Made by a program: the position numbers and the translations under genes
The notes under the pieces: generated by a model
Database searches by the model: none
The model's input: the letters and a program-made list of their open reading frames with translations, nothing else
What the model was told of the DNA's origin: nothing
In this document: piece by piece, positions 1-64,000 of the stretch
Layout of the letters: each line of letters begins with the position of its first letter
Position numbering within the stretch: position 1 is the first letter of the stretch
Source: Terriglobales bacterium
GTDB lineage: Bacteria > Acidobacteriota > Terriglobia > Terriglobales > Acidobacteriaceae
Direction: 5' to 3'
DNA length: 64,000 nucleotides
Assembly: GCA_025934735.1 (NCBI GenBank)
Contig: JAICWP010000012.1
Span: 1-64,000 of the forward strand

Positions 1-88
1 CCCCTAATTTCGTGTGAACCGCATACGCAATGAACCCACAGACGCCAAGCACCGAAATCGCGGCGAAGACCGCAAGACAGCGGTTCAT
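1..88 (-). CDS. Partial N-terminus of a membrane or secreted protein
   Basis: On the minus strand an ATG at 88 opens a frame that runs off the window edge (29 codons). The peptide starts MNRC and continues with a hydrophobic run (LAVFAAISVLGVCGFIAYAV), which fits a signal peptide or a first membrane helix. A purine-rich stretch (AAGAGAG) lies about 7 bases upstream. The rest of the gene is outside the window, so no function can be assigned. Confidence 0.4.
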   Translation of the reverse strand, partial: MNRCLAVFAAISVLGVCGFIAYAVHTKLG

Positions 89-309
89 ATACGTGCTCTC
101 TTACACCTGTAGAACGAATGACATCACAAAACTTGCTCCTAGAAACCGTTACCGAAGTTACTGTCAGTTGACGTGAGCAGGCGTTATCATACTTTGCAAA
201 TCCCCGCCCAAATCAAAGCCAGGACACCGGCGCTACCAAAAGGCCGGGCGCTACCGAGTTACGAGTCGAACTGCCCCGCCAAGGGTTTAAATTGAGAGCA
301 GGCACCACC

Positions 310-1566
<1,257 letters not shown>

Positions 1567-1572
1567 AGAACT

Positions 1573-2955
1573 ATGCCAGCGATTCTGATTGTCGAAGATG
1601 AAGCCAAAATGCGGCGTCTGCTGGAACTGAACCTGGGCGAGCAGGGGTTCACCACGCACGCCGTGGCCAACGCCGAGGCCGGTCTGAAGCTGCTGGGCCA
1701 GGAAAGAATTGACCTGGTAGTCACCGATTTCCGCCTGCCCGGCATGAACGGGCTGGAATTTCTGCAGGCCATCAAGCGCGCCAACGCCTCCCTGCCGGTG
1801 GTGATGATGACCGCCTATGGCTCGGTGGAGTCGGCAGTGGAGGCCATGAAGATGGGCGCCAGCGACTACGTGCTTAAGCCGTTTTCGCTGGAAGAGATGA
1901 CGCTGGTAGTGCGCAAGGAACTCGACGCCCACAACCTGCGCGAGGAAAACCGTTCGCTGCGCGAAGCCCTGGGACAGCGATATCAGTACAAGAACATCAT
2001 CGCCCGCAGCGCCGAGATGCAGGCGGTGCTGGCCACGGTGGAGCGTGTGGCCCCCACCAACGCCACCGTGCTGCTGGGCGGCGAAAGCGGGGTGGGCAAA
2101 GATCTGGTAGCCCGCGCCATCCACGAACATTCCAACCGCAAGTCCGGGCCGTTCGTCAAAATCAACAGCACCGCCATTCCCGAGAACCTGCTGGAGAGCG
2201 AGCTCTTCGGCTACGAAAAAGGAGCGTTCTCCGGGGCCACCAGCAGCAAGCCAGGCAAGTTCGAACTGGCCGACAAGGGCACGCTCTTCCTGGATGAAAT
2301 TGGCGACGTGCCGGCCGCCACGCAGGTCAAACTATTGCGCGTGCTGCAGGAACGCGAGTTCGAGCGCCTGGGCGGCACCAAAACCCTGAAGATAGATGTG
2401 CGCCTGATCGCCGCCACGAATCGCGACCTGCGCGCCGCGCTGGAGGATGGCAGCTTCCGCGAAGACCTCTACTACAGGTTAAACGTGGTGGCCGTTGACA
2501 TCCCGCCGCTGCGCGAGCACAAGCAGGACATTCCTGAGCTGGTGCAATTCTTTCTGCAGAAATTCGGGGGCGAGGCGGCGCACCCGGTCAAGAGCATTAC
2601 GCCTGCGGCGATGAAGCTGCTGGTGGAGTTTCACTGGCCGGGCAACGTGCGCGAACTGGAAAATGTGATGCAACGGGCGGTGACGCTGGCCCGCGGCGAA
2701 GTCTTAGATGTGGATGATATTCACCTCGACCGCCCGCATGCGGCCAGCAACTCCAACCCGGTTCTGCCTCCGGGCATGACTCTGGAGCAGTGGGAGCAGG
2801 AGATCATTCGCGAAGCCCTGCGCCAGGCTAACGGCAACAAGAGCCAGGCGGCGCGCGCTCTGGGTCTTTCGCGCAACGCTCTGCGCTATCGCCTGTCGCA
2901 AATGGGCGTTCCTGACCCGGAAAATAAGAACGCAGAGGACGCGGAGAAAAAATAG
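1573..2955 (+). CDS. NtrC-family sigma-54-dependent response regulator
   Basis: This is a three-domain transcription activator of 460 residues. The receiver domain carries phospho-acceptor Asp52 (VTDFRLPG). The AAA+ domain has Walker A GESGVGKD (about 170-177), Walker B TLFLDEIGD (about 237-244) and the sigma-54 contact loop GAFSGA (217-222), in which the usual Thr of GAFTGA is Ser. A Fis-type helix-turn-helix lies near the C-terminus (KSQAARALGLSRNALRYRL). It is the partner of the kinase upstream. The last eight residues (NAEDAEKK) are encoded by a copy of the dispersed GCAGAGGACGCGGAG repeat, so the original C-terminus may have been altered. Targets are not visible; no correctly spaced -24/-12 promoter was found nearby. 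Confidence 0.95.
   Translation: MPAILIVEDEAKMRRLLELNLGEQGFTTHAVANAEAGLKLLGQERIDLVVTDFRLPGMNGLEFLQAIKRANASLPVVMMTAYGSVESAVEAMKMGASDYVLKPFSLEEMTLVVRKELDAHNLREENRSLREALGQRYQYKNIIARSAEMQAVLATVERVAPTNATVLLGGESGVGKDLVARAIHEHSNRKSGPFVKINSTAIPENLLESELFGYEKGAFSGATSSKPGKFELADKGTLFLDEIGDVPAATQVKLLRVLQEREFERLGGTKTLKIDVRLIAATNRDLRAALEDGSFREDLYYRLNVVAVDIPPLREHKQDIPELVQFFLQKFGGEAAHPVKSITPAAMKLLVEFHWPGNVRELENVMQRAVTLARGEVLDVDDIHLDRPHAASNSNPVLPPGMTLEQWEQEIIREALRQANGNKSQAARALGLSRNALRYRLSQMGVPDPENKNAEDAEKK
2928..2955 (+). repeat. Dispersed GAGGACGCGGAG repeat end inside the regulator's 3' end
   Basis: The sequence CGCAGAGGACGCGGAG followed by an A tract overlaps the last codons and stop of the upstream NtrC-like gene. 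The same word recurs in the der linker and downstream of purL, and related forms occur in the inverted-repeat elements at 16-23 kb. Confidence 0.75.
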
Positions 2956-2977
2956 CTCGCGTTTTCGATCACCATAA

Positions 2978-3123
2978 GCTTCGTATCAGGGCACAGCTTC
3001 AGCTGTGCCACAACCGAACGCTGCCAGTATCGGCTTTAGCCGCTGCTAGCTACTCCGCACAGCGGCTGAAGCCGGCTCGATTTGAATGCAGGCTGCGGCA
3101 CGTCTAAAGACGTGCCCTGATAC
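2978..3123. repeat. Palindromic intergenic element with CGTATCAGGGCA ends (copy 1)
   Basis: The unit starts GCTTCGTATCAGGG and ends CCCTGATAC, forming short terminal inverted repeats. Inside are three hairpins: CACAGCTTCAGCTGTG, a long one built from CGGCTTTAGCCGCTG and CAGCGGCTGAAGCCGG, and GGCACGTCTAAAGACGTGCC. No gene is encoded. Related copies lie at 3203 and 23951. Confidence 0.85.
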
Positions 3124-3202
3124 AGATCAATTGTCAGAGTTGAACTGGCGCGGGCGCCCCCGCCCGCGTGCAAGGTTCGGAACTCGATAACCCGTCGCAT
3201 AA

Positions 3203-3307
3203 GCTTCGTATCAGGGACAGCTTCAGCTGTGCCACAATCGAACGCTGCCAGCATCGGCTTTAGCCGCTGCTAGCTATTCCGTACAGCGGCTGAAGCCGGC
3301 TCGATTT
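3203..3307. repeat. Palindromic intergenic element (copy 2, truncated)
   Basis: It repeats the first ~105 bases of the unit at 2978 (GCTTCGTATCAGGG, the CAGCTTCAGCTG hairpin and the TTTAGCCGCTG/CAGCGGCTGAAGCC hairpin) with few changes, then diverges before the closing CCCTGATAC. Together with copy 1 it fills most of the gap between the NtrC-like gene and the FecR-domain gene; the remainder (3308-3490) shows only the FecR gene's ribosome binding site. Confidence 0.8.
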
Positions 3308-3490
3308 GCCTGGCTGAAAACCACCACCAGCGCACGAAAAGCACCACCAGCCCGCCCCAACGAGCCGGGCGGAAAATCTTATAACCACTTAAATTTCAGT
3401 AACTTACACTCACCCATCCACTTTGGCCCCCGCCCTGCACTACAGGGGTCGCTTTTGAAGTGTCTGGGGCGTTCGGGTCGGAGGTGGGCT

Positions 3491-5971
3491 ATGAAACGCT
3501 ATCTGACAAATCTCGCGGCAGTCCTCGTGGTTATTGCCTCCGCGGTTTACGCCGGGGCGCAGGTCCAGCCCGGTGTGGGCCGCGTGAGCCTGATTAACGG
3601 CGACGTCACCATGCAGCGCGGCGACTCCGGAGACTGGGTGAACGCCCGGCTCAACACGCCGCTGGTTCCCGGCGACAAGGTGGCCACGGGACACGACTCG
3701 CGGGCGGAAATTCAGCTCGACTATGCCGATGTCCTGCGTTTGGGTGAGAACGCCAACGCCACCATCGCCGACCTGACACGCAACCGCATGCAAGTACAAG
3801 TCGGCCTGGGTCTGGCTGACTTCAGCCAACTCCGCGACAGCGACGCCAACATCGAAATTGACACGCCCAACGTGGCCATTCGGCCGCTGCGCTCCGGCGT
3901 CTATCGCATCCAGGTAAATTCTTCCACGGAAACACAGGTGATCGTCCGCCAGGGCGAGGCGGAGGTCACCACACCTCAGGGCAGCACTCGTGTCCAAAGT
4001 GGGCAGCTCATTACGGTCGAGGGCACGACCAACCCTGAATATCAGACCGTCTCCGCGCCGGACCGTGACGATTGGGACCGCTGGAACAGCGAACGGGACA
4101 GTCTGATCAGCCGTGCCGAAAGCTGGCGCTACACCAACCGTTACTACACCGGCTCGCAGGACCTGGATGACTACGGACGCTGGGTCAACGTGCCGGACTA
4201 TGGTCAGGTGTGGTCGCCGGCCGTCGGCCCGGGCTGGGCTCCTTACAGCTCCGGCCAGTGGGTCTGGGAACCCTACTATGGCTGGACCTGGGTTTCTTAT
4301 GAGCCGTGGGGCTGGGCGCCGTATCACTATGGCCGCTGGTTCCTCTATAGCGGCTCCTGGTGCTGGTGGCCGGGACCGGTGTATGCCTCTTATTACCCGG
4401 TGTGGGCGCCGGCCTACGTTTCCTTCTTTGGATTCGGATTCCGCAGCGGCGGCTTCGCCCTCGGCTTTGGGTTCGGCAACATCGGCTGGCTGCCGATTGG
4501 ACCTGGGGATTACTTCCACCCCTGGTACGGGCGCGGCAGAAACGTGGTGAACGTCACCAACATTACGAACATCACCACCATCAACAACTACCGCGGCGGG
4601 GTGGGACCTCTCTACCGCGGCCGCAACGCCTATTCCAACCTGTACCGGGCGGGCAATAACCCGCGCCTGCTGCACGCGGTCTCAACCATGCCCGCGCGCG
4701 ATTTTGGACGCATGCCGGTACGCGGCGCCGCCGGTGTGGACGCCGCTACCTTCCGCAAGGCCGGACTGATGACTGGGCGCGTTCCTGTGGTTCCCGGCCG
4801 TGCCAGCCTGGGTACGCCGGCGGGTCCGGCAAACAACCGTGCCGCGGCTAACCAGCGCTTCTTCAGCAAGGGACGTCCGGCCTCGGCGCCTACGCCCTTC
4901 AACCGCCAGGTGGCGCAGATGCAGAACGTCATGCGCAACTCCGCTCCGCGGGTGGCGTCGGAAGCTAACCGCCTGGGCCTTAGCCGGCAGCAGGGGGGGC
5001 AGGCGACAAAGATGAACACCCTGCCCGCCAGAGCGCAAGCGAACGGCTCCGGGCACCTGCCGTTCGAGCGCAACAACGGAGCCCAGGCGCAGAACAAGGG
5101 CCAAGCCAATGCGGCCCGCGGAGGCTGGCGCCCGTTCGGCGGGAACGTGGCACAGAACAATCCTCCGCGCATGCAGAACGGCGGAAATCAGCGCAATGCT
5201 TCCGCCAGCCAAGGCGGAAACGTGAATCGGGCAGGAGGAGAGCAGCAGGCGCGTCCCGGCTGGCGGCCTTTCTCCGACAGCGGCCGCAATCAGACCCCGG
5301 CCAACGGCGCACGCAACCAGGACACAGGCAACGGCGCACGCAATCAAGCTGGTCCGCGCTCCTCAGGCCAGAACCAGAGGGACGCCATGCCCGCGGCTTC
5401 GCCTCGGAACGAGCAAGCGCCGGCCAGGAACCAAGGCGGATTTCGCCCGTTCTCACAGTCGTCCGGGCAGGACCAATACCGGGGCCAGCCGAGCAACGGA
5501 CTTCGCGACAACGCGCAGCCTTCCGGCCGGGGCGGTAGTTCCAATTCCCGCCCCGGATTTCAGCGGTTTTCCGAGGGCAGCGGCTCCAGCCGGCAGCCTC
5601 TGGACCTGCGCCAGCCCATCGTGACCCGGCGTCCGTCGTCCAACTACGACGGCGGGCGCTATAACAATAGTCCTCGGGGGGCTTATGGAAACTCTGGCGG
5701 CGGCTACTACGGCGGCGGGCGGCAAGCGCCCCCGGCGCGGGAATCTGGCGGCGGCAACTTTAACCGCGGCGCCTACAGTGGCGATCGCGGCGGGTCCTGG
5801 AATGGCGGTAGCAGCCGTAACGCCGGCTCCTCGGGCGGGCGTGGCGGCTCATGGAGCGGAGGCGGTAGTCGCGGCGGATACTCGGGCGGTGGTGGAGGAG
5901 GCCGTTCCAGCGGAGGCGGCGGTACACGCTCCTCGGGAAGCAGCCATCCCTCCGGCGGCCCACACCGGTAA
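3491..5971 (+). CDS. Secreted FecR-domain protein with WGP-rich region and Gly/Arg-rich tail
   Basis: This is an envelope protein of 826 residues. The ATG at 3491 is chosen because GGAGGTGGG lies just upstream and the peptide opens with a signal sequence (MKRYLTNLAAVLVVIASAVYAGA). Residues ~25-190 form a FecR-like domain (VNGDV/GDKVATG-type motifs; RPLRSGVYRIQV). Next comes an aromatic region rich in W, Y, G and P (YGRWVNVPDYG, WVWEPYYGWTW), as in the DUF6600-type proteins often found with FecR in Acidobacteria. The last ~400 residues are low-complexity (N, Q, R, G, S), ending in Gly-Ser runs. No sigma/anti-sigma partner is adjacent, so a structural or scaffold role is as likely as signalling. 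Confidence 0.85.
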   Translation: MKRYLTNLAAVLVVIASAVYAGAQVQPGVGRVSLINGDVTMQRGDSGDWVNARLNTPLVPGDKVATGHDSRAEIQLDYADVLRLGENANATIADLTRNRMQVQVGLGLADFSQLRDSDANIEIDTPNVAIRPLRSGVYRIQVNSSTETQVIVRQGEAEVTTPQGSTRVQSGQLITVEGTTNPEYQTVSAPDRDDWDRWNSERDSLISRAESWRYTNRYYTGSQDLDDYGRWVNVPDYGQVWSPAVGPGWAPYSSGQWVWEPYYGWTWVSYEPWGWAPYHYGRWFLYSGSWCWWPGPVYASYYPVWAPAYVSFFGFGFRSGGFALGFGFGNIGWLPIGPGDYFHPWYGRGRNVVNVTNITNITTINNYRGGVGPLYRGRNAYSNLYRAGNNPRLLHAVSTMPARDFGRMPVRGAAGVDAATFRKAGLMTGRVPVVPGRASLGTPAGPANNRAAANQRFFSKGRPASAPTPFNRQVAQMQNVMRNSAPRVASEANRLGLSRQQGGQATKMNTLPARAQANGSGHLPFERNNGAQAQNKGQANAARGGWRPFGGNVAQNNPPRMQNGGNQRNASASQGGNVNRAGGEQQARPGWRPFSDSGRNQTPANGARNQDTGNGARNQAGPRSSGQNQRDAMPAASPRNEQAPARNQGGFRPFSQSSGQDQYRGQPSNGLRDNAQPSGRGGSSNSRPGFQRFSEGSGSSRQPLDLRQPIVTRRPSSNYDGGRYNNSPRGAYGNSGGGYYGGGRQAPPARESGGGNFNRGAYSGDRGGSWNGGSSRNAGSSGGRGGSWSGGGSRGGYSGGGGGGRSSGGGGTRSSGSSHPSGGPHR

Positions 5972-5992
5972 AACTCCCCCCTCAACTACAAG

Positions 5993-6020
5993 GAGCGGCG
6001 CTGCCGAGCGCCGCTCTTCT
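5993..6020. terminator. Intrinsic terminator after the FecR-domain gene
   Basis: A perfect 10-bp stem (GAGCGGCGCT / AGCGCCGCTC) with a GCCG tetraloop is followed by TTCTTGTT. It lies between convergent genes and starts about 20 bases after the FecR-domain stop. Confidence 0.85.
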
Positions 6021-6058
6021 TGTTGACTGAGCTGATAGTGCGAACTCTCAACCAGCGA

Positions 6059-6461
6059 TCATTGCCCGAGTACAGTGGCCTGCATCACTTCCGGTCCGCT
6101 GGGGTTATCGGCATGGGCATTGTTTTCGGCGGTGACCAGCACAAACATATTCCCCGTGGGCACGGTGGTGGCCAGCGTAGCCTGCTTGCCATTGACTTGC
6201 AGCACTCCGATGTTGCGCCAGTGCTTGTTGGGTTGTTCCAGCCAGACGACGTATGCCTTACGCCCTGAGGGCTTCAATTGGCTCGCGGGCTTCAGGTCGG
6301 TCACTTTGATACTGAGCCCGCGTCTGGTCGCCCTGCCGCTGGTAATTGACGGTACCACTAGCCGGAGCGACGACCGGGTCCGCAATCAGGGGCACCTCGC
6401 CTGCAAACGTCCAGGCCGCTGTAAACAGAACGGCAACAATGACCAGAGCTGCATGCTTCAT
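6059..6461 (-). pseudogene. Frameshifted small secreted protein
   Basis: Two overlapping minus-strand frames make one protein only if a frameshift is allowed. The first (from ATG 6461) gives a signal peptide (MKHAALVIVAVLFTAAWTFA) and APASGTVNYQRQGDQTRA, then drifts into a nonsense tail ending at 6258. The second carries the conserved body (IKVTDLKPASQLKPSGRKAY, VVWLEQPN, GNMFVLVTAENNAH, VMQATVLGQ) to 6059. The switch must fall near 6300-6345. The body matches a small secreted family common in Acidobacteria that I cannot name with certainty. It could be a genuine pseudogene or a single-base sequencing error. Confidence 0.6.
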
Positions 6462-6512
6462 ACGCCCACGTAGATGGCACCCCCCCGGGGGCCCGTTGCC
6501 CCCAAGTTGCCT

Positions 6513-7106
6513 TCATTGGGCACGGCGCTGCGAAGATTTGCTGTGCCGCCGCGTGCGCCGGGCATGATGGCTGGAAGAGGCAGTTTGCGTTTTCTGGCTC
6601 GCTGGATTCACTGTCCTGGGCAGGTTGGCATTTGCCGGTTGCGCCGCGGAAGAGAATGTCGGCACACCCTGAGTCTCCGAAGGGTTCCCGCCAGGAGTAG
6701 TTGGGGCACTCCGGCCTTGCGAGGGGGTGTACTCGCCTGAACTGGCATCGTTGCTGGCTGGCGCGATGCCTCCAGCGTTGCTGGGCACCGAGGTGGCTCC
6801 CGGAGTGAGCGTCTGGTTGGGAAGAGTGTCCAGCGTGCCGGTGGGTCGAGGGTGCTGAAGCGTCGGAGTACCGCTTTGCGGAACACTCTTCGCGGTGGCG
6901 CTGGCGCCGCTGGAACTCACCGCCGGGGCCGACGGCTGCGGAGTTCCTGCGGAGCCTCTCCGGCTCTGAGCCCGCTTGCGGGTGCGCTGCTGCTGGCCCT
7001 GGCTGCTGGTTTTTGTGGGTTGCTGCTGTCCGGTTGCACAGGGAAGGCCCGCCCACAGCGTAATTGCCAGAACTCCCAGCATCCACCGCATTCTCGCTCC
7101 CGACAT
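6513..7106 (-). CDS. Low-complexity secreted protein of unknown function
   Basis: The start at 7106 (MSGARMRWML) is chosen because GGAGAGG lies six bases upstream; a longer start at 7121 lacks this. A signal peptide (MLGVLAITLWAGLPCATG) precedes about 165 residues rich in S, T, P, A, Q and N, and a strongly basic end (HHARRTRRHSKSSQRRAQ). No domain is recognised. It is transcribed divergently from the secreted protein at 7305. Compositional bias means the reading frame could be partly fortuitous, but the signal peptide and ribosome binding site argue for a real gene. Confidence 0.6.
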   Translation of the reverse strand: MSGARMRWMLGVLAITLWAGLPCATGQQQPTKTSSQGQQQRTRKRAQSRRGSAGTPQPSAPAVSSSGASATAKSVPQSGTPTLQHPRPTGTLDTLPNQTLTPGATSVPSNAGGIAPASNDASSGEYTPSQGRSAPTTPGGNPSETQGVPTFSSAAQPANANLPRTVNPASQKTQTASSSHHARRTRRHSKSSQRRAQ

Positions 7107-7304
7107 GTTGGTCCTCTCCATCCCCTAGAGGTTAAGAAGTGAACCGATGCGGGAAAGGATGGACGGGAGAATCGGCTCACCTGTTTAGGGCGGGCGAGAG
7201 TTCCGGAAGGTGAACGTATGCAACCGGCGTGGATTTCACTTCCCGCAGCAAACGATGGCAACCGTGCGGCGGGCGCGCGGTTCTGACCATATGGACCTTT
7301 GGCC

Positions 7305-7775
7305 ATGACTCCCTCGAATCACCACTCCGTTCACCGGTTCTTCACCACCGCTCTGCTCGTGCTCGGCCTCTTTGCGCTAGCGATGGCGCAGAACCATCCC
7401 GCCGGGAAAACGCATCCGGCAAACGCCCTTGACCAGCTGGTTTCGGGACAAGGACGCGGCATGATCTCCCAACCCGTCACCTTGTCCAACGCGGCGGTTC
7501 AGAACGTCACGCAGCAGGACATTGTTTGGGTAGGCGCGAATTCCAACAACAGCGTGCTGGTTATGCTGCAGCCCTCGGTAAATCCCATTGACGCTCGCGG
7601 CAACCCGGCGCCCCTTGCGCCAGGCGACCAGGTGCGTGTTACAGGTCACGTGCAGCGCGCGCCCAGTGCACAAATTCTGCAGAGCTGGGGTGTTTCGCCG
7701 GCGGATGCCGCCCGGGTGCAGCGCCAGGGAATAGTGGTGCAGGCGGAAACGTTCGAAGTCCTGCGGAATCAATAG
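7305..7775 (+). CDS. Small secreted protein, possible OB-fold
   Basis: A signal peptide (FFTTALLVLGLFALAMAQ) is followed by ~130 residues with an OB-like strand pattern (DIVWVGANSNNSVLVMLQP, LAPGDQVRVTGHV) and a C-terminal motif (WGVSPADAARVQRQGIVVQA). No catalytic motif is visible. The ATG at 7305 is preferred to a TTG at 7299. The N-terminus lacks a strong ribosome binding site. Function is unknown; a ligand- or surface-binding role is only a guess from the fold pattern. Confidence 0.7.
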   Translation: MTPSNHHSVHRFFTTALLVLGLFALAMAQNHPAGKTHPANALDQLVSGQGRGMISQPVTLSNAAVQNVTQQDIVWVGANSNNSVLVMLQPSVNPIDARGNPAPLAPGDQVRVTGHVQRAPSAQILQSWGVSPADAARVQRQGIVVQAETFEVLRNQ

Positions 7776-7953
7776 TCCGGTGCTGCGCCGCCAATAGAAC
7801 TTGCATCCTTCCACGATTCAGGGCATCCTATGTGTAGCGATTGAACGGAAATGCTCTAAACTCGTTCTGCCTGAAGCACTAACCTGCCGAAGCATTACCT
7901 GCCTTTAGTAGTTTCTGAATCAGCGCAAATTCACTAAGAGAGATAGCAACACA

Positions 7954-8154
7954 ATGGAACAAGGTACGGTTAAGTGGTTCAACGATGCCAAGGGTTACGG
8001 ATTCATCAGCCGGCAGAACGGCGAAGACGTGTTCGTGCACTTCTCGGCCATTCAGTCCAACGGCTTCCGCAGTTTGCAGGAAGGCCAGCAGGTGCAGTTC
8101 AGCGTGACCAAAGGCCAGAAGGGCTGGCAGGCCGAGAACGTCCAAGTTCTCTAA
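7954..8154 (+). CDS. csp: Cold-shock protein, CspA family
   Basis: This 66-residue protein is a single cold-shock domain, the standard length. It shows the RNA-binding motifs RNP1 (KGYGFI) and RNP2 (VFVHF), and the typical start [13 protein letters not shown]. It binds single-stranded RNA or DNA and acts as an RNA chaperone in the cytoplasm. A purine-rich AAGAGAGA stretch precedes the ATG, and an intrinsic terminator follows 18 bases after the stop, so it is monocistronic. Confidence 0.97.
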
Positions 8155-8172
8155 TTCTTGGCCCAAAGAACA

Positions 8173-8199
8173 GGGCGGCTTAGGCCGCCCGTTTTTTTT
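8173..8199 (+). terminator. Intrinsic terminator of the cold-shock gene
   Basis: A perfect 7-bp stem (GGGCGGC / GCCGCCC) with a TTAG loop is followed by G and eight T residues. Confidence 0.95.
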
Positions 8200-8278
8200 G
8201 CACTGCTGTCCGCCGCCGGAAGTGCGGGTATGATAGCCAAAATCCCCCAGGCTGGAGATCGGTAGGCCAGGAGAACTC

Positions 8279-9067
8279 ATGCCCAGCCAGAAATCTGCCC
8301 GCAAGCCTAAGCTCGAGCACGGCGATTCCGTCAAAATTGTGCCCCTGCACGTTCCCGAGGAACTGCGAACTCCTCTGGCAGCGGCCGCAGGCGGCCCGCA
8401 ACTCACTTACCGCAATGGGCCGCTGATCACCGCCGCCGAGGTGTTTGTGATCTTCTGGGGCGCAGCCTGGCAGCAGGCGCCGCAAAGCGGAGTAATAGCC
8501 CAGATCAACCAGTTCTTCGATTTCGTCCTCACCAGCGCGCTGATGGACCAGATGGCCGAGTACAGCGTTTCCGGACAAGCCATTGGCCACGCCAAACGCA
8601 CCGGCACGATTACGGTGACCACGCCTGCCGTGCCCTCCACGGTTCACGACAGCGCCATCCAGAGTTTCCTTCAGCAGCAGATCGCCGGCAATTCGGCTGT
8701 GCCCAAGCCCGGTCCGAACGTGCTCTACTTCCTGTTTTTCCCGCCGGGCGTGAAGGTGGTGCAGGGCGGCAGCGCGTCATGCCAGGCCTTCTGCGGCTAC
8801 CACAACGATATTGGCGGGAACACCTTCTACGCCGTCATGCCCTACCCCAATTGCCAGGGCTGCACCGGCGGCCTGGCGGTCTTTGATGCGCTTACCAGCA
8901 CCACCTCGCACGAGCTCTGCGAGGCCATTACCGACGCCGTACCCGGGCAGGGCTGGTATGACGATGCCAATGGCGAGATCGGCGACATCTGCGCTTGGAA
9001 AACCAAGAAGCTGGGCAACTACACGGTGCAGCTGGAGTGGTCGAATAAGGCGAATGCGTGTGTGTGA
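8279..9067 (+). CDS. Conserved hypothetical protein with HELxEAxxD motif
   Basis: This 262-residue protein has no signal peptide and a basic N-terminus. AGGAG stands 6 bases before the ATG. The C-terminal half contains TSTTSHELCEAITDAVPG then GWYDDANGEIGDICAW. The HE-L-x-EA-x-x-D pattern resembles the zinc-binding helix of metallopeptidases and is typical of a secreted family found in Acidobacteria and Actinobacteria. Several Cys (CQAFCGYHND, CQGCTGG) could form disulfides, which would suggest export by an unrecognised route. Enzymatic activity is not proven by the sequence. Confidence 0.7.
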   Translation: MPSQKSARKPKLEHGDSVKIVPLHVPEELRTPLAAAAGGPQLTYRNGPLITAAEVFVIFWGAAWQQAPQSGVIAQINQFFDFVLTSALMDQMAEYSVSGQAIGHAKRTGTITVTTPAVPSTVHDSAIQSFLQQQIAGNSAVPKPGPNVLYFLFFPPGVKVVQGGSASCQAFCGYHNDIGGNTFYAVMPYPNCQGCTGGLAVFDALTSTTSHELCEAITDAVPGQGWYDDANGEIGDICAWKTKKLGNYTVQLEWSNKANACV

Positions 9068-9171
9068 GGAAGGCAGCCGTTAACATTTAGCCGATAGGAT
9101 TCCAGCGACGGCCATTGCGTAGCCTCCAGAACACCAGTTCGGGGGCTAAGTGCTAACTGCTAATTGCTTCA

Positions 9172-10221
9172 ATGCTGATCACCCGACGTGACTGTCTGAA
9201 AACTATGGCGGCGCTTGCCACGCTGGCGCCAGGCTGCCGTACACCCCTGTTGGCAGCTGAAATTCCGGCCCCCGCCAGCCACCGCACTCCCGCGCTGGCC
9301 AAGTACGAGCGCCTGCGTTTCGGCGTTTCCTACCACTTCAGCATGAACACCTTTACCGGAAACGACTACGAGAGCGGGTCGGTGCCGGCCACCACCTACA
9401 ATCCCACGCACCTCGAAGTGCGCCAATGGATCCGGGTGGCCCACGACCTGGGCGCGCGCTATGCCGTGCTCACCGCCAAGCACATGTCCGGCTTCTGCCT
9501 GTGGGATTCCAAGGGCTACGACTACGACGTGGCGGCCAGCGGCAACAAGACGGACGTGGTGGCCGCGTTCGTGGCCGCATGCCACGAATATGGCGTTCGT
9601 CACGGCTTTTACTACTGCATTCTCGATCCGCACAATGAAGGCAAATTCGACTGGGACGCGCCGGTCGGTGATAAATACTACGGCCTCATCAAGCAGCAGC
9701 TCACCGAGCTGCACTCACGCTACCGCAACACCTTCTATCAGCTGCTCGACATCACCTGGAAAATTTCTCCGCAGCAGCGCTGGGAGCTCTACCGGCTGAT
9801 CAAGAGCTATAGTCCCAACTGCATCGTCGTGATGAATCAGGCGTATTACCAGAGCCGACGCAATCAGGGCCGCATCTGCGAGCCCGCCAGCTGGCCTACC
9901 GACGTCATCAACGGCGAAGACTGCCTTCCCCCGCCCGGCGGGCACGACCCGCATGTAACCTTCGAAGGCAAGCAGTACTACATGCCTTTTGAAAGCTGGA
10001 TTCCCACCGGGCCGCCCTACAAACCCATGCCGCCGATGAATAGCTGGTTCTGGCGCCCTGGCTTCAAGATGCAGCCCGCCGAGGTAATCGCCCAGGATTA
10101 TCGCGAGTGCATGGACCGCAATGCCAACCTGCTGCTCAATCTGTCGCCGGACACCACCGGCCAGTTGCCACAGGAATCGGTCGCCACCTTGCGGCAAGTC
10201 GGTCGGCTGATCCGCAGCTAA
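9172..10221 (+). CDS. GH29-like alpha-L-fucosidase, exported
   Basis: The N-terminus has a twin-arginine-like signal (TRRDCLKTMAALATLAPG). The body fits the alpha-L-fucosidase (GH29) barrel: FGVSYHFSMNTF, VRQWIRVAHDLGARYAVLTAKH, GFCLWDSKGYDYDV, then a likely nucleophile Asp in YQLLDITWK. These enzymes release terminal fucose from glycans. At 349 residues it is shorter than typical GH29 proteins and lacks a C-terminal beta-sandwich. The closing segment (NANLLLNLSPDTTG) is the conserved end of the GH29 catalytic domain. No sugar transporter lies nearby. Confidence 0.85.
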   Translation: MLITRRDCLKTMAALATLAPGCRTPLLAAEIPAPASHRTPALAKYERLRFGVSYHFSMNTFTGNDYESGSVPATTYNPTHLEVRQWIRVAHDLGARYAVLTAKHMSGFCLWDSKGYDYDVAASGNKTDVVAAFVAACHEYGVRHGFYYCILDPHNEGKFDWDAPVGDKYYGLIKQQLTELHSRYRNTFYQLLDITWKISPQQRWELYRLIKSYSPNCIVVMNQAYYQSRRNQGRICEPASWPTDVINGEDCLPPPGGHDPHVTFEGKQYYMPFESWIPTGPPYKPMPPMNSWFWRPGFKMQPAEVIAQDYRECMDRNANLLLNLSPDTTGQLPQESVATLRQVGRLIRS

Positions 10222-10265
10222 GCTTGCAAAAACAAACGTCAGCGGCACATTCGCATCGAACATTC

Positions 10266-10697
10266 ATGGCCCTCGGTACCCAGGTGGTCTGGCTTTTCGT
10301 GATGGCAATCCCCGTCGCCTGCATCGCGTGGACAGTCACCCACGAGGAAGTGTTCCGCGAAGCAAGAGATTATTGCGAGCGGCAGAGCGAGGAAGCCCAC
10401 GGCCTGGTACGGCGCAAATTTTTCTTCCTGTTCACCTGCGAGTACTGCTTCAGCCACTACGTGGCCGCCTTCTTCATCGCCATTACTCGCTACAAGCTGC
10501 TCTACCAGGACTGGCGCGGATACATCATTGGCGGCTTTGCCCTGGTCTGGGTAGCCAACCAGTACATGAGCCTCTACGGCCACCTGCGGTTAGATCTGAA
10601 GAAGGAGCGGGTGGAGATCAGCAAGGAGCAGAAGGAAGTCGAGATTCGCCAGGCCCAGGCCGAAGCCGTGGAACGCCGGAACAAGCCAGCAGCGTAG
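10266..10697 (+). CDS. Small membrane protein with C-terminal coiled coil
   Basis: This 143-residue protein starts MALGTQVVWLFVMAIP at 10266; an upstream in-frame extension overlaps the fucosidase gene and is not protein-like. It has an N-terminal helix, a TCEYCFSHYVAAFFIAI segment and a third hydrophobic stretch (GYIIGGFALVWVANQY). It ends in a charged coiled coil (KKERVEISKEQKEVEIRQAQ). The CxxCxSH motif recalls DUF1360-type membrane proteins, but the match is weak. Function is unknown. Confidence 0.65.
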   Translation: MALGTQVVWLFVMAIPVACIAWTVTHEEVFREARDYCERQSEEAHGLVRRKFFFLFTCEYCFSHYVAAFFIAITRYKLLYQDWRGYIIGGFALVWVANQYMSLYGHLRLDLKKERVEISKEQKEVEIRQAQAEAVERRNKPAA

Positions 10698-10705
10698 TGC
10701 TGCAC

Positions 10706-11632
10706 TTACGGCCGTGTCTTGGCAATTTCTGGCGCCGCTTCGCGCGGCGGCGTTCCCAAATGGTACTTGGTGAGCCCGTCGCGCAGGAACTCGAATCCCT
10801 CCTCCGGGGAGTTCACTAGGCGGAACAGGTCCACATCCTCCGGCGAGACGGTGCCGGCGTCCACCATGGCGTCGAAATTGATGATGCGCCGCCAGTAATC
10901 CGTACCGTAGATGACCACCAGAATTTTTTTCGCCAGCTTCTCCGTCTGCGCCAGCGTCAGAATCTCGAACAGTTCGTCCAGGGTGCCAAAGCCACCGGGG
11001 AAAATAACCAGCGCCTTAGCCAGGTACGCGAACCAGTACTTGCGCATGAAGAAGTAGTGGAACTCGAAGTTCAGCTCCGGGCTGATGTAGCGGTTGGGCA
11101 TCTGCTCGTAGGGCAGGCGGATGTTGAGCCCGATGGTTTTGCCTCCCGCCTCGCGGGCGCCCAGGTTGGCGGCCTCCATGATGCCGGGCCCACCCCCGGT
11201 GGTGACCACAAAACGCTGGCGTTTGGCGGGGATCTGCAGCGACCATTGCGTCAGCAGGTGGGCCAGTTGCCGGGCATCCTCGTAATAGCGCGCCATATCC
11301 ACAGCGGCGTGCGCCCGCTTCAGCTTCATCTGCTCTTCCGGAGGCGCCGGCTGTCTCGAGCCCGGTTTTTCCAGCACGGTCAAAGAATGCCGCGCTTCGG
11401 AGAGGCTATGAAACCGCGCCGATCCGAAAAAAACCACCGTGTCCTGGATCTGCTCCCGGCGAAAACGCGCCAGCGGCTCGGCATACTCGGAAAGAATGCG
11501 CAAGATCCGGCCATCCGGGCTGTTCAAAAAACGCTTGTTCTCATAGGCCAGGGGAGCGGGATAGAGGATAGACTCGCCAGGCAGAAAATCTTCTTTCCTG
11601 GAGTCCTTGGGACGGTCTGATTTGCTTCTCAA
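10706..11632 (-). CDS. LOG-family (TIGR00730-like) nucleotide-binding protein
   Basis: The protein has the signature motifs of lysine-decarboxylase-like/LOG proteins: GGGPGIMEAAN and PGGFGTLDELFE. LOG enzymes release cytokinin-type bases from nucleotide monophosphates; bacterial members may act as nucleotide phosphoribohydrolases. I place the start at a TTG at 11632, because GAGGGG lies six bases upstream and longer starts run into the neighbouring gene. The ~100-residue extension before the Rossmann domain (FLNSPDGRILRILSEYAEPL) is typical of the larger members of the family. Confidence 0.85.
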   Translation of the reverse strand: MRSKSDRPKDSRKEDFLPGESILYPAPLAYENKRFLNSPDGRILRILSEYAEPLARFRREQIQDTVVFFGSARFHSLSEARHSLTVLEKPGSRQPAPPEEQMKLKRAHAAVDMARYYEDARQLAHLLTQWSLQIPAKRQRFVVTTGGGPGIMEAANLGAREAGGKTIGLNIRLPYEQMPNRYISPELNFEFHYFFMRKYWFAYLAKALVIFPGGFGTLDELFEILTLAQTEKLAKKILVVIYGTDYWRRIINFDAMVDAGTVSPEDVDLFRLVNSPEEGFEFLRDGLTKYHLGTPPREAAPEIAKTRP

Positions 11633-11741
11633 ATAGATTCCCCTCGAAAACTCAATCCGCAAAGGGCGGGCATGATCGAGCCCGTTTACCGGCCCCAACC
11701 GATTGTGAAAAATTGCCGTGAGTCCGCTGCCGAATCCCGCT

Positions 11742-12155
11742 TCAACTCGCTCTGTTCTCGCGGTAACGCACCACTTCCCAAATGCCCAGCCAGATGTCAA
11801 TTAGTCCCAGGCCGCTGAACGCCCCCCGCACAAACGTATTAGCAGCCCAGAAGCGTATGGTCGGATATTCCATCAGCAAGTTGTTGTCCGTCCATATGTG
11901 CGTCCAGGGAAGCACTACCAGGGCGATACCCAACTCCAGGCAAATGAGGACAAACACCAGCAGCCCCAGGCGGCGGGCCCACAATTGCCCCGTGGTCGGG
12001 CCCGAGTGGCCGGGCGCCGGCGGCTCCGGTTCCGGCAGCAGCGAGCTTTGGGACACATCGCCCCCCAGTTTGCCGGCTTCGTTAGCCAAGCGTCCCCAGC
12101 TTTGCCGGGCTAGATCTGAATTGGACTCCACGCCGCTGTCTCCTCGGACTGGCAT
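11742..12155 (-). CDS. Small membrane protein of unknown function
   Basis: This 137-residue protein has a polar N-terminal half rich in S, G, E and P, then two hydrophobic helices (LGLLVFVLICLELGIALVVL and FSGLGLIDIWLGIWEVV). It ends in a basic tail. No domain is recognised. It sits between the LOG gene and the TPR gene on the same strand and may be cotranscribed with the LOG gene. Confidence 0.6.
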   Translation of the reverse strand: MPVRGDSGVESNSDLARQSWGRLANEAGKLGGDVSQSSLLPEPEPPAPGHSGPTTGQLWARRLGLLVFVLICLELGIALVVLPWTHIWTDNNLLMEYPTIRFWAANTFVRGAFSGLGLIDIWLGIWEVVRYRENRAS

Positions 12156-12217
12156 GCGGCGCGAAACAAGTCCTTCCCCACGCGTACCGGCACGCCCAGT
12201 AAATGATTTTATTGATT

Positions 12218-14764
12218 TTACGACTTTAGGGCTTTGATGCGCTCGGCTACGTCACGATAATCAATATTTGCGCCGTAGACCTCGAGGAAATGGTTCAAGG
12301 CCGCCTGCTTGTCGCCGCAGACCTCACAGGCGGCGGCCAATTCAAAGTGCAGAGCAACGCGGGCCTCATCATCAATGCTGGGCAGCTTCAGCGCCTTCTC
12401 GTACCAGCGGATGGCGGCCTGCGGCACTCCCTTCTCCAGGAAAGCCTGCGCCAGCCAGGTAAAAGCCTGCATTACGTGCGGAAATGGCTGTCCGCGTTCC
12501 ACGGCCTGGCAAACTTTCTGGAGTTCGCCAATGGATTCATCCAGCAGCCCCATCTCCTTGAAGGCCACGCCCAGGTTGTAGTGGGTTTCCGGATCTTCGG
12601 TCTGGCTGGGCGCGCTGGTTTCTTCCAGGCCTTCCTTGAATTCGCTGAAGATTTCCGCCAGTTCGGAATCCGCCTGCGCCGAGGCCGCGCGCGAAACTGA
12701 GGGTGCTGCCCCTGCGGCGGCCAAGACCGGTGCTGGCGACGAAACCGTGCCGCCCGCCGATGCTGCGGCTGCCATGCGCGCCGGTTGCGGAGCGCTAGCC
12801 GCGGCCGGCGCGGCCACACCGAAATCATTGCCCAGCGTCGACTCCAAATCCGACACCATGTCGCCCAGCACGCCGTTGCTGGGCGCTGGAGGAGCCGCCG
12901 CCGGCATAGGCGCAGGCCTGGGAGCCGGCTTGATGCCCGCCCGCAATTGCTCGCGGAATCCGCGCAGCTCCACCAGATCAGGGAATTGCGCTTCGCACTT
13001 GGCGATGGCCCCTTCCGCCTCTTCCCACAGCTTGTGATGCAGGTAGAACTTAACTTCCTCGACCAGGCTAGCGACGGCTTCCGCCTGCGCCCCCGCCCCT
13101 GCCGATTTGCTCACTGAGTCCACTACCGGCTGGGTCAGCGAGCTCTCCCACTCGCCGGAAAGGTCCATTTCGGCGTGACCGGCACCGGGTTCTGTGGCAA
13201 CCCCCGCGACCGGCGCGACTTCCCCTGCCCGCTCCGCATACTTGTTGGCGGCCTCACCGTATTGCTGGGCAGAATCATTGAACCCGGCCTTCACGTAAAC
13301 GTCCTGCACCCTTCGGCAGCACTCCGCAGCCTCGCGCAGGCGTCCCGCGCGCACATACAGCGCGGCCAGACGCTGGTTGATGCGTAGATCATTGGGCACC
13401 TTGGCCAACGCCGTTTCCAGTGGTTCCACGGCTTTGGGTGCCAGATTATAGGAAACAAACAGGTCAGTCTCGGTAACCAGTCTCTGAACCTCGGCCGCTA
13501 CCTCCTCGTTGTAGCCCTGGTCCACTTCCGGCGCATTGATGTTCAGCTCTTCCACCGAGAGCGGCGCCTCGACCGCGTGCCCCGTATCCGCGCCCACCTG
13601 CTGCACCAGGCCGTTGTACTTTTGCGTGTAGGACGAGTTGTTGGGTTCGATGGCCGCCAGCTGCAGATAAAGATCGCGTGCCCGCGACCTGTCCCCGGAC
13701 TGTTCCGCCAAACCGGCCAGCAGTTCCGCCACTTCGGCCAGGCGAGATTTGTCACCGGCCCGCTCGTAGAGCTGCCGCAAAAGGTCCAGGGCGGCAACAT
13801 TGTCGCGGATGTGATCCAGGCAGGCATGCAGGTTGTCGAGCACTTCGCTGGATTCCGGCGTCAGCAGCTTTTCGGCGTACTGGTGATAAACGCGGAGCGC
13901 TTCCTCGTATTCACCCGCCTTCATGAGCGCGTCGGCATAGCCGGAAAGCGCACCGGCATCCTGGGTAAGGGCGAATAACTTCTTCGCCATCGCGCCCGCT
14001 TCCGCCGTCCGCCCGGTCTGCAGATAGGCGGTCGCCAGGGTGCGCAGGCCGTCCGCCTGCTCATCCAGGTCGGGAATGCGTTCCAGCAGTTGAATAGCGG
14101 CAGCCGCGTCGCCGGCCTGCAGCGCGATCGCTCCCCGCATCAGCAGGGCCTGCTTGTCGCTGGGATCCAGTTGCAGCACCCGGGCCAAAACCTCTTCCGC
14201 TTCCGCCTTGCTGCCCCGCGCTTGCAATCCTTCCGCGGTGCGCAGCAGGAGTTTGCGCGCTTCGCTGCGCCGTTCCAAGCGCACATACACATCGGCCAGG
14301 CGCACCTGCAGGCTGGTATTTTCCGGGTCTATATCCAGAATTTTCTGAAAAGCGTGCGCCGCCTGCTCCAGATGTCCGCCATGAAGATACTGTTCGGCCA
14401 CCATCAGGTATTGCGCTCGCGAGTCATTCTGCAGCCCCTGTTGGCCATAGAGCTCAGCCAGCTTGAGCACCGACTCGATGCTCGGCTTCAGCTTGGTCAG
14501 CTTCTTGTACATGGCGATGGCTTTAACCGTGAAGCCCTGGGTGGCGTAGGTGTCGCCCACGCTCTTGAAATAGGACACGGCTTTATCGGTCTGGCCGATG
14601 CGCGCGTACAGGTCGCCAATGGTGTTGAGGACGGTAAGGTCTTTGGGGTCGGCTTTTACGACCTTCTCGTATTCGGTGATGGCGTTGTGCAGCTTGCCTT
14701 GCTGGATGTGGCGGTCCGCCGCCGCCAGCACCTTCGCCTTGTTGAATCCGAAGCCAAAAGCCAT
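12218..14764 (-). CDS. Large TPR-repeat protein
   Basis: The preferred start at 14764 gives MAFGFGFNKAKVLAAADRHI, followed by TPR units from residue ~15 (AITEYEKVVKADPKDLTVLN, TIGDLYARIGQTDKAVSYFK). About eight TPR-like units extend to residue ~400. A middle region with more TPRs (LETALAKVPNDLRINQRLAA) follows, then an Ala/Pro-rich linker and final TPRs (ETHYNLGVAFKEMGLLDESI). There is no signal peptide. TPR arrays mediate protein-protein assembly; this resembles the long TPR proteins found near gliding or secretion genes in Deltaproteobacteria and Acidobacteria. No direct partner is visible here. Confidence 0.85.
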   Translation of the reverse strand: MAFGFGFNKAKVLAAADRHIQQGKLHNAITEYEKVVKADPKDLTVLNTIGDLYARIGQTDKAVSYFKSVGDTYATQGFTVKAIAMYKKLTKLKPSIESVLKLAELYGQQGLQNDSRAQYLMVAEQYLHGGHLEQAAHAFQKILDIDPENTSLQVRLADVYVRLERRSEARKLLLRTAEGLQARGSKAEAEEVLARVLQLDPSDKQALLMRGAIALQAGDAAAAIQLLERIPDLDEQADGLRTLATAYLQTGRTAEAGAMAKKLFALTQDAGALSGYADALMKAGEYEEALRVYHQYAEKLLTPESSEVLDNLHACLDHIRDNVAALDLLRQLYERAGDKSRLAEVAELLAGLAEQSGDRSRARDLYLQLAAIEPNNSSYTQKYNGLVQQVGADTGHAVEAPLSVEELNINAPEVDQGYNEEVAAEVQRLVTETDLFVSYNLAPKAVEPLETALAKVPNDLRINQRLAALYVRAGRLREAAECCRRVQDVYVKAGFNDSAQQYGEAANKYAERAGEVAPVAGVATEPGAGHAEMDLSGEWESSLTQPVVDSVSKSAGAGAQAEAVASLVEEVKFYLHHKLWEEAEGAIAKCEAQFPDLVELRGFREQLRAGIKPAPRPAPMPAAAPPAPSNGVLGDMVSDLESTLGNDFGVAAPAAASAPQPARMAAAASAGGTVSSPAPVLAAAGAAPSVSRAASAQADSELAEIFSEFKEGLEETSAPSQTEDPETHYNLGVAFKEMGLLDESIGELQKVCQAVERGQPFPHVMQAFTWLAQAFLEKGVPQAAIRWYEKALKLPSIDDEARVALHFELAAACEVCGDKQAALNHFLEVYGANIDYRDVAERIKALKS

Positions 14765-14975
14765 AGATTCGCGGACTCCGAGCCACACCACTGCCCGATG
14801 TAGATTCAGGTGAAGCTGGCGGTAAAGTACCACAGTCACCAGCGCGGCCCAATGTTACCAAGGGCACCTAAAGGTACTGGCACGTTTGGGAAAGGCAGCA
14901 AACCAGCAGTTGGCACCGGTTTCGGCCTTGGCAGTGGGCTTCAACGGCTAAAGGCTAACCGCTAAGGGCTTGGTT

Positions 14976-16187
14976 TTACCGGCTGTACTTATTCCTTTGT
15001 TTATCCTCGTGCCGCTCCAGCGCCAAGTGGATGAGCCGGTGGATCAGTTCGGGATAGGAAACCCCAGAGGCAGCCCACAGCTTTGGATACATACTGATTG
15101 CGGTGAAGCCGGGCATGGTATTGATTTCATTGACGTAAATCTTCTTGGTTTGCGGATCCATGAGGAAATCCACGCGCGCCAACCCGGCGCAATCCACAGC
15201 GCGGAACGCGCCTATCGCCATCTGCTGCACCTGCTTGATTTGCGCCTTGGTCAGCTTGGCGGGAATGATCAGCTGCGAGCCCTCTTCCAGGTATTTCGCG
15301 GCATAGTCGTAAAATTCCTTGCCGGGCACCACTTCTCCGGGCAGCGAGGCCGCCGGCTCGTCGTTTCCCAGCACCGAGCATTCGAGCTCCCGAGCTTTGT
15401 GCTTTTTGCCGCCAACTCCCTGCTCGATCACGATTTTGCGGTCGTACTCGGCCGCCAGGTTCAGGGCCGCCGGTAGTTCCTGCCGATTGTGAGCCTTGGA
15501 AATCCCCACCGAGGATCCTAGGTTGGCCGGCTTCACGAATACCGGATACTTCAGCTTGCTTTCCACCAGGCGCTGCACCTTCTTGGGATCGGTTTCCCAA
15601 TCGTGGCGCAACACGGTCACGTGCTTCACCATGGGGAGGCGTGCGCCGCGGAAAAGCTGCTTCATCACTTCCTTATCCATTCCGGCGGCCGAGCCCAGCA
15701 CGCCCGCGCCGACATAAGCAATGTCGGCCAGTTCCAGCAGGCCCTGAATGGTGCCATCCTCGCCGAAGGTACCATGCAGTACGGGGAAGATCACATCCAC
15801 CTTAATGACGTTATCGGTCCAGCGCCGCGCCATGGTAGCGTCGCCTTCCGGCGCGAACGACGTAATGGCGCCCGTGGAAGAGTGCACCGGGACCGGCGGC
15901 ACCACCACCGACTCTCCTTTGGCCAGCACGGCCGCGCCCGGGGTGATATCCGGGTCGCCCGCCCGCAGGTGCCGCGGCTCGTGGTCCGCCTTGCTTCTGT
16001 TATTGCTGCGCAAAAGCTGCTCGGCGCGCCCCGCCGTTACCCAGCGCCCTTCTTTCGTGATGCCGATGGGCACTACCTCATATTGCTCTTTGTCAACGGC
16101 CTCGAGGACCGATGCCGCCGAGAGCAGCGACACTTCGTGCTCGCCGCTGCGTCCGCCAAAAAGAATTCCTACCCTGATTTTTTTCAT
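14976..16187 (-). CDS. ddl: D-alanine--D-alanine ligase
   Basis: This enzyme joins two D-Ala for peptidoglycan precursors in the cytoplasm, using ATP. The start [20 protein letters not shown] matches the conserved N-terminus; a longer frame to 16235 adds an unlike extension. The ATP-grasp core shows [30 protein letters not shown], and the C-terminal metal and substrate motifs ARVDFLMD and [11 protein letters not shown]. At 403 residues it is slightly longer than E. coli DdlB because of an insert in the first third ([20 protein letters not shown]). Confidence 0.95.
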
Positions 16188-16289
16188 GAAGAAGGGACCT
16201 GCCTCCAGTCTGAATAACCTCGTGCTCCGAGTCAACGACTAGAGGGTTTCCAAAAGTGTACGGGAGTGCATGGCCGGGCGGGGAAATCA

Positions 16290-16424
16290 CTTTCACCACG
16301 AAGGCACGGAGACACAGAGAAAATCAATTCAGATTGAGGTCTGGCGATTGAAAACCTGGCCGCGGCATGAAACGACACTTGTCAATTACTCTGTCTCTCC
16401 GTGTCTCCGTGGTGAAAATATTCT
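16290..16424. repeat. Short inverted-repeat element, no gene
   Basis: The left end reads TTCACCACGAAGGCACGGAG and the right end is its complement-type CTCCGTGTCTCCGTGGTGAA, enclosing ~75 unrelated bases. It is an A-rich variant of the ends that bound the GxxExxY elements at 17.4 and 19.2 kb, and occupies the gap between ddl and arginase. Confidence 0.8.
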
Positions 16425-17388
16425 AAAGAATTTTCTTGCCGAAGGCGGAGAGCGTCAACTCGACGGCCAGATCCGCCGTCCGGTTGTGCTCGTCAATAAC
16501 CGGATTCACCTCGACAATTTCGAAGCTGAGCATGCGGGCGTGGTCGGCGATGATTTCCATGGCCAGGTGCGCCTCGCGATAGGTGGCGCCCCCGCGCACC
16601 GGGGTGCCTACGCCAGGCGCGTCCTCGGGGTCAATCCAATCCATGTCCAGGGATATATGGTAGCCGGCGGTGCCGCGTCCGGCCATTCGCAGGGCCTCTT
16701 CCATTACCACCCGCATGCCACGTTCATCAATATCGCGCATGGTGAAAACTTCCACGCCCGCCCTGCGTATGTTCTCTTTCTCGCTAGCATCCACATCGCG
16801 CACGCCCACGATGACGCAATTTTCCGGCAGCACCTTGGGCGAAAAACCGTAAATGTTGGACAACTCCGGCGGGCCCAGCCCCATGATGGCAGCCAGCGGC
16901 ATGCCGTGCACGTTGCCGCTGGGCGAAGTAGCGGGAGTGTTGATGTCGCTGTGCGCGTCAATCCACACCAGGCCGATTTTCTGCTCCTGCCGTCGGTAGA
17001 ACTCAGCCACGCCCGCCACCGTGCCCGCGGCCACGGAGTGATCGCCGCCCAGCACCACCGGGACCTTGCCCGCCTCCAGCGTCTTGAGCACCAGTTCCGC
17101 GTGCTTGGTGCAAGTGGCGGTGATTTCCTTCAGATACTTGGCGTGAGCATCGCCTTCTTTCTTTTGCTCGGCAATGGCCACACTCACGTTGCCGGCGTCC
17201 TCCACAATGTGGCCCAGCGCTTCCAGGCGCGCCTCCAGACCGGCCACGCGCACCGCCGAGGGTCCCATGTCCACGCCGCGGCGCGACTGGCCCAGATCCA
17301 GAGGGATTCCAATCACCCGAATCTTTTTGGGCACGATGTAGGGAACCACGGGCCTGACTGGCTTTTCCTGCTTGGGGGTATCGTTCAT
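16423..17388 (-). CDS. rocF: Arginase
   Basis: This manganese enzyme hydrolyses arginine to ornithine and urea. It contains the three conserved metal-binding motifs: GGDHSVAAGT, WIDAHSDINTP and SLDMDWIDPEDAPGVG. The 321-residue length and the N-terminal IRVIGIPLDLGQSRRGVDMG are typical. The stop codon lies at the edge of the inverted-repeat element at 16290. No ornithine pathway genes lie beside it. Confidence 0.95.
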   Translation of the reverse strand: MNDTPKQEKPVRPVVPYIVPKKIRVIGIPLDLGQSRRGVDMGPSAVRVAGLEARLEALGHIVEDAGNVSVAIAEQKKEGDAHAKYLKEITATCTKHAELVLKTLEAGKVPVVLGGDHSVAAGTVAGVAEFYRRQEQKIGLVWIDAHSDINTPATSPSGNVHGMPLAAIMGLGPPELSNIYGFSPKVLPENCVIVGVRDVDASEKENIRRAGVEVFTMRDIDERGMRVVMEEALRMAGRGTAGYHISLDMDWIDPEDAPGVGTPVRGGATYREAHLAMEIIADHARMLSFEIVEVNPVIDEHNRTADLAVELTLSAFGKKIL

Positions 17389-17405
17389 AGTTTTTCAGAA
17401 AACCT

Positions 17406-17878
17406 ATTCACCGCCGAGACGCCGAGGATGCGGAGAACGCTCTGTCATCAGGAAATTCATTCACAATCCGCTTGATGCCGTTCTTCAGGACGGGCACATG
17501 AAAGTTGATCAGCAGACCCACTTTTTTGCCCGTCAACCGTAGATAAGAAAGTAATTGAGCCTCAAAGATTGCTGTCAATTGTTCCACTGCCTTTAACTCA
17601 ACGATCACAGCGTCTTCAACCACCAAGTCGAGGCGGTAACCGCAATCCAATACCATTCCTTTGTACGTGACCGGCAACGGCTTTTGCTGCTCAACCCTTA
17701 GTCCCCACTGCTTGAGCTCAAACACCAGGCAACTTTCATATGCCGATTCCAACAGCCCTGGCCCCAAGTGCCTATGCACTTCTATGGCAGCGCCGATAAT
17801 TCGCCGTGTAATTTCATCCAGCCGATCTTTTTCATCTAATTCCATAGCTCGGCATTCTCGGCGTCTCGGCGGTAGAAC
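17406..17878. mobile_element. GxxExxY element A, with terminal inverted repeats
   Basis: About 473 bases bounded by inverted ends: left TTCACCGCCGAGACGCCGAG and right CTCGGCGTCTCGGCGGTAGAA. The interior is entirely the GxxExxY gene. A second element of almost the same length and structure lies at 19213, separated from this one by asnS. Gene-less relatives with similar ends lie at 16290, 20465, 22436 and 53370. No transposase is encoded, so movement would require the nuclease-like protein or a factor in trans; this is inferred. Confidence 0.7.
17408..17845 (-). CDS. GxxExxY family PD-(D/E)XK nuclease-like protein (copy A)
   Basis: A 145-residue protein with the family-naming motif in LGPGLLESAYE. 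The PD-(D/E)XK-like core reads RLDLVVEDAVIVELKAVEQL, so Asp, Glu and Lys of the presumed active site are all present. The conserved SYLRLTGKKVGLLINF follows. The start MELDEKDRLDEI at 17845 matches copy B; a longer frame to 17950 extends into the asnS end. The last ten residues (AFSASSASRR) and the stop are encoded by the terminal repeat. The cellular role of this family is not established. Confidence 0.9.
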   Translation of the reverse strand: MELDEKDRLDEITRRIIGAAIEVHRHLGPGLLESAYESCLVFELKQWGLRVEQQKPLPVTYKGMVLDCGYRLDLVVEDAVIVELKAVEQLTAIFEAQLLSYLRLTGKKVGLLINFHVPVLKNGIKRIVNEFPDDRAFSASSASRR

Positions 17879-17883
17879 TTGGT

Positions 17884-19206
17884 TTATGGGTACATGCGAT
17901 GCAGCATGCGGGGGAACGGAATCGTCTCCCGCACATGTTCCAGCCCGCAAATCCAGGCCACCGCGCGCTCAATGCCCATGCCGAATCCACTGTGAGGCAC
18001 GCCGCCGTACTTGCGCAAATCCAGATACCACTTGAACGCTTCTTCCGGCAGATCGTGCTCCTGGATGCGCTGCCGCAGCTGTTCGTAAGAGCCGATGCGC
18101 TGCGAACCCCCAATAATTTCGCCATACCCTTCGGGGGCGAGCACGTCCACGCACAGCGCCAGGTCGGGCCGCTGCGGGTCAGGCTCCATGTAGAAGGCCT
18201 TCACCTTGGCCGGATAACGGTGCACCATCACTGGCTTATCGAATTGCGAGGCCAGATAAGTCTCATCCGGCGCGCCCAAATCGCCGCCATACTCGAACTT
18301 GGTTTCCAGCGCCCCTTTTTCGAAGCCCTCCTGCAGTTTCTTCACGGCTTCGTCGTAGGTGATGCGGGGAAACGGCGCTGTGACCTGCTCCAGCTTGCTG
18401 AGGTCGCGGCCGATGGTCTCCAATTCCCGGCGGCGGCGCTCTAGGCAGCGCTGCACGATGGTGGTGATCAGCCCTTCGGCCAACTCCATGATGTCGTCCA
18501 GCGTGGCGTAGGCCACCTCCGGCTCCACCATCCAGAATTCGGTGAGGTGCCGCCGCGTTTTCGATTTCTCCGCCCGGAAGGTGGGCCCAAACGAGTACAC
18601 CTTGCCCAGCGCCATGGCCGTGGCTTCAATGTAGAGCTGGCCGGACTGGGTCAGAAACGCCTGCTCATCGAAGTAGTCCACGGGAAACAGCGTGGTGGTG
18701 CCTTCGCAGGCTGCCGGCGTGAGGATGGGCGGGTCGGTGAGCACGAAGCCGCGGTCGTCGAAGTAATCCCGCGCCGCCTTGATGATTTCCGCCCGCACCC
18801 GCAGAATGGCCGCCTGCCGGGGAGAGCGCACCCACAGGTGCCGGTGCTCCATCAGAAAATCCACTCCGTGTTCTTTTAGCGAAATGGGATACGGATCGCT
18901 GTCGGGCACGCGCTGCACCACCTGCACGTTGTTGACGTCCAGCTCGTAGCCGCCCGGAGCGCGTTTGTCGGCCCGAACCTTGCCCTCAACGATTACGCTC
19001 GATTCCTGGGTCAAGCCCTTCAGCGCGTCAAACACCTCTGGCGCGACCGCATTCTTCGCCACCACACCCTGGATGGTGCCGGTGCCGTCGCGGAAGATAG
19101 GAAACAGCAGCTTGCCGCTTTCGCGCAGGTTATACAGCCAGCCGCGGATAATGACCGCCTGGCCTTCGTGGGTGCCGATGTCCGAAATGGTTGTGAGTGC
19201 CGCCAT
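17884..19206 (-). CDS. asnS: Asparaginyl-tRNA synthetase
   Basis: A class II synthetase of 440 residues that charges tRNA-Asn. It has an N-terminal OB-fold anticodon-binding domain ([20 protein letters not shown]) and the catalytic motifs, including motif 2 ([20 protein letters not shown]) and motif 3 ([13 protein letters not shown]). TFRAEKS with a following hydrophobic MVEPE distinguishes AsnRS from AspRS. Its start codon is 10 bases from the end of GxxExxY element B, whose terminal GGTGAGAA contributes to the purine-rich ribosome binding site. Confidence 0.95.
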
Positions 19207-19212
19207 GCTCTC

Positions 19213-19686
19213 TTCTCACCGCCGAGACGCCGAGGTCGCGGAGAATACCTTTTCGTTTGGGAATTCATTCACAATTCTCTTGATTACGTTCTTCAGAACT
19301 GCGCCATGAAAGTTAATCAGCAGTCCCACTTTTTTCCCGGTCAAGCGCAGATAAGAAAGTAACTGAGCCTCGAAAATTGAGGTCAACTGCTCAACCGCCG
19401 TCAATTCAACAATGACTGCATCCTCGACTACCAAGTCCAGACGATAGCCGCAATCCAGCACTATACTCTTGTAAACGAACGGCAACGGCTTCTGCTGCTC
19501 AACCGTAAAACCCAGCTGTTTCAGCTCAAATAGCAGGCATGTCTCATACGCGGATTCCAACAGGCCCGGTCCCAAATGTCTGTGCACCTCTATGGCAGCG
19601 CCGATGATCCGACGTGTGATCTCATCCAGCCGGTCCTTTTCATTTACCTGCATTTCTCGGCGCTCTCGGCGTCTCGGCGATAAAAT
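19213..19686. mobile_element. GxxExxY element B, with terminal inverted repeats
   Basis: The left end TTCTCACCGCCGAGACGCCG and the right end CTCGGCGTCTCGGCGATAAAA are inverted copies and match element A. The ~473 bases between contain only the GxxExxY gene. It lies between asnS and the broken TIM-barrel gene. Confidence 0.7.
19216..19653 (-). CDS. GxxExxY family protein, catalytic Lys replaced (copy B)
   Basis: This 145-residue paralogue of copy A is about 85% identical along its whole length and keeps LGPGLLESAYE and the same start position. The active-site triad differs: copy A reads VELKAVE, copy B VELTAVE, an AAG-to-ACG type change that removes the presumed catalytic Lys. It may therefore be inactive as a nuclease. 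Its last residues (FSATSASRR) and stop codon come from the terminal repeat. Confidence 0.88.
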   Translation of the reverse strand: MQVNEKDRLDEITRRIIGAAIEVHRHLGPGLLESAYETCLLFELKQLGFTVEQQKPLPFVYKSIVLDCGYRLDLVVEDAVIVELTAVEQLTSIFEAQLLSYLRLTGKKVGLLINFHGAVLKNVIKRIVNEFPNEKVFSATSASRR

Positions 19687-20446
19687 TATTGTATTTCCAG
19701 CCTGCGAAACGCCTCCCCCATCTTGGCCGCCAAATCCGCCTTTTCGTCGCCCTCAATCTCCATCAGCAGCGGCGGCACGTGCGGAGCGGAGCGCAGCAGC
19801 TCCAGCGCTTCTTTCCAGTTGATGCTGCCCTCGCCCGGCCAGAGATGAGCATCGCGGTCGCGGGCATTATCGTGCACGTGGGTGGAGCGGATGTACGGCT
19901 TCAGAATCTCAAAGGCCTGGGTCACGCCGCCCTCCATATGGGCGTGGCCCAGGTCGAAGAGAGCTCGTTCGGAATGTTTTCCAGCAGCAGGTTCACGCCC
20001 AGCGGCTTGGCGAAAGCGCGCAGGTGCTCCACTGAGGTCATGGCCGCTTCGAATTTGCGGTCATCGAACTCCTCCCCGCTGGTGCCCATATGCTGCACCA
20101 GGAAACGGAAGGGAATCTGCTCGGCGACTTCCAGCGCCCGCTTGATCTCGTCCATGGCCTCCACGCGCCGCCCCCGGTCGGTGGTGGCGATGTTCACCGG
20201 CTGCGCTCCCATGCGCCCGAACTCGTAATCCGCATACATGGGCGAGTGCACGGAGTTGAGCGGCACTCCCGAGGTGCGGAACCAGTCCGCGATCTCGCGC
20301 ACGTGCTGCTTGCGGTTGGCATAGTCCAGGTGCTGCCGCGCGGCAAAAATTTCGATGGCCTGCGCCCCGCCGCGCACCAGCCCGTCCAGCAGGCCGGGAT
20401 GCAGCCGCTGCTTCACGTACACGTAAGTGGACATCGCTTGTTGCAT
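19686..20446 (-). pseudogene. Broken sugar phosphate isomerase/epimerase (TIM barrel)
   Basis: Two minus-strand pieces make up one xylose-isomerase-like TIM barrel. The first piece (from 20446) runs to LLLENIPNEL. The second resumes in a different frame at FDLGHAHMEGG and continues to SINWKEALELLRSA and the stop at 19686. In intact relatives about 20 residues separate ENIPNE from the FDxGHAH motif, so a deletion of roughly 60 bases, not a multiple of three, seems to have occurred near 19960. This could also be an assembly error. The metal-binding residues (E in LLENIP, H in GHAH, H in HVHDN) are present. Confidence 0.7.
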
Positions 20447-20464
20447 CTATTCTCTGCCCCAAAC

Positions 20465-20622
20465 AAAATCTACCGCCGAGACGCCGAGTACGCTGAGAAA
20501 ATACAATTGATTATTTCAGATAAAAGATAAAACTGGCGACCTTCGACCGGTACAACTGCCGATCTGAAACGAAAGATCGTTAGCTTCCTCGGGGTCCTCG
20601 GCGTCTCGACGGTAAAAAGGTA
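20465..20622. repeat. Short inverted-repeat element, no gene
   Basis: The left end is CTACCGCCGAGACGCCGAGT and the right end CTCGGCGTCTCGACGGTAAA, inverted copies of the GxxExxY element ends. About 110 unrelated bases lie between. It fills the gap between the broken TIM-barrel gene and ggt. Confidence 0.8.
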
Positions 20623-20625
20623 ATT

Positions 20626-22365
20626 CTAGTAGCCAACTGCCTTCCCGCTCACGTTGCGCACGTCGGTCGCGCCCAGGCGTTCGCCCGTCTTCGAGTCAAC
20701 TGCAATGCACTCGCCGTCGCTCCAGTAGTCTTCGACCTCCATCTTGTGCCCCATACCCTGCAGCAGCTTGACGGTATCGGGCGAGAAGCCTTTCTCCAGG
20801 TACACCGTGTCCGGCAGCCACTGGTGGTGGAAGCGGGGCGCGTCCACCGCCTCCTGGATGTTCATGCCGTAGTCCACCACCTCCATCAGGATATTGGCCA
20901 CGGTGGTGATGATGCGTGGCCCGCCGGGCGAGCCCAGCACCAGGAACAGCGTGCCATCTTTGAGCACGATGGTGGGCGTCATGGCCGAGAGCGGCCGCTT
21001 CTCCGGCTCGATCGCATTGTTGGGGCTCTGAATCAGGCCGTAGAGGTTGGGCGTGCCCGGTTTGGAGGTGAAGTCGTCCATCTCATCATTGAGCAAGAAT
21101 CCCAGCCCGGGCACGGTCACACGCGATCCGAAGCTGTCATTCAAGGTGGTGGTAACGGAAACCGCGTTGCCTTCGGCATCCACCACCGAATAATGCGTGG
21201 TGTGTTCCGGTTCACGCACCGCAACGGGTAGCGGGTGCTGCTCGGCGTAGCGTTCCAGCGCGGTAAACTCCGCAGGGCGCTTCAGTTGGCGGCTGTCGCT
21301 GGCGTGGTGCGGGTCGAGCGAAGCCCGCCATGCCTGGCCATATTTCTTGTCCACCAGCTGGGCCACGGGGATATTGGCGAAATCGGGGTCGCCGAGAAAC
21401 TCGGCGCGGTCGAAGAAAGCACGACGGAAAGCTTCCACGGTCAGGTGAATAGATTCGGCCGAATGGCTGCCCAACGCGCCCAGATCGTAGCCCTCTAAAA
21501 TGTTGAGCGCCTCCACCAGCGCGATGCCGCCCGAAGACGGAGGCGGCGCGCCGAGGATCTCGTAACCGCGATACGTGCCATGAACCGGGCGGCGCTCCTT
21601 CACCTGGTAATTGGCCAGGTCCTGCGCCGTGATCAGGCCGCCACCCTGCTGCACCGCAGCCGCGATCTGCCGCGCCATTTCGCCGTGGTAGAAGTCGTCG
21701 GGATTGGCTGCGATTTTCTCCAGGGTGGCGGCCAGTTCCGGTTGGCGAAAGAGTTCGCCTGCCTGGTAATACTTGCCATCGCGCTGGAAGATCTGGCGGG
21801 AGGCAGGAAACTTGGCCAGCTCGGGGTCGCGCATCTCGTCGGCTTCGGCCCAGCTTAAAGCGAAGCCGTCGCGCGCCAGGCGGATAGCGGGCGCCATCAC
21901 CTGGGCCAGAGTCAGCTTGCCGTATTTTTTTTCCGCGTACACCATGCCGGCCACAGAGCCGGGCACGCCGATGGCTTTGTAGCCGATGGTGCTGGCGCCG
22001 GGAATGATGTTGCCCTGCGCGTCCAGATACATGTCGCGCGTTGCCTTAGCCGGAGCCTTCTCGCGGTAATCAATGAAGTGGGCGGCGCCATCGGCCATGC
22101 GCACCAGCATGAAGCCGCCACCGCCGATGTTGCCGGCCTGGGGATGCACGACCGTGAGCGCAAACCCGACAGCCACGGCCGCATCCACCGCGTTGCCGCC
22201 CTCTCGCAGCACTTCAACCCCCGCCTGCGATGCCAAGCCGTGCACGCTCACCACCATGGCGTGAGGCGCGTGTACCGGCTGCATGGCCGCGGCTGCGGGC
22301 CGCGGCACAAGTGCGGCTATCAGCGCCAGCAGCACTGCTAAAAACAAATTGCGGTGGGATCTCAT
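20626..22365 (-). CDS. ggt: Gamma-glutamyltranspeptidase
   Basis: This exported enzyme cleaves gamma-glutamyl bonds of glutathione and related substrates. It is made as a precursor that self-cleaves at the Thr of the HTTHYSVVDAEGNAV motif, which becomes the nucleophile (about residue 400). The signal peptide is RNLFLAVLLALIAALVPRPA. The large-subunit part has GNIGGGGFML; the small-subunit part ends with SPGGPRIITTV. At 579 residues it is standard for the family. The start is taken at ATG 22365 (MRSHRN) rather than a TTG 15 bases earlier. Confidence 0.95.
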   Translation of the reverse strand: MRSHRNLFLAVLLALIAALVPRPAAAAMQPVHAPHAMVVSVHGLASQAGVEVLREGGNAVDAAVAVGFALTVVHPQAGNIGGGGFMLVRMADGAAHFIDYREKAPAKATRDMYLDAQGNIIPGASTIGYKAIGVPGSVAGMVYAEKKYGKLTLAQVMAPAIRLARDGFALSWAEADEMRDPELAKFPASRQIFQRDGKYYQAGELFRQPELAATLEKIAANPDDFYHGEMARQIAAAVQQGGGLITAQDLANYQVKERRPVHGTYRGYEILGAPPPSSGGIALVEALNILEGYDLGALGSHSAESIHLTVEAFRRAFFDRAEFLGDPDFANIPVAQLVDKKYGQAWRASLDPHHASDSRQLKRPAEFTALERYAEQHPLPVAVREPEHTTHYSVVDAEGNAVSVTTTLNDSFGSRVTVPGLGFLLNDEMDDFTSKPGTPNLYGLIQSPNNAIEPEKRPLSAMTPTIVLKDGTLFLVLGSPGGPRIITTVANILMEVVDYGMNIQEAVDAPRFHHQWLPDTVYLEKGFSPDTVKLLQGMGHKMEVEDYWSDGECIAVDSKTGERLGATDVRNVSGKAVGY

Positions 22366-22435
22366 GGATGCGGGAGGCAAACGTTTGAGGCTAGCGTAGC
22401 CCGTGCTTGGGAGTCAAATATGGCAAAAACCAGAG

Positions 22436-22579
22436 CTACCGCCGAGACGCCGAGTTCGCCGAGAATTGCAGATCAGTTACTTGCGATAGAGACCCGAGTA
22501 TCGAGAGGACTGTTCATAACAAAATACGGATGGTCATTTTCAACTCGGCGATCTCCGCGTCTCCGCGGTGAAAAGGTTC
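22436..22579. repeat. Short inverted-repeat element, no gene
   Basis: The left end CTACCGCCGAGACGCCGAGT pairs with the right end GATCTCCGCGTCTCCGCGGT. The interior (~90 bases) is unrelated to the other elements. It lies between ggt and htrA. Confidence 0.8.
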
Positions 22580-22604
22580 TTCAATTAGAATCGCCAATCG
22601 TCCG

Positions 22605-23765
22605 CTACGCTTCCTGCCGCGCTTCGCCTAGCGTGACCCGCACCTGCATGCGCCGCTGCCCGCGATAAATAGTGACGGTCACCGTATCGCCGGCGCGGTG
22701 CTTGTTCATCAGGTCGGCCAAGTCCTGCTGGTCCTGCACCGGCTGGCCGTCAATGGCCACGATGAGGTCGCCGCCCAGCGTGATGGGGGTGTTGCCCAGG
22801 TAGGCGCGCTGATTGCCGCCGCGCAGGCCGGCGCGATCGGCCGCTCCTCCCGGGGTTACCTGCACAATCAAAATGCCGTAATCCGCCGGCAATCCCATTT
22901 GTGCCGCCAGTTCTGGGCCCACGGGAATCGCTCGGGTAATGCCGAGCCCCGGCCGCCGCACTCGCCCCAGCGTCACCAGGTCGTTGAGCACCGCTTTGGC
23001 GGTGTTGATGGGAATGGCGAAACCGATGCCCGCGCTCTGGCCCACGCTGCTGGCAATCATGGTGTTGATACCGATCACATTGCCATGAGAGTCGAGCAGC
23101 GGTCCGCCCGAGTTGCCGGGATTGATAGGCGCGTCCGTCTGGATGGCTTTGTCAATGGTGGTGCCTTCCGGTTCTCGCACCGAACGAATGGAGCTGACAA
23201 TGCCGTCGGTCATGGTGCCATTGAGGCCGAAGGGGTTGCCGATGGCATACACCCGCTGCCCGACCTGCAGATTGGAGGAATCGCCCAGCACCGCCGGGAC
23301 CAGGTCAGGAGCGGAAATCTGCACTACGGCCAAGTCATGCGAAGGGTCGGTGCCGACCACTTGCGCGTTGTAGCGCTTGCGGTTGTGCATGGTCACGTAG
23401 ATCTGGCCATTGCGTCCGCTCTGCACGGCTTGCGAGATGACGTGGAAGTTGGTGAGGATGTGACCCTGGCGGTCAATGACGAATCCCGAACCCTGGCCTT
23501 CCGACGGCACAATGCCGTAAAAGAAATCCCAGGTCAGCGCCCGCGAAGTGATGTTGACTACGGCGGGAATATTGCGCCGGTAGACCATAATGTTGTTTTG
23601 TTCAATCGAGTCCACCGTCTCCGGGCCGGCCGCTTCCGTGATGTCCACGTGTCCGGGGCGGCTCACCCAACTCACTTCCTGCAGCGGGCCGTGCCGTGCC
23701 GTGGTGAAGTAGTAAAAGGCAGCGGCAAAAATTACTGCCAGCACAATCGGTCGTAACAGTCGCAT
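22605..23765 (-). CDS. HtrA/DegP-like serine protease with PDZ domain
   Basis: This envelope protease degrades or refolds damaged proteins. An N-terminal hydrophobic segment (LRPIVLAVIFAAAFYYF) acts as signal or anchor. The trypsin-like domain has the full triad: His108 in LTNFHVI, Asp144 in SHDLAVVQI and Ser219 in NPGNSGGPLLD. A single PDZ domain follows (GILIVQVTPGGAADRAGL). The gene begins just before a gap rich in TAGC-type repeats. Confidence 0.95.
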   Translation of the reverse strand: MRLLRPIVLAVIFAAAFYYFTTARHGPLQEVSWVSRPGHVDITEAAGPETVDSIEQNNIMVYRRNIPAVVNITSRALTWDFFYGIVPSEGQGSGFVIDRQGHILTNFHVISQAVQSGRNGQIYVTMHNRKRYNAQVVGTDPSHDLAVVQISAPDLVPAVLGDSSNLQVGQRVYAIGNPFGLNGTMTDGIVSSIRSVREPEGTTIDKAIQTDAPINPGNSGGPLLDSHGNVIGINTMIASSVGQSAGIGFAIPINTAKAVLNDLVTLGRVRRPGLGITRAIPVGPELAAQMGLPADYGILIVQVTPGGAADRAGLRGGNQRAYLGNTPITLGGDLIVAIDGQPVQDQQDLADLMNKHRAGDTVTVTIYRGQRRMQVRVTLGEARQEA

Positions 23766-23775
23766 GTGTTCTTCC

Positions 23776-23850
23776 TGTCGGTAGCTATCTAGCTGCCTGG
23801 CTGACTAGCTATCAGCCTGAAGCTAACTATGGCTAACTGGCTATAAAGCT
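23776..23850. repeat. AGCTAGC-rich low-complexity segment
   Basis: A run of variants of TAGCT, GCTAACTGGCTA and CTAGCTATC separates htrA from the palindromic element. No gene or RNA is evident here. Confidence 0.7.
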
Positions 23851-23950
23851 AACCTGCGCCTGGCCAGCAAAAAGCCGAGCTTTCAAATAACTTCAAGGGC
23901 CACGTAATTCAGCCGTCCCGCTCAGGACGCGAAATTCGCGATGTTAGGTC

Positions 23951-24090
23951 CGTATCAGGGCATGACTTCAGTCATGCCAAAGCAAGCACCTTAGCATCCG
24001 GCTTTAGCCGCTGCGCTAGTCACCGCGCCTGAAGGCGAATCGTTCAACGCCGCTGACCGGCATGGCTCAAGCCATGCCCTGATACGAAGC
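23951..24090. repeat. Palindromic intergenic element with CGTATCAGGGCA ends (copy 3)
   Basis: It begins CGTATCAGGGCATGACTTCA and ends GCCATGCCCTGATACGAAGC, an inverted repeat of the left end. Inside it carries TTTAGCCGCTG and other small hairpins like the copies at 2978 and 3203. Confidence 0.85.
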
Positions 24091-24146
24091 ATTCCGCCCT
24101 TAGGCCTAGTCTTTGTTCACGCCGCGTTACAAATTCTTCTAATGGG

Positions 24147-24236
24147 CTGATCAGCTAAGCGGCCGGAGGAGACCAGCTAGTTAGCCGGATGGCTAGTAAG
24201 CTAGTCAGCCGCTTAGCTAGCCAGCTGTTCTTCTAA
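24147..24236. repeat. AGCTAGC-rich segment that runs into the coaE 3' end
   Basis: Many variants of GCTAGTTAGCCGG, CTAGTCAGCC and TTAGCTAGCCAG lie here. The coaE stop codon (minus strand TAG at 24217) lies inside this run, so its last residues may be repeat-derived. Confidence 0.65.
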
Positions 24237-24861
24237 GCTCCCGCATTATTGTATCCACCTGGCGCTCGGCATCGACAAGTGAGCCGGAATTGTCGATCAC
24301 GTAGTCGGCGCGGCGGGCCTTCTCCTCATCCGGCATCTGCGCCGCCATGCGCCGCTCCATTTCCAGGCGCGCCGCGTCCATATCCAAATGCAATCTCTGC
24401 GCGAAGCGCTGCAGGCGAACATCCCGGGAACAGGCCACGACCACCAGTTTGTCAAAGCGTTGGGCCACGCCGGCCTCCAGGATCAGCGCCGCTTCCACCA
24501 TGGCAATGCCATGAGGATCGCGCCGCCCAATGTCGGCCATCCATTCTTCCTGGGCGGCGACTACGGCCGGGTGCACGATGCGGTTGAGTTCTTGAATGCG
24601 GGACGCGTGACTAGCGCCAGCAGTTTGGGATGGATCGCCAAAAGCGGCTTGGGCGAGTTTTTGGCGGTCAATGCGGCCGTCGGCCTGCAGAATCTCCCGC
24701 CCGAAGTGGAGGACCACCTGGTTGTAAACCGTTCCGCCGGGCCGCATCAGGTCGTGGGCGATGCGGTCAGCCTGGATCAGGTGGGCGCCACGGGCGGCGA
24801 ACATCTCGCCAACCGCTGTTTTGCCGCAGGCGATACCGCCGGTCAGGCCGACGCGCAACAC
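24217..24861 (-). CDS. coaE: Dephospho-CoA kinase
   Basis: This 214-residue enzyme phosphorylates dephospho-CoA in the last step of coenzyme A synthesis. The P-loop LTGGIACGKTAVGEMF opens the protein, and DRIAHDLMRPG is the usual second motif. The start is a GTG at 24861, one base after the folD stop, implying translational coupling. The C-terminal residues (RTAG) and stop lie within a repeat segment. Confidence 0.95.
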   Translation of the reverse strand: MLRVGLTGGIACGKTAVGEMFAARGAHLIQADRIAHDLMRPGGTVYNQVVLHFGREILQADGRIDRQKLAQAAFGDPSQTAGASHASRIQELNRIVHPAVVAAQEEWMADIGRRDPHGIAMVEAALILEAGVAQRFDKLVVVACSRDVRLQRFAQRLHLDMDAARLEMERRMAAQMPDEEKARRADYVIDNSGSLVDAERQVDTIMRELRRTAG

Positions 24862-24862
24862 G

Positions 24863-25816
24863 TCAAGCGCGCTCCAGCGAGAGCGCCGCTTCCCGCAGCC
24901 GCGAGCCGCGCCGTAGGCGCGCCGCTTTCACCGTGTTGGACATCAGCATGGCGATGGTCAGTGGGCCCACCCCGCCGGGCACGGGCGTGAGCGCGCCCGC
25001 CACTTCCGCCACCTCCGGGTGCACGTCGCCGATCAGGGTGCTGCCGTTTTTGGCGAAGGCCTGCTCCCGCTTCTCGTTGCCTTTAAAAAAGCGTTCGAAC
25101 TCCGCCCGGTCGCTGATTTTGTTCATGCCCACATCAATCACCGCCGCGCCCGGCTTTACAAAGTTGCGCGTGATCATGCCCGTGCGCCCAATGGCTGCAA
25201 CCAGGATGTCAGCCCGCCGGCACACGCCCGGCAGATCGTGCGTTTTGGAGTGGCACACGGTCACGGTGGCATTGTGGTTGATGAGCAGCATGGCCGTGGG
25301 CTTGCCCACAATATCGCTGCGGCCCACCACCACCGCTTCCCGCCCGGCAATGGCAACCTGGCTGCGCTGCAGGATTTCGATAATACCCGCCGGCGTGCAG
25401 GGCACCAGCCCGGGCCGTTGGGTCGAAAGGAAGCCAACGTTTACGGGATGGAAGCCGTCCACGTCCTTGGCCGGTTCCACCGCCATCAGCACCGCCTTGG
25501 AGTCCACCTGCGCAGGCAAAGGCAGTTGCACCAGAATTCCGTCAATCTCATCGCGGCGGTTCAGCTCGCGCACCAGGTGCAGCAGTTCGGCCGTGGTCAC
25601 CGACTCCGGCGGCGCATGTTTTTCGCTGTGGATGCCCAGTTCCTCGCAGCTTTTGACCTTGCCGCGCACGTAAATCTCGGAAGCGGGATTGTTGCCCGCC
25701 AGGATGACGGCCAGCCCGGGGCGCAGGCCCGCAGCCGTCAGATCGCGCACCTGCTGCGCCACTTCCGCCTTGATTTCCGCAGCGATCTTGTTGCCGTCCA
25801 GAATGGTGGCCGCCAT
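24863..25816 (-). CDS. folD: Methylenetetrahydrofolate dehydrogenase / cyclohydrolase
   Basis: This bifunctional cytosolic enzyme converts 5,10-methylene-THF to 10-formyl-THF. Hallmarks are LVQLPLPAQVDSKAVLMAVE, KDVDGFHPVNVGFL, GRSDIVGKPTAMLLI and the C-terminal TPVPGGVGPLTIAML. It shares one-carbon chemistry with TrmFO at 54 kb. At 317 residues it is slightly longer than E. coli FolD because of an insert around FERFFKGNEKREQAFAK. Confidence 0.96.
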   Translation of the reverse strand: MAATILDGNKIAAEIKAEVAQQVRDLTAAGLRPGLAVILAGNNPASEIYVRGKVKSCEELGIHSEKHAPPESVTTAELLHLVRELNRRDEIDGILVQLPLPAQVDSKAVLMAVEPAKDVDGFHPVNVGFLSTQRPGLVPCTPAGIIEILQRSQVAIAGREAVVVGRSDIVGKPTAMLLINHNATVTVCHSKTHDLPGVCRRADILVAAIGRTGMITRNFVKPGAAVIDVGMNKISDRAEFERFFKGNEKREQAFAKNGSTLIGDVHPEVAEVAGALTPVPGGVGPLTIAMLMSNTVKAARLRRGSRLREAALSLERA

Positions 25817-26015
25817 GAACTCCTCTTTGTTCCAGGGGGAACTTCGAATTCTAAATCATCGCCAATGGCCGTCGCAGGAGAAAGGAGGCACGCAGCCTTG
25901 AGCGAGAGCTCTCTTCTAATTAATCATCGCCGCATCTGATTCGGGAATCAGGGGTGCAATTTGTCCCCATGAGGAACCATCTTCTCTCCAGCCAAAGGAG
26001 TAAAATCGGTTCGCT

Positions 26016-26186
26016 ATGATCTCCCCAGAACTGTTGGAAATTCTGGTTTGCCCGGTATGCAAGAAGCGCCTGGTGCTGAAGCATGAGGGCGAAAGCCTGC
26101 AATGCGGCGAGTGCCGGCGGGTCTACCCTATACGGGACGGTATCCCCATCCTGCTGGTGGATGAGGCGGTAATCGAGCCCGCCTGA
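26016..26186 (+). CDS. Trm112-like zinc-ribbon protein
   Basis: A 56-residue protein (MISPELLEILVCPVCKKRLV) with two Cys pairs, CPVC and CGEC, and the conserved end YPIRDGIPILLVDEA. Trm112-type proteins activate methyltransferases in eukaryotes and archaea; bacterial members are often annotated as uncharacterised and may partner tRNA or protein methyltransferases. AAAGGAG lies ~16 bases before the ATG, slightly far. Confidence 0.85.
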   Translation: MISPELLEILVCPVCKKRLVLKHEGESLQCGECRRVYPIRDGIPILLVDEAVIEPA

Positions 26187-26454
26187 ACTTGGCATTTCGC
26201 GGCAGGGTAGCGTGTTTTTTTGTGTCAGTTCGGGAGCCGCACGCCACCCGGGCTAGTCCCCTGGCCCTCTCAACCCCTTTCAATGCCGGAACTTGTCCCT
26301 CGCAACTCCCTTCTTCCCCAAGGGTTTAAGAACATAGAAACGCTGGTGAAATAAAACTCCGCAGAAGGGCGCGAGCGGCATCAAAATTGCTTGCAACAAT
26401 AGTGCCGGTTGCGGAGTCTAATCTCCAGTACGACCACGGGTCGGAGGTGATGTC

Positions 26455-26685
26455 ATGATGGACGAAAAGTTCAACGTGACCGAATTAGCGGCTTTACGGA
26501 GCGACCTGTTGCAGGGGGGCATTGATTCCCGCGAAGCGGCGGAATTGCTGCAAGTCTTCCTCATGGGTCGTGGCTATGGAGTTTCCCAAGAGGCAGCCCG
26601 GGACGCTGCCAGCCGGGTGGAAGGCTCCGGCTGCTCCCTGGAAGTCATTCAAAAGGAACTGGAAACTATAGCGCTGGTGATGTAA
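26455..26685 (+). CDS. Small conserved hypothetical protein
   Basis: A 76-residue acidic protein (MMDEKFNVTELAALRSDLLQ). GGAGG lies about 9 bases upstream, a strong ribosome binding site, and an intrinsic terminator follows. It looks helical throughout, with no membrane segment or Cys-rich motif. I do not recognise the family. The tight promoter-to-terminator packaging suggests an individually transcribed gene. Confidence 0.65.
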   Translation: MMDEKFNVTELAALRSDLLQGGIDSREAAELLQVFLMGRGYGVSQEAARDAASRVEGSGCSLEVIQKELETIALVM

Positions 26686-26773
26686 GCGCAAACCAGACGG
26701 CGCATGGTGGCTACCCTGGCGCCGGAGTTGAGAGCGAGGTGGCAGTAATCATTAACCGGATTCGGATCCTGAT

Positions 26774-26804
26774 GGCCGGGCCAACCAGCCCGGCCTTTGC
26801 TTTT
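26774..26804 (+). terminator. Intrinsic terminator
   Basis: An 8-bp stem (GGCCGGGC / GCCCGGCC) with a CAACCA loop is followed by TTTGCTTTT, about 90 bases after the 26455 gene. Confidence 0.8.
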
Positions 26805-26876
26805 GCCAGCCAGGTAGCCAGCTATCCAGCTGACTAGCGATTCGGCATTGAGCCAGCTAGCGAGCAAGTCAGCCTC

Positions 26877-28331
26877 TTAGGGAATTCTGCACACCTGCAA
26901 ATTGCCGTTGCTATAGCGGCACGGCATGCCCGCCACGGCATGCTCCAGGACCACCCAATTCACCCCAAATTGCGCCTTCAGCCTTCGGAAGTCTTTGAAT
27001 TGAAAGCTGTTCCAGCCCTCCTCGGCCCGCACCTGGCGCTGCCACTCTTCCGCGAGCTGAGGGAACATGCTGGCGGCGCCGCTGTCCTTCAGCGCGTCAG
27101 CCAGCATGCTGCGCTGCGCGATCGCTCTAAACCCGTGCTGGTCTTCGTCGGGTAGGGCCATATGCTGCGGATCGAGGGCAAAATACGCGTCGGTCGGCGT
27201 ATTGTTGCGAATCCAATGGAAGGTTTGCACCCATGGATTGTTATTCCTGGCCCAAGGCAGCTCCAAATGGGGCGTAGATGGGAACAGCTGGCGCTGGGCG
27301 TACCACATGCCAACGCAAAGCGGCAAAAATAAGGCCAGCCAGCGCCATACTTTCTCGCGCAATACCCATTCTGCCAGCAGCCCTCCGCTGAAAACGAATA
27401 ACAGGATGTAGACCAGGTGTAGCGCCCGCATGGGCTGCAGCTCAGCCAGGTTAGCCAACTGTGGAGGAATGGTGATGACCAAGGCGGCGGCAAAAAACAG
27501 CAACTCAAACAGAATCAACGCCGAGCACATGCGCTCCAGCACCCGCAGGCCCTGCTGACGAGCCCTACGCCGGTACCACCACAACAGCGCGAGAGGAGCG
27601 AAAATCCCCACCCATTCATACCATTGCCAGCGCAGCAGGAAAAAGTACTCGCGGGTATCCAGAATGCGCCGGTAAGCCTCGGTCACAGGAGGAAAAAGCC
27701 CCAGTGGCAGGAGGGCCAGGGCCGCTGCCGGAGCGAGTTCGCGCCGCTCTATCCAAATCACAAAGAACATATAGGTCGCGCCGAACACCACCATCAGGGG
27801 GTGAATGAGGCCAGTGAGCACAATCCACACCATCCCGCGCACCCACTTGTGCTCCACCACGTTGACAATGGCCAACAGAATCATGGGCGTCGAGAGGGAG
27901 CGCGTATTGAGGTACTGGTCCATGATGTAAAGCGAAGTCCCGGCTACAGGAATGGTGAGCAGGGCAGCAACTAGGGCGACTCCGCCCCACACCGCGCGTT
28001 GGCTGGCAAAGCACATCCGGCCAATGCGCCAGCAGGCGAATAGCAGCAGAAAAACGGCCAGCAGGTGCCAGAGCAGCATGGCGTAATCGAGAGGCAGATG
28101 GGAGATGCGCACGGAGGCGGCAATCAGGTTGGGATAAAGCGTCATGTGCGCGTGCGAGGCGAAGAAACCCTGGTTATAGGGAAACAACTGTGGGTTAAGG
28201 ACTTTGAGGACTCCGGGCAGGTAAATTTCCGCGTCTTCAACTCCGGGATGGTAGCCGGCAACCGTCACCGCGCCCAGGGTTAAGAGCAGCAGCGCGGCGA
28301 GGGTCTTACCTCTAAAGGAGGATTCGCGCAA
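26877..28331 (-). CDS. Polytopic membrane protein, DUF6798-like C-terminus
   Basis: This 484-residue protein has about ten hydrophobic segments and resembles GT-C-type membrane glycosyltransferases in layout. The N-terminal YHPGVEDAEIYLPGVLKVLN and the soluble C-terminal part (NNTPTDAYFALDPQHMALPD, then LAEEWQRQ) fit the DUF6798 architecture. The start is 9 bases from the stop of the glycosyltransferase gene upstream on the same strand, so the two are probably cotranscribed. A role in surface glycan synthesis is inferred, not shown. Confidence 0.75.
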   Translation of the reverse strand: MRESSFRGKTLAALLLLTLGAVTVAGYHPGVEDAEIYLPGVLKVLNPQLFPYNQGFFASHAHMTLYPNLIAASVRISHLPLDYAMLLWHLLAVFLLLFACWRIGRMCFASQRAVWGGVALVAALLTIPVAGTSLYIMDQYLNTRSLSTPMILLAIVNVVEHKWVRGMVWIVLTGLIHPLMVVFGATYMFFVIWIERRELAPAAALALLPLGLFPPVTEAYRRILDTREYFFLLRWQWYEWVGIFAPLALLWWYRRRARQQGLRVLERMCSALILFELLFFAAALVITIPPQLANLAELQPMRALHLVYILLFVFSGGLLAEWVLREKVWRWLALFLPLCVGMWYAQRQLFPSTPHLELPWARNNNPWVQTFHWIRNNTPTDAYFALDPQHMALPDEDQHGFRAIAQRSMLADALKDSGAASMFPQLAEEWQRQVRAEEGWNSFQFKDFRRLKAQFGVNWVVLEHAVAGMPCRYSNGNLQVCRIP

Positions 28332-28340
28332 GTTTTCCGC

Positions 28341-29150
28341 CTAGGTGGCCGAAAAGCTATGGCCGGCGCCGCGCGCGTAGTAATTGCCGCTGTTGGTTTC
28401 CAGTTTCCTGCCGGCGGGGTTGAACATGCGAAAGCGGCCGAGGCCCGCTTTCTGCAAGCCGAATTGCAGCGAGGTGCCCAGCACGCCGAGGCCATACTTC
28501 ACGCTGCGGCGGAAATTGATGGATGAGGCCTCTGGAAAATACTTGGTGGGGCAGGAAACTTCACCGATGGGGAAGCCGAAATAAACGCACTGGGCCAACA
28601 TCTGGTTGTCGAAAACAAAATCGTCGGAGTTTTCCAGCAGGGGCAATTGTTCCAGCACGCGGCGGCTGAAGGCCCGGTATCCGGTGTGATACTCGGAAAG
28701 CTTCGCCCCCAGGAACCAGTTCTGCACCAGGGTGAGGCAGCGGTTGGAAATGTACTTGTAACGCGGCATGCCGCCGCGCAAGGCGCTGCCGCCCAGGATG
28801 CGGGAGCCCAGCACCACGTCATAAACGCCATAAGCCACCATGCTGGCCATGGCGGTCACCAGCAGGGGTGTGTACTGGTAATCGGGGTGCACCATGATGA
28901 TGACATCGGCGCCGGCGCTCAAAGCCTCACGATAGCAAGTCTGCTGGTTGCGCCCGTAGCCGTAGTTGCGGTCGTGGACGAAGGTGCGCAAGCCGAGCCG
29001 CTGCGCCACCTGCAGGGTGCGGTCGGTGCTGTAATCGTCCACCAAAATGCGGATGTCCACCAGTTCGGGCAGTTCGTGGACGGTCTGCTCCAGCGTCTGC
29101 TCCGCGTTGTAGGCGGGAAACACCACGCAAATGCGCTTGCCATTGATCAT
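28341..29150 (-). CDS. Family 2 glycosyltransferase
   Basis: A 269-residue GT-A fold enzyme of the dolichyl-phosphate-mannose-synthase type. Motifs: [40 protein letters not shown] and the acceptor-side [12 protein letters not shown]. There is no C-terminal membrane region, so a partner (perhaps the membrane protein encoded 9 bases downstream) may anchor it. The likely donor is a nucleotide sugar or polyprenyl-phosphate. Confidence 0.9.
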
Positions 29151-29309
29151 TGGGGCTAGAGCCGCAAAACTCCTCCTGCCAGACCTACGTGATGGCAGTA
29201 TCTCCCTGAAAACCCGGACAAAGGGGTGTCTTAGAAGTTTAAGATGCGGGGCTCAGCGATGCAACCGCAGGTTGCAGCAGGCATGTATAAGGAAGGCGCT
29301 GCCGGTGTG

Positions 29310-29355
29310 GCGGGGCTCTGCCCCGCCTGGACGGGGCGAAGCCCCGTCCCCACAC
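29310..29355. repeat. GC-rich double hairpin repeat
   Basis: Two inverted repeats in tandem: GCGGGGCTCTGCCCCGC and ACGGGGCGAAGCCCCGT, followed by CCCCACAC. A 25-base copy of the second half lies in frame inside purL at 59327. Confidence 0.85.
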
Positions 29356-29390
29356 AAGCATTGCCACAGCATGCCCGCCGGCGGTGCGTC

Positions 29391-30620
29391 CTACTCGTGG
29401 CGCAGGCTTTCCACGGGATCGAGCTGAGCGGCGCGCGTGGCCGGCACGGTACCAAAGAGCACGCCCACAAAGGTGGAAACGCAGAGTGCAATCAGCGCCG
29501 ACCATCCGGAGACCGGCAGGCGGTAGGTGCTGAGAAAGCGCACGGAAAACGGCAATGCCAGCCCGATCACAATGCCTATGAGCCCGCCCCCCAAAGAAAT
29601 GAAAATGGCTTCCGTGAGGAATTGAAATTTAATTTCCCGGCGGGTGGCGCCCACCGCCATGCGGATGCCGATTTCGCGAATGCGCGCGCTTACCGTGGCC
29701 AGCATGATGTTCATGATGCCGATGCCGCTCACCAGCAGCACCACCATGGCGATCAGCAACAGCACGATGGTCAGGGCATTGGCCGTTTTGGCGGCCAGCG
29801 TGAGCAACTGGGACAGGTTGCTGACCCCGTACACGGATTCCGGCCGGTGCCGCGACTGGATCACCTGATGCGCTTGCGAGGTCACCCGGGGAACATCCAT
29901 GGCATCCGCCACGCTGAAGTAAATTTGTTTGACCGTGGAGCCATTCTCCATGAAATAACGGCTCACGCTGTAGGGGATGAGGATGGTGTCCCCGGTCACT
30001 TCCGACTGGCCGAAAGTTTCGACCTTTTCCTTGAAGGTGCCGACGACGGTGAAGGGCAGCCCGCTCAGCTTCAACGTCTTTCCAATGGCTTCGTCCTGCG
30101 AACTGTAGAGCCGCGTGGCCAATTGCTCTTCCACCACGGCCACTTTGTTGTGGGCCTGTTCGTCCTCGTTATCGAAGAAGCGCCCGGCCAGCACGTCGAG
30201 GTTGCGGATATGGAGGTACTCAGGATTTACCCCCAGGATGAGGACATCGCGTTCCTTGCCTTCGCCGACAGGAATGCGGTCACTGAGATTGACCACGGGG
30301 GTGGCTGCGGTGATGCCCGGAACCTGCTCCTGCACCGCCTGCATGTCATTGATGGTGAGAGGGTCGGGCGGCTCCGCGTTCACGTGCTGGCTGCCGCTTT
30401 CATATTCGGCCCACACCAGGTTGGAGCCGATGCCCTGGATTTGCCGCAGAATGTATTGCTTGCCGGTCAGGCCGATGGTCACGACAAGGATCAGCGACGC
30501 AGTGCCGATGACCATGCCCAGGGCGGTGAGCAGGAAGCGCACCTTGTTGCTGCAGAAGGTGTCGTAAGCGAACCGGAAGATCTCGTCCAGCACCAGCGGC
30601 GATTGCTTATGTTCCGACAT
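29391..30620 (-). CDS. MacB-like ABC transporter permease
   Basis: A 409-residue permease. An N-terminal hydrophobic helix (LTALGMVIGTASLILVVTIG) precedes a periplasmic MacB_PCD-type domain. Three C-terminal helices form an FtsX-like domain (IVLLLIAMVVLLVSGIGIMN, ISLGGGLIGIVIGLALPF). Such proteins work with an ATPase in mechanotransmission or export. No ATPase lies beside it; the next gene upstream is divergent. It may therefore be an orphan or pair with a distant ATPase. Confidence 0.9.
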   Translation of the reverse strand: MSEHKQSPLVLDEIFRFAYDTFCSNKVRFLLTALGMVIGTASLILVVTIGLTGKQYILRQIQGIGSNLVWAEYESGSQHVNAEPPDPLTINDMQAVQEQVPGITAATPVVNLSDRIPVGEGKERDVLILGVNPEYLHIRNLDVLAGRFFDNEDEQAHNKVAVVEEQLATRLYSSQDEAIGKTLKLSGLPFTVVGTFKEKVETFGQSEVTGDTILIPYSVSRYFMENGSTVKQIYFSVADAMDVPRVTSQAHQVIQSRHRPESVYGVSNLSQLLTLAAKTANALTIVLLLIAMVVLLVSGIGIMNIMLATVSARIREIGIRMAVGATRREIKFQFLTEAIFISLGGGLIGIVIGLALPFSVRFLSTYRLPVSGWSALIALCVSTFVGVLFGTVPATRAAQLDPVESLRHE

Positions 30621-30787
30621 TAAGGTCTATCTAAATGGATGACGCTCAGGCCGCATTAGCTTCAGGGTACACCAGCCTGCGAGCCGCCTCATTTTCTATT
30701 GCCACACCTCGGTGCAGGCACCGCTGGCGGCTTGAATCAAAGCTGGGACTGCGTGACACTGGAAAGAAGCTCCAGCGCTGCCATTCC

Positions 30788-31555
30788 ATGGAAAAACTGC
30801 GATCCAACAAGACCGGCACCCCTGCGGCTGTTCCCGGCAAAGAGGCGCGAACCGCTTTGGCGGTGGTGGTGCCTACCTTGCAGGAGGCGGCCAACGTGGG
30901 CCCGGTACTCGACCGCATCCGCGCCAGCCTGGATCCTCTGGGCCTGTCCTATGAGCTTATTGTAGTTGACGACGATAGCCGCGACGGAACGGAAAGTATC
31001 GTGCGCGGGATAAGCGCACATGACGCTCGGGTCCAGTTGCTGGTGCGTCGCGGAGATCGCGGCCTGGCCGGGGCCATTACCGACGGCTGGCAACGCAGCC
31101 AAGCCGAAGTGCTGGGGGTTATTGATGCCGACCTGCAACACCCGCCCGAGCTGCTGCCGCGTCTGTGGGAGAAGATTCAGGCAGGCTGCGACCTGGCGGT
31201 GGCCAGCCGTTACGCCGAGCCTGGCAGCATGCGTTCATGGAATCCGCTGCGCCGGCTGGTGTCCCAACTGGGCGTCTGGCTGGCCCAGCCCCTGCAAAGG
31301 CAAACCATCCAGGTAAAGGATCCGCTCTCCGGCTTCTTCCTGGTACGGCGGCGCTGCCTGGACGGATTGCAACTGCAGCGGCACGGCTTCAAGCTGCTGC
31401 TGGAGATTCTGGTTCGCGGCAATATCCGCTCGGTGGCAGAAGTGCCGTTCGTCTTCGGGACGCGCCAAGGCGGTGAAAGCAAAGCCAGCCTGGGCACCGG
31501 ACTGCATTACTTTTATCTTTTGGGGCGATTGTGGCGGAAGAAGAGAAATCATTGA
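30788..31555 (+). CDS. Family 2 glycosyltransferase, dolichol-P-mannose synthase type
   Basis: A 255-residue soluble GT-A enzyme starting MEKLRSNKTGTP at 30788; the upstream extension is not protein-like. Motifs: AVVVPTLQEAANVGPVLDRI, ELIVVDDDSRDGTESIV, DADLQHPPELLPRLWEKI, PLSGFFLVRR and HGFKLLLEILVRG. It probably transfers a sugar onto polyprenyl phosphate at the membrane face. It ends before a repeat-rich gap. Confidence 0.9.
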   Translation: MEKLRSNKTGTPAAVPGKEARTALAVVVPTLQEAANVGPVLDRIRASLDPLGLSYELIVVDDDSRDGTESIVRGISAHDARVQLLVRRGDRGLAGAITDGWQRSQAEVLGVIDADLQHPPELLPRLWEKIQAGCDLAVASRYAEPGSMRSWNPLRRLVSQLGVWLAQPLQRQTIQVKDPLSGFFLVRRRCLDGLQLQRHGFKLLLEILVRGNIRSVAEVPFVFGTRQGGESKASLGTGLHYFYLLGRLWRKKRNH

Positions 31556-31701
31556 AGAATGACGATTGATGATTGACGATTTAGAAGCATTCACAGTTCC
31601 TCTAGGAACATTCCCAGAAGCAATTGACCGTTTCGACTTTTCGGCTGACGATTGAAGTGCGCATCGGCGAATTGCAATCGGCAATCGTCAATCATTAAGG
31701 A
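31556..31701. repeat. ATTGACGATTG-type inverted repeats
   Basis: The left part GACGATTGATGATTGACGAT and the right part GGCAATCGTCAATCATTAAG are approximate inverted copies, with GCTGACGATTGAAG between. No gene is evident. Confidence 0.65.
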
Positions 31702-31708
31702 GTCATCG

Positions 31709-31734
31709 CAGTTCTGTGCCTCTGTGGTGAACAA
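31709..31734. repeat. CTCTGTGGTGAAC repeat end before thiE
   Basis: GTGCCTCTGTGGTGAAC is the A/T variant of the inverted-repeat ends described at 16290. GGTGAA at its end is placed to act as the thiE ribosome binding site. Confidence 0.6.
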
Positions 31735-32424
31735 TTGGTGCTCTACTACATCACGGACCGGCGGCAGTTTCCGGGCACCGAAGGCGAGCAGCGGGCGCGC
31801 CTCCTGGCCAAGATCGCGGAAGCCAGCCGCGCCGGCGTGGACCTGATTCAGTTACGTGAAAAAGACCTGCCAGCGCGAGAGCTAGAAAGACTGGCTCGAG
31901 AAGCCGTGAGCGCGGTCGGGGAGAATTCCGGAGGCCGGACCAAGCTGCTGGTCAATTCGCGCGTAGATGTCGCGGTTGCCGCCGGAGCCGATGGGGTGCA
32001 CCTGCGCGCGGATGACGTTGCAGCCAGCGAGGCGCGCGTCATTTTCAGCAAAGCCGGGGTGCGCTCTACCGTGATTGGAGTTTCCTGTCATGCAGTTTCC
32101 GAGGTCCGGCTGGCGGAATCGCACGGGGCCGACTTCGCGGTGTTCGCACCGGTTTTCGAGAAATCGGGTGCTCCCGGCCAGGGCCTTGCAGTTCTACGCG
32201 CAGCCTGCGGGCAGATTCCAGCCCGGGGCATAGAGGCCGCAGTTCCTGCTGGACAGATGCCCGTGCTCGCCCTGGGGGGAATAACGCTGCAGAACGCTCC
32301 TGCCTGCCTGGAGGCGGGTGCCGCCGGGGTAGCCGCGATTCGGCTGTTTCAGGAGAACGAGATTGCAAAAGTGATCGAAAGAATCAACACCCACCACCGA
32401 GACACAGAGGCGCGGAGGGATTGA
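31735..32424 (+). CDS. thiE: Thiamine-phosphate synthase
   Basis: This enzyme joins HMP-PP and HET-P to make thiamine monophosphate. The TIM-barrel motifs are YYITDRRQF, DLIQLREKDLP, LVNSRVDVAVAAGADGVHL and VIGVSCHAVSEV, with the phosphate-binding LALGGITLQNAP. It may start at TTG 31735 or GTG 31738. The last residues (INTHHRDTEARRD) and stop are encoded by a repeat copy at 32388, and the ribosome binding site is repeat-derived, so both ends of the gene are bounded by element ends. An internal loop (PARGIEAAVPAGQM) is longer than usual. Confidence 0.9.
   Translation: MVLYYITDRRQFPGTEGEQRARLLAKIAEASRAGVDLIQLREKDLPARELERLAREAVSAVGENSGGRTKLLVNSRVDVAVAAGADGVHLRADDVAASEARVIFSKAGVRSTVIGVSCHAVSEVRLAESHGADFAVFAPVFEKSGAPGQGLAVLRAACGQIPARGIEAAVPAGQMPVLALGGITLQNAPACLEAGAAGVAAIRLFQENEIAKVIERINTHHRDTEARRD
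32388..32416. repeat. CACCACCGAGACACAGAG repeat end inside the thiE 3' end
   Basis: This end of the dispersed inverted-repeat family reads CACCACCGAGACACAGAGGC and overlaps the last ~10 codons of thiE. It faces away from the copy before thiE. Confidence 0.65.
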
Positions 32425-32633
32425 TTGAAGATTGAAGATTTGGGAAAAACTGAGCTCCGCGAAGGCGTCATTCATAGGGGCCTTCAGCCCCGAAGAATCT
32501 GGCGTGCACCCTCAAACATTTTCGCCAGCCGCCACACACCAGAAAGAACACGCGAGATTCCTCGGTACTGAAGTGCCTCGGAATGACGCCAGGATGTGAG
32601 CTGGTTTTTCCAGTGCCTTCAATCACCAGTTGT

Positions 32634-32990
32634 TCAGTACTGCCGCGGGGCGGGGCGCACCAGCCATTTAATCAGCATATTGACCAGCATCAGGACAATG
32701 GCGCCGAGGAAGGCCGCGCCGAAGCTGGTGATGTGGAATCCGGGAACAAACGCTGAGGCCAGCTCCAGCATGAGCGCGTTGATGATAAACCAGAAAATCC
32801 CCAGCGTGAGCACGGTCAGCGGCAAGGTGATCAGTTTGAGGAACAGTCCCAGGGTGGCGTTTACAAAGCCTATAACGATGACCGCCCACAAGGCTGCGCC
32901 CAGCCCGCTGAGGTGAAAGCCGGGCACCACGTAGGCCACCATCAGCAGGGCCAGCGCGCTCAGCAACCAGTTGAGGAGCAAACGTAACAT
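32634..32990 (-). CDS. Phage holin family / YvlD-like membrane protein
   Basis: A 118-residue protein with four hydrophobic helices, each beginning with small residues and containing GLxA/GAA motifs (ALALLMVAYVVPGFHLSG, LKLITLPLTVLTLGIFWFII, GAAFLGAIVLMLVNML). This matches the YvlD / DUF360 family of small membrane proteins. The start MLRLLLNWL at 32990 is chosen; the longer frame to 33053 begins in a CAATTAC repeat. Function is unknown. Confidence 0.85.
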   Translation of the reverse strand: MLRLLLNWLLSALALLMVAYVVPGFHLSGLGAALWAVIVIGFVNATLGLFLKLITLPLTVLTLGIFWFIINALMLELASAFVPGFHITSFGAAFLGAIVLMLVNMLIKWLVRPAPRQY

Positions 32991-32992
32991 TG

Positions 32993-33071
32993 TGTAATTG
33001 AGTAATTCTGTAACCGGGTAATTGAAAATCCCATATGACTCGGTACGTAGCATTCAATTACACAATTTCCC
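32993..33071. repeat. CAATTAC-type repeat segment
   Basis: Inverted GTAATTGAGTAATTCTG and CATTCAATTACACAATTTC words frame this gap; a related run lies at 49776. No RNA or gene is seen. Confidence 0.6.
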
Positions 33072-33087
33072 CATTAGTCAATGCCGC

Positions 33088-33495
33088 TCATCCGGCCATG
33101 ACCACGGGGCGCTGCAGCGGCCGCTTGGGGCCGCGCTTGCGGATCAAGAGCACGCGAATGCGCTCCAGCAGTTCCGCGGGCGCATACATGCCTTTAGGAA
33201 GAAAGACATCGGCACGCGTGTCGCGGTCATAAATGCGGATCTTCCCGGAAAACAAAATGGTGGGAACTTCCGGCGCCAGGCTCTTGACCTCATCAATCAG
33301 CCGCGTTCCGTCCACGCCCGGCATCACCAGGTCGGTGAGAACCAGGTCCACTCCGCCCACGCGGAAATTTTCCAGCGCTTCCTGGGCGTTGCTGCAGGCG
33401 ATTACGCGATAGCCGCGCGTTTCCAGCATGACTTTGCGGATGGAGAGGGATTGTTCGTTGTCATCAACGCAGAGAATCGTCCGTTTGGGTTTCAT
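33088..33495 (-). CDS. Single-domain response regulator (CheY-like)
   Basis: A 135-residue receiver domain alone: acidic pocket CVDDNEQS, phospho-acceptor Asp in LVLTDLVMPG (about residue 54), and Lys in FLPKGMYAP. There is no output domain, so it acts through binding to another protein. The C-terminus is strongly basic (IRKRGPKRPLQRP). No kinase is adjacent. Confidence 0.92.
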   Translation of the reverse strand: MKPKRTILCVDDNEQSLSIRKVMLETRGYRVIACSNAQEALENFRVGGVDLVLTDLVMPGVDGTRLIDEVKSLAPEVPTILFSGKIRIYDRDTRADVFLPKGMYAPAELLERIRVLLIRKRGPKRPLQRPVVMAG

Positions 33496-33749
33496 TATCC
33501 TACCTGAACTCTATTCGGAATCGCCACTTGGCGTCATCGCTGACGAAGAACATCAGGCCGGCTGAACATCGTTATTGCTGCGAACCTGGCTGTTGCGGGT
33601 GAAATGAATCCTAACGGCGGGAACCTCTCTTGTAAAGTGGCGCAGATGATAATAGGGCGAATGTCCGAGAGATATTTTTTCGCGCAGGGAGAAGGAGGAA
33701 AATCCGCGATGTTTACTCTCTATCGCGCAGGGAGATCTGCCGCCGCGTG

Positions 33750-34643
33750 TCACAACACGACTTCACCGCGCAAAACTTCCACCGCATTTCCACCGACCCG
33801 CACATTGACTACCCGGTTACCATCTTTGTCTGCGCGGACAAAAATGCGGCTGGGGCGGCCCATTTCGACGCCTTGCTCGATGAGCACGCGCTCGCCGGAC
33901 TGAGCCACGGCATGCGCCGCCATCCAGGCGGCCGCGCAACCCGCCGCCGAGCCGGTGGCCGGGTCTTCGCCGTTGTAGAAGAACATGCGCGCGTGCAGGC
34001 GCGCGCTCCGATCCACAGTTTCCCGGCAGACCAGATAGAAGAATTGCGCCTGCGTGCGCCGCAGGTACTCAGCGCCACGTTGCCAGTCCGCCCGCAGGCG
34101 CCGCGCGGTCGCCAGCGAGCGCAGAGGAACAATGATGAATGGAACGCCAGTGGAGACGGTTTGGATGGGCACGTCATCGGCGATCTCCTCGGGGCGCACT
34201 CCTGTAGCCTCTGCCACCGCTTTGTGGTCGTGAGTCTCGCCGAGTTCCGGATCGCGTTGCCGCATCTCACCAAAAACCGGCTGCCCGTTGCCCTCTTCAA
34301 AGCGCACCGGGATTTTTCCTACCTTGAGATCGAGCGCCACCTCTGGCGCTCCACTGGCGCCGCGCAGCACGAAGGCGGTGCCCAGGGTGGGGTGGCCGGC
34401 AAACGGCAACTCCTCACTGACCGTAAAGATGCGCACCTGTACCCCGCGCTCCCGCTGCACGGCCGCGTCTCGGGGCAGGATAAAAGTGGTCTCCGAGAGG
34501 TTCATTTCCTTGGCCACGGCCTGCATCTCGGCATCGCTCAGGCCCCGGGCATCGGGAAAAACGGCCAGGGGATTGCCTTCCAACGGCTTGGCTGAAAACA
34601 CATCCATCTGCACCATGGAATAACGCCGGGCCGGCTGGTTCAT
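33750..34643 (-). CDS. PhzF-like isomerase/epimerase family protein
   Basis: A 297-residue protein of the phenazine-biosynthesis PhzF fold. Motifs: VFSAKPLEGNPLAVFPDA, KEMNLSETTFIL, the active-site Glu in that NLSETTF motif, TVSEELPFAGHPTLGTAF and FFYNGEDPATGSAAGCAAAW. Family members catalyse isomerisations or lack known substrates; a phenazine pathway is not present here, so the substrate is unknown. The start MNQPARRYSMVQMDVF is a usual N-terminus. Confidence 0.92.
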   Translation of the reverse strand: MNQPARRYSMVQMDVFSAKPLEGNPLAVFPDARGLSDAEMQAVAKEMNLSETTFILPRDAAVQRERGVQVRIFTVSEELPFAGHPTLGTAFVLRGASGAPEVALDLKVGKIPVRFEEGNGQPVFGEMRQRDPELGETHDHKAVAEATGVRPEEIADDVPIQTVSTGVPFIIVPLRSLATARRLRADWQRGAEYLRRTQAQFFYLVCRETVDRSARLHARMFFYNGEDPATGSAAGCAAAWMAAHAVAQSGERVLIEQGVEMGRPSRIFVRADKDGNRVVNVRVGGNAVEVLRGEVVL

Positions 34644-34694
34644 GCGGATGGCTCCTCAATCTGGGTTGTTCTATGGATGCCCGGCTGGGGGCGA

Positions 34695-34724
34695 TTGACA
34701 CAACTTTTCCACGGCGCGTATCCT
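34695..34724 (+). promoter_or_regulatory. Probable sigma-70-type promoter for the peroxiredoxin leader
   Basis: A perfect TTGACA at 34695 is followed, after 18 bases, by TATCCT. Transcription would start near 34731, upstream of the leader peptide. Confidence 0.6.
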
Positions 34725-34761
34725 TATCATCGTTGTGACGCTCTCCCTCTCATCCCGCACG

Positions 34762-34803
34762 ATGGCCATATGTTGTTGTCGCTGCGCGCCGGTGGGGGAG
34801 TAG
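34762..34803 (+). CDS. Cys-rich leader peptide (13 codons)
   Basis: A short frame reads M-A-I-C-C-C-R-C-A-P-V-G-E before a stop. Four of its 13 residues are Cys, in TGT TGT TGT CGC TGC. It lies between the promoter and a terminator-like hairpin, upstream of a 1-Cys peroxiredoxin. The last codons (GGTGGGG at 34791-34797) can pair with CCCCACC (34824-34830), the left arm of the terminator. This is the arrangement of a transcription attenuator sensing Cys-tRNA; translation is not proven. No clear ribosome binding site is seen, though GTGACG precedes it. Confidence 0.5.
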   Translation: MAICCCRCAPVGE

Positions 34804-34823
34804 TCCGCTAAAAGGTTCTGCAA

Positions 34824-34860
34824 CCCCACCCGGCTCGGCTGTGCGGGTGGGTTTGCTTTT
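34824..34860 (+). terminator. Attenuator-type terminator hairpin before the peroxiredoxin gene
   Basis: An 8-bp stem (CCCACCCG at 34825-34832 / CGGGTGGG at 34844-34851) with an 11-base loop is followed by TTTGCTTTT. The alternative pairing of its left arm with GGTGGGG in the leader would prevent it from forming. Confidence 0.7.
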
Positions 34861-34955
34861 GCATCTTTCCTCCCCGCTGCACTTCGAACCTCGGTTGTGG
34901 TTGTGAGTCTTTGGCTACAGGGCCTACATCCAATTCAAGACATCAGGAGACGAAA

Positions 34956-35633
34956 ATGAGCCTAGAAACCGCGGAAACCACCGCCCGACTTCCTCGCATC
35001 AATGAGCCGGCGCCGGATTTTGAAGCCAAGTCCACGCACGGCGTAATCCGTCTGAGCAACTACACCTCCAAGGGCAAATGGGTGATGCTGTTCTCCCATC
35101 CCGCGGACTTTACCCCGGTGTGCACCACCGAATTCATCGAGTTCGCGCGCCGCAACCCCGATTTCGAGAAACGCAACGTGCAGCTCATTGGCAATTCCAT
35201 TGACAGCGTTTACTCGCACATCGCCTGGGTGCGCAACATCGAGCAGCACACGGGAATCAAGGTGCCCTTCCCCGTAGTTGCCGACCTCGACCAGAAGGTG
35301 GCGCGCGCTTTCGGGATGGTGCACGAAGCGGTGAGCGACACCGCCGCCGTGCGCGCCGTCTTCTTCATTGATCCCAAGGGCATCATTCGCGCCCTGCTCT
35401 ATTACCCGCTGTCGCTGGGGCGCAACGTGGACGAGTTGCTGCGCGTGTTTGACGCGCTGCAAACCGCCGATGCCAACGGGGTGGCCACTCCCGCCAACTG
35501 GCGTCCGGGCGAGGCGGTCATCGTGCCCGCTCCCTTGACCCAGGCCGACGCCGAGAAGCGCGCCGGCTCCAAGGACTTCGAGGTTACCGATTGGTACTTG
35601 TCGAAGAAGAAGCTGGCGGCTGCGGCCGACTGA
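34956..35633 (+). CDS. 1-Cys peroxiredoxin (Prx6-like)
   Basis: A 225-residue peroxidase that reduces peroxides in the cytoplasm. The peroxidatic Cys56 lies in PADFTPVCTTE (PxxxTxxC motif). It is the only Cys in the protein, so it is a true 1-Cys type that needs an external thiol reductant. The extended C-terminal arm (VATPANWRPGEAVIVPAPL) is typical of Prx6-type proteins. AGGAGA stands 6 bases before the ATG at 34956. Expression is probably controlled by the upstream Cys-rich leader. A strong intrinsic terminator follows. Confidence 0.95.
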   Translation: MSLETAETTARLPRINEPAPDFEAKSTHGVIRLSNYTSKGKWVMLFSHPADFTPVCTTEFIEFARRNPDFEKRNVQLIGNSIDSVYSHIAWVRNIEQHTGIKVPFPVVADLDQKVARAFGMVHEAVSDTAAVRAVFFIDPKGIIRALLYYPLSLGRNVDELLRVFDALQTADANGVATPANWRPGEAVIVPAPLTQADAEKRAGSKDFEVTDWYLSKKKLAAAAD

Positions 35634-35653
35634 ACTGGTTCTGCTGAAATGCG

Positions 35654-35688
35654 AGAGCGGCACCCCACAGTGCCGCTCTTTTTTTTTG
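35654..35688 (+). terminator. Intrinsic terminator of the peroxiredoxin gene
   Basis: A perfect 10-bp stem (AGAGCGGCAC / GTGCCGCTCT), a CCCACA loop and a run of nine T. Confidence 0.95.
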
Positions 35689-35750
35689 GGACCGCCTAAC
35701 CAAAAGCGGCCTGCAAAAAACCGAATCACCGGTTTACAACTTGCCCTAAG

Positions 35751-37298
35751 ATGGGCGTGGCACTACAAACGTTCATGGCTCCCTATTCAGTGGCGGGAAG
35801 CGCGCAAGAACCGGACGTAAAGAAGGCCTTCGGCGCAGCGTACACGGTGCTCTACGACGGGCAGTGCGAGATATGCCAGGCCGGCGTCTCGTGGCTGAAG
35901 GTGCTTGATCGCAAGCAGCGGACGAACTGCGTTCCCCTTAGCACCGAAGCGCTTGCGGCACTGAACGCCTCCCTCAGCATGGAAGACTGCCTGCGGCAGT
36001 TGCACGTGGTTACACCCCAGGTCCAGATTTATGTCGGCTGGGACGCGGTGGCCTGCCTGGCATGCCTGTGCCCGGCCACATCGATTGTAGGCGCGCTCGG
36101 GCAGGTGTTCCCTTTTCGCAAAGCTGGGCAGCTTCTGTATGGCTTCGTGGCCGCTAACCGGTATTCCCTCAGCAAATGCCGCGGCGGCGCCTGCCGCGTC
36201 GCCAAACCGAATACCGTGCGGCGGCAGGCCAACCTGGGCGCATTCTGGTCCTGTTATGTTTTGGGATTCCTCCTGCGCCTGCCGCTGGTGCTGTTCGCAG
36301 GCATCAAGGCCGCGGCAGAGAGGGCAAGCCTCTTCACTCGCACCTGGCACCGGCGACTGGAGTTCCTGGACGGTAAGCTCACCCTTCTTTTTCTGAATGG
36401 AACGTTGCCTAACGCGGTTCCGCTCCTTTTCGGAGAGCTGTTCACCACCGTGCTCTATGACGGACTGGCCGTAGATCCCGGCTCGCCCAAAATGCGGCGC
36501 TCCCTGGCGCGCCACCTGCGTCAGATAAATCCGGAAATCGCCAAGGTTGTTGCAACTCATGCGCACGAGGAACACGTCGGCAACCTGAACTGGTTGTCCG
36601 AAATTACCGGCGCCCCCGTTTACGTCTCGGAGATGACGGCCCGCTTCCTCACTCCTTTCAAGAAGCTCCCCTGGGTGCGTGCGGCCGTCATCGGCCAGCC
36701 ACCGGATCTGAAACCGCCATTCTGCCTGCTGGGCGAGACGTTGGAAACCGGCTCTGGCCGGCTGCAGGTAATACCCACGCCCGGCCATTGCGATGATCAC
36801 GTAGTTCTCTATGATCCGGGAGAGAAGGTGTTGCTGGCCGGCGATGCTTTCATGGGAAGCTACTTTGCCACGCCCAATCCAGACGTGGACAGCCGCAAGT
36901 GGCTCGCCAGCCTGGAAAGGCTGATGGGACTCGACATCGAAATCCTGGTCGAAGGACACGGGCACATTCATACCTTGCGCAGCGACATTCCCGACTTTGC
37001 CGGCGTGGTAATCCGGCAGAATCCGAAGCTGGCGATCGCGCAGAAGCTCGAGTATCTGCGCTGGCTGAGGGAGCAGATTGAAACCGGATTGCAAGAGCAA
37101 CTGCCGCTGCGGGCCGTCGAGGCAAGTTGCTTCCCCTGGGGCAAGCGCACCTCCTGGGAAAGCTGCGCTACCGATGAGTGCATCCGCCTGCTGAGCCTGG
37201 GGCATTTCTCGCGCACCGAACTCGTGCGAAGTTTTGTGCGGAGCGATGCAGACCAGCTCCCAACGGTATTTGAAGTGCGCCTGCACGCAGGAGAATAA
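35751..37298 (+). CDS. DCC-family thiol-disulfide domain fused to a metallo-beta-lactamase domain
   Basis: The first ~150 residues form a DCC1/DUF393 domain with CxxC (YDGQCEICQAGVSWLK, Cys39 and Cys42) and a membrane-like helix (SCYVLGFLLRLPLVLFAGI, ~167-185). From ~205 on there is a metallo-beta-lactamase fold: HAHEEH (270-275), PTPGHCDDH and GDAF. The usual HxHxDH has Glu instead of Asp. Fusions of these two domains are uncommon to my knowledge. A redox-linked hydrolase acting at the membrane is one guess. The start MGVALQTF at 35751 is kept; MAPYS at 35775 is possible. Confidence 0.8.
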   Translation: MGVALQTFMAPYSVAGSAQEPDVKKAFGAAYTVLYDGQCEICQAGVSWLKVLDRKQRTNCVPLSTEALAALNASLSMEDCLRQLHVVTPQVQIYVGWDAVACLACLCPATSIVGALGQVFPFRKAGQLLYGFVAANRYSLSKCRGGACRVAKPNTVRRQANLGAFWSCYVLGFLLRLPLVLFAGIKAAAERASLFTRTWHRRLEFLDGKLTLLFLNGTLPNAVPLLFGELFTTVLYDGLAVDPGSPKMRRSLARHLRQINPEIAKVVATHAHEEHVGNLNWLSEITGAPVYVSEMTARFLTPFKKLPWVRAAVIGQPPDLKPPFCLLGETLETGSGRLQVIPTPGHCDDHVVLYDPGEKVLLAGDAFMGSYFATPNPDVDSRKWLASLERLMGLDIEILVEGHGHIHTLRSDIPDFAGVVIRQNPKLAIAQKLEYLRWLREQIETGLQEQLPLRAVEASCFPWGKRTSWESCATDECIRLLSLGHFSRTELVRSFVRSDADQLPTVFEVRLHAGE

Positions 37299-37847
37299 TT
37301 CAGCTTTGCTTCGACTGACCGCCCCTGCAGAGAATGACGTTTGCCGATTTTGTCGATGGCTCAGGAGTGCGCTCAGTTCCGTACCAGCTGATACAGCGTA
37401 CTGACAAGACGTATGTGGTTCAGTCGAAAACCCCGAGCCCAAGGGCGATCGAGTTTAGGCAGGACGCGGTTGGTGGCATGATCTTGCTCACATCAAAGTG
37501 AAACCCGACCCTTTGGATTTTACGGACCCTCTTGAACCCTCGGCAGCGAAGCTATCTCCTAGGAATAATTACTGGAATTCATAGCCGCCAGGGAGAACCT
37601 TATTATCGTTCCCGTTTACCTGGATCGTATTTTGCGGGGTTGGACGACCACATTCGAATACTGAAGGCGTAACGCCGCAGCTTGAGAATTAATGTGCTTG
37701 CGGGCATCTGGGTTAAATCACTCTGTAGCGACTTGCGTGCCGAGCCCATGCCGTGGCTATGCGTGTCCAGGAAATGAGACCTAGGGCACACCTGGGCGTG
37801 ACACCAATCACTGCAGGTCCGGTCAAACCATTCCATGTTGTAAAAGG
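37299..37847. other. Gene-free gap
   Basis: About 550 bases with no convincing gene, RNA or hairpin. A TGGC-N6-TTGCT word at 37474 resembles a -24/-12 promoter but has the wrong spacing. A 77-codon minus-strand frame (37603-37836) shows no protein-like features. Confidence 0.5.
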
Positions 37848-38894
37848 ATGATAAACATACGTCCCAAGGCGGGAAGGGAGGCGTGTCTACCGGCGGCCCT
37901 GCCTGTGGCTCTACTCCTGGGTGGGCCGGGCGTGGACTACGAGCAGATTTGGATCCAAGCCCTACTCGGTGTTCTGGTTACGACGGTTGTGATTTCTGCC
38001 GTCGCCTGGCGAGCATACAGGAAAAATGTTCAGGAAATGCAAGCCGAGTTGAAGCTTGCCCGGGAGCAGACACGACAGAGCGAGAGAGAACGGGACCTGG
38101 CACAAGGAGACCTGCTCCTGCGTTTGGACCGGGAACGAGAGCTCAACAAGCAGAAAATGCAGTTCCAGGCGCAGCTGGCGGACTACGAAAAAAATGCCGC
38201 CCTGGTACAAATGGCGCTAGGAGCCGCGCACGAGATCAACAACCCTTTGTTAGGAATTCTTTCCCATCTGGAACTCGAATTGAAAGTTGCCGGCCCGGAG
38301 GCGCACACCGAGATCGAGCAGTGCATCGAAAGCGTGAAGCGAATCTCGGCTACGACCCTCGGGTTGCTGAACTACGCCCGCCCCGATCCGCTGCGGGTAA
38401 GCCGCATTCAACTGCCGAGCCTGGTGTCCGAGTTGCTGGGTTTTCTGGAGCACCAGCCGCTGCTGCGTCCGTTGCGGATACAAAACCACGTGATCACCGA
38501 TCTTCCGGCTATTCACGCCGATTCGCAACAGTTGTCGCAGGTTCTGATGAACGTCCTGCTAAACGCCGCCCAGGCCACGCCGCCCGGTGGAACCATCACG
38601 ATCGAAGCAGCGTCCGTGCCTGCCGCTGAGGCAATCGAAATCCAGGTTAGCGATACTGGCTGCGGCATTCCAGAGGACATCCTGCCCCACGTTTTTGAGC
38701 CGTTTTTCACCACCAAACGCGGCAAGGGAACAGGCCTGGGCCTGAGCATCAGCCGTGCCTATGTGCGCAGCCACGGAGGCGAGATCCGGGTGGAGAGCAA
38801 GGAAGGCGCAGGCACGAGGGTGATTATCACCTTGCCGGTGCAGGGCCAGAAGACGCAGCCAGAAGTAGAAGAGGAGAGCGAGGTTGTAGTCTGA
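37848..38894 (+). CDS. Membrane-anchored sensor histidine kinase
   Basis: A 348-residue kinase for the adjacent response regulator. One membrane helix ([20 protein letters not shown], about 34-54) precedes a long coiled coil (~58-115). The HisKA phospho-acceptor is His128 (GAAHEINNP). The HATPase domain shows [21 protein letters not shown] and [11 protein letters not shown]. With only one helix and no periplasmic domain, it may sense from the cytoplasm or through the membrane. The gene ends one base before the regulator's ATG. Confidence 0.9.
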
Positions 38895-38895
38895 A

Positions 38896-40284
38896 ATGCC
38901 CTATTCCATTCTCATCGTTGATGATGAAGAACTGACGCAGCGGACCATTAGCCGCGGCCTCCGCGCGGAAGGCTGGGAAGTACTCGTGGCCAGTAGCGGC
39001 GAAGAAGGCCTGAAACTCTTTGCGGAGGAGAAGCCGGAGATAGCCCTGCTGGACATCGTGCTGCCCTGCCTGGATGGGGTGGGCGTGCTCAGGGAAATCA
39101 AGCGACAGGCGCCGGCCACGGTGGTGGTGATGATGAGCGCTTACCACCTTGTGGACCGGGCGGTGGAAGCAATGAAGCTGGGCGCTTTCGACTACCTGGT
39201 GAAGCCGTTCCATTTAAAGGACATGCTCGCAACCATGCACCGTGCCACGGAAATGCTGCAGTTGCAGGTGCGGGTTCGAGAAACGGTGGAGACCGCGAAA
39301 GGGCGCTACGACTTTGGCCGGGTGGTCACAACCAACGAAGCAACCAGGAAAATTCTGGCGGTTGCGCAGAAAGCGGCGGAGGCGGACCGCACCACTATCC
39401 TCATCGAGGGCGAGAGCGGCACCGGCAAAGGAGTGCTGGCTCGGGCCATACACTACGCCAGCCCGCGCGCCTCCATGCCGCTGCTGGAGATCAACTGCGC
39501 CACACTTCCGGATACACTGCTGGAAAGCGAGCTGGTCGGCTATGAGCCGGGGGCCTTCACCGATGCGCGACGGCGCAAGGAAGGATTGCTGGAAAGGGCA
39601 CACGGCGGCACCGTGTTTCTGGATGAAGTCGGGAACATGTCAGCCAGTGTGCAAGCCAAGCTGCTGCGGGTCCTGGAGGAAGGCACGTTTCTGCGCCTGG
39701 GCGGGACCAGGGTCATCCACATTGATGTCCGCATCATCGCCGCCACTAACTCTAACCTGAGGGAAGGCGTAGCGCAGAACCGGTTCCGTGAAGATCTGTA
39801 CTACCGCCTCAACGTATTGCCGTTAGTCCTTCCGCCGCTGCGTGAACGGCGCGAAGACATAGTCTCGCTGGCAGTGGAGATGGTGGGGCATTTCAATCGC
39901 GAGCTCAAGAAGTCGTTCACTGGGCTCACCCCGGCGGCTGCCGATTTGCTAGGCCGCTATGACTGGCCGGGCAATATCCGCGAACTGAAAAACGTGATTG
40001 AGCGGGCCATGATTCTCTCCCCTGAAGGCGATATTGACGCGGAGTATCTGCCGGAGGAGATACGGGATTATAAGGAAAGAGCGGTGCCGGAACCGTTATC
40101 CGCATTCGATGTTTCACCCACCGGGCATCAATTCGTAACCCTCGAAGAACTGGAAGAGAACTATGTCGAACAGGTGCTGACCGCCACAGGAAATAATAAG
40201 ACGCAGGCGGCACGGCTGCTCGGTATCCATACCACCTCCCTGCAGCGTCGATTGAAGAAGAGTGCACGCGAAAGCGGACGCTAG
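38896..40284 (+). CDS. Sigma-54-type response regulator with a RegA-like Fis HTH
   Basis: A 462-residue regulator: receiver domain with Asp53 (ALLDIVLPCLD), AAA+ domain with Walker A GESGTGKG (172-179) and FLDEVGN, and a C-terminal helix-turn-helix (KTQAARLLGIHTTSLQRRLK) resembling those of RegA/PrrA-type redox regulators. The sigma-54 loop reads GAFTDA (219-224) instead of GAFTGA, a variant known in several families. Its cognate kinase lies one base upstream. The nearest candidate target is the GcvH-HybA-HybB module that follows. Confidence 0.9.
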   Translation: MPYSILIVDDEELTQRTISRGLRAEGWEVLVASSGEEGLKLFAEEKPEIALLDIVLPCLDGVGVLREIKRQAPATVVVMMSAYHLVDRAVEAMKLGAFDYLVKPFHLKDMLATMHRATEMLQLQVRVRETVETAKGRYDFGRVVTTNEATRKILAVAQKAAEADRTTILIEGESGTGKGVLARAIHYASPRASMPLLEINCATLPDTLLESELVGYEPGAFTDARRRKEGLLERAHGGTVFLDEVGNMSASVQAKLLRVLEEGTFLRLGGTRVIHIDVRIIAATNSNLREGVAQNRFREDLYYRLNVLPLVLPPLRERREDIVSLAVEMVGHFNRELKKSFTGLTPAAADLLGRYDWPGNIRELKNVIERAMILSPEGDIDAEYLPEEIRDYKERAVPEPLSAFDVSPTGHQFVTLEELEENYVEQVLTATGNNKTQAARLLGIHTTSLQRRLKKSARESGR

Positions 40285-40575
40285 GTTCATCGCTCCTGAC
40301 GGCCAGCGCGCCGAGGTCGCCGCTAGTGCGGGTTCGATTTAGCGCCGCGAGGTCAGCATTTCCTTCCTGATCACTGCTGCAACATGCAGCACCACCCAGC
40401 AAAACGCAGTGGCGAGTTGTGTCCCGCTGCGGTGGTGGGACTCCCAAGCCTTTTGTCCTCAACATGCGATGGTAGCCCTCTTTTGCCCTTCGCGTGCACA
40501 CACAGGTGTGGTTAGCGAACCGCTGCCGAAGGCGCCGGATGGTGGTGTACCGGCGAATTGGCCAAGGAGGCAGGC

Positions 40576-41232
40576 ATGTCGATTTTGTTCGTTCTCCTAA
40601 TGTTTCTTGTGGTGTTAACGATTACCTACTTTCGCGGGCGCGAGGAGCCGCTACCGGCCAGAGTGTCTGTGCCTCTTCCACATCCGCAAACCAGGCACGA
40701 GCTGGGATTTGAAATACCTGTGAATTACTGCTTTCACCCGGCGCACACCTGGGCGATGCGGGAAGCCCGGGATTCAGCGCGCATGGGCGTTGACGGGTTT
40801 ACGGCAAACCTGTTGAACCAAGTGGACTCTGTTGTGGTCACCGCTGAACAGCGCTGGGTGAGGCAGGGACAAAAACTTTTGACACTGAACAGCAACGGGC
40901 AAACGCTCGACATGTTGTCGCCCCTGGAAGGCGTGGTGACCGCCGTCAACCCCGAGGTGCTCAAGGACCCAGGGCTGCTAATGCGCGACCCCTACAACGC
41001 GGGCTGGGTGTGCACGATCAAGTCCCCCGACCTCGAAACCAACCTGCGCAACCTGGTGCAAGGCCCGATGGTGGCGTCCTGGATGCAGAACAACATCAGC
41101 CGCTTGAGCCAGATGCTGGGATCTGCCAACGCGAGTTTGGCGCAGGACGGCGGCGTGCCGCTCAGAGGAGTGCTGGCGGCGCTTCCACCGGAGATGCGGC
41201 GCAAGGTAGTAGCCGAGTTCTTCTTAACCTAG
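40576..41232 (+). CDS. GcvH-like protein lacking the lipoyl lysine
   Basis: This 218-residue protein has an N-terminal membrane helix (MSILFVLLMFLVVLTITYF) and a lipoyl/GcvH-like domain. It aligns well with glycine-cleavage H protein (HTWAMREARDSARMGVDGF; NPEVLKDPGLLMRDPYNAGW), but at the lipoylation site the Lys of the usual VKAASD has become Gly108 (SNGQTLDMLSP). AAGGAGG lies 5 bases upstream of the ATG. It is followed by HybA- and HybB-like genes, so a structural or electron-transfer role in that complex is more likely than glycine cleavage. Confidence 0.75.
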   Translation: MSILFVLLMFLVVLTITYFRGREEPLPARVSVPLPHPQTRHELGFEIPVNYCFHPAHTWAMREARDSARMGVDGFTANLLNQVDSVVVTAEQRWVRQGQKLLTLNSNGQTLDMLSPLEGVVTAVNPEVLKDPGLLMRDPYNAGWVCTIKSPDLETNLRNLVQGPMVASWMQNNISRLSQMLGSANASLAQDGGVPLRGVLAALPPEMRRKVVAEFFLT

Positions 41233-41290
41233 CGCCGGAGCATTGGACGTGAAGCAGACATGATGCCGAAGCAAGTTGGAGGCAGAAAAA

Positions 41291-42058
41291 ATGAAAACAA
41301 AAGCCATCCTGGTGGACATCACCAAGTGCATCGGATGCCGGAATTGCGAGCAGGCGTGCAAAGAGGCGCACGGCTTGCCCCTGGAAAATGAGCCGGTGCT
41401 CTCAGCCACCGCCCTGACCGTGGTGGAACAGAGGGGAGATAAATTCGTTCGCCGGATGTGCATGCACTGTCAGGATCCGGCCTGCGCTTCGGCCTGCCCG
41501 GTGGGTGCGCTTAAAAAAACGGCCGCTGGGCCGGTAGCCTACGACGCGGGCAAATGCATGGGCTGCCGCTATTGCATGCTGGCGTGCCCCTTCCAGGTTC
41601 CGCGTTACGAATGGACGAAGCTGGCGCCCTATGTGAAGAAATGTGACATGTGTGCCGGGCGACTGGAGGAGGGTGGCTTGCCCGCCTGCGTGCAGGCATG
41701 TCCTACGGGAGCCTCGCTGTTTGGCGATCGTGATGACCTGCTGGCCGAAGCCCAGAAGCGCATTCTGGAGAACCCCGCCTACGTCCGTCACATTTACGGC
41801 AGCGAAGAAGTGGGCGGCACGTCTGTGTTCTTCCTCTCCGATGTGCCCTTTGAAAAGCTGGGCTTTGTGGCCGCGCCTACCAACCATCCCTTGCCAACCT
41901 TGACGGCCAACGCCCTGGCCGACGTGCCCACCGTCGTTTTGTTGGGCAGTTCCCTGCTTTTCGGCTTGTATTGGATCACGGACCGTCGGAAGCAGGTCGC
42001 ATTGGACGAAGCCAAAGAAAAGTTCTTTGCGTCCCACACGGACGAGAAGAGGAGCTGA
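41291..42058 (+). CDS. HybA-like 4Fe-4S protein with C-terminal membrane anchor
   Basis: A 255-residue ferredoxin-like electron-transfer subunit. Four CxxCxxC-type clusters can be formed (CIGCRNCEQACKEAHG, CQDPACASACPVGALKK, CMGCRYCMLACPF, CDMCAGRLEEGGLPACVQAC). A C-terminal helix (DVPTVVLLGSSLLFGLYWIT) anchors it to the membrane. GGAGG precedes the ATG at 41291. It is followed within 3 bases by the HybB-like gene, so the two form a unit. No hydrogenase or other catalytic subunit is adjacent. Confidence 0.92.
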   Translation: MKTKAILVDITKCIGCRNCEQACKEAHGLPLENEPVLSATALTVVEQRGDKFVRRMCMHCQDPACASACPVGALKKTAAGPVAYDAGKCMGCRYCMLACPFQVPRYEWTKLAPYVKKCDMCAGRLEEGGLPACVQACPTGASLFGDRDDLLAEAQKRILENPAYVRHIYGSEEVGGTSVFFLSDVPFEKLGFVAAPTNHPLPTLTANALADVPTVVLLGSSLLFGLYWITDRRKQVALDEAKEKFFASHTDEKRS

Positions 42059-42061
42059 ACC

Positions 42062-43222
42062 ATGCCGAACCTTCGGTTTCCAAAAATTACTTTGTGGCGA
42101 GTGCTGGTGACTCTCATTTTCGCCACCGGTTTGTATGCAACCTATGCCCGCTTTCTGCAGGGCTTCGCCGCCAGCACCAACCTCTCGGACGGGATGCCGT
42201 GGGGACTCTGGGTAGGATTGGGGACACTGTGCGGGGTGGGACTTTCGGCGGGTGGATTCGCGGTTGCGGCAGCGGCTTACATCCTGGGATTCGAACGCTA
42301 CCGGCCGGTGGTCCGCGCCGCCGTGCTCATCTCATTCCTGGGATACCTGACGGTCGTGGTGGGCATGCTCTATGAACTAGGGCTGCCCTGGCGCGTCTGG
42401 CACCCCATCTTTATGTGGAACCGGCATTCGGTGCTGTTCGAGGTAGCCTGGTGCGTCATGCTCTACACCACGGTGCTGACCTTGGAGTTCTCACCGGCGC
42501 TGTTGGAAAAGCTCCCCTGGAAGCGGGCACGAGAGTGGTATCTGCGCTGGCACCGTGCCATTCTGATCGAGCTGGTGCTGATCGGGGTTGTGCTGTCATC
42601 GCTGCACCAATCTTTTCTGGGAGGCTTGTACCTGATTACCGAGGGCAAGTTATATCCGCTGTGGTACAGCTCTTACATCCCCAGCCTGTTCTATCTCTCC
42701 GCCATTCCCGCGGGGCTGGCGGTGACCATCATGGCCCTGTACTTGAGCGCTCGCTCTCTGAACGCCCGCTTTGATCTTTCCATTTTGGGCGAAATCAGCC
42801 GCCTCATGGCGCCGTTACTCGCGGTTTATGCCCTATTCCGCGGCGTTGACCTGGTGACCCACGGCGCCCTGCCTTACATGTTCCGCTGGCGCTCGGAGAC
42901 TGGGCTGTTTTGGCTGGAGATTGCGCTCTTCGTGGTTGTTCCGCTGGTGCTGCTGAGTTCCGAACAGGTGCGGAATAACCCACAGTGGTTGTACTGGACA
43001 TGCGCGCTAGTCGTGATGGGCTTTATAGCCAATAGGCTGAACGTATCCGTCACTGGATTGCAGGCGAGCGCCGGCGTGCACTACGTGCCCAAGTGGACCG
43101 AAATGGCTTCCACGATCGCGATCCTTACTGCGGCCGTGCTGGCTTTCCGCTATGCGGTGCTTTACCTGAACATTTTTCCCCAGCCGAAGGAGCGCTGGAT
43201 GATGAAGGCAGCGACCGATTGA
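42062..43222 (+). CDS. HybB/NrfD-like polytopic membrane subunit
   Basis: A 386-residue membrane protein of about ten helices, typical of the HybB/NrfD family that links Fe-S proteins to the quinone pool. Hallmarks: an N-terminal LFATGLYATYARFLQGFA-type helix, HPIFMWNRHSVLFEVAW and the loop SSLHQSFLGGLYLIT. With the HybA-like protein and the GcvH-like protein it makes a respiratory module of unknown donor. Confidence 0.92.
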   Translation: MPNLRFPKITLWRVLVTLIFATGLYATYARFLQGFAASTNLSDGMPWGLWVGLGTLCGVGLSAGGFAVAAAAYILGFERYRPVVRAAVLISFLGYLTVVVGMLYELGLPWRVWHPIFMWNRHSVLFEVAWCVMLYTTVLTLEFSPALLEKLPWKRAREWYLRWHRAILIELVLIGVVLSSLHQSFLGGLYLITEGKLYPLWYSSYIPSLFYLSAIPAGLAVTIMALYLSARSLNARFDLSILGEISRLMAPLLAVYALFRGVDLVTHGALPYMFRWRSETGLFWLEIALFVVVPLVLLSSEQVRNNPQWLYWTCALVVMGFIANRLNVSVTGLQASAGVHYVPKWTEMASTIAILTAAVLAFRYAVLYLNIFPQPKERWMMKAATD

Positions 43223-43328
43223 AGCACGGCGGCGCAGGCGCTGACTCGACTGGACGGCGAGAGTGGAAAATCGGGAGGCTGTTTGCCTGATTGTAGAATT
43301 TTCGCCGCCTAGTCGATAGATATGAACG

Positions 43329-44447
43329 TCACGCCGAATACTCGCTCGCGTTCTGAGCACGACCAGCAGGTTTCCAAACACAGCAAGGCTCCTCGGCAAA
43401 CATGTCTCCGGTGAGTGCATAGGCCCGCGCCCGCGATCCGCCACAAACCTCACGAAATTCACAAACACGGCATTTGCCTTTCAGCTGCGAGCTATCGCGC
43501 AGCCTAAGGAACAAGGGCGAATGCCGGTAAAGTTCGGTTAACGAATGCTTGCGTATGTTACCGGCGGAGACCGGCAGGAACCCACTAGGAAAGACTTCTC
43601 CGACGTGCGATATGAAGACGAAGCCTTTTCCGTCATTGATGCCGCGCGGAGCACGCCCAATGCCATCCGAGGTACCGTGGGGGAGTAGAGCTATTGGGGA
43701 ATTTCCATTAGCATTTCGCTTTTCCTGGGTCCGGCGCTGAATCAGGAACCGACGGTAGTGCTGAGCCTCTGTGCTCTTGATGTCGAACGAAACTCGTCGT
43801 GAGGTTTCGTACAGCTTTTCAAACACTCCCTCAAATTCTTCGGCTGAGATCAGATCAATTGCCGAACCACGCCCGATAGGAACCAGGAAGAACACACTCC
43901 ACAGGACAATATCAAGGCGCTCGAGCAGAGCGATGATGGAGTCGAGGTGCTCGAGGTTGTGTCGGGTAATCGTGGTATTCATCTGGACGGGCACGGCGAT
44001 CTCGCGGGCCCAGCGCACCGCATCTAGTGTCCGTTTAAACGAACCAGTCACTCGGCGGAAGGCGTCATGAACGTCCGCGCTGGGGCCGTCCAGACTCAAG
44101 GCCAGGCGGGCAAGGCCACACTGCTTCATCCTCCGGATGGCCTCTTGCGTAAGCAATGGTGTGGCGCTGGGGGTGAGAGAAATCCGTACTCCCTGGGCCG
44201 CCGCGTATTCGACCAGTTCGAAGATGTCAGGGCGTTTCAGGGGGTCACCACCGGTCAGGACAAACACCGGAGCCGCGAGTGTTCGCACTTCGTCGATCAG
44301 CCGCTTAGCTTCCTCTGTATCGAGCTCCAAGGCACTGCGCAAAGGCTGCGCGCAAGCACGGCAGTGAACGCACGCCAGGTCACATGCCTGGGTAGTTTCC
44401 CAGATCACGATGAATGGGCGGTCGTCGAAGTTTATGCGCGGTTCCAT
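43329..44447 (-). CDS. Radical SAM/SPASM protein, TIGR04053-like
   Basis: A 372-residue enzyme. The radical SAM cluster motif is CDLACVHC (residues ~17-24), followed by TGGDPLKRPDIFELVEY, LALSLDGPSAD and LWSVFFLVPIGRG. The C-terminal SPASM cluster ends with CRVCEFREVCGG. This set is typical of the TIGR04053 family, often found near haem or respiratory genes. The product or substrate is not known. It is divergent from the NnrS-like gene, with which it shares an intergenic region holding two palindromes. Confidence 0.85.
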   Translation of the reverse strand: MEPRINFDDRPFIVIWETTQACDLACVHCRACAQPLRSALELDTEEAKRLIDEVRTLAAPVFVLTGGDPLKRPDIFELVEYAAAQGVRISLTPSATPLLTQEAIRRMKQCGLARLALSLDGPSADVHDAFRRVTGSFKRTLDAVRWAREIAVPVQMNTTITRHNLEHLDSIIALLERLDIVLWSVFFLVPIGRGSAIDLISAEEFEGVFEKLYETSRRVSFDIKSTEAQHYRRFLIQRRTQEKRNANGNSPIALLPHGTSDGIGRAPRGINDGKGFVFISHVGEVFPSGFLPVSAGNIRKHSLTELYRHSPLFLRLRDSSQLKGKCRVCEFREVCGGSRARAYALTGDMFAEEPCCVWKPAGRAQNASEYSA

Positions 44448-44500
44448 GATCTTCGCCCCTTGCTGACGTCCACCGTGCCAGAGTTGTTACGCACAGCCTA

Positions 44501-44512
44501 TGACTGATGTCA
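44501..44512. promoter_or_regulatory. TGAC-N4-GTCA palindrome (CRP/FNR-type site 1)
   Basis: TGACTGATGTCA in the divergent intergenic region. With site 2 (68 bases away) it forms a pair centred between the radical SAM and NnrS-like genes; a CRP/FNR regulator is encoded at 46290. Confidence 0.6.
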
Positions 44513-44568
44513 CACTGCCAGCGAATATCATCCCTCGCGCCGCATGGCTGGAACTCACCAGTCCAGTG

Positions 44569-44580
44569 TGACTTATGTCA
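44569..44580. promoter_or_regulatory. TGAC-N4-GTCA palindrome (CRP/FNR-type site 2)
   Basis: TGACTTATGTCA is 41 bases upstream of the likely NnrS-like start. It has the same arms as site 1 with a different 4-base spacer. Confidence 0.6.
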
Positions 44581-44620
44581 TTGGCTCCCGGCGCGCATAA
44601 CCGCAATATCACGCAAAGAG

Positions 44621-46195
44621 ATGAAAACCATGCCGGCGAACGAAATCACGAAGGAGACAAGCGTGGTCGAAGTCGTGGCGTGTTGCCCGCAGGCACGGCG
44701 CATTTTTGACGAGCACGGCCTCCGCGGCTGTGGAGGAGCGCACGGACCCGCTGAATCACTCGAGTTTTTTGCATCCGTCCACCAGGTTGACTTGGACAAG
44801 CTGGTGCGCGAACTCAACCGGGAACTGAGCCGGCCGTCGGAAGCCTACGTGTACCGCGAGTCCTTGGCCGATTTTATCTATCGCCGGTTCTTTAAGGCCG
44901 GAATCGCAATCATGCTCACCGTCGGCGCGCTCTGGGGCGCGCTGAATCTCGCGCAGATCGCAAGCGATAGGAGTTTCCTGCAGGTACGGCTGCTGCCTGC
45001 TATTCACGCGCATGCGCACGCCATGATCTTCGGCTGGGTTGGCCTGTTCGTGATGGGCTTTGCCTACCAGTCCTTTCCACGGTTCAAAAATACGTCCTTA
45101 TGGCGACCAGAGTTGGCTAACGCCAGCTTTTTCCTCATGCTTGCGGGCATCGTGGCCCGGATGACGGCGGAGATGCTCTCGCCCGCGCCCGTTGCCCTGG
45201 CACTCGGCGGCTTCGCTGCTATCGCGGAGGTGACGGCGATCAGCCTGTTCCTGGTGATCATCTGGCGCACCGCGCGCCAATCGGTTGAGCCCCACAATGC
45301 GTACGAGAAGTTTCTACTCGCATCATTTGTGTGGTTCTTCGTGCAAGCGATACTGAGCAATGTGTTTTTCTTCGCGAAGGCAACGGCGACTACGCCCCAC
45401 GACCTGATCATGCGCATCGCCTTTATTGACGGGCCGCTTCGCGACATTCAGGTGCTGGGATTCGCCACCTTGATCATTGCCGGCGTCAGCCAGCGCTTCG
45501 TTCCCCGGGTGTATGCACTGGCGCCGCACCGGCGCGATCGCCTGAACCTGATCTTCGTGCTCGTCAATCCCACTCTAGTGCTGGACATTTTCAGCTACCT
45601 GGCCGTGCTCGCGACACGGAACTGGTATTTCGCGATCGGCCTGGAAGTGGCCTACCTCGGCATGCCGGTGTGGGCTGTGCTTCTGGCCCGCCAGTTGGGC
45701 GTCTTTGGTCCTCCTGGCAATCCCGACCGCAGCTTCAAATTCATCCGGGCCGCCTACGCCTGGCTACTGGTGGCTACATTCATGATGCCGCTGTTTCCGC
45801 TGTACGGGATGCTCACTCACCAGATGTTTGCCCATTCCTACATGGGCGCGCAACGGCATGCGATTACAGTAGGATTCATCAGCCTGATGATCGTGGGAGT
45901 CTCGTCACGCGTTGTGCCAATCCTGGCGGGGGTGGATGCCAAAAAGCTCAGCGACCTGTGGGGGCCGTTTGTGCTGCTGAACGCCGGTTGCGCGGGACGG
46001 GTGGTCCTGCAAATTCTGACCGATTTCCGTCCCGCAATGTCCTACCCACTGCTCGGGCTTACCGGCTTTGTTGAAGTTGTGGCCCTGGCATGGTGGAGCG
46101 TTGGACTGTGGCGAGTGATGAATATGGCGCGCACTCACCGTCCCCCCGGTGCTGGCCACGCCGCTGGTAATGCCACAAGTGCCGTAAGCACCTGA
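44621..46195 (+). CDS. NnrS-like membrane protein with N-terminal DUF542/ScdA-like domain
   Basis: A 524-residue protein. The first ~70 residues form a DUF542/ScdA-like redox domain (VVACCPQARRIFDEHGLRGC) found in NO-damage-repair proteins. About twelve membrane helices follow, with NnrS-type motifs (HAHAHAMIFGWVGLFVMGFA, GFATLIIAGVSQRFVPRV). NnrS proteins are haem- and copper-containing and protect against nitric oxide. The start at 44621 (MKTMPANEIT) is preferred over a longer frame to 44507. It is divergent from the radical SAM gene and followed by a CRP/FNR regulator. Confidence 0.85.
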   Translation: MKTMPANEITKETSVVEVVACCPQARRIFDEHGLRGCGGAHGPAESLEFFASVHQVDLDKLVRELNRELSRPSEAYVYRESLADFIYRRFFKAGIAIMLTVGALWGALNLAQIASDRSFLQVRLLPAIHAHAHAMIFGWVGLFVMGFAYQSFPRFKNTSLWRPELANASFFLMLAGIVARMTAEMLSPAPVALALGGFAAIAEVTAISLFLVIIWRTARQSVEPHNAYEKFLLASFVWFFVQAILSNVFFFAKATATTPHDLIMRIAFIDGPLRDIQVLGFATLIIAGVSQRFVPRVYALAPHRRDRLNLIFVLVNPTLVLDIFSYLAVLATRNWYFAIGLEVAYLGMPVWAVLLARQLGVFGPPGNPDRSFKFIRAAYAWLLVATFMMPLFPLYGMLTHQMFAHSYMGAQRHAITVGFISLMIVGVSSRVVPILAGVDAKKLSDLWGPFVLLNAGCAGRVVLQILTDFRPAMSYPLLGLTGFVEVVALAWWSVGLWRVMNMARTHRPPGAGHAAGNATSAVST

Positions 46196-46289
46196 TTGTG
46201 GGTTCTTCTCTGGCTTTGGCCAGCCTGGTGCTGTGCGTCCAAGAACCAGACAAAGATTCACCGCTTGGGCGGCGATTACAATAAGCGCC

Positions 46290-46994
46290 ATGTGCTCAGC
46301 CCAGGTAGATCACGCCCAGACCTTAAGACAGGTGCCAATCTTTTCCGGTCTGGAAGAGCAGGAACTGAAATTCCTCGCCCAGCGGGCGGTGCCCCGTAAC
46401 TACTCCGCCGGGCAGATCATTTTCAACGAAGGGGATCCGTGCAGCGGCCTCTACGTAATCGAGTCCGGCAACGTGCGCATCTTCAAGAGCTCGGAGAGCG
46501 GCCGTGAGCAAGTGCTGGCCATTGAGGGCGCAGGTGGATCGGTGGCGGAGTTGCCGGTATTCGATGGTGGCGATTATCCGGCTTCGGCGTCGGCGGCGAG
46601 CGATACCACACTGCTGTTCGTCAGCAAGAACGATTTTCAGGCGTTGTGCCTGGAACATCCGCGGGTCGCACTCAAAGTGCTGCGTGTCGTAGGTGCGCGA
46701 TTGCGCCGGCTAGTGGGGATCATCGAAGAGCTTTCCTTCACCACTGTGCACCAGCGGCTGAGTGCATTTCTTTTACGGCTGGCGGAAAGCAGTGGACGGC
46801 GCACCGACGGGGGAACTGAAATCGTGCTGCCGGCCAGCAATCAGGAACTGGCCGCGCAATTGGGAACAGTCCGAGAACTGGTGTCGCGCAACCTGAGCCG
46901 GCTGCAGGCGCAGGGAATTATTCACATGGACGGCCGGCGCGTGACTATTCCCGATCTCGAAGCGCTGCGTGCCGAAAGCGAAGGTGTGGAGTGA
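46290..46994 (+). CDS. CRP/FNR-family transcription regulator
   Basis: A 234-residue regulator with an N-terminal cyclic-nucleotide-binding-type sensor domain (QIIFNEGDPCSGLYVIESGN) and a C-terminal HTH (NQELAAQLGTVRELVSRNLS). The recognition helix RELVSR has the Glu and Ser-Arg pair that, in FNR-like proteins, read TGA-type half sites. No N-terminal Cys cluster like that of FNR is present, so it may sense haem, NO or a nucleotide. The start MCSAQVDHAQTLR at 46290 is used. It probably binds the two TGAC-N4-GTCA palindromes at 44.5 kb. Confidence 0.9.
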   Translation: MCSAQVDHAQTLRQVPIFSGLEEQELKFLAQRAVPRNYSAGQIIFNEGDPCSGLYVIESGNVRIFKSSESGREQVLAIEGAGGSVAELPVFDGGDYPASASAASDTTLLFVSKNDFQALCLEHPRVALKVLRVVGARLRRLVGIIEELSFTTVHQRLSAFLLRLAESSGRRTDGGTEIVLPASNQELAAQLGTVRELVSRNLSRLQAQGIIHMDGRRVTIPDLEALRAESEGVE

Positions 46995-47510
46995 TGCCGC
47001 GGTCGCGCAGCAGGTCGGAACAGCTCTTGTTGCCCCCGCGAAATTAGCCGTCTGCACCAGTTGCCCCGGCAGGATGGCCCTGCCGATTCGTCCTGGACAC
47101 CGTAGTTCTCATTCATTGTCACGTTGATGGGCTGCCGCTGTTCCACAATTCACGCATCCCTTCGTACCAAGGACTGTGGCTAGAAAGCGATATGAACCGC
47201 CCCGGCCATAGTCGGCCTTAAATTGGGCAGTGCGCGTGTACTCCCCGCTGCTCAAACTTTAAGCGGGAGAGTGACCTAGTGAACCCACGAGATAGCACCG
47301 GCCAGCGTCCGAATGGCCCGTTATACGTCCAGGCGGCCTGACCTAAGCGGGCTGTAACCTTCTTCAGAGTCACACGTCTTATAAACCACGGTTTGGGTAA
47401 TAACCAGTCACCGTTTTATCGAAGGAGCGCTCACTGAAAGCAACGGTGGTATTTGGGGAGGCGCAGCGCAGATGAAGCGGCGGTGGCACTCGCACCCACC
47501 TGGAGGAGCA
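46995..47510. other. Gene-free gap
   Basis: About 515 bases with no recognisable gene, RNA or terminator. GGAGG near 47502 serves the next gene. Confidence 0.5.
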
Positions 47511-49472
47511 ATGAAGCAATCACGAACCTGCTTGCTGTTGGCAGTGCTCATCTCTGCAAGCGCGGTCTTCGGCCAGCAAGTAACGAGCGGCGGCAGCTCT
47601 CCCGCGGACATCGTTTACGCGCGCCCCGGCCAGCTCGTTGACGTGGGTGGATTTCGGCTGAATCTCTACTGCATGGGGAGTGGGTCGCCCACAGTTGTTT
47701 TTGATTCCGGATGGGGAGACTGGGCGCCGGCGTGGTCAACGGTGCAGCCACAAATCGCAAAGTGGACACGCGCGTGCAGCTATGACCGCGCCGGGACTGG
47801 ATTTAGCGATCCCGGTCCCATGCCGCGTACCAGCGTGCGAATCGCGAAGGAGCTACGTACTGCGCTGCATCGTGCCGGCATCGCCGGGCCCTACATTCTG
47901 GTGGGGAGCGCCTTCGGCGGCGACAACGTGCGCACGTTTGCGGACCTGTACATGGATGAGGTTGCGGGGCTGGTCTTGGATGACGCTGATCCCGACGACC
48001 TCGAACCGAAGGCGATGCAAGAAGAGGCACATCGAGGACACGCTGGTATTCCCTCAGACTTGCGCCACTGTCGAAACCTAATTGCCGAACACAAGCCGTT
48101 GCCCGCTCAACCGGCAAGGCCTGGACGGGCACCACAGACCTGCGCTCAGCAGTTTTTTTTCCGGGGTTTGCCGGAAGCGGCGTGGTCTCCTGAATTGAAC
48201 GCCAAACTATTGGAAATCGCGCAAGCCAAAGTTGCCATGTATGACGCTTATTCTTCGGAGATGGAACAAACAGCGGCGGACGAAACCTATCTGCAACAAC
48301 ACCTTCGCTCGTTCGGCTCCCGGCCCATCCGCGTACTCACCTCCGGAAACCACGGTGTCGGCCACCTGGAGAGGAAGCCTCCGGACACGCCGGAGCACCT
48401 CAAATACGAGCAGGAGACCACGCTTGCCCAGTCGCGCTGGCTCGCACTGTCTTCCAACTCCAAACAGATCTTCGCCCGCAATAGCTCGGAATATATCCAG
48501 TTCGACGAGCCCGACACCGTGATTAGCGCCATCCGTGAAGTGTATGACCAGGCGCACTCGCCCACGGCAAAGACTTCGGGGACCCTATCGGGCGCAGCCT
48601 TCCGCGAGTGTTCCGAATGCCCCGAGATGGTCATCATCCCGGCGGGCCACTCCCTCATGGGCTCGTCTGACGCGGAGAAGGCGTGGGCTGCGGCGCACGG
48701 TGGGAGCCCGCAGGCCGTCTCCGACGAAGCGCCACAGCACGATGTCACCCTGCCGGCGTTCGCGCTCGGCAGATACGACGTGACCCGCGGTGAGTACGCA
48801 GTTTTCGTGCGCGCGACCGGTCACCCGTCCGGTAACGGCTGCGGGCGCGGCCGCGCCATTTTCAAATGGGAGAAGGATCCGAAGGTGATTTGGAAAGATC
48901 CGGGCTTCGCGCAGACCGACTACGACCCGGTAGTGTGCGTTAGTTGGGGTGATGCGCAAGCCTACGTCGCATGGCTGAACACAAAATCTGGCCATGCGGG
49001 CGCGTACCATCTACCCAGCGAATCCGAATGGGAGTACGCCGCGCGCGCAGGCACCACGACGAAGTTCTGGTGGGGCGATGACGACGCAGCCGCTCCAGTG
49101 CACGCCTGGTTCAATGCCAACTCCGGTTGCAAAGGAGTGACCGGCCTCTATTGCGACGGCGGCCAGACCCATCCAGTGGGGGCGAAGCTGGCAAACGCAT
49201 TCGGCCTTTACGACGTGGCAGGGAACGTTTGGCAGTGGACCGAGGACTGTTACGACAACAGCTACGCCGGCATTCCTGCCGACGGGCGCGCGAACGAGAC
49301 CCCTTCGCACGACCCCAAGGCGAAGGACGGCCAAGGCAATTGCCTCCGCGTAGATCGCGGCGGCTCGTGGATGTTCCCGGCGTGGCTGCTGCGCTCGGCC
49401 ACACGCGAAAGGAATCCCGCCGACTATCGCAATGCGATCATGGGATTTCGCGTAGCGAGGACGCTGCCTTGA
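47511..49472 (+). CDS. Alpha/beta-hydrolase (nucleophile lost) fused to a formylglycine-generating-enzyme-type domain
   Basis: A 653-residue exported protein. Signal peptide: LLLAVLISASAVFG. Residues ~30-340 form an alpha/beta-hydrolase domain, but at the nucleophile elbow it reads LVGSAFGGDNVR, where related enzymes have GHSxGG; the Ser appears replaced by Ala. Residues ~370-653 form an FGE/SUMF1-like domain (MVIIPAGHSLMGSS, YDVTRGEYAVFVRATG, YHLPSESEWEYAARAG, GNVWQWTEDCYDN, GFRVART). FGE-type domains bind sugars or make formylglycine; this one seems to lack a clear copper-binding Cys pair. GGAGG precedes the ATG at 47511. Confidence 0.8.
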   Translation: MKQSRTCLLLAVLISASAVFGQQVTSGGSSPADIVYARPGQLVDVGGFRLNLYCMGSGSPTVVFDSGWGDWAPAWSTVQPQIAKWTRACSYDRAGTGFSDPGPMPRTSVRIAKELRTALHRAGIAGPYILVGSAFGGDNVRTFADLYMDEVAGLVLDDADPDDLEPKAMQEEAHRGHAGIPSDLRHCRNLIAEHKPLPAQPARPGRAPQTCAQQFFFRGLPEAAWSPELNAKLLEIAQAKVAMYDAYSSEMEQTAADETYLQQHLRSFGSRPIRVLTSGNHGVGHLERKPPDTPEHLKYEQETTLAQSRWLALSSNSKQIFARNSSEYIQFDEPDTVISAIREVYDQAHSPTAKTSGTLSGAAFRECSECPEMVIIPAGHSLMGSSDAEKAWAAAHGGSPQAVSDEAPQHDVTLPAFALGRYDVTRGEYAVFVRATGHPSGNGCGRGRAIFKWEKDPKVIWKDPGFAQTDYDPVVCVSWGDAQAYVAWLNTKSGHAGAYHLPSESEWEYAARAGTTTKFWWGDDDAAAPVHAWFNANSGCKGVTGLYCDGGQTHPVGAKLANAFGLYDVAGNVWQWTEDCYDNSYAGIPADGRANETPSHDPKAKDGQGNCLRVDRGGSWMFPAWLLRSATRERNPADYRNAIMGFRVARTLP

Positions 49473-49640
49473 CAAGAGCAGCTACCCATCAAATTCCATG
49501 GCATTTACATTTCGTGGAGGGCCTTGGACACAATCAAGCAATTGAGAAGCTGGAGCGGGTTTTGTTCCCAAGTGTTCCCAAACTAAATGAGATGGCAAAA
49601 GCAGAAGGAACACTAGTCCAATGATTCTGAAGAAGGTTGT

Positions 49641-49715
49641 TGGAGGCGCGGGTCGGAATCGAACCGACGCATAAAGGTTTTGCAGACCTCTCCCTTACCA
49701 CTTGGGTACCGCGCC
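49641..49715 (-). tRNA. tRNA-Cys (anticodon GCA)
   Basis: On the minus strand the gene runs from GGCGCGG to CCGCGCC-T, with D, anticodon (GCA at 49681-49683) and T arms (GTCGG-TTCGATT-CCGAC) all pairing. The CCA end is encoded (TGG on the + strand at 49641-49643). The only Cys tRNA in the window, it is 50 kb from no other tRNA. Confidence 0.97.
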
Positions 49716-49775
49716 CTCTTCCCCAGACTAACCTGCGACATATGTTCAAGAAAAAGCCTCACACTGCCCTTTCCA

Positions 49776-49809
49776 AATTACCAATTACAAATTACTCAAT
49801 TACAAATTG
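49776..49809. repeat. CAATTAC-type repeat overlapping the helicase 3' end
   Basis: AATTACCAATTACAAATTAC and following TCAATTACAAATTG cover the last two codons and stop of the DinG-like gene. A related segment is at 32993. Confidence 0.6.
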
Positions 49810-51803
49810 AAGAACTGCTCCACCCGCGCGATGTCCGTGGTGCGGCGGTAATTGGGCAGGCTTTCCACGAACACCCGCCCATAGGCCTTTTTCAGGATGC
49901 GGTTATCGAGAAGAGCCAGCAACCCGCGGTCGTGGAGAGAGCGAATGAGCCGCCCGAAGCCCTGCTTCAGCGTGATGACCGCGGCCGGCACTTGGTACTG
50001 GTAGAACGCATTGCCGCCCTCGGCGGAGACGGCGTGCACCCGCGCCGCCACTACGGGATCGCTCGGCACCTCGAACGGCAGGCGATCAATGATGACGCAG
50101 CTCAGTTGCTCGCCCTGCACATCCACGCCCTGCCAGAACGAAGAGGTGCCGAAGAGCACCGCGTTAGGCGTGATGCGAAACTCCTCCAGCAGCGCCCGCT
50201 TGGGGGCGTTGCCCTGCAGGAGCATGGGATACTCCAGTTCGCCCAACAGGCGGTTGTAGACATCATTCATCTGGGAGTAGCTGGTGAACAGGCAGAAGGC
50301 GCGCCCACGCGTGATCTCGAGCAACTGGCGAATGCACGCGGCGGCGCGCTCGGCAAATTGCGGGGTGCGCGGATCGGGCAGATCGGGCGGCACGTAGAGG
50401 ATAGCCTGGTTCTCGTAATCGAAGTGCGAGGGCAGCACCAGCTCGCGCGCGTGCTCCAGCCCCAGGCGCCGCCGGATATATTCGAAGCCGCCGCCCACCG
50501 CCAGCGTGGCCGAAGTCAGCACCGCGCACTCCAGCTTGTCAAAAAGGCAGGAGCGCAGGATGGGGGCCACATCAATGGGCGTGGCCTGCAGGAACACGTG
50601 CCGCGCGCTGCGCCCGGCCGCGCCCCGCGAATCCTTCGCACCGCCACGGCGTTCGATCCAGAACACCGTGTTGCGGTCTCCCGACTCCATCACAAACGAG
50701 AGCTGCACCTGCAGTTCCTCCACGCGGCGGATGAAGTTGAAGACCTCTTCCGGCTTCTGCTTCATGGACTGCAGTTCCGAGCCCAGGCGGCCCAGCGCCT
50801 GCATGAATCCCAAATACTCGTCGCCGTTCTCTTCCAGGAACTCCTGGCGATTGTCGAAGGGCAGGCGGCCCTCGCCCCCCGGCAGCAGGGAAAAGAAGAG
50901 CTGCGCGCGCTCGCGCAGGCTGCCCAGAGCGCCCGCAACGCCCGCCGACAGCCCCTTGGCCCGCTGCAAAGAGCTTTCCACGTCGCGCGCCAGGTCTTCG
51001 ATGCGCCAGTTGCTGACCGTCACCCCGAAGTAGCTGCCGGCTACGTTTTCCAGCTCATGGGCTTCGTCGAAGATGACGGCTGCGCAGTCCGGCAGGATAC
51101 CGGCATCGGGCGCGCCCTCGGCCGACTGCTTGATGGCCAAGTCGGCGAAGAACAGGTGGTGGTTGACGATGATAATGTCGCTCTCCAGCGCCCGCCGGTG
51201 CATTTCAGTGATGAAGCAGCGCTCCCAATGGCTGCACTTCTGCCCCAGGCACTTGTCGGAGCGCGCGTCCAAGTGCGGCCAGAGCGCGCTCGACTCCGGC
51301 AATTCCGACAGCTCGGCCCGGTCGCCTGTATCCGTGGTTTTCTCCCACTCGGCGATGGCGCGGTACTGCTCGATCTCTTCCAGGCCATTCAGCACCGGCT
51401 GGCCCGTCAGGTCGTAGAGCTTCTTGCGGCACAGGTAGTTGTTGCGCCCTTTCATGTAGCAGACGCGCAGCTTGCGCTCGCCCTCGGGAAACAGCGCCTG
51501 CTCCAGGAACGGGATATCCTTGTAGAAGAGCTGTTCCTGCAGGTTCTTGGTGCCGGTGGAAACCAGCACGCGCTTGCCGGCGCGGATGACAGGCAGCAGG
51601 TAGGCCAGGGTTTTGCCGGTGCCGGTGCCCGCTTCCACGATGAGGTGGCGCTTTTCCGCCAGCGCCTGCTCCACCGCCTGCGCCATCTGCAGCTGCCCGC
51701 GGCGAAATTCGTAGGCCGGGTGCGTGCGCGAGAGCAGCCCGCCCGGGCCAAAGAACTGGTGCAGCGTGGCAAGGGCGGTGGCGGGCTGAGGCAGGCTGGA
51801 CAC
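49800..51803 (-). CDS. dinG: DinG/Rad3-type ATP-dependent DNA helicase
   Basis: A 667-residue XPD-like superfamily 2 helicase. Walker A: VEAGTGTGKTLAYLLPVI; the DEAH box is IFDEAHELEN; the helicase motif VI region is GFGRLIRSLHDRG. Four Cys for a [4Fe-4S] cluster lie in the CYMKGRNNYLCRKK and CLGQKCSHWERC segments. It unwinds DNA with 5'-3' polarity in repair or replication-conflict resolution. The last codons overlap a CAATTAC repeat. Confidence 0.92.
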   Translation of the reverse strand: MSSLPQPATALATLHQFFGPGGLLSRTHPAYEFRRGQLQMAQAVEQALAEKRHLIVEAGTGTGKTLAYLLPVIRAGKRVLVSTGTKNLQEQLFYKDIPFLEQALFPEGERKLRVCYMKGRNNYLCRKKLYDLTGQPVLNGLEEIEQYRAIAEWEKTTDTGDRAELSELPESSALWPHLDARSDKCLGQKCSHWERCFITEMHRRALESDIIIVNHHLFFADLAIKQSAEGAPDAGILPDCAAVIFDEAHELENVAGSYFGVTVSNWRIEDLARDVESSLQRAKGLSAGVAGALGSLRERAQLFFSLLPGGEGRLPFDNRQEFLEENGDEYLGFMQALGRLGSELQSMKQKPEEVFNFIRRVEELQVQLSFVMESGDRNTVFWIERRGGAKDSRGAAGRSARHVFLQATPIDVAPILRSCLFDKLECAVLTSATLAVGGGFEYIRRRLGLEHARELVLPSHFDYENQAILYVPPDLPDPRTPQFAERAAACIRQLLEITRGRAFCLFTSYSQMNDVYNRLLGELEYPMLLQGNAPKRALLEEFRITPNAVLFGTSSFWQGVDVQGEQLSCVIIDRLPFEVPSDPVVAARVHAVSAEGGNAFYQYQVPAAVITLKQGFGRLIRSLHDRGLLALLDNRILKKAYGRVFVESLPNYRRTTDIARVEQFFNL

Positions 51804-51918
51804 GGCGATTCCCTATAATACTCATTTGGGCAGCAGTTCTCAGTAGCGACTAGCCCATAGCTACCAGCTGGTGCCCTGGCGCCTTGGCGAGGAAGCGCGA
51901 GGTCGAAGGACCTGCCTT

Positions 51919-53361
51919 TTGACGAAATCTAAGACCAACTCGACCGTCGAAATCGCCGCCCGTCTGCCCACCCTCGCTATCGTGGGCCGGCCCAACGTGG
52001 GGAAATCAACGCTTTTCAACCGGATCATTGGCCGGCGCCGCGCCATCGTCGGGGACGAACCGGGCATCACCCGCGACCGTCTGTATGGCGAGGCCCACTG
52101 GGGCGGCCGCGACCTGCGCGTTATTGATACCGGCGGCATCGTCCCGGAAGACAAGCAGCTGATCCCGGCGGAAATCTTTCGCCAGGCGCGCGTGGCGCTG
52201 GAGGAGGCTGTCGCCATCGTGATGGTGGTGGACGCGCGCACCGAGCTAGCCGCTCCCGACCTTGATCTAGCTCGCCTGCTGCTGCGCAGCGGCAAGCCGC
52301 TGTTTCTGGCGGTCAACAAGGTGGATTCAGACAAGCAGGAAGGGATAGCCGAGGAGTTCCGCACTCTCGGCATCCGCAATGTATTTCCCGTATCGGCGGA
52401 GCATGGGCGCGGGGTGGCTGAGCTGCTGGACGCCGTAACGGAAATTTTGCCTCCGGCTGAAACCAAAACCGCAGAGGACGGTGAGGACGCGGAAAAACTC
52501 AACGAAGAGAAAACTGAGGAAGCGCCTCGCGAAACCCGCGTCGCCATTATCGGTCGCCCGAACGTGGGCAAGTCCACGCTGCTCAACCGGCTTACCGGAT
52601 CCGAGCGTGCCATCGTTTCTCCCGTGCCCGGCACCACCCGTGACGCGGTGGACGAAATCGTGGAACACGAAGGGCGCAGTTACCGCTTCATTGACACGGC
52701 CGGCATCCGCCGCAAGGGCAAGACGCACCTGATGGCGGAGAAACTTTCCGTGGTGATGGCCCGCAAGCACCTGGAGTCGGCCGACCTGGCGCTCATAATC
52801 ATTGATGCCACCGAGGGCGTGACCGCACTCGATGCTACCATTGCCGGCTATGCCCACGAGAGCGGACGCTCGGTGATTATTGTGATCAACAAATGGGACC
52901 TGGTCGCTGGTAAAAAACTGGAGAGCTGGCGCGGGCGCAGGTTGCCTCCGCAGGAGCGCCCCACGGATCGCAACCTTTACGAGCAGCAGGTGCGACGCTC
53001 GCTGAAGTTTCTGGAGTACGCGCCCGTGATTTTCATTTCCGCTTCTAGCGGCAAGAACGTGGACAAACTTTTTCCCATCCTGCAGCAGGTGGCCGAGGAA
53101 CGCCGCAAACGCATTTCCACGTCGGCCATGAACCGCTTCCTCAAGCAGGTGGATTTCGAACGCGCCTCCGTACCCATGGCCAAGCGAGTGAAGATTTACT
53201 ATCTGACGCAGGCGTCGGTGGCTCCGCCGACGTTTGTGCTTTTCACCGACCGCGCCATCAAGCTGCACTTCTCCTACCAGCGCTTCCTGGAAAACCAGAT
53301 CCGGCGGGCGTTTGGGTTTGTCGGAACGCCCATCCGCATTCTTACTCGCGCAAGCGGCTGA
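51919..53361 (+). CDS. der: Ribosome-biogenesis GTPase Der (EngA)
   Basis: A 480-residue double GTPase that assists 50S maturation. The first G domain begins LAIVGRPNVGKSTLFNRIIG and the second VAIIGRPNVGKSTLLNRLTG, with a KH-like C-terminal domain. The linker between them (TAEDGEDAEKLNEEKTEE) is encoded in part by a 20-base dispersed repeat word (52461-52480). The likely start is TTG 51919, preceded by AAGGA; the upstream frame to 51871 is not conserved. Confidence 0.95.
   Translation: MTKSKTNSTVEIAARLPTLAIVGRPNVGKSTLFNRIIGRRRAIVGDEPGITRDRLYGEAHWGGRDLRVIDTGGIVPEDKQLIPAEIFRQARVALEEAVAIVMVVDARTELAAPDLDLARLLLRSGKPLFLAVNKVDSDKQEGIAEEFRTLGIRNVFPVSAEHGRGVAELLDAVTEILPPAETKTAEDGEDAEKLNEEKTEEAPRETRVAIIGRPNVGKSTLLNRLTGSERAIVSPVPGTTRDAVDEIVEHEGRSYRFIDTAGIRRKGKTHLMAEKLSVVMARKHLESADLALIIIDATEGVTALDATIAGYAHESGRSVIIVINKWDLVAGKKLESWRGRRLPPQERPTDRNLYEQQVRRSLKFLEYAPVIFISASSGKNVDKLFPILQQVAEERRKRISTSAMNRFLKQVDFERASVPMAKRVKIYYLTQASVAPPTFVLFTDRAIKLHFSYQRFLENQIRRAFGFVGTPIRILTRASG
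52461..52500 (+). repeat. Dispersed repeat copy inside the Der linker
   Basis: AACCAAAACCGCAGAGGACG at 52461-52480 is identical to 61264-61283 downstream of purL; the next bases (GTGAGGACGCGGAAAAA) resemble the repeat at the end of the NtrC-like gene. It is translated in frame as an acidic linker. Confidence 0.75.
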
Positions 53362-53369
53362 GAACCTTC

Positions 53370-53541
53370 AACGCAGAGGTCGCGGAGAGAAAAACATGGA
53401 GGAAGAAGGCCAAGCGCAAGGTCCCTCGACTTCGCTAGGGATGACACGCTGCAGAGTGACGTTGGTGAAAAGGTCCCGGAGTGCCGGCTAGCCAATCTTT
53501 GCGATCTCGGTTTGTCTCTGTCTCTGCGGCCTCTGCGTTTA
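53370..53541. repeat. Inverted-repeat pair between der and trmFO
   Basis: The left end AACGCAGAGGTCGCGGAGAG and the right end CTCTGCGGCCTCTGCGTTTA are inverted copies. The right end overlaps the trmFO stop codon. About 115 bases between are unrelated, with no gene. Confidence 0.75.
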
Positions 53542-54852
53542 GGTTTTTAGCCAGGCATCCAGTTCGGCGAGTGCGCACCCACACTGGAGGCGGTGCCGCT
53601 CAGCCCGGTCGCGCACCTTACGCTCGAGCGGCGGCAACAGGTCAAACGTGATGTTCGCGGGCTGAAAGTTCTTTGCGGCGGCGTGGGTGACGTAATGTAC
53701 GAGCGAGCCCAGCGCCGTCGCTCGCGGCGCCGCCACCGGCTCCAAACCCGCGGCCAGCGCGGCCGCGTGCATCCCCGCCATCAGGCCCGCGGCGATGGAC
53801 TCCACGTATCCCTCCACCCCGCAAATCTGCCCGGCAAAGAAAATGTTCGGCTGCGACTTGAGTTGCAGGCACTCGTTCAAAAGTGTGGGCCCATTGATGT
53901 AGGTATTGCGGTGGATCTGCCCGTAGCGCAGGAAACGAGCATTCTCCAGCCCGGGAATCAGCCGCAGCACTCGCGCCTGCTCGCCGAACTTCAAATGGTT
54001 CTGGAAACCGACCAGATTGTAAGAATCGGCGCGCAGATTCTCCTGCCGCAATTGCACCACCGCATAGGGCTGCTTACCGGTGCGCGGGTCGCGCAGACCC
54101 ACCGGCTTCATCGGCCCAAAGCGCAGGGTGTCGCGCCCGCGCCGCGCAATTTCCTCAATGGGCAGGCAGGCTTCGAAATAATTCAGCCGCTCCCAGTCGC
54201 GGGCCTCCACCGCTTCCGCCGCCACTAACGCGCCGTAGAACCGGCCGTATTCCTCTTCTGACATGGGGCAGTTGATGTAGTCGGCTGTTCCTTTATCATA
54301 ACGAGCTGCCTTGTACACCCGGCTCATGTCAATGGAGTCGGCTTCCACAATGGGGCTGATGGAATCGTAGAAGAAGAGCTGGGTGCCCCCGATCAGGCGC
54401 GTAATCTCATGACTGAGCGCGTCAGACGTGAGCGGGCCGGTGGCGATGATGGTGATCCCCTCATCTTCGATGTGCGTGACTTCCTCCCGGCGCACGCGGA
54501 TCAGCGGCTGGCGCGAGATGGCCTCCGTCACGGCTGCGGAAAAGGCGGTGCGGTCCACCGCCAGCGCATGGCCGGCGGGCACGGCGCACTGCCGGGCCAG
54601 TTCCATGAGCAGCGAACCTGCCCGGCGCATCTCTTCTTTCAGCAGCCAGGGCGCGGTGTTCTCGGTATCGGACTTGAGAGAGTTGGAGCACACCAGTTCG
54701 GCGAAGTCCGCGGTCTGGTGCGTCGGAGTGGAGCGCGCCGGGCGCATCTCATAGAGCTCAACCGGCACGCCGCGACGCGCCAGCTGCCAGGCCGCTTCCG
54801 AGCCTGCGAGTCCTGCGCCGATGATGAGAACGGGGAACACTCTGGTAAGCAC
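53539..54852 (-). CDS. trmFO: Folate-dependent tRNA m5U54 methyltransferase TrmFO
   Basis: A 437-residue FAD enzyme that makes ribothymidine at tRNA position 54 using methylene-THF. Motifs: IIGAGLAGSEAAWQLARRG (FAD), YEMRPARSTPTHQTADFAEL, CSNSLKSD and the C-terminal GGVEGYVESIAAGLMAG-like stretch (VEGYVESIAAGLMAG). It is present in organisms that use TrmFO instead of TrmA. Its stop codon lies in a dispersed repeat end. Confidence 0.96.
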   Translation of the reverse strand: MLTRVFPVLIIGAGLAGSEAAWQLARRGVPVELYEMRPARSTPTHQTADFAELVCSNSLKSDTENTAPWLLKEEMRRAGSLLMELARQCAVPAGHALAVDRTAFSAAVTEAISRQPLIRVRREEVTHIEDEGITIIATGPLTSDALSHEITRLIGGTQLFFYDSISPIVEADSIDMSRVYKAARYDKGTADYINCPMSEEEYGRFYGALVAAEAVEARDWERLNYFEACLPIEEIARRGRDTLRFGPMKPVGLRDPRTGKQPYAVVQLRQENLRADSYNLVGFQNHLKFGEQARVLRLIPGLENARFLRYGQIHRNTYINGPTLLNECLQLKSQPNIFFAGQICGVEGYVESIAAGLMAGMHAAALAAGLEPVAAPRATALGSLVHYVTHAAAKNFQPANITFDLLPPLERKVRDRAERHRLQCGCALAELDAWLKT

Positions 54853-54995
54853 CAGGTTAAAGCTCTTGGCTCTTACAAAAGCTAGCCGACGGAAGGCCGA
54901 CTAGCTCAGCGAGCCAACGTTAACAGCCGAAGCCAACCATCCATCAGCCAACGACTGTTATTATACGGACTGCTTTTTACGAGGAGCCCGCCCGC

Positions 54996-55523
54996 ATGGC
55001 CCGAATTGCTCTCATCGATCCCCAGGCCGCCGGCCCGGAAGTAAAAGAAATCTACGACCAGACACTCAAGGGCAAGCCCGGCAACGTGCAAAAGGCGATC
55101 GCCCATCGTCCTCAGGTTTTAAAAGCTTTTCTGCCTTTTTATGCCAGCGTGGGCAAGTCCCTGGACCGCCGCCTCTACGAGATGGTGTACATCCGCGTCT
55201 CCATGATCAACCGATGCCATTATTGAATGCAGCATCACCTCGCTTCGTCGAAGCGAGCCGGTCTGACGGAAGAGGACTGGAAGGCGCTGAAGAATCCCGG
55301 CGCCGCCGAGTTCGGCGGCCAGACTAAAGCCGCTCTGGTCTTTGCCGAGAAGCTGACGCGCACGCCGTGGGAGATCAAAGACGAAGACATCGCCGCCCTG
55401 AAGCAGTATTTTTCCGATGAGCAGATCGTGGACCTTGACCTGCTCGTCGGCCTGGCTAACCTGACCAACCGCTTTACCGACCCGCTGGGATTGGAGTTGG
55501 AGTTTGCGGCAGAAAAAATCTGA
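54996..55523 (+). CDS. AhpD/carboxymuconolactone-decarboxylase-like protein, probable selenoprotein (Sec77)
   Basis: The gene is read through an in-frame TGA (55224-55226) to give 175 residues. The family motif around the TGA is INRCHY-U-MQHH, i.e. Cys74-His-Tyr-Sec77, where other AhpD/CMD members have CxxC. Downstream residues are strongly family-like (EDWKALKNPGAAEFGGQTKA, VDLDLLVGLANLTNRFTDPL). A hairpin with a G at the loop start follows the TGA by 12 bases. The convergent neighbour is selB, the Sec-specific elongation factor. GAGGAG stands before the ATG. Such proteins reduce peroxides or disulfides in the cytoplasm. If it is not Sec, it would be a truncated 76-residue pseudogene. Confidence 0.8.
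55239..55257 (+). promoter_or_regulatory. SECIS-like hairpin for Sec insertion
   Basis: A perfect 8-bp stem (CTCGCTTC / GAAGCGAG) closed by a GTC loop begins 12 bases after the in-frame TGA. The first loop base is G, as in bacterial SECIS consensus. The TGA-to-loop distance is 20 bases, within the usual range. Confidence 0.75.
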
Positions 55524-55529
55524 ACTTCT

Positions 55530-55587
55530 TTTCCACGGATCCGCGCCGATAACACGGATCAGAAAGCGTCATCCGTGTCGATCCGGG
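55530..55587. repeat. ACACGGAT inverted repeat between the CMD gene and selB
   Basis: ACACGGAT and ATCCGTGT form a stem around 10 bases, with flanking CACGGATCCG and CGATCCGG. This is a common dispersed-repeat word; it may also act as a terminator for either convergent gene. Confidence 0.6.
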
Positions 55588-55597
55588 GCCAATGAAG

Positions 55598-57490
55598 TTA
55601 AAGAATTTCGCGCTGATCGCCCACTCGGCGGGTGATGCGTTCCCGGTCCAGATACTCCAGCAGAGGAATGGCGTACTTCCGGCTCACGCCGGTCAAGTCC
55701 TTGAATTCCGCCACGCCGATTTTGGCCGCCTGCGTTTTATGGGAACTGACGCGCTGGCGCAAATCCTCCAGCGCGCTGCGGTGAAACACCAAATCGTCGG
55801 AAATCTTCACCAGCACTTTGTCGCGCAGCAGCAGGGTGACAATCTTCTGGGCCCGCGCTTTGTCCACCCTCAGCCCGGCGAGCACGTCTTTCAGCGCGGG
55901 AACCTTGAGCCCGGCCGAGGCAAAGGCCTGCTCAATGATGCGCTTGGATTCCGCTTCTTCATCCTTGAGCACCATCGTGCGGCCGCCGGCACGCACCTGC
56001 TCTCCGGCAACCTCGATCTTCTTTTCCCGAGCCAGCGCATCGGTTACGGCGCTAAACACTTCTGGGCGCAGCCTCAGCTTTTCCCGCAATTCTTCCTTGC
56101 TGATGCCCGCGACCAGCGGGTTGGCGCGATGGAACTCCTCGACGGCTGCCAAGGTCTCGCGTTGCGCCAGGGCAAAGGCCTCCTGCGCCACCAGCACGTC
56201 ACCGAAGCGCAGCAGTTTGCCTTTCAGAGATGCTGCTTCCGCTTCCACACTCGACCGCCGCCAGCCGGTTTCGGCCACCGCATCGCCCAGTGCCAATCCT
56301 GATTGCCCGCAGCGGGCTACACGAGCCGTCAGAATTTCCTGCGGCTTTCCCTGCGACAGCAAAGGCAGCAGCGCTTCCGCTTTCACCTTCGCGCCTTTGC
56401 CCGCTAACGGCGGGGCATCCAGCACCGTTCCGCCCCCAATGGTGACCACCGGCGAAAACTGCCGCAGGATGAAGCGGTCGCCGGGCAACAGCAGCATGGG
56501 CTCCGCCGTGCGCAGTTGGGCGAAGCCCGACTGACCCGGAGCTAGTTGTTTTGCACCGTACAAGACCACTTCGGCGATGGTTTCCGCGGTATAGGCGTGG
56601 AGGTGGACGCGGGCGCGATCTTTCAGCGGGCGCGCCGAAGGCAGCAGCGCCAGGGAAACATCCAGGCGATTGGTGGTGCGAATTGTAGCCGGAGGCGCCA
56701 GCATCATGCCCCGTGCCAGATCGTCCTTGGTTACACCCGCGAGGTTGAGCGCGGTGCGTTGTCCTGCCACGGCCTGCTCCGCTGCCTTCCCATGGACCTG
56801 CACTCCACGCACCCGTACCCGCCGCCGCCCGGGGAAAATTTCCAGCTCTTCTTCTTTGTGAATGGTGCCGGCAAGCAGCGTACCCGTCACTACCGTGCCA
56901 AAGCCCTTCATCACGAACACGCGGTCAACGGGCAGGCGTGCCAGCGCGCTCGCATCCCGTGGCGGCACTGCGGCGGCCGCCTGCGCCAGCGCCCACTTCA
57001 GCTCTTCGACGCCCGCGCCGGTTTTAGAACTGATGGCCAGGATGGGGGCACCCTCCAGAAACGAGCCGCGCAGAAAGTCCTCCACCTCCAGGCGCACCAC
57101 TTCCAGCGTGTCGCGGTCTACGAGATCGGATTTCGTCAGCACCGTTATGCCGCGGCTGATGCCCAGCAGACGGCAAATATCAAAGTGCTCGCGGGTCTGC
57201 GGCTTGATGGACTCGTCGGCGGCGATCACCAGCAGCACCAGGTCAATGCCGCCCACGCCCGCCAGCATGTTGCGCACGAAGCGCTCGTGGCCAGGCACAT
57301 CCACGAAGCCCAGGCGCAGAGCTTCGCCGCCGGAGGCAGGCAGTTCGAGGTGGGCAAAGCCGATATCAATGGTGATGCCGCGGCGCTTTTCTTCTTCCAG
57401 GCGGTCGGGATCCGTGCCAGTCAATGCCTTGACCAGCGCCGACTTGCCGTGATCAATGTGTCCGGCGGTGCCTATGATGACCGACTTCAC
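55598..57490 (-). CDS. selB: Selenocysteine-specific elongation factor SelB
   Basis: A 630-residue translation factor that delivers Sec-tRNA(Sec) to UGA codons with a SECIS element. The GTPase domain has [29 protein letters not shown] and [12 protein letters not shown]; domains 2 and 3 follow ([16 protein letters not shown]). The C-terminal ~250 residues form winged-helix repeats ([38 protein letters not shown]) that bind the SECIS. The start is a GTG at 57490. Its convergent neighbour is a gene with an in-frame TGA, which supports a functional Sec pathway; selA, selD and tRNA-Sec are not in the window. Confidence 0.96.
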
Positions 57491-57589
57491 GCAGCCATCA
57501 TATAAGCCCCCGCGGCGAAACTCGAATGTTCAACCTGCAGATTATGGTGCTTGAGCCCGGCCCGCGGCTCATGGGATATTAAGCGTGGC

Positions 57590-58018
57590 ATGGGCAACCG
57601 CCTGATTACCGTAGCCAGCTTCCGCGACCTGCCCCAGGCGCTGCTAGCCAAGGGAGCGCTCGATTCCACTGGCATTCCCTGTTTCCTGGCCAACGAGAAC
57701 ATCGTCCGCCTGGATTGGCTGCTGGCCAGCGCCGTGGGCGGCATCCGGCTGCAGGTCCCGGAGGCAGACGCGGCCAAGGCGCTGGAAATCCTCAACGACG
57801 GCATCCCGGCTGTCTTCTTTTCGGAAAAAGGGGAACTCTACGAGCAGCCGCAATGCCCCAGTTGCGATTCGCTCAACATTTCCTACCTGGACCGCAACCG
57901 CTGGGTAACGTTCCTTTCGTGGCTGATGCTGAGCATTCCTCTGCCTTTTCCTAAGGAGTTGCGCTGGGTATGCCAGAAGTGCGGCTATAAGTGGGAAGCG
58001 GAGGAGCCCGCCGCCTGA
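57590..58018 (+). CDS. DUF2007 protein with C-terminal zinc ribbon
   Basis: A 142-residue protein starting MGNRLITVASFRDLPQALLA. The N-terminal ~70 residues are the DUF2007 domain (PEADAAKALEILNDG). A CPSC/CQKC zinc ribbon with an intervening hydrophobic helix (WVTFLSWLMLSIPLPF) ends the protein. Function is unknown; the DUF2007 family is often called a putative signal-transducing protein. Confidence 0.8.
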   Translation: MGNRLITVASFRDLPQALLAKGALDSTGIPCFLANENIVRLDWLLASAVGGIRLQVPEADAAKALEILNDGIPAVFFSEKGELYEQPQCPSCDSLNISYLDRNRWVTFLSWLMLSIPLPFPKELRWVCQKCGYKWEAEEPAA

Positions 58019-58147
58019 CCCCGTTGGGGTGCCCAGGGAACCGCTGGTTGACGGCTCCCTGAGCATGTCCCGTAGGATCAGGACATATTACGTTACTTAT
58101 CCTTTTTCGATGCCGATAGACGACAAAGAGGTTTCTCCAAAACGAAC

Positions 58148-58705
58148 TTATGCGGTGCGCACCGCAACAATGTTCGCGCACCCTAAGACCTGCGTAAAGG
58201 TTACGGTCATGAACCCGTTCATGGCGAACTGATTTCCTACATTCCCGCAGAAGCCGATGGTTTCCGCTAGCCCATTTTGTGGCGGCGGCAGCAGAAAAGT
58301 CACCGTGGTCACCAGCGAATTGTTGGTGGAACTAGTCACCTGAACAATACTGACAATCCCGCTGAGCGAAACAAGGCTGGCGGGGAACAGGGATAAGAGG
58401 CTCGAACACCCCTGCCCGGGCGTGAATGTGACCGTGGCAAATGTGTTGGCGACGAATTCGCTAACCACGTTTCCGCAAAAGGTGATGTTCGTTGTGGGAC
58501 TAATTTGTGGGACCTGCGGGATGAAGGTGACAACCGTAACCGCCGAGTTGCTGCCCGGGCTGGTGGCAGCCTGATTGAACTGCACTGTGCTGACGAATCC
58601 GCTGACCGTCGAAGGCGTGGCGTTCAGCGTCGTCGTGCGGGTACGCAGGGGATTGCCGCCACATCCGAGCAGCCCAATGAGAAGCACTGCGCATAAAACT
58701 TTCAT
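58148..58705 (-). CDS. Lipoprotein with two copies of an internal domain
   Basis: A 185-residue lipoprotein: the lipobox LLGCGG gives Cys at residue 15. Two internal copies of a ~65-residue unit follow, each with STVQ/SIVQ, VVTF, a CGN motif (ITFCGNVVSEFVANTF; IGFCGNVGNQFAMNGF) and FTPGQGC / FTQVLGC. Each unit has two Cys that could form a disulfide. The family is unrecognised. It is divergent from purL across a gap with a 6-bp hairpin (GACGGT / ACCGTC). Confidence 0.65.
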   Translation of the reverse strand: MKVLCAVLLIGLLGCGGNPLRTRTTTLNATPSTVSGFVSTVQFNQAATSPGSNSAVTVVTFIPQVPQISPTTNITFCGNVVSEFVANTFATVTFTPGQGCSSLLSLFPASLVSLSGIVSIVQVTSSTNNSLVTTVTFLLPPPQNGLAETIGFCGNVGNQFAMNGFMTVTFTQVLGCANIVAVRTA

Positions 58706-58900
58706 GGGGGCTCCTCAGACGGTAGTAGATCAAAACCGTCTATTGAGGGCGTAGATGCCCGAGGTAGGCCCGGGAAACCGCTTTCTTGGCCCTGATCTGA
58801 GATTTTCCGTGGACGCGCAATTCCCTTTATGTGCAACAGCGCGGAAACACTCCGCCAACCGCCTTCTCCATGAGAAAATAGAAGTTCCGCGAGCCTACAA

Positions 58901-61255
58901 ATGAGCCCTGTCCTCAGCCCTGCTGCCATTACGCCTGAGGTCGTGCGCGAACACGGCCTGAGCCCCGAGGAGTACGAGAAGATCCGCCAGCTCCTGGGCC
59001 GCGAGCCCACCATCACCGAGCTGGGCATATTCAGCGTTATGTGGAGCGAGCATTGCTCCTATAAGTCCTCGCGGGTGCACCTGCGCCGCCTGCCCACCCG
59101 CAGCCGCCACGTGGTGCAGGGGCCGGGCGAGAACGCCGGCATTATTGATATTGGTGATGGCTGGGCCTGCGCCTTCAAAATCGAGTCCCACAACCACCCC
59201 TCCTTCATTGAGCCCTTCCAGGGTGCGGCCACGGGCGTCGGCGGCATACTGCGCGACATTTTCACCATGGGCGCGCGACCGGTGGCGGTGATGGATTCGC
59301 TGCGCTTCGGGCCGATAACAAACCGCACGGGGCAGAGCCCCGTGCCCACACGGTCTGTACCTCCGCAGGCGGAAATTCACAAGAACCACTCCATCCTGGA
59401 GGGAGTGGTCAGCGGCATCGCTTCCTACGGCAACTGTTTTGGCGTTCCCAACCTGGGCGGCGAAACCAAATTTGAGGATTGCTACTCGCGCAACCCGCTG
59501 GTCAATGCCTTTGCCCTGGGCCTGGTGCGCCGCGAAAACATCTACTACGCCAAGGCTTCGGGCGAGGGCAATCCGGTCATCTACGTGGGCGCCAAGACCG
59601 GCCGCGACGGCATCCACGGCGCCACCATGGCCAGCGAGGAGTTCAGCGAGACCTCGGAAGCCAAGCGTCCCAACGTGCAGGTGGGCGATCCGTTCCTGGA
59701 AAAGCTCCTGCTCGAAGCCTGCCTGGAGGCCATGGAAACCGGCGCCGTGGTGGGCATTCAGGACATGGGCGCCGCCGGCCTTACTTGCTCCACATGTGAA
59801 ATGGGCGCTCGCGGCCACGTCGGGCTGGAAATCGAACTGGACCGCGTGCCTCAGCGCGAAACCGGCATGAGCCCCTACGAAATCATGCTCAGCGAGTCGC
59901 AGGAGCGCATGTTGCTGGTGGCCGCCCAGGGCCGCGAGCAGGAAGTGCTGCGCGTCTTCGAAAAATGGGGCCTGGACGCGGTGGTGGTCGGCCGGGTTAT
60001 CAACCAGGACACCATGCGCGTGCTGCAGCACGGCCAGGTGGTAGCCGAAATCCCTAACCCCGCCCTCACGGACGAGGCGCCTGTCTATGCCCGTCTAATG
60101 GAACGCTGGGAGCCGCCGGTGTCCCGGGATATGCCGGAGCACATCCGCCTGGGCGAAGCGGAGGACCTTACCCCCGAGCTCCACCAGTTGCTGGCCAGCC
60201 CCAACATCTGCTCCAAGCGCTGGGTGCACGAGCAGTACGACTCCATGGTGCAGGTGAACACGGTGGAGGGCCCGGGCGGGGGCGATGCTGGCCTCATACG
60301 GGTGAAGGGCACGAAGCGCGCCCTGGCCATGGCGCTGGACGGCAACGGACGCTGGTGCTATTTGGATCCCAAGCTGGGCGCTATGCACGCGGTAGCCGAG
60401 TCAGCGCGCAACGTGGCCTGCAGCGGCGCGACCCCAGTGGCCGCCACCAATTGCCTGAACTTCGGCAATCCTGAGAAGCCGGAGATCATGTGGCAGTTTG
60501 CTCAGGTCATTGACGGCATCACCCGCGCCTGCGAAGAACTGGAAGTCCCCATCACCGGGGGTAACGTCAGCTTCTACAACGAAACTCTGGGCGAAGCCAT
60601 CTATCCCACGCCGGTTTTGGGGGTAGTCGGCATCCTGGAAGATGTGGACCGCGCCGCTTGGCCGCATTTCCGCGAGCCCGGCCGCAGCCTGCTGCTGCTG
60701 CGCGGCTCCGAGCCTGGCGACCTGACCGACGCCCAAGCCGAGTTCGGCTCCTCCGAGTACGCCCAAGAGGTTCTGGGCGAGCTCTGGGGCTTTCCGCCGG
60801 CCTTGGAACTGGAAAAGGAAGCTGCCCTGCAGAAGTGCCTTGCGGAGACCATCCAGGCTGGCGTCGTCGAATCCGCCCATGACGTTTCCGAGGGAGGCCT
60901 GGCCGTCACCGTGGCTGAATGTTGCTTCCGCAACGGAGTAGGAGCCCGCCTGGAACTGGCCGGCAATGAACTGCCTGCCGAGTGCCGCCTGTTCGGTGAA
61001 GACGCCAGCCAGGTGGTCATCTCCTGCGACCAGCAGCAGGTCCGGCGAATCCAACAACTAGCGGAAAAATTCGGGGTCGCGGCCGACCTCATCGGGGCTA
61101 CAATCGCTGGCAATCTGGAGATTATGGTGGACGGCAAAACGGTCGTCTCGGCTCCGGTAACGGAGTTGCGGGAAGCCTGGGCTACCGCTCTGGAGCGCGC
61201 ATTGCATACCGAAACCGAGGAGCGCCTGGTGCCGGCCGTCATCCAGAAGAGCTGA
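58901..61255 (+). CDS. purL: Phosphoribosylformylglycinamidine synthase, small PurL type
   Basis: A 784-residue enzyme of purine synthesis that makes FGAM from FGAR. Motifs: [50 protein letters not shown] and [15 protein letters not shown]. It is the PurQ-dependent type of ~80 kDa. Between SLRFG and [12 protein letters not shown] there is an in-frame insert of about 18 residues ([18 protein letters not shown]), encoded by a copy (59327-59351) of the GC-rich hairpin repeat at 29.3 kb. It is followed by purF. Confidence 0.95.
59327..59351 (+). repeat. GC-rich hairpin repeat inserted in frame in purL
   Basis: ACGGGGCAGAGCCCCGTGCC with CACAC following matches the repeat at 29331-29355 with three differences. 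It is translated as part of an insert between conserved PurL blocks. Confidence 0.8.
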
Positions 61256-61263
61256 CGCGGCCT

Positions 61264-61303
61264 AACCAAAACCGCAGAGGACGCTGCGGACGCGGTGGGA
61301 ATT
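61264..61303. repeat. Single dispersed repeat end downstream of purL
   Basis: AACCAAAACCGCAGAGGACG starts a word identical for 20 bases to the Der linker repeat, then CTGCGGACGCGG. It has no inverted partner nearby. Confidence 0.65.
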
Positions 61304-61391
61304 TAGAAAATTCTTGATTTCTGCAGAAATTCGGTCAGACGGGTTAGTAACTAGCTAGCAGCCAATAGCTCAGAGCCAACAGCCAAATCGC

Positions 61392-62816
61392 ATGCTGGAT
61401 AAATTCAAAGACGAATGTGGCGTCGTCGCCATCTACGCTCATCCTGAAGCGGAGACCCTGGCCTATCTCGGCCTACATGCCCTGCAGCACCGCGGTCAGG
61501 AATCGGCCGGCATCGCGAGCTCCGACGGCGTGAACATCCGCGTTCACAAGGCCATGGGCCTGGTGGCCGACATCTTCACGGAAGAGGTCCTGGCCAAAAT
61601 GCGCGGAACCTTGGCCATCGGCCACACTCGCTACTCCACCGCCGGCGACTCCGTCCTGATGAACGCCCAGCCCATCATGGCGCGCTCCCATAAGGGCAAC
61701 ATCGCGCTGGCCCACAATGGCAACCTGGTCAATGCGCTGGAAATCCGCACTCGGCTGGAGAGCCATGGCTCCATCTTTTCCACCAACAGCGATACCGAGG
61801 TCATCGTGCACCTGATGGCGCAGTCCCGCGAGCACACGCTCCCGGAAGCCATCGCCGACGCCCTGCGCCAAGTGGAAGGCGCTTTTTCGCTGGTCATGGT
61901 GACGCCCGACCGCATCCTGGCCGCCCGCGATCCGCGCGGCTTTCGGCCGCTGGCCATGGGGCGCATTGCCGCCACTGGGTCCGGCCGGCAGGATACTATC
62001 GTTTTCGCTTCCGAGACCTGCGCCTTCGATCTGATCGGCGCCCGTTATGAGCGGGAAGTGAAGCCCGGGGAGCTGGTGGTGGTCGGCCCGGAGGGGGTGT
62101 CCTCGAATTTCTACGCACCTGCCGAGCAGCAGTCCGCGTGCATCTTCGAGCACGTATATTTCTCCCGGCCCGACAGCCTGGTCTTCGGCCGACCCGTGGA
62201 AATCAGTCGCGAACAACTGGGCCGTGCCCTGGCCCGGGAAGCGCCGGCCGATGCTGATATCGTCGTGCCCGTACCCGATTCCGGCGTCAGCGCCGCAATG
62301 GGCTACGCCGCCGAGAGCGGCATCCCCTTCCGCTTCGGCCTGATCCGCAACCATTACGTGGGCCGCACCTTCATTGAACCGCAGCAGCACGTGCGCGACT
62401 TCGGCGTGAAGCTCAAGCTCAACCCCGTACGCAGTGTGCTGCAGGGCAAACGCGTGGTGCTGATTGACGACTCTATCGTGCGCGGCACCACCAGCCGCAA
62501 AATCATGCGCATGATCCGCCAGGCCGGCGCCACCGAAGTGCACATGCGCATCTCCTGCCCGCCCACCATTTCGCCCTGCTTCTACGGCGTGGACACGCCC
62601 TCCAAGCGGCAGCTCATTGCCGCCAACAAATCGGTGGAAGAGATCCGCGAATACATCGGGGCTGACTCGCTGGCTTATCTTTCCGTAGATGGTCTGAAGC
62701 AAGCCTGCGGCGAAGGCGAGAAGACCGGCTACTGCACCGCCTGCTACACCGGCAAGTACCCCACCGACTGGGTGGACGTGGAAGAAATCCAGCCCGCCAG
62801 CGCCAAATCGGATTGA
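61392..62816 (+). CDS. purF: Amidophosphoribosyltransferase
   Basis: A 474-residue enzyme that makes phosphoribosylamine from PRPP and glutamine, the first step of purine synthesis. The N-terminal nucleophile is Cys9 (MLDKFKDECGVVAIY); the preceding eight residues would be a propeptide. The glutaminase domain has LGLHALQHRGQESAGI; the phosphoribosyltransferase domain has VVLIDDSIVRGTTSRKI. C-terminal Cys (KTGYCTACYTG) could bind a [4Fe-4S] cluster as in Bacillus PurF. It follows purL. Confidence 0.97.
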   Translation: MLDKFKDECGVVAIYAHPEAETLAYLGLHALQHRGQESAGIASSDGVNIRVHKAMGLVADIFTEEVLAKMRGTLAIGHTRYSTAGDSVLMNAQPIMARSHKGNIALAHNGNLVNALEIRTRLESHGSIFSTNSDTEVIVHLMAQSREHTLPEAIADALRQVEGAFSLVMVTPDRILAARDPRGFRPLAMGRIAATGSGRQDTIVFASETCAFDLIGARYEREVKPGELVVVGPEGVSSNFYAPAEQQSACIFEHVYFSRPDSLVFGRPVEISREQLGRALAREAPADADIVVPVPDSGVSAAMGYAAESGIPFRFGLIRNHYVGRTFIEPQQHVRDFGVKLKLNPVRSVLQGKRVVLIDDSIVRGTTSRKIMRMIRQAGATEVHMRISCPPTISPCFYGVDTPSKRQLIAANKSVEEIREYIGADSLAYLSVDGLKQACGEGEKTGYCTACYTGKYPTDWVDVEEIQPASAKSD

Positions 62817-62866
62817 CGCCATCACGAGCCAAGCTTAACGATGTCATCCTGAGCGAGGACGGCTTG

Positions 62867-63403
62867 CTACGCCACTCCCGCCACTCGGAACAGCTTCATC
62901 TGCTCTTCGAACTTCACGCCTTCCAATTCGAGCAGCCAGCGCTTGATGGGCAACCCGCCGCCATACCCGCCCAGCGTGCCATCCGAGGCGATCACGCGAT
63001 GGCAGGGCACCACAATAGCCACAGGGTTGTCGTGGTTAGCCATGCCCACGGCACGGAAGCCGCGCGGCTGTCCCACCGCTCGCGCCAGTTCCGCGTAAGT
63101 GCGCGTCTCGCCATAAGGGATCGCGAGCAACGCCTGCCAGCAGCGCCGCTGAAAATCAGTCCCCCGCAGGTCCAGGGCAAAGCTGAACTCGCGCCGCCGC
63201 CCGGCAAAGTACTGTTCCAGCTCGCGCACGTAGTGGCGCATCTTTGCCGGCGACTCTTTCCATGTGGAATCCGCGAAGTGCCTGTTGCCGGGCGGAAACA
63301 CCCCGCGCTCAAACTCAAGCAATGCCAGCCCGCGCTCAGAAGCGGCCAGCAGCAGCGGCCCCGCCGGCGAGGAACCTAGCCGACAGTAATGTATTGGCTC
63401 CAT
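62867..63403 (-). CDS. ogt: Methylated-DNA--protein-cysteine methyltransferase (Ogt/AGT)
   Basis: A 178-residue DNA-repair protein that takes alkyl groups from O6-alkylguanine onto its own Cys. The active site is VVPCHRVIASDGTLGGYGGG. The preceding helix-turn-helix (IPYGETRTYAELARAVGQPR) binds DNA. It lacks the N-terminal Ada-type regulatory domain. Confidence 0.95.
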   Translation of the reverse strand: MEPIHYCRLGSSPAGPLLLAASERGLALLEFERGVFPPGNRHFADSTWKESPAKMRHYVRELEQYFAGRRREFSFALDLRGTDFQRRCWQALLAIPYGETRTYAELARAVGQPRGFRAVGMANHDNPVAIVVPCHRVIASDGTLGGYGGGLPIKRWLLELEGVKFEEQMKLFRVAGVA

Positions 63404-63494
63404 GGGCCCCAGCCTAGCACACGAGTTCGCTCACAACCTTGCTCGCAACCACGATAGCGCCTTGCGTTTAGTGAGAAAAGAGAGGAGGGAGCGA

Positions 63495-63716
63495 TCAACT
63501 GGGGCGGCGGTCAGCCTGGCGGCGGCGCCGGGGCAGCCACAGGCGAACCACAATGGTGATCAGCAGGCACACGCCCAAGACGAAGGTTACGAGGCCACCC
63601 GTAAGATGCATCCAGACGGCGATTACCCAGAAGACCGCAAGAACGCCTACTGTGATCCACAGAAACACTTCGTGCCTCGCAGTGTGTGGGATGTATGCAG
63701 GATGATGGTAGCGCAT
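63495..63716 (-). CDS. Small two-helix membrane protein
   Basis: A 73-residue protein (MRYHHPAYIPHTARHEVFLW) with two hydrophobic helices (VFLWITVGVLAVFWVIAVWM; GGLVTFVLGVCLLITIVVRL) and a basic end. It resembles small proteins annotated as lmo0937-like, but the match is uncertain. A longer frame to 63893 overlaps the neighbouring gene's coding sequence and is not used. Confidence 0.6.
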   Translation of the reverse strand: MRYHHPAYIPHTARHEVFLWITVGVLAVFWVIAVWMHLTGGLVTFVLGVCLLITIVVRLWLPRRRRQADRRPS

Positions 63717-63801
63717 GTGGCGCTGTTTGATAATAGCCCGGAGGTGCCAGGGAGCGCGCCCGGTGCCAACGCGGACAGCGGTCGCGCATCCATGGTCACG
63801 G

Positions 63802-64000
63802 CTACAGCGATCGCAAGAACTGCAGGATGTTCTCCTGGTCCTTGCGCGACAGTTTGCTGAAGCGGCGGGTGACCTCGGCGGCTTCTCCGGCATGGCGCAG
63901 AATGGCGTCGTGCAGGGTCACAGTTTCGCCGTCGTGCATCAGGCGGCTGCGCAGGCGCACGCCCCACAAAGGAGCGGTGCGGATCTTGAAGCGAGCAGAG
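63802..64000 (-). CDS. C-terminal part of a di-haem oxidoreductase (DUF1111-like)
   Basis: The minus-strand frame runs off the window and ends in TAG at 63804-63802. The peptide RFKIRTAPLWGVRLRSRLMH, GETVTLHDAILRHAGEA and ending SRKDQENILQFLRSL fits the conserved end of DUF1111/di-haem peroxidase-like proteins. The CxxCH haem sites and catalytic part lie outside the window. Confidence 0.75.
   Translation of the reverse strand, partial: SARFKIRTAPLWGVRLRSRLMHDGETVTLHDAILRHAGEAAEVTRRFSKLSRKDQENILQFLRSL

Follow-up and report, generated by a model that had tools for sequence, protein, structure and literature searches.

A predicted acidobacterial AhpD-like CxxU selenoprotein gene, with a SECIS-type hairpin that accompanies the TGA codon among its orthologues

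The AhpD-like gene described here, from a Terriglobales bacterium of the Acidobacteriaceae, contains an in-frame TGA, and the question raised by the locus is whether this codon ends the protein or is read as selenocysteine (Sec). The gene lies in the window, which is the whole stretch of 64,000 nucleotides of contig JAICWP010000012.1 that was analysed. A mechanical list of the open reading frames cuts it into ORFs of 76 aa and 98 aa. The first-pass annotation, made from the letters of the DNA, had proposed instead a CxxU selenoprotein of the AhpD/CMD family, on the basis of the position of the TGA, a hairpin beyond it and the presence of selB next door. The proposal is supported overall, with the comparative argument for a SECIS element much strengthened and the argument from selB weakened. 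Judged from sequence comparison, the gene almost certainly encodes an AhpD-like redox protein in which UGA at codon 77 is decoded as Sec. It is well supported that the gene is a further, acidobacterial member of the already known AhpD-like CxxU selenoproteins. Computation gives the gene itself, the equivalence of its TGA to a Cys codon, the hairpin and its coupling to the TGA, and the genes for Sec decoding. The features are collected in Table 1.

Table 1. Features of the locus and further AhpD-like genes with an in-frame TGA in the same genome
Feature	Position	Strand	Basis
trmFO, divergent neighbour, not part of the proposed mechanism	53539..54852	-	NF003739, 661 bits
AGGAG, likely ribosome-binding site, 9 nt before the ATG	54982..54986	+	read from the sequence
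AhpD-like/CMD selenoprotein gene (predicted), 175 aa, Cys74-His-Tyr-Sec77	54996..55523	+	PF02627, orthologue alignment, AlphaFold2/Foldseek
Sec-encoding TGA (predicted), codon 77, equivalent to the second Cys of CxxC	55224..55226	+	Cys in 2ijc and in 59 of 76 orthologues (among the matches listed)
Bacterial SECIS-type hairpin, 8 bp, GUC triloop at 55247-55249	55239..55257	+	fold, codon conservation, covariation
selB, Sec-specific elongation factor, convergent with the CMD gene	55598..57490	-	TIGR00475, 352 bits (cut-off 242)
AhpD-like gene L044, C-D-Y-U	C46:88268-88768		PF02627 over cut-off; triloop element at 20 nt
AhpD-like gene L045, C-K-Y-U	C19:97721-98128		PF02627 over cut-off; GUU loop at 17 nt
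AhpD-like gene L047, C-S-Y-U	C12:35786-36274		31 bits; triloop element at 20 nt

The gene starts at the ATG at 54996, and the 98 codons after codon 77 keep the frame open as far as the terminal TGA at 55521-55523. Around the internal TGA the protein reads INRCHY-U-MQHHLASSKRA. The 98 codons include residues that are invariant in the family, which bears out the earlier statement that a conserved frame continues unbroken past the TGA. The read-through protein belongs to the CMD/AhpD family by its match to PF02627 (E 3.1e-15; 56.4 bits, cut-off 23), and it is also over the cut-off of the AhpD core model TIGR00778 (36 bits, cut-off 27.8). With the peroxidase-related enzyme model TIGR01926 it scores 71.5 bits, under the cut-off of 81.8, and the enzyme subfamily is therefore left broad. 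Each of the 39 orthologues scanned matches TIGR01926 at E < 0.001 (best 1.2e-23), these being E-values and not cut-off scores. All 39 members scanned also match NF053654, the YciW-related (seleno)protein, at E < 0.001, yet the window protein reaches 62.9 bits against a cut-off of 310 and is not that equivalog.

The nearest solved structure by sequence is PA0269 of Pseudomonas aeruginosa (PDB 2ijc; E 1.1e-14), with 2pfx and 3c1l as further relatives in the PDB. U77 aligns with Cys51 of PA0269, and Cys is found at this position in 59 of the 76 orthologues among the matches listed; the TGA thus falls, as had been claimed, on the second Cys of the CxxC motif. The proton relay of PA0269 consists of Glu36, Cys48, Tyr50, Cys51 and His55 (PMC3141380, excerpt). 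Through the 2ijc alignment these positions correspond to E62, C74, Y76, U77 and H81 of the window protein, and all five are invariant across the 42 rows of alignment A2, in which Sec was entered as Cys and rows go down to 28% identity. An AlphaFold2 model of the protein (mean pLDDT 95.6, pTM 0.90) has helices at 58-72 and 75-85, with C74-x-x-U77 between them and at the start of the latter. The top Foldseek matches are all AhpD-like peroxidase-related proteins (3c1l, 2prr, 2pfx, 6k40 and 2ijc; E 1e-7 to 1e-6), and the match to Mycobacterium tuberculosis AhpD is poor (E 0.39 or worse). The window protein therefore resembles PA0269 (PDB 2ijc, 2o4d) in sequence, fold and the five relay positions. 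It differs from both PA0269 and M. tuberculosis AhpD in having a predicted Sec where these have Cys, and from the latter also in the location of the motif, which in M. tuberculosis AhpD is in another region of the chain (PMC3141380, excerpt).

Orthologues, taken as proteins of 56% identity or more, are present in 40 of 200 genomes sampled from the same family (the genome of the window included), and codon 77 is TGA in 16 of these and Cys in 24. A contig search with the single window protein as query found no relative; the same search with alignment A1, the 39-row orthologue alignment, returned 86 relatives, the best 80 of which represent 79 loci. At least 68 orthologue records are found in the named collection, assigned, among the matches listed, to Acidobacteria, Acidobacteriales, Acidobacteriaceae, Terriglobia, Terriglobales, Sulfotelmatobacter or Angelobacter. 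This collection includes 32 rows of the family sample and does not include the window gene; the named set plus the window numbers 69. Once duplicates are removed there are 76 distinct orthologues, including the window gene and 7 that come from the family sample only. Among the matches listed, these have TGA (17), TGC (54) or TGT (5) in the column and no other codon. The TGA column, for which an alignment with CMD/AhpD relatives had been proposed at first pass, is therefore a Cys column that is also TGA in 16 other orthologues.

The hairpin is present in 16 of the 17 TGA orthologues among the matches listed. The exception, L134, is a decayed copy with another in-frame stop and a partial match, from which the hairpin is absent. 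A further decayed TGA orthologue, recorded as both L034 and L106, has an internal TAA with the hairpin intact, which indicates that TGA-form genes do decay. A first tree of the orthologues, with four Sec/Cys changes, was discarded for its unusable outgroup and the meeting of long branches. A second tree, to which nine closer homologues were added, places 75 orthologues and requires at least three Sec/Cys changes between them; 37 of its 81 inner branches are open, and the starred branches alone force one change.

The hairpin has the letters CTCGCTTC-GTC-GAAGCGAG in DNA, with the loop GUC in RNA. The earlier description of it, as an 8 bp hairpin with a G-first loop starting 12 nt past the TGA, was accurate, and 20 nt separate the TGA from the loop. 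All three stretches that were folded contain the hairpin in their MFE fold. There are 1673 TGA triplets on the two strands of the window, and only the one at codon 77 has at least 7 contiguous pairs and a G-first triloop at this spacing; the terminal TGA of the CMD gene has 2 contiguous pairs. When synonymous codons were resampled 20000 times, 28 trials gave 8 contiguous pairs. The z-scores of single-sequence folds are weak, at -0.40 to -1.38, and do not set the hairpin apart from shuffles. The evidence for the hairpin is therefore comparative rather than energetic.

In the excerpt of PMC13188914, the bacterial SECIS model has a loop of 3-9 nt, a stem of 4-16 bp, a G in loop positions 1-2, a spacing of 16-37 nt and an energy of at most -7.5 kcal/mol. 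The window hairpin lies within every one of these constraints, with a 3-nt loop of G then U, an 8-bp stem, a 20-nt spacing and -11.0 kcal/mol for 27 nt. The form seen here and in distant TGA homologues is narrower than this general model, as excerpted, with its uninterrupted stem, its G[G/U]C triloop and, in 18 of 20 of those homologues, a 20-nt spacing. An Rfam scan of the window at gathering thresholds gave a tRNA as the sole match.

A functional SECIS predicts coupling between the Sec codon and the hairpin at the level of codons, which an accidental stop codon does not. Coupling was assessed in 39 orthologues (15 TGA and 24 Cys), with L034 left out. Over codons 82-88, synonymous codon identity is 0.86 in the TGA genes (n=15) against 0.38 in the Cys genes (n=24), while in the rest of the gene it is 0.45 and 0.48, respectively. 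Among the windows of 7 codons, codons 82-88 have the top rank in the TGA set; in the Cys set their rank is 152nd of 169. All 15 TGA genes form 7-8 of the 8 pairs, and all 24 Cys genes form 6 or fewer. Among the matches listed for the named set plus the window (n=69), 7-8 pairs are formed in 11 out of 12 TGA genes and more than 6 pairs in 0 out of 57 Cys genes. Energy by itself does not tell the two forms apart, some Cys orthologues being equally stable through other folds; L028, a Cys orthologue, has 6 contiguous pairs at the hairpin site (-13.4 kcal/mol) and a CTC loop.

The codon immediately before the Sec TGA, codon 76 (55221-55223), is TAT in all 15 TGA orthologues; elsewhere in these genes Tyr is encoded by TAT in 27 cases and by TAC in 60. 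The Cys orthologues have 9 TAT and 15 TAC at codon 76, and the 20 distant TGA homologues have 14 TAT and 6 TAC. This preference for TAT is possibly an upstream context effect or a product of shared descent.

The distant set contains 33 homologues of 28-40% identity, taken from a longer list with many more TGA-bearing matches; 20 have TGA and 13 have Cys, and 11 further distant named loci are all Cys. Only stems whose loop has a G at base 1 or 2 were scored in this set. In all 20 TGA homologues a G-first triloop on a stem of 6-8 bp follows the TGA at a distance of 17-22 nt, and the loop spacing is 20 nt in 18 of them, the others being L045 (17 nt) and L155 (22 nt). A stem of at least 5 pairs is found in 6 of the 13 distant Cys homologues under this lax criterion, and at the fixed spacing none of the 13 has more than 2 contiguous pairs. 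The fixed-spacing TGA sequences number 34 (16 orthologues and 18 distant homologues); pairs 1-6 are formed in all 34, pair 7 in 32 and pair 8 in 17. Alignment A4 consists of these 34 sequences and L047, in 34 distinct rows. It has both-sided changes in 7 of the 8 pairs, a number reached by 6 of 500 shuffles, and 61 cells changed on both sides. It scores 0.578 for covariation, where shuffles average 0.251 and 0 of 500 are as high, the relatedness of the sequences being left in the shuffles in both comparisons. Slid versions of A4 score 0.089-0.166. The measure of further pair types showed no excess over shuffles in A4 (459 of 500 as high).

The genome of the window, with an estimated completeness of 99.83%, has the full set of selA, selB, selD and tRNA-Sec. 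The convergent selB reported at first pass is confirmed by its model score (Table 1), and SelB winged-helix Pfam domains are present. The other three genes, which had been proposed as objects of a search, are indeed found elsewhere in the genome and over their cut-offs: selA on contig C48 (554 bits), selD on contig C5 (366 bits) and tRNA-Sec on contig C8 (70.6 bits, gathering 47). In the family sample, selA is found in 16 of 16 genomes with a TGA orthologue and in 22 of 24 with a Cys orthologue, those without being G055 and G040. This means that the Cys form is usually not due to loss of Sec decoding. Together, selA is found in 38 of 40 genomes that have an orthologue and in 79 of the 160 that lack one. 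In some Cys-form genomes, among them G048 and G009, one in-frame TGA occurs in a homologue elsewhere, counted at any position in the gene.

The selD gene of the window genome (L010:1531-1572, contig C5) has an in-frame TGA near its start, at codon 11 of the matched stretch, then a GGC triloop at 20 nt, as seen by eye from the fold. Three other AhpD-like genes of this genome (L044, L045 and L047) also have an in-frame TGA and a SECIS-like hairpin. L047 is weaker and lies outside the 5 PF02627 matches of the genome. Two SECIS-model hits in the genome (L177 and L178, E over 2) are not at a frame-continuing TGA and were taken as chance. The SECIS model missed both selD and the C19 paralogue, and it is therefore not a complete detector.

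The presence of selB beside the gene had been used as an argument for Sec. The neighbour is real, but it is not specific to the Sec form. The gene order trmFO-CMD-selB is common among relatives, and in the named set selB is found in the downstream flank (up to 4 kb) of 51 out of 57 Cys and 9 out of 12 TGA orthologues, among the matches listed. Since selB flanks the Cys orthologues as often, the adjacency is a common gene order and no sign of Sec, and it was rejected as evidence. For the TGA orthologues L069, L072 and L103, 4 kb of downstream sequence contains no match to selB. In genome G055, which has no selA match, the Cys-form CMD gene at L027 is followed by a purL match with selB absent in between, as though the locus had lost selB.

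A TGA within a gene could also come about through pseudogene formation or sequencing error, in which case a TGC has turned into TGA and the frame beyond it is a remnant. Most of the orthologues do have TGC or TGT, and decayed TGA copies exist among the relatives (L134 and L034/L106). Decay looks like L134, however, with its extra stop and lost hairpin, whereas the window gene has an intact frame of 98 codons with family-invariant residues, a TGA that is common to 16 other orthologues and a hairpin that is kept through changes on both sides of its pairs, as in L019/L020. Decay or error, already contradicted by the way TGA and hairpin go together among relatives, is very improbable as an origin of this codon. 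That the UGA is read as another amino acid, either Trp or by near-cognate read-through, with the hairpin incidental or a pause element, is exceedingly improbable. Nothing specific points to it, although hairpins could conceivably promote read-through in general. The gene's own terminal TGA has no such hairpin, the codon 77 column holds solely TGA or Cys codons in the 76 orthologues among the matches listed, and in the family sample all 16 genomes with the TGA form have selA, both selA-less genomes that have an orthologue carrying the Cys form.

A functional meaning of the selB neighbourhood is compatible with Sec decoding. The CMD protein would then take part in selenium handling or in the control of selB, with Sec77 reporting the supply of Sec. 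The recurrence of the gene order and the higher frequency of selA in genomes with an orthologue are in keeping with such a role. The CMD gene and selB are convergent, however, and so are not one transcription unit, selB adjoins the Cys forms as often, and it is not matched downstream of three of the TGA orthologues. The pattern is explained by shared descent of a conserved gene block, and a functional role for the neighbourhood is unlikely.

With UGA 77 decoded as Sec, we infer that in vivo SelB carrying Sec-tRNA would bind the hairpin, with its loop 20 nt downstream, and deliver Sec at this codon. SelA, SelD and tRNA-Sec would be supplied from their loci elsewhere in the genome. In the putative catalytic cycle, Glu62, Tyr76 and His81 would occupy the proton-relay positions of AhpD. 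The U77 selenolate would most likely attack a peroxide or an oxidised thiol partner as substrate. C74 would resolve the intermediate via a selenenylsulfide, which a cellular dithiol would then reduce.

AhpD-like CxxU selenoproteins have been in print since 2005. According to excerpts of the surveys, the Sargasso Sea set has 27 AhpD-like and 4 CMD-domain CxxU selenoprotein sequences (PMC1088965), and the GOS set has 299 AhpD-like 1 and 70 AhpD-like 2 selenoproteins (PMC2398784). The statement in the first-pass annotation that AhpD-like proteins with U occur in metagenomic surveys is thus borne out. Such proteins are tabulated under COG2128/YciW (PMC9312934, excerpt) and TIGR01926 (PMC13188914, excerpt), and 'carboxymuconolactone decarboxylase' occurs once in PMC1242214. 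For the phylum, excerpts give a count of 4 selenoproteins from 3 families in Acidobacteria (PMC1794560) and one Acidobacteriota genome with 3 known selenoproteins, unspecified there (PMC12013277). The selenoprotein literature on Acidobacteriota, AhpD and CMD, for the most part other than subscription papers, contained no title on this clade or gene order. The window protein shares with the known AhpD-like CxxU selenoproteins, as excerpted, the Sec at the second CxxC position and the downstream SECIS-type hairpin, and it is over the PF02627 cut-off like the CMD-like selenoproteins (PF02627, CxxU). It differs from the TIGR01926 set in being under the cut-off of that model. Relative to the surveyed proteins, as far as the excerpts describe them, the features here are the acidobacterial clade, the trmFO/selB setting and the triloop at a nearly fixed 20 nt.

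It is conceivable, though less likely than not, that the Acidobacteriota share one narrow form of SECIS across genes, in which a bulge-free stem of 7-8 bp carries a G[G/U]C triloop that lies 20 nt past the UGA. This form recurs in the CMD clade, in 18 of the 20 distant TGA CMD homologues of 28-40% identity from throughout the phylum (the exceptions being L045 and L155) and in selD of the window genome. If this were true, it would mean a lineage-specific, geometry-locked SelB, and a covariance model could find the selenoproteins of the lineage. The clade is a natural experiment in which one gene, in largely one neighbourhood, has either Sec or Cys, and both the RNA element and its choice of codons track the Sec codon. 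SECIS models for the phylum could be trained on this clade, which could also be used to compare Sec and Cys in one AhpD-like enzyme.
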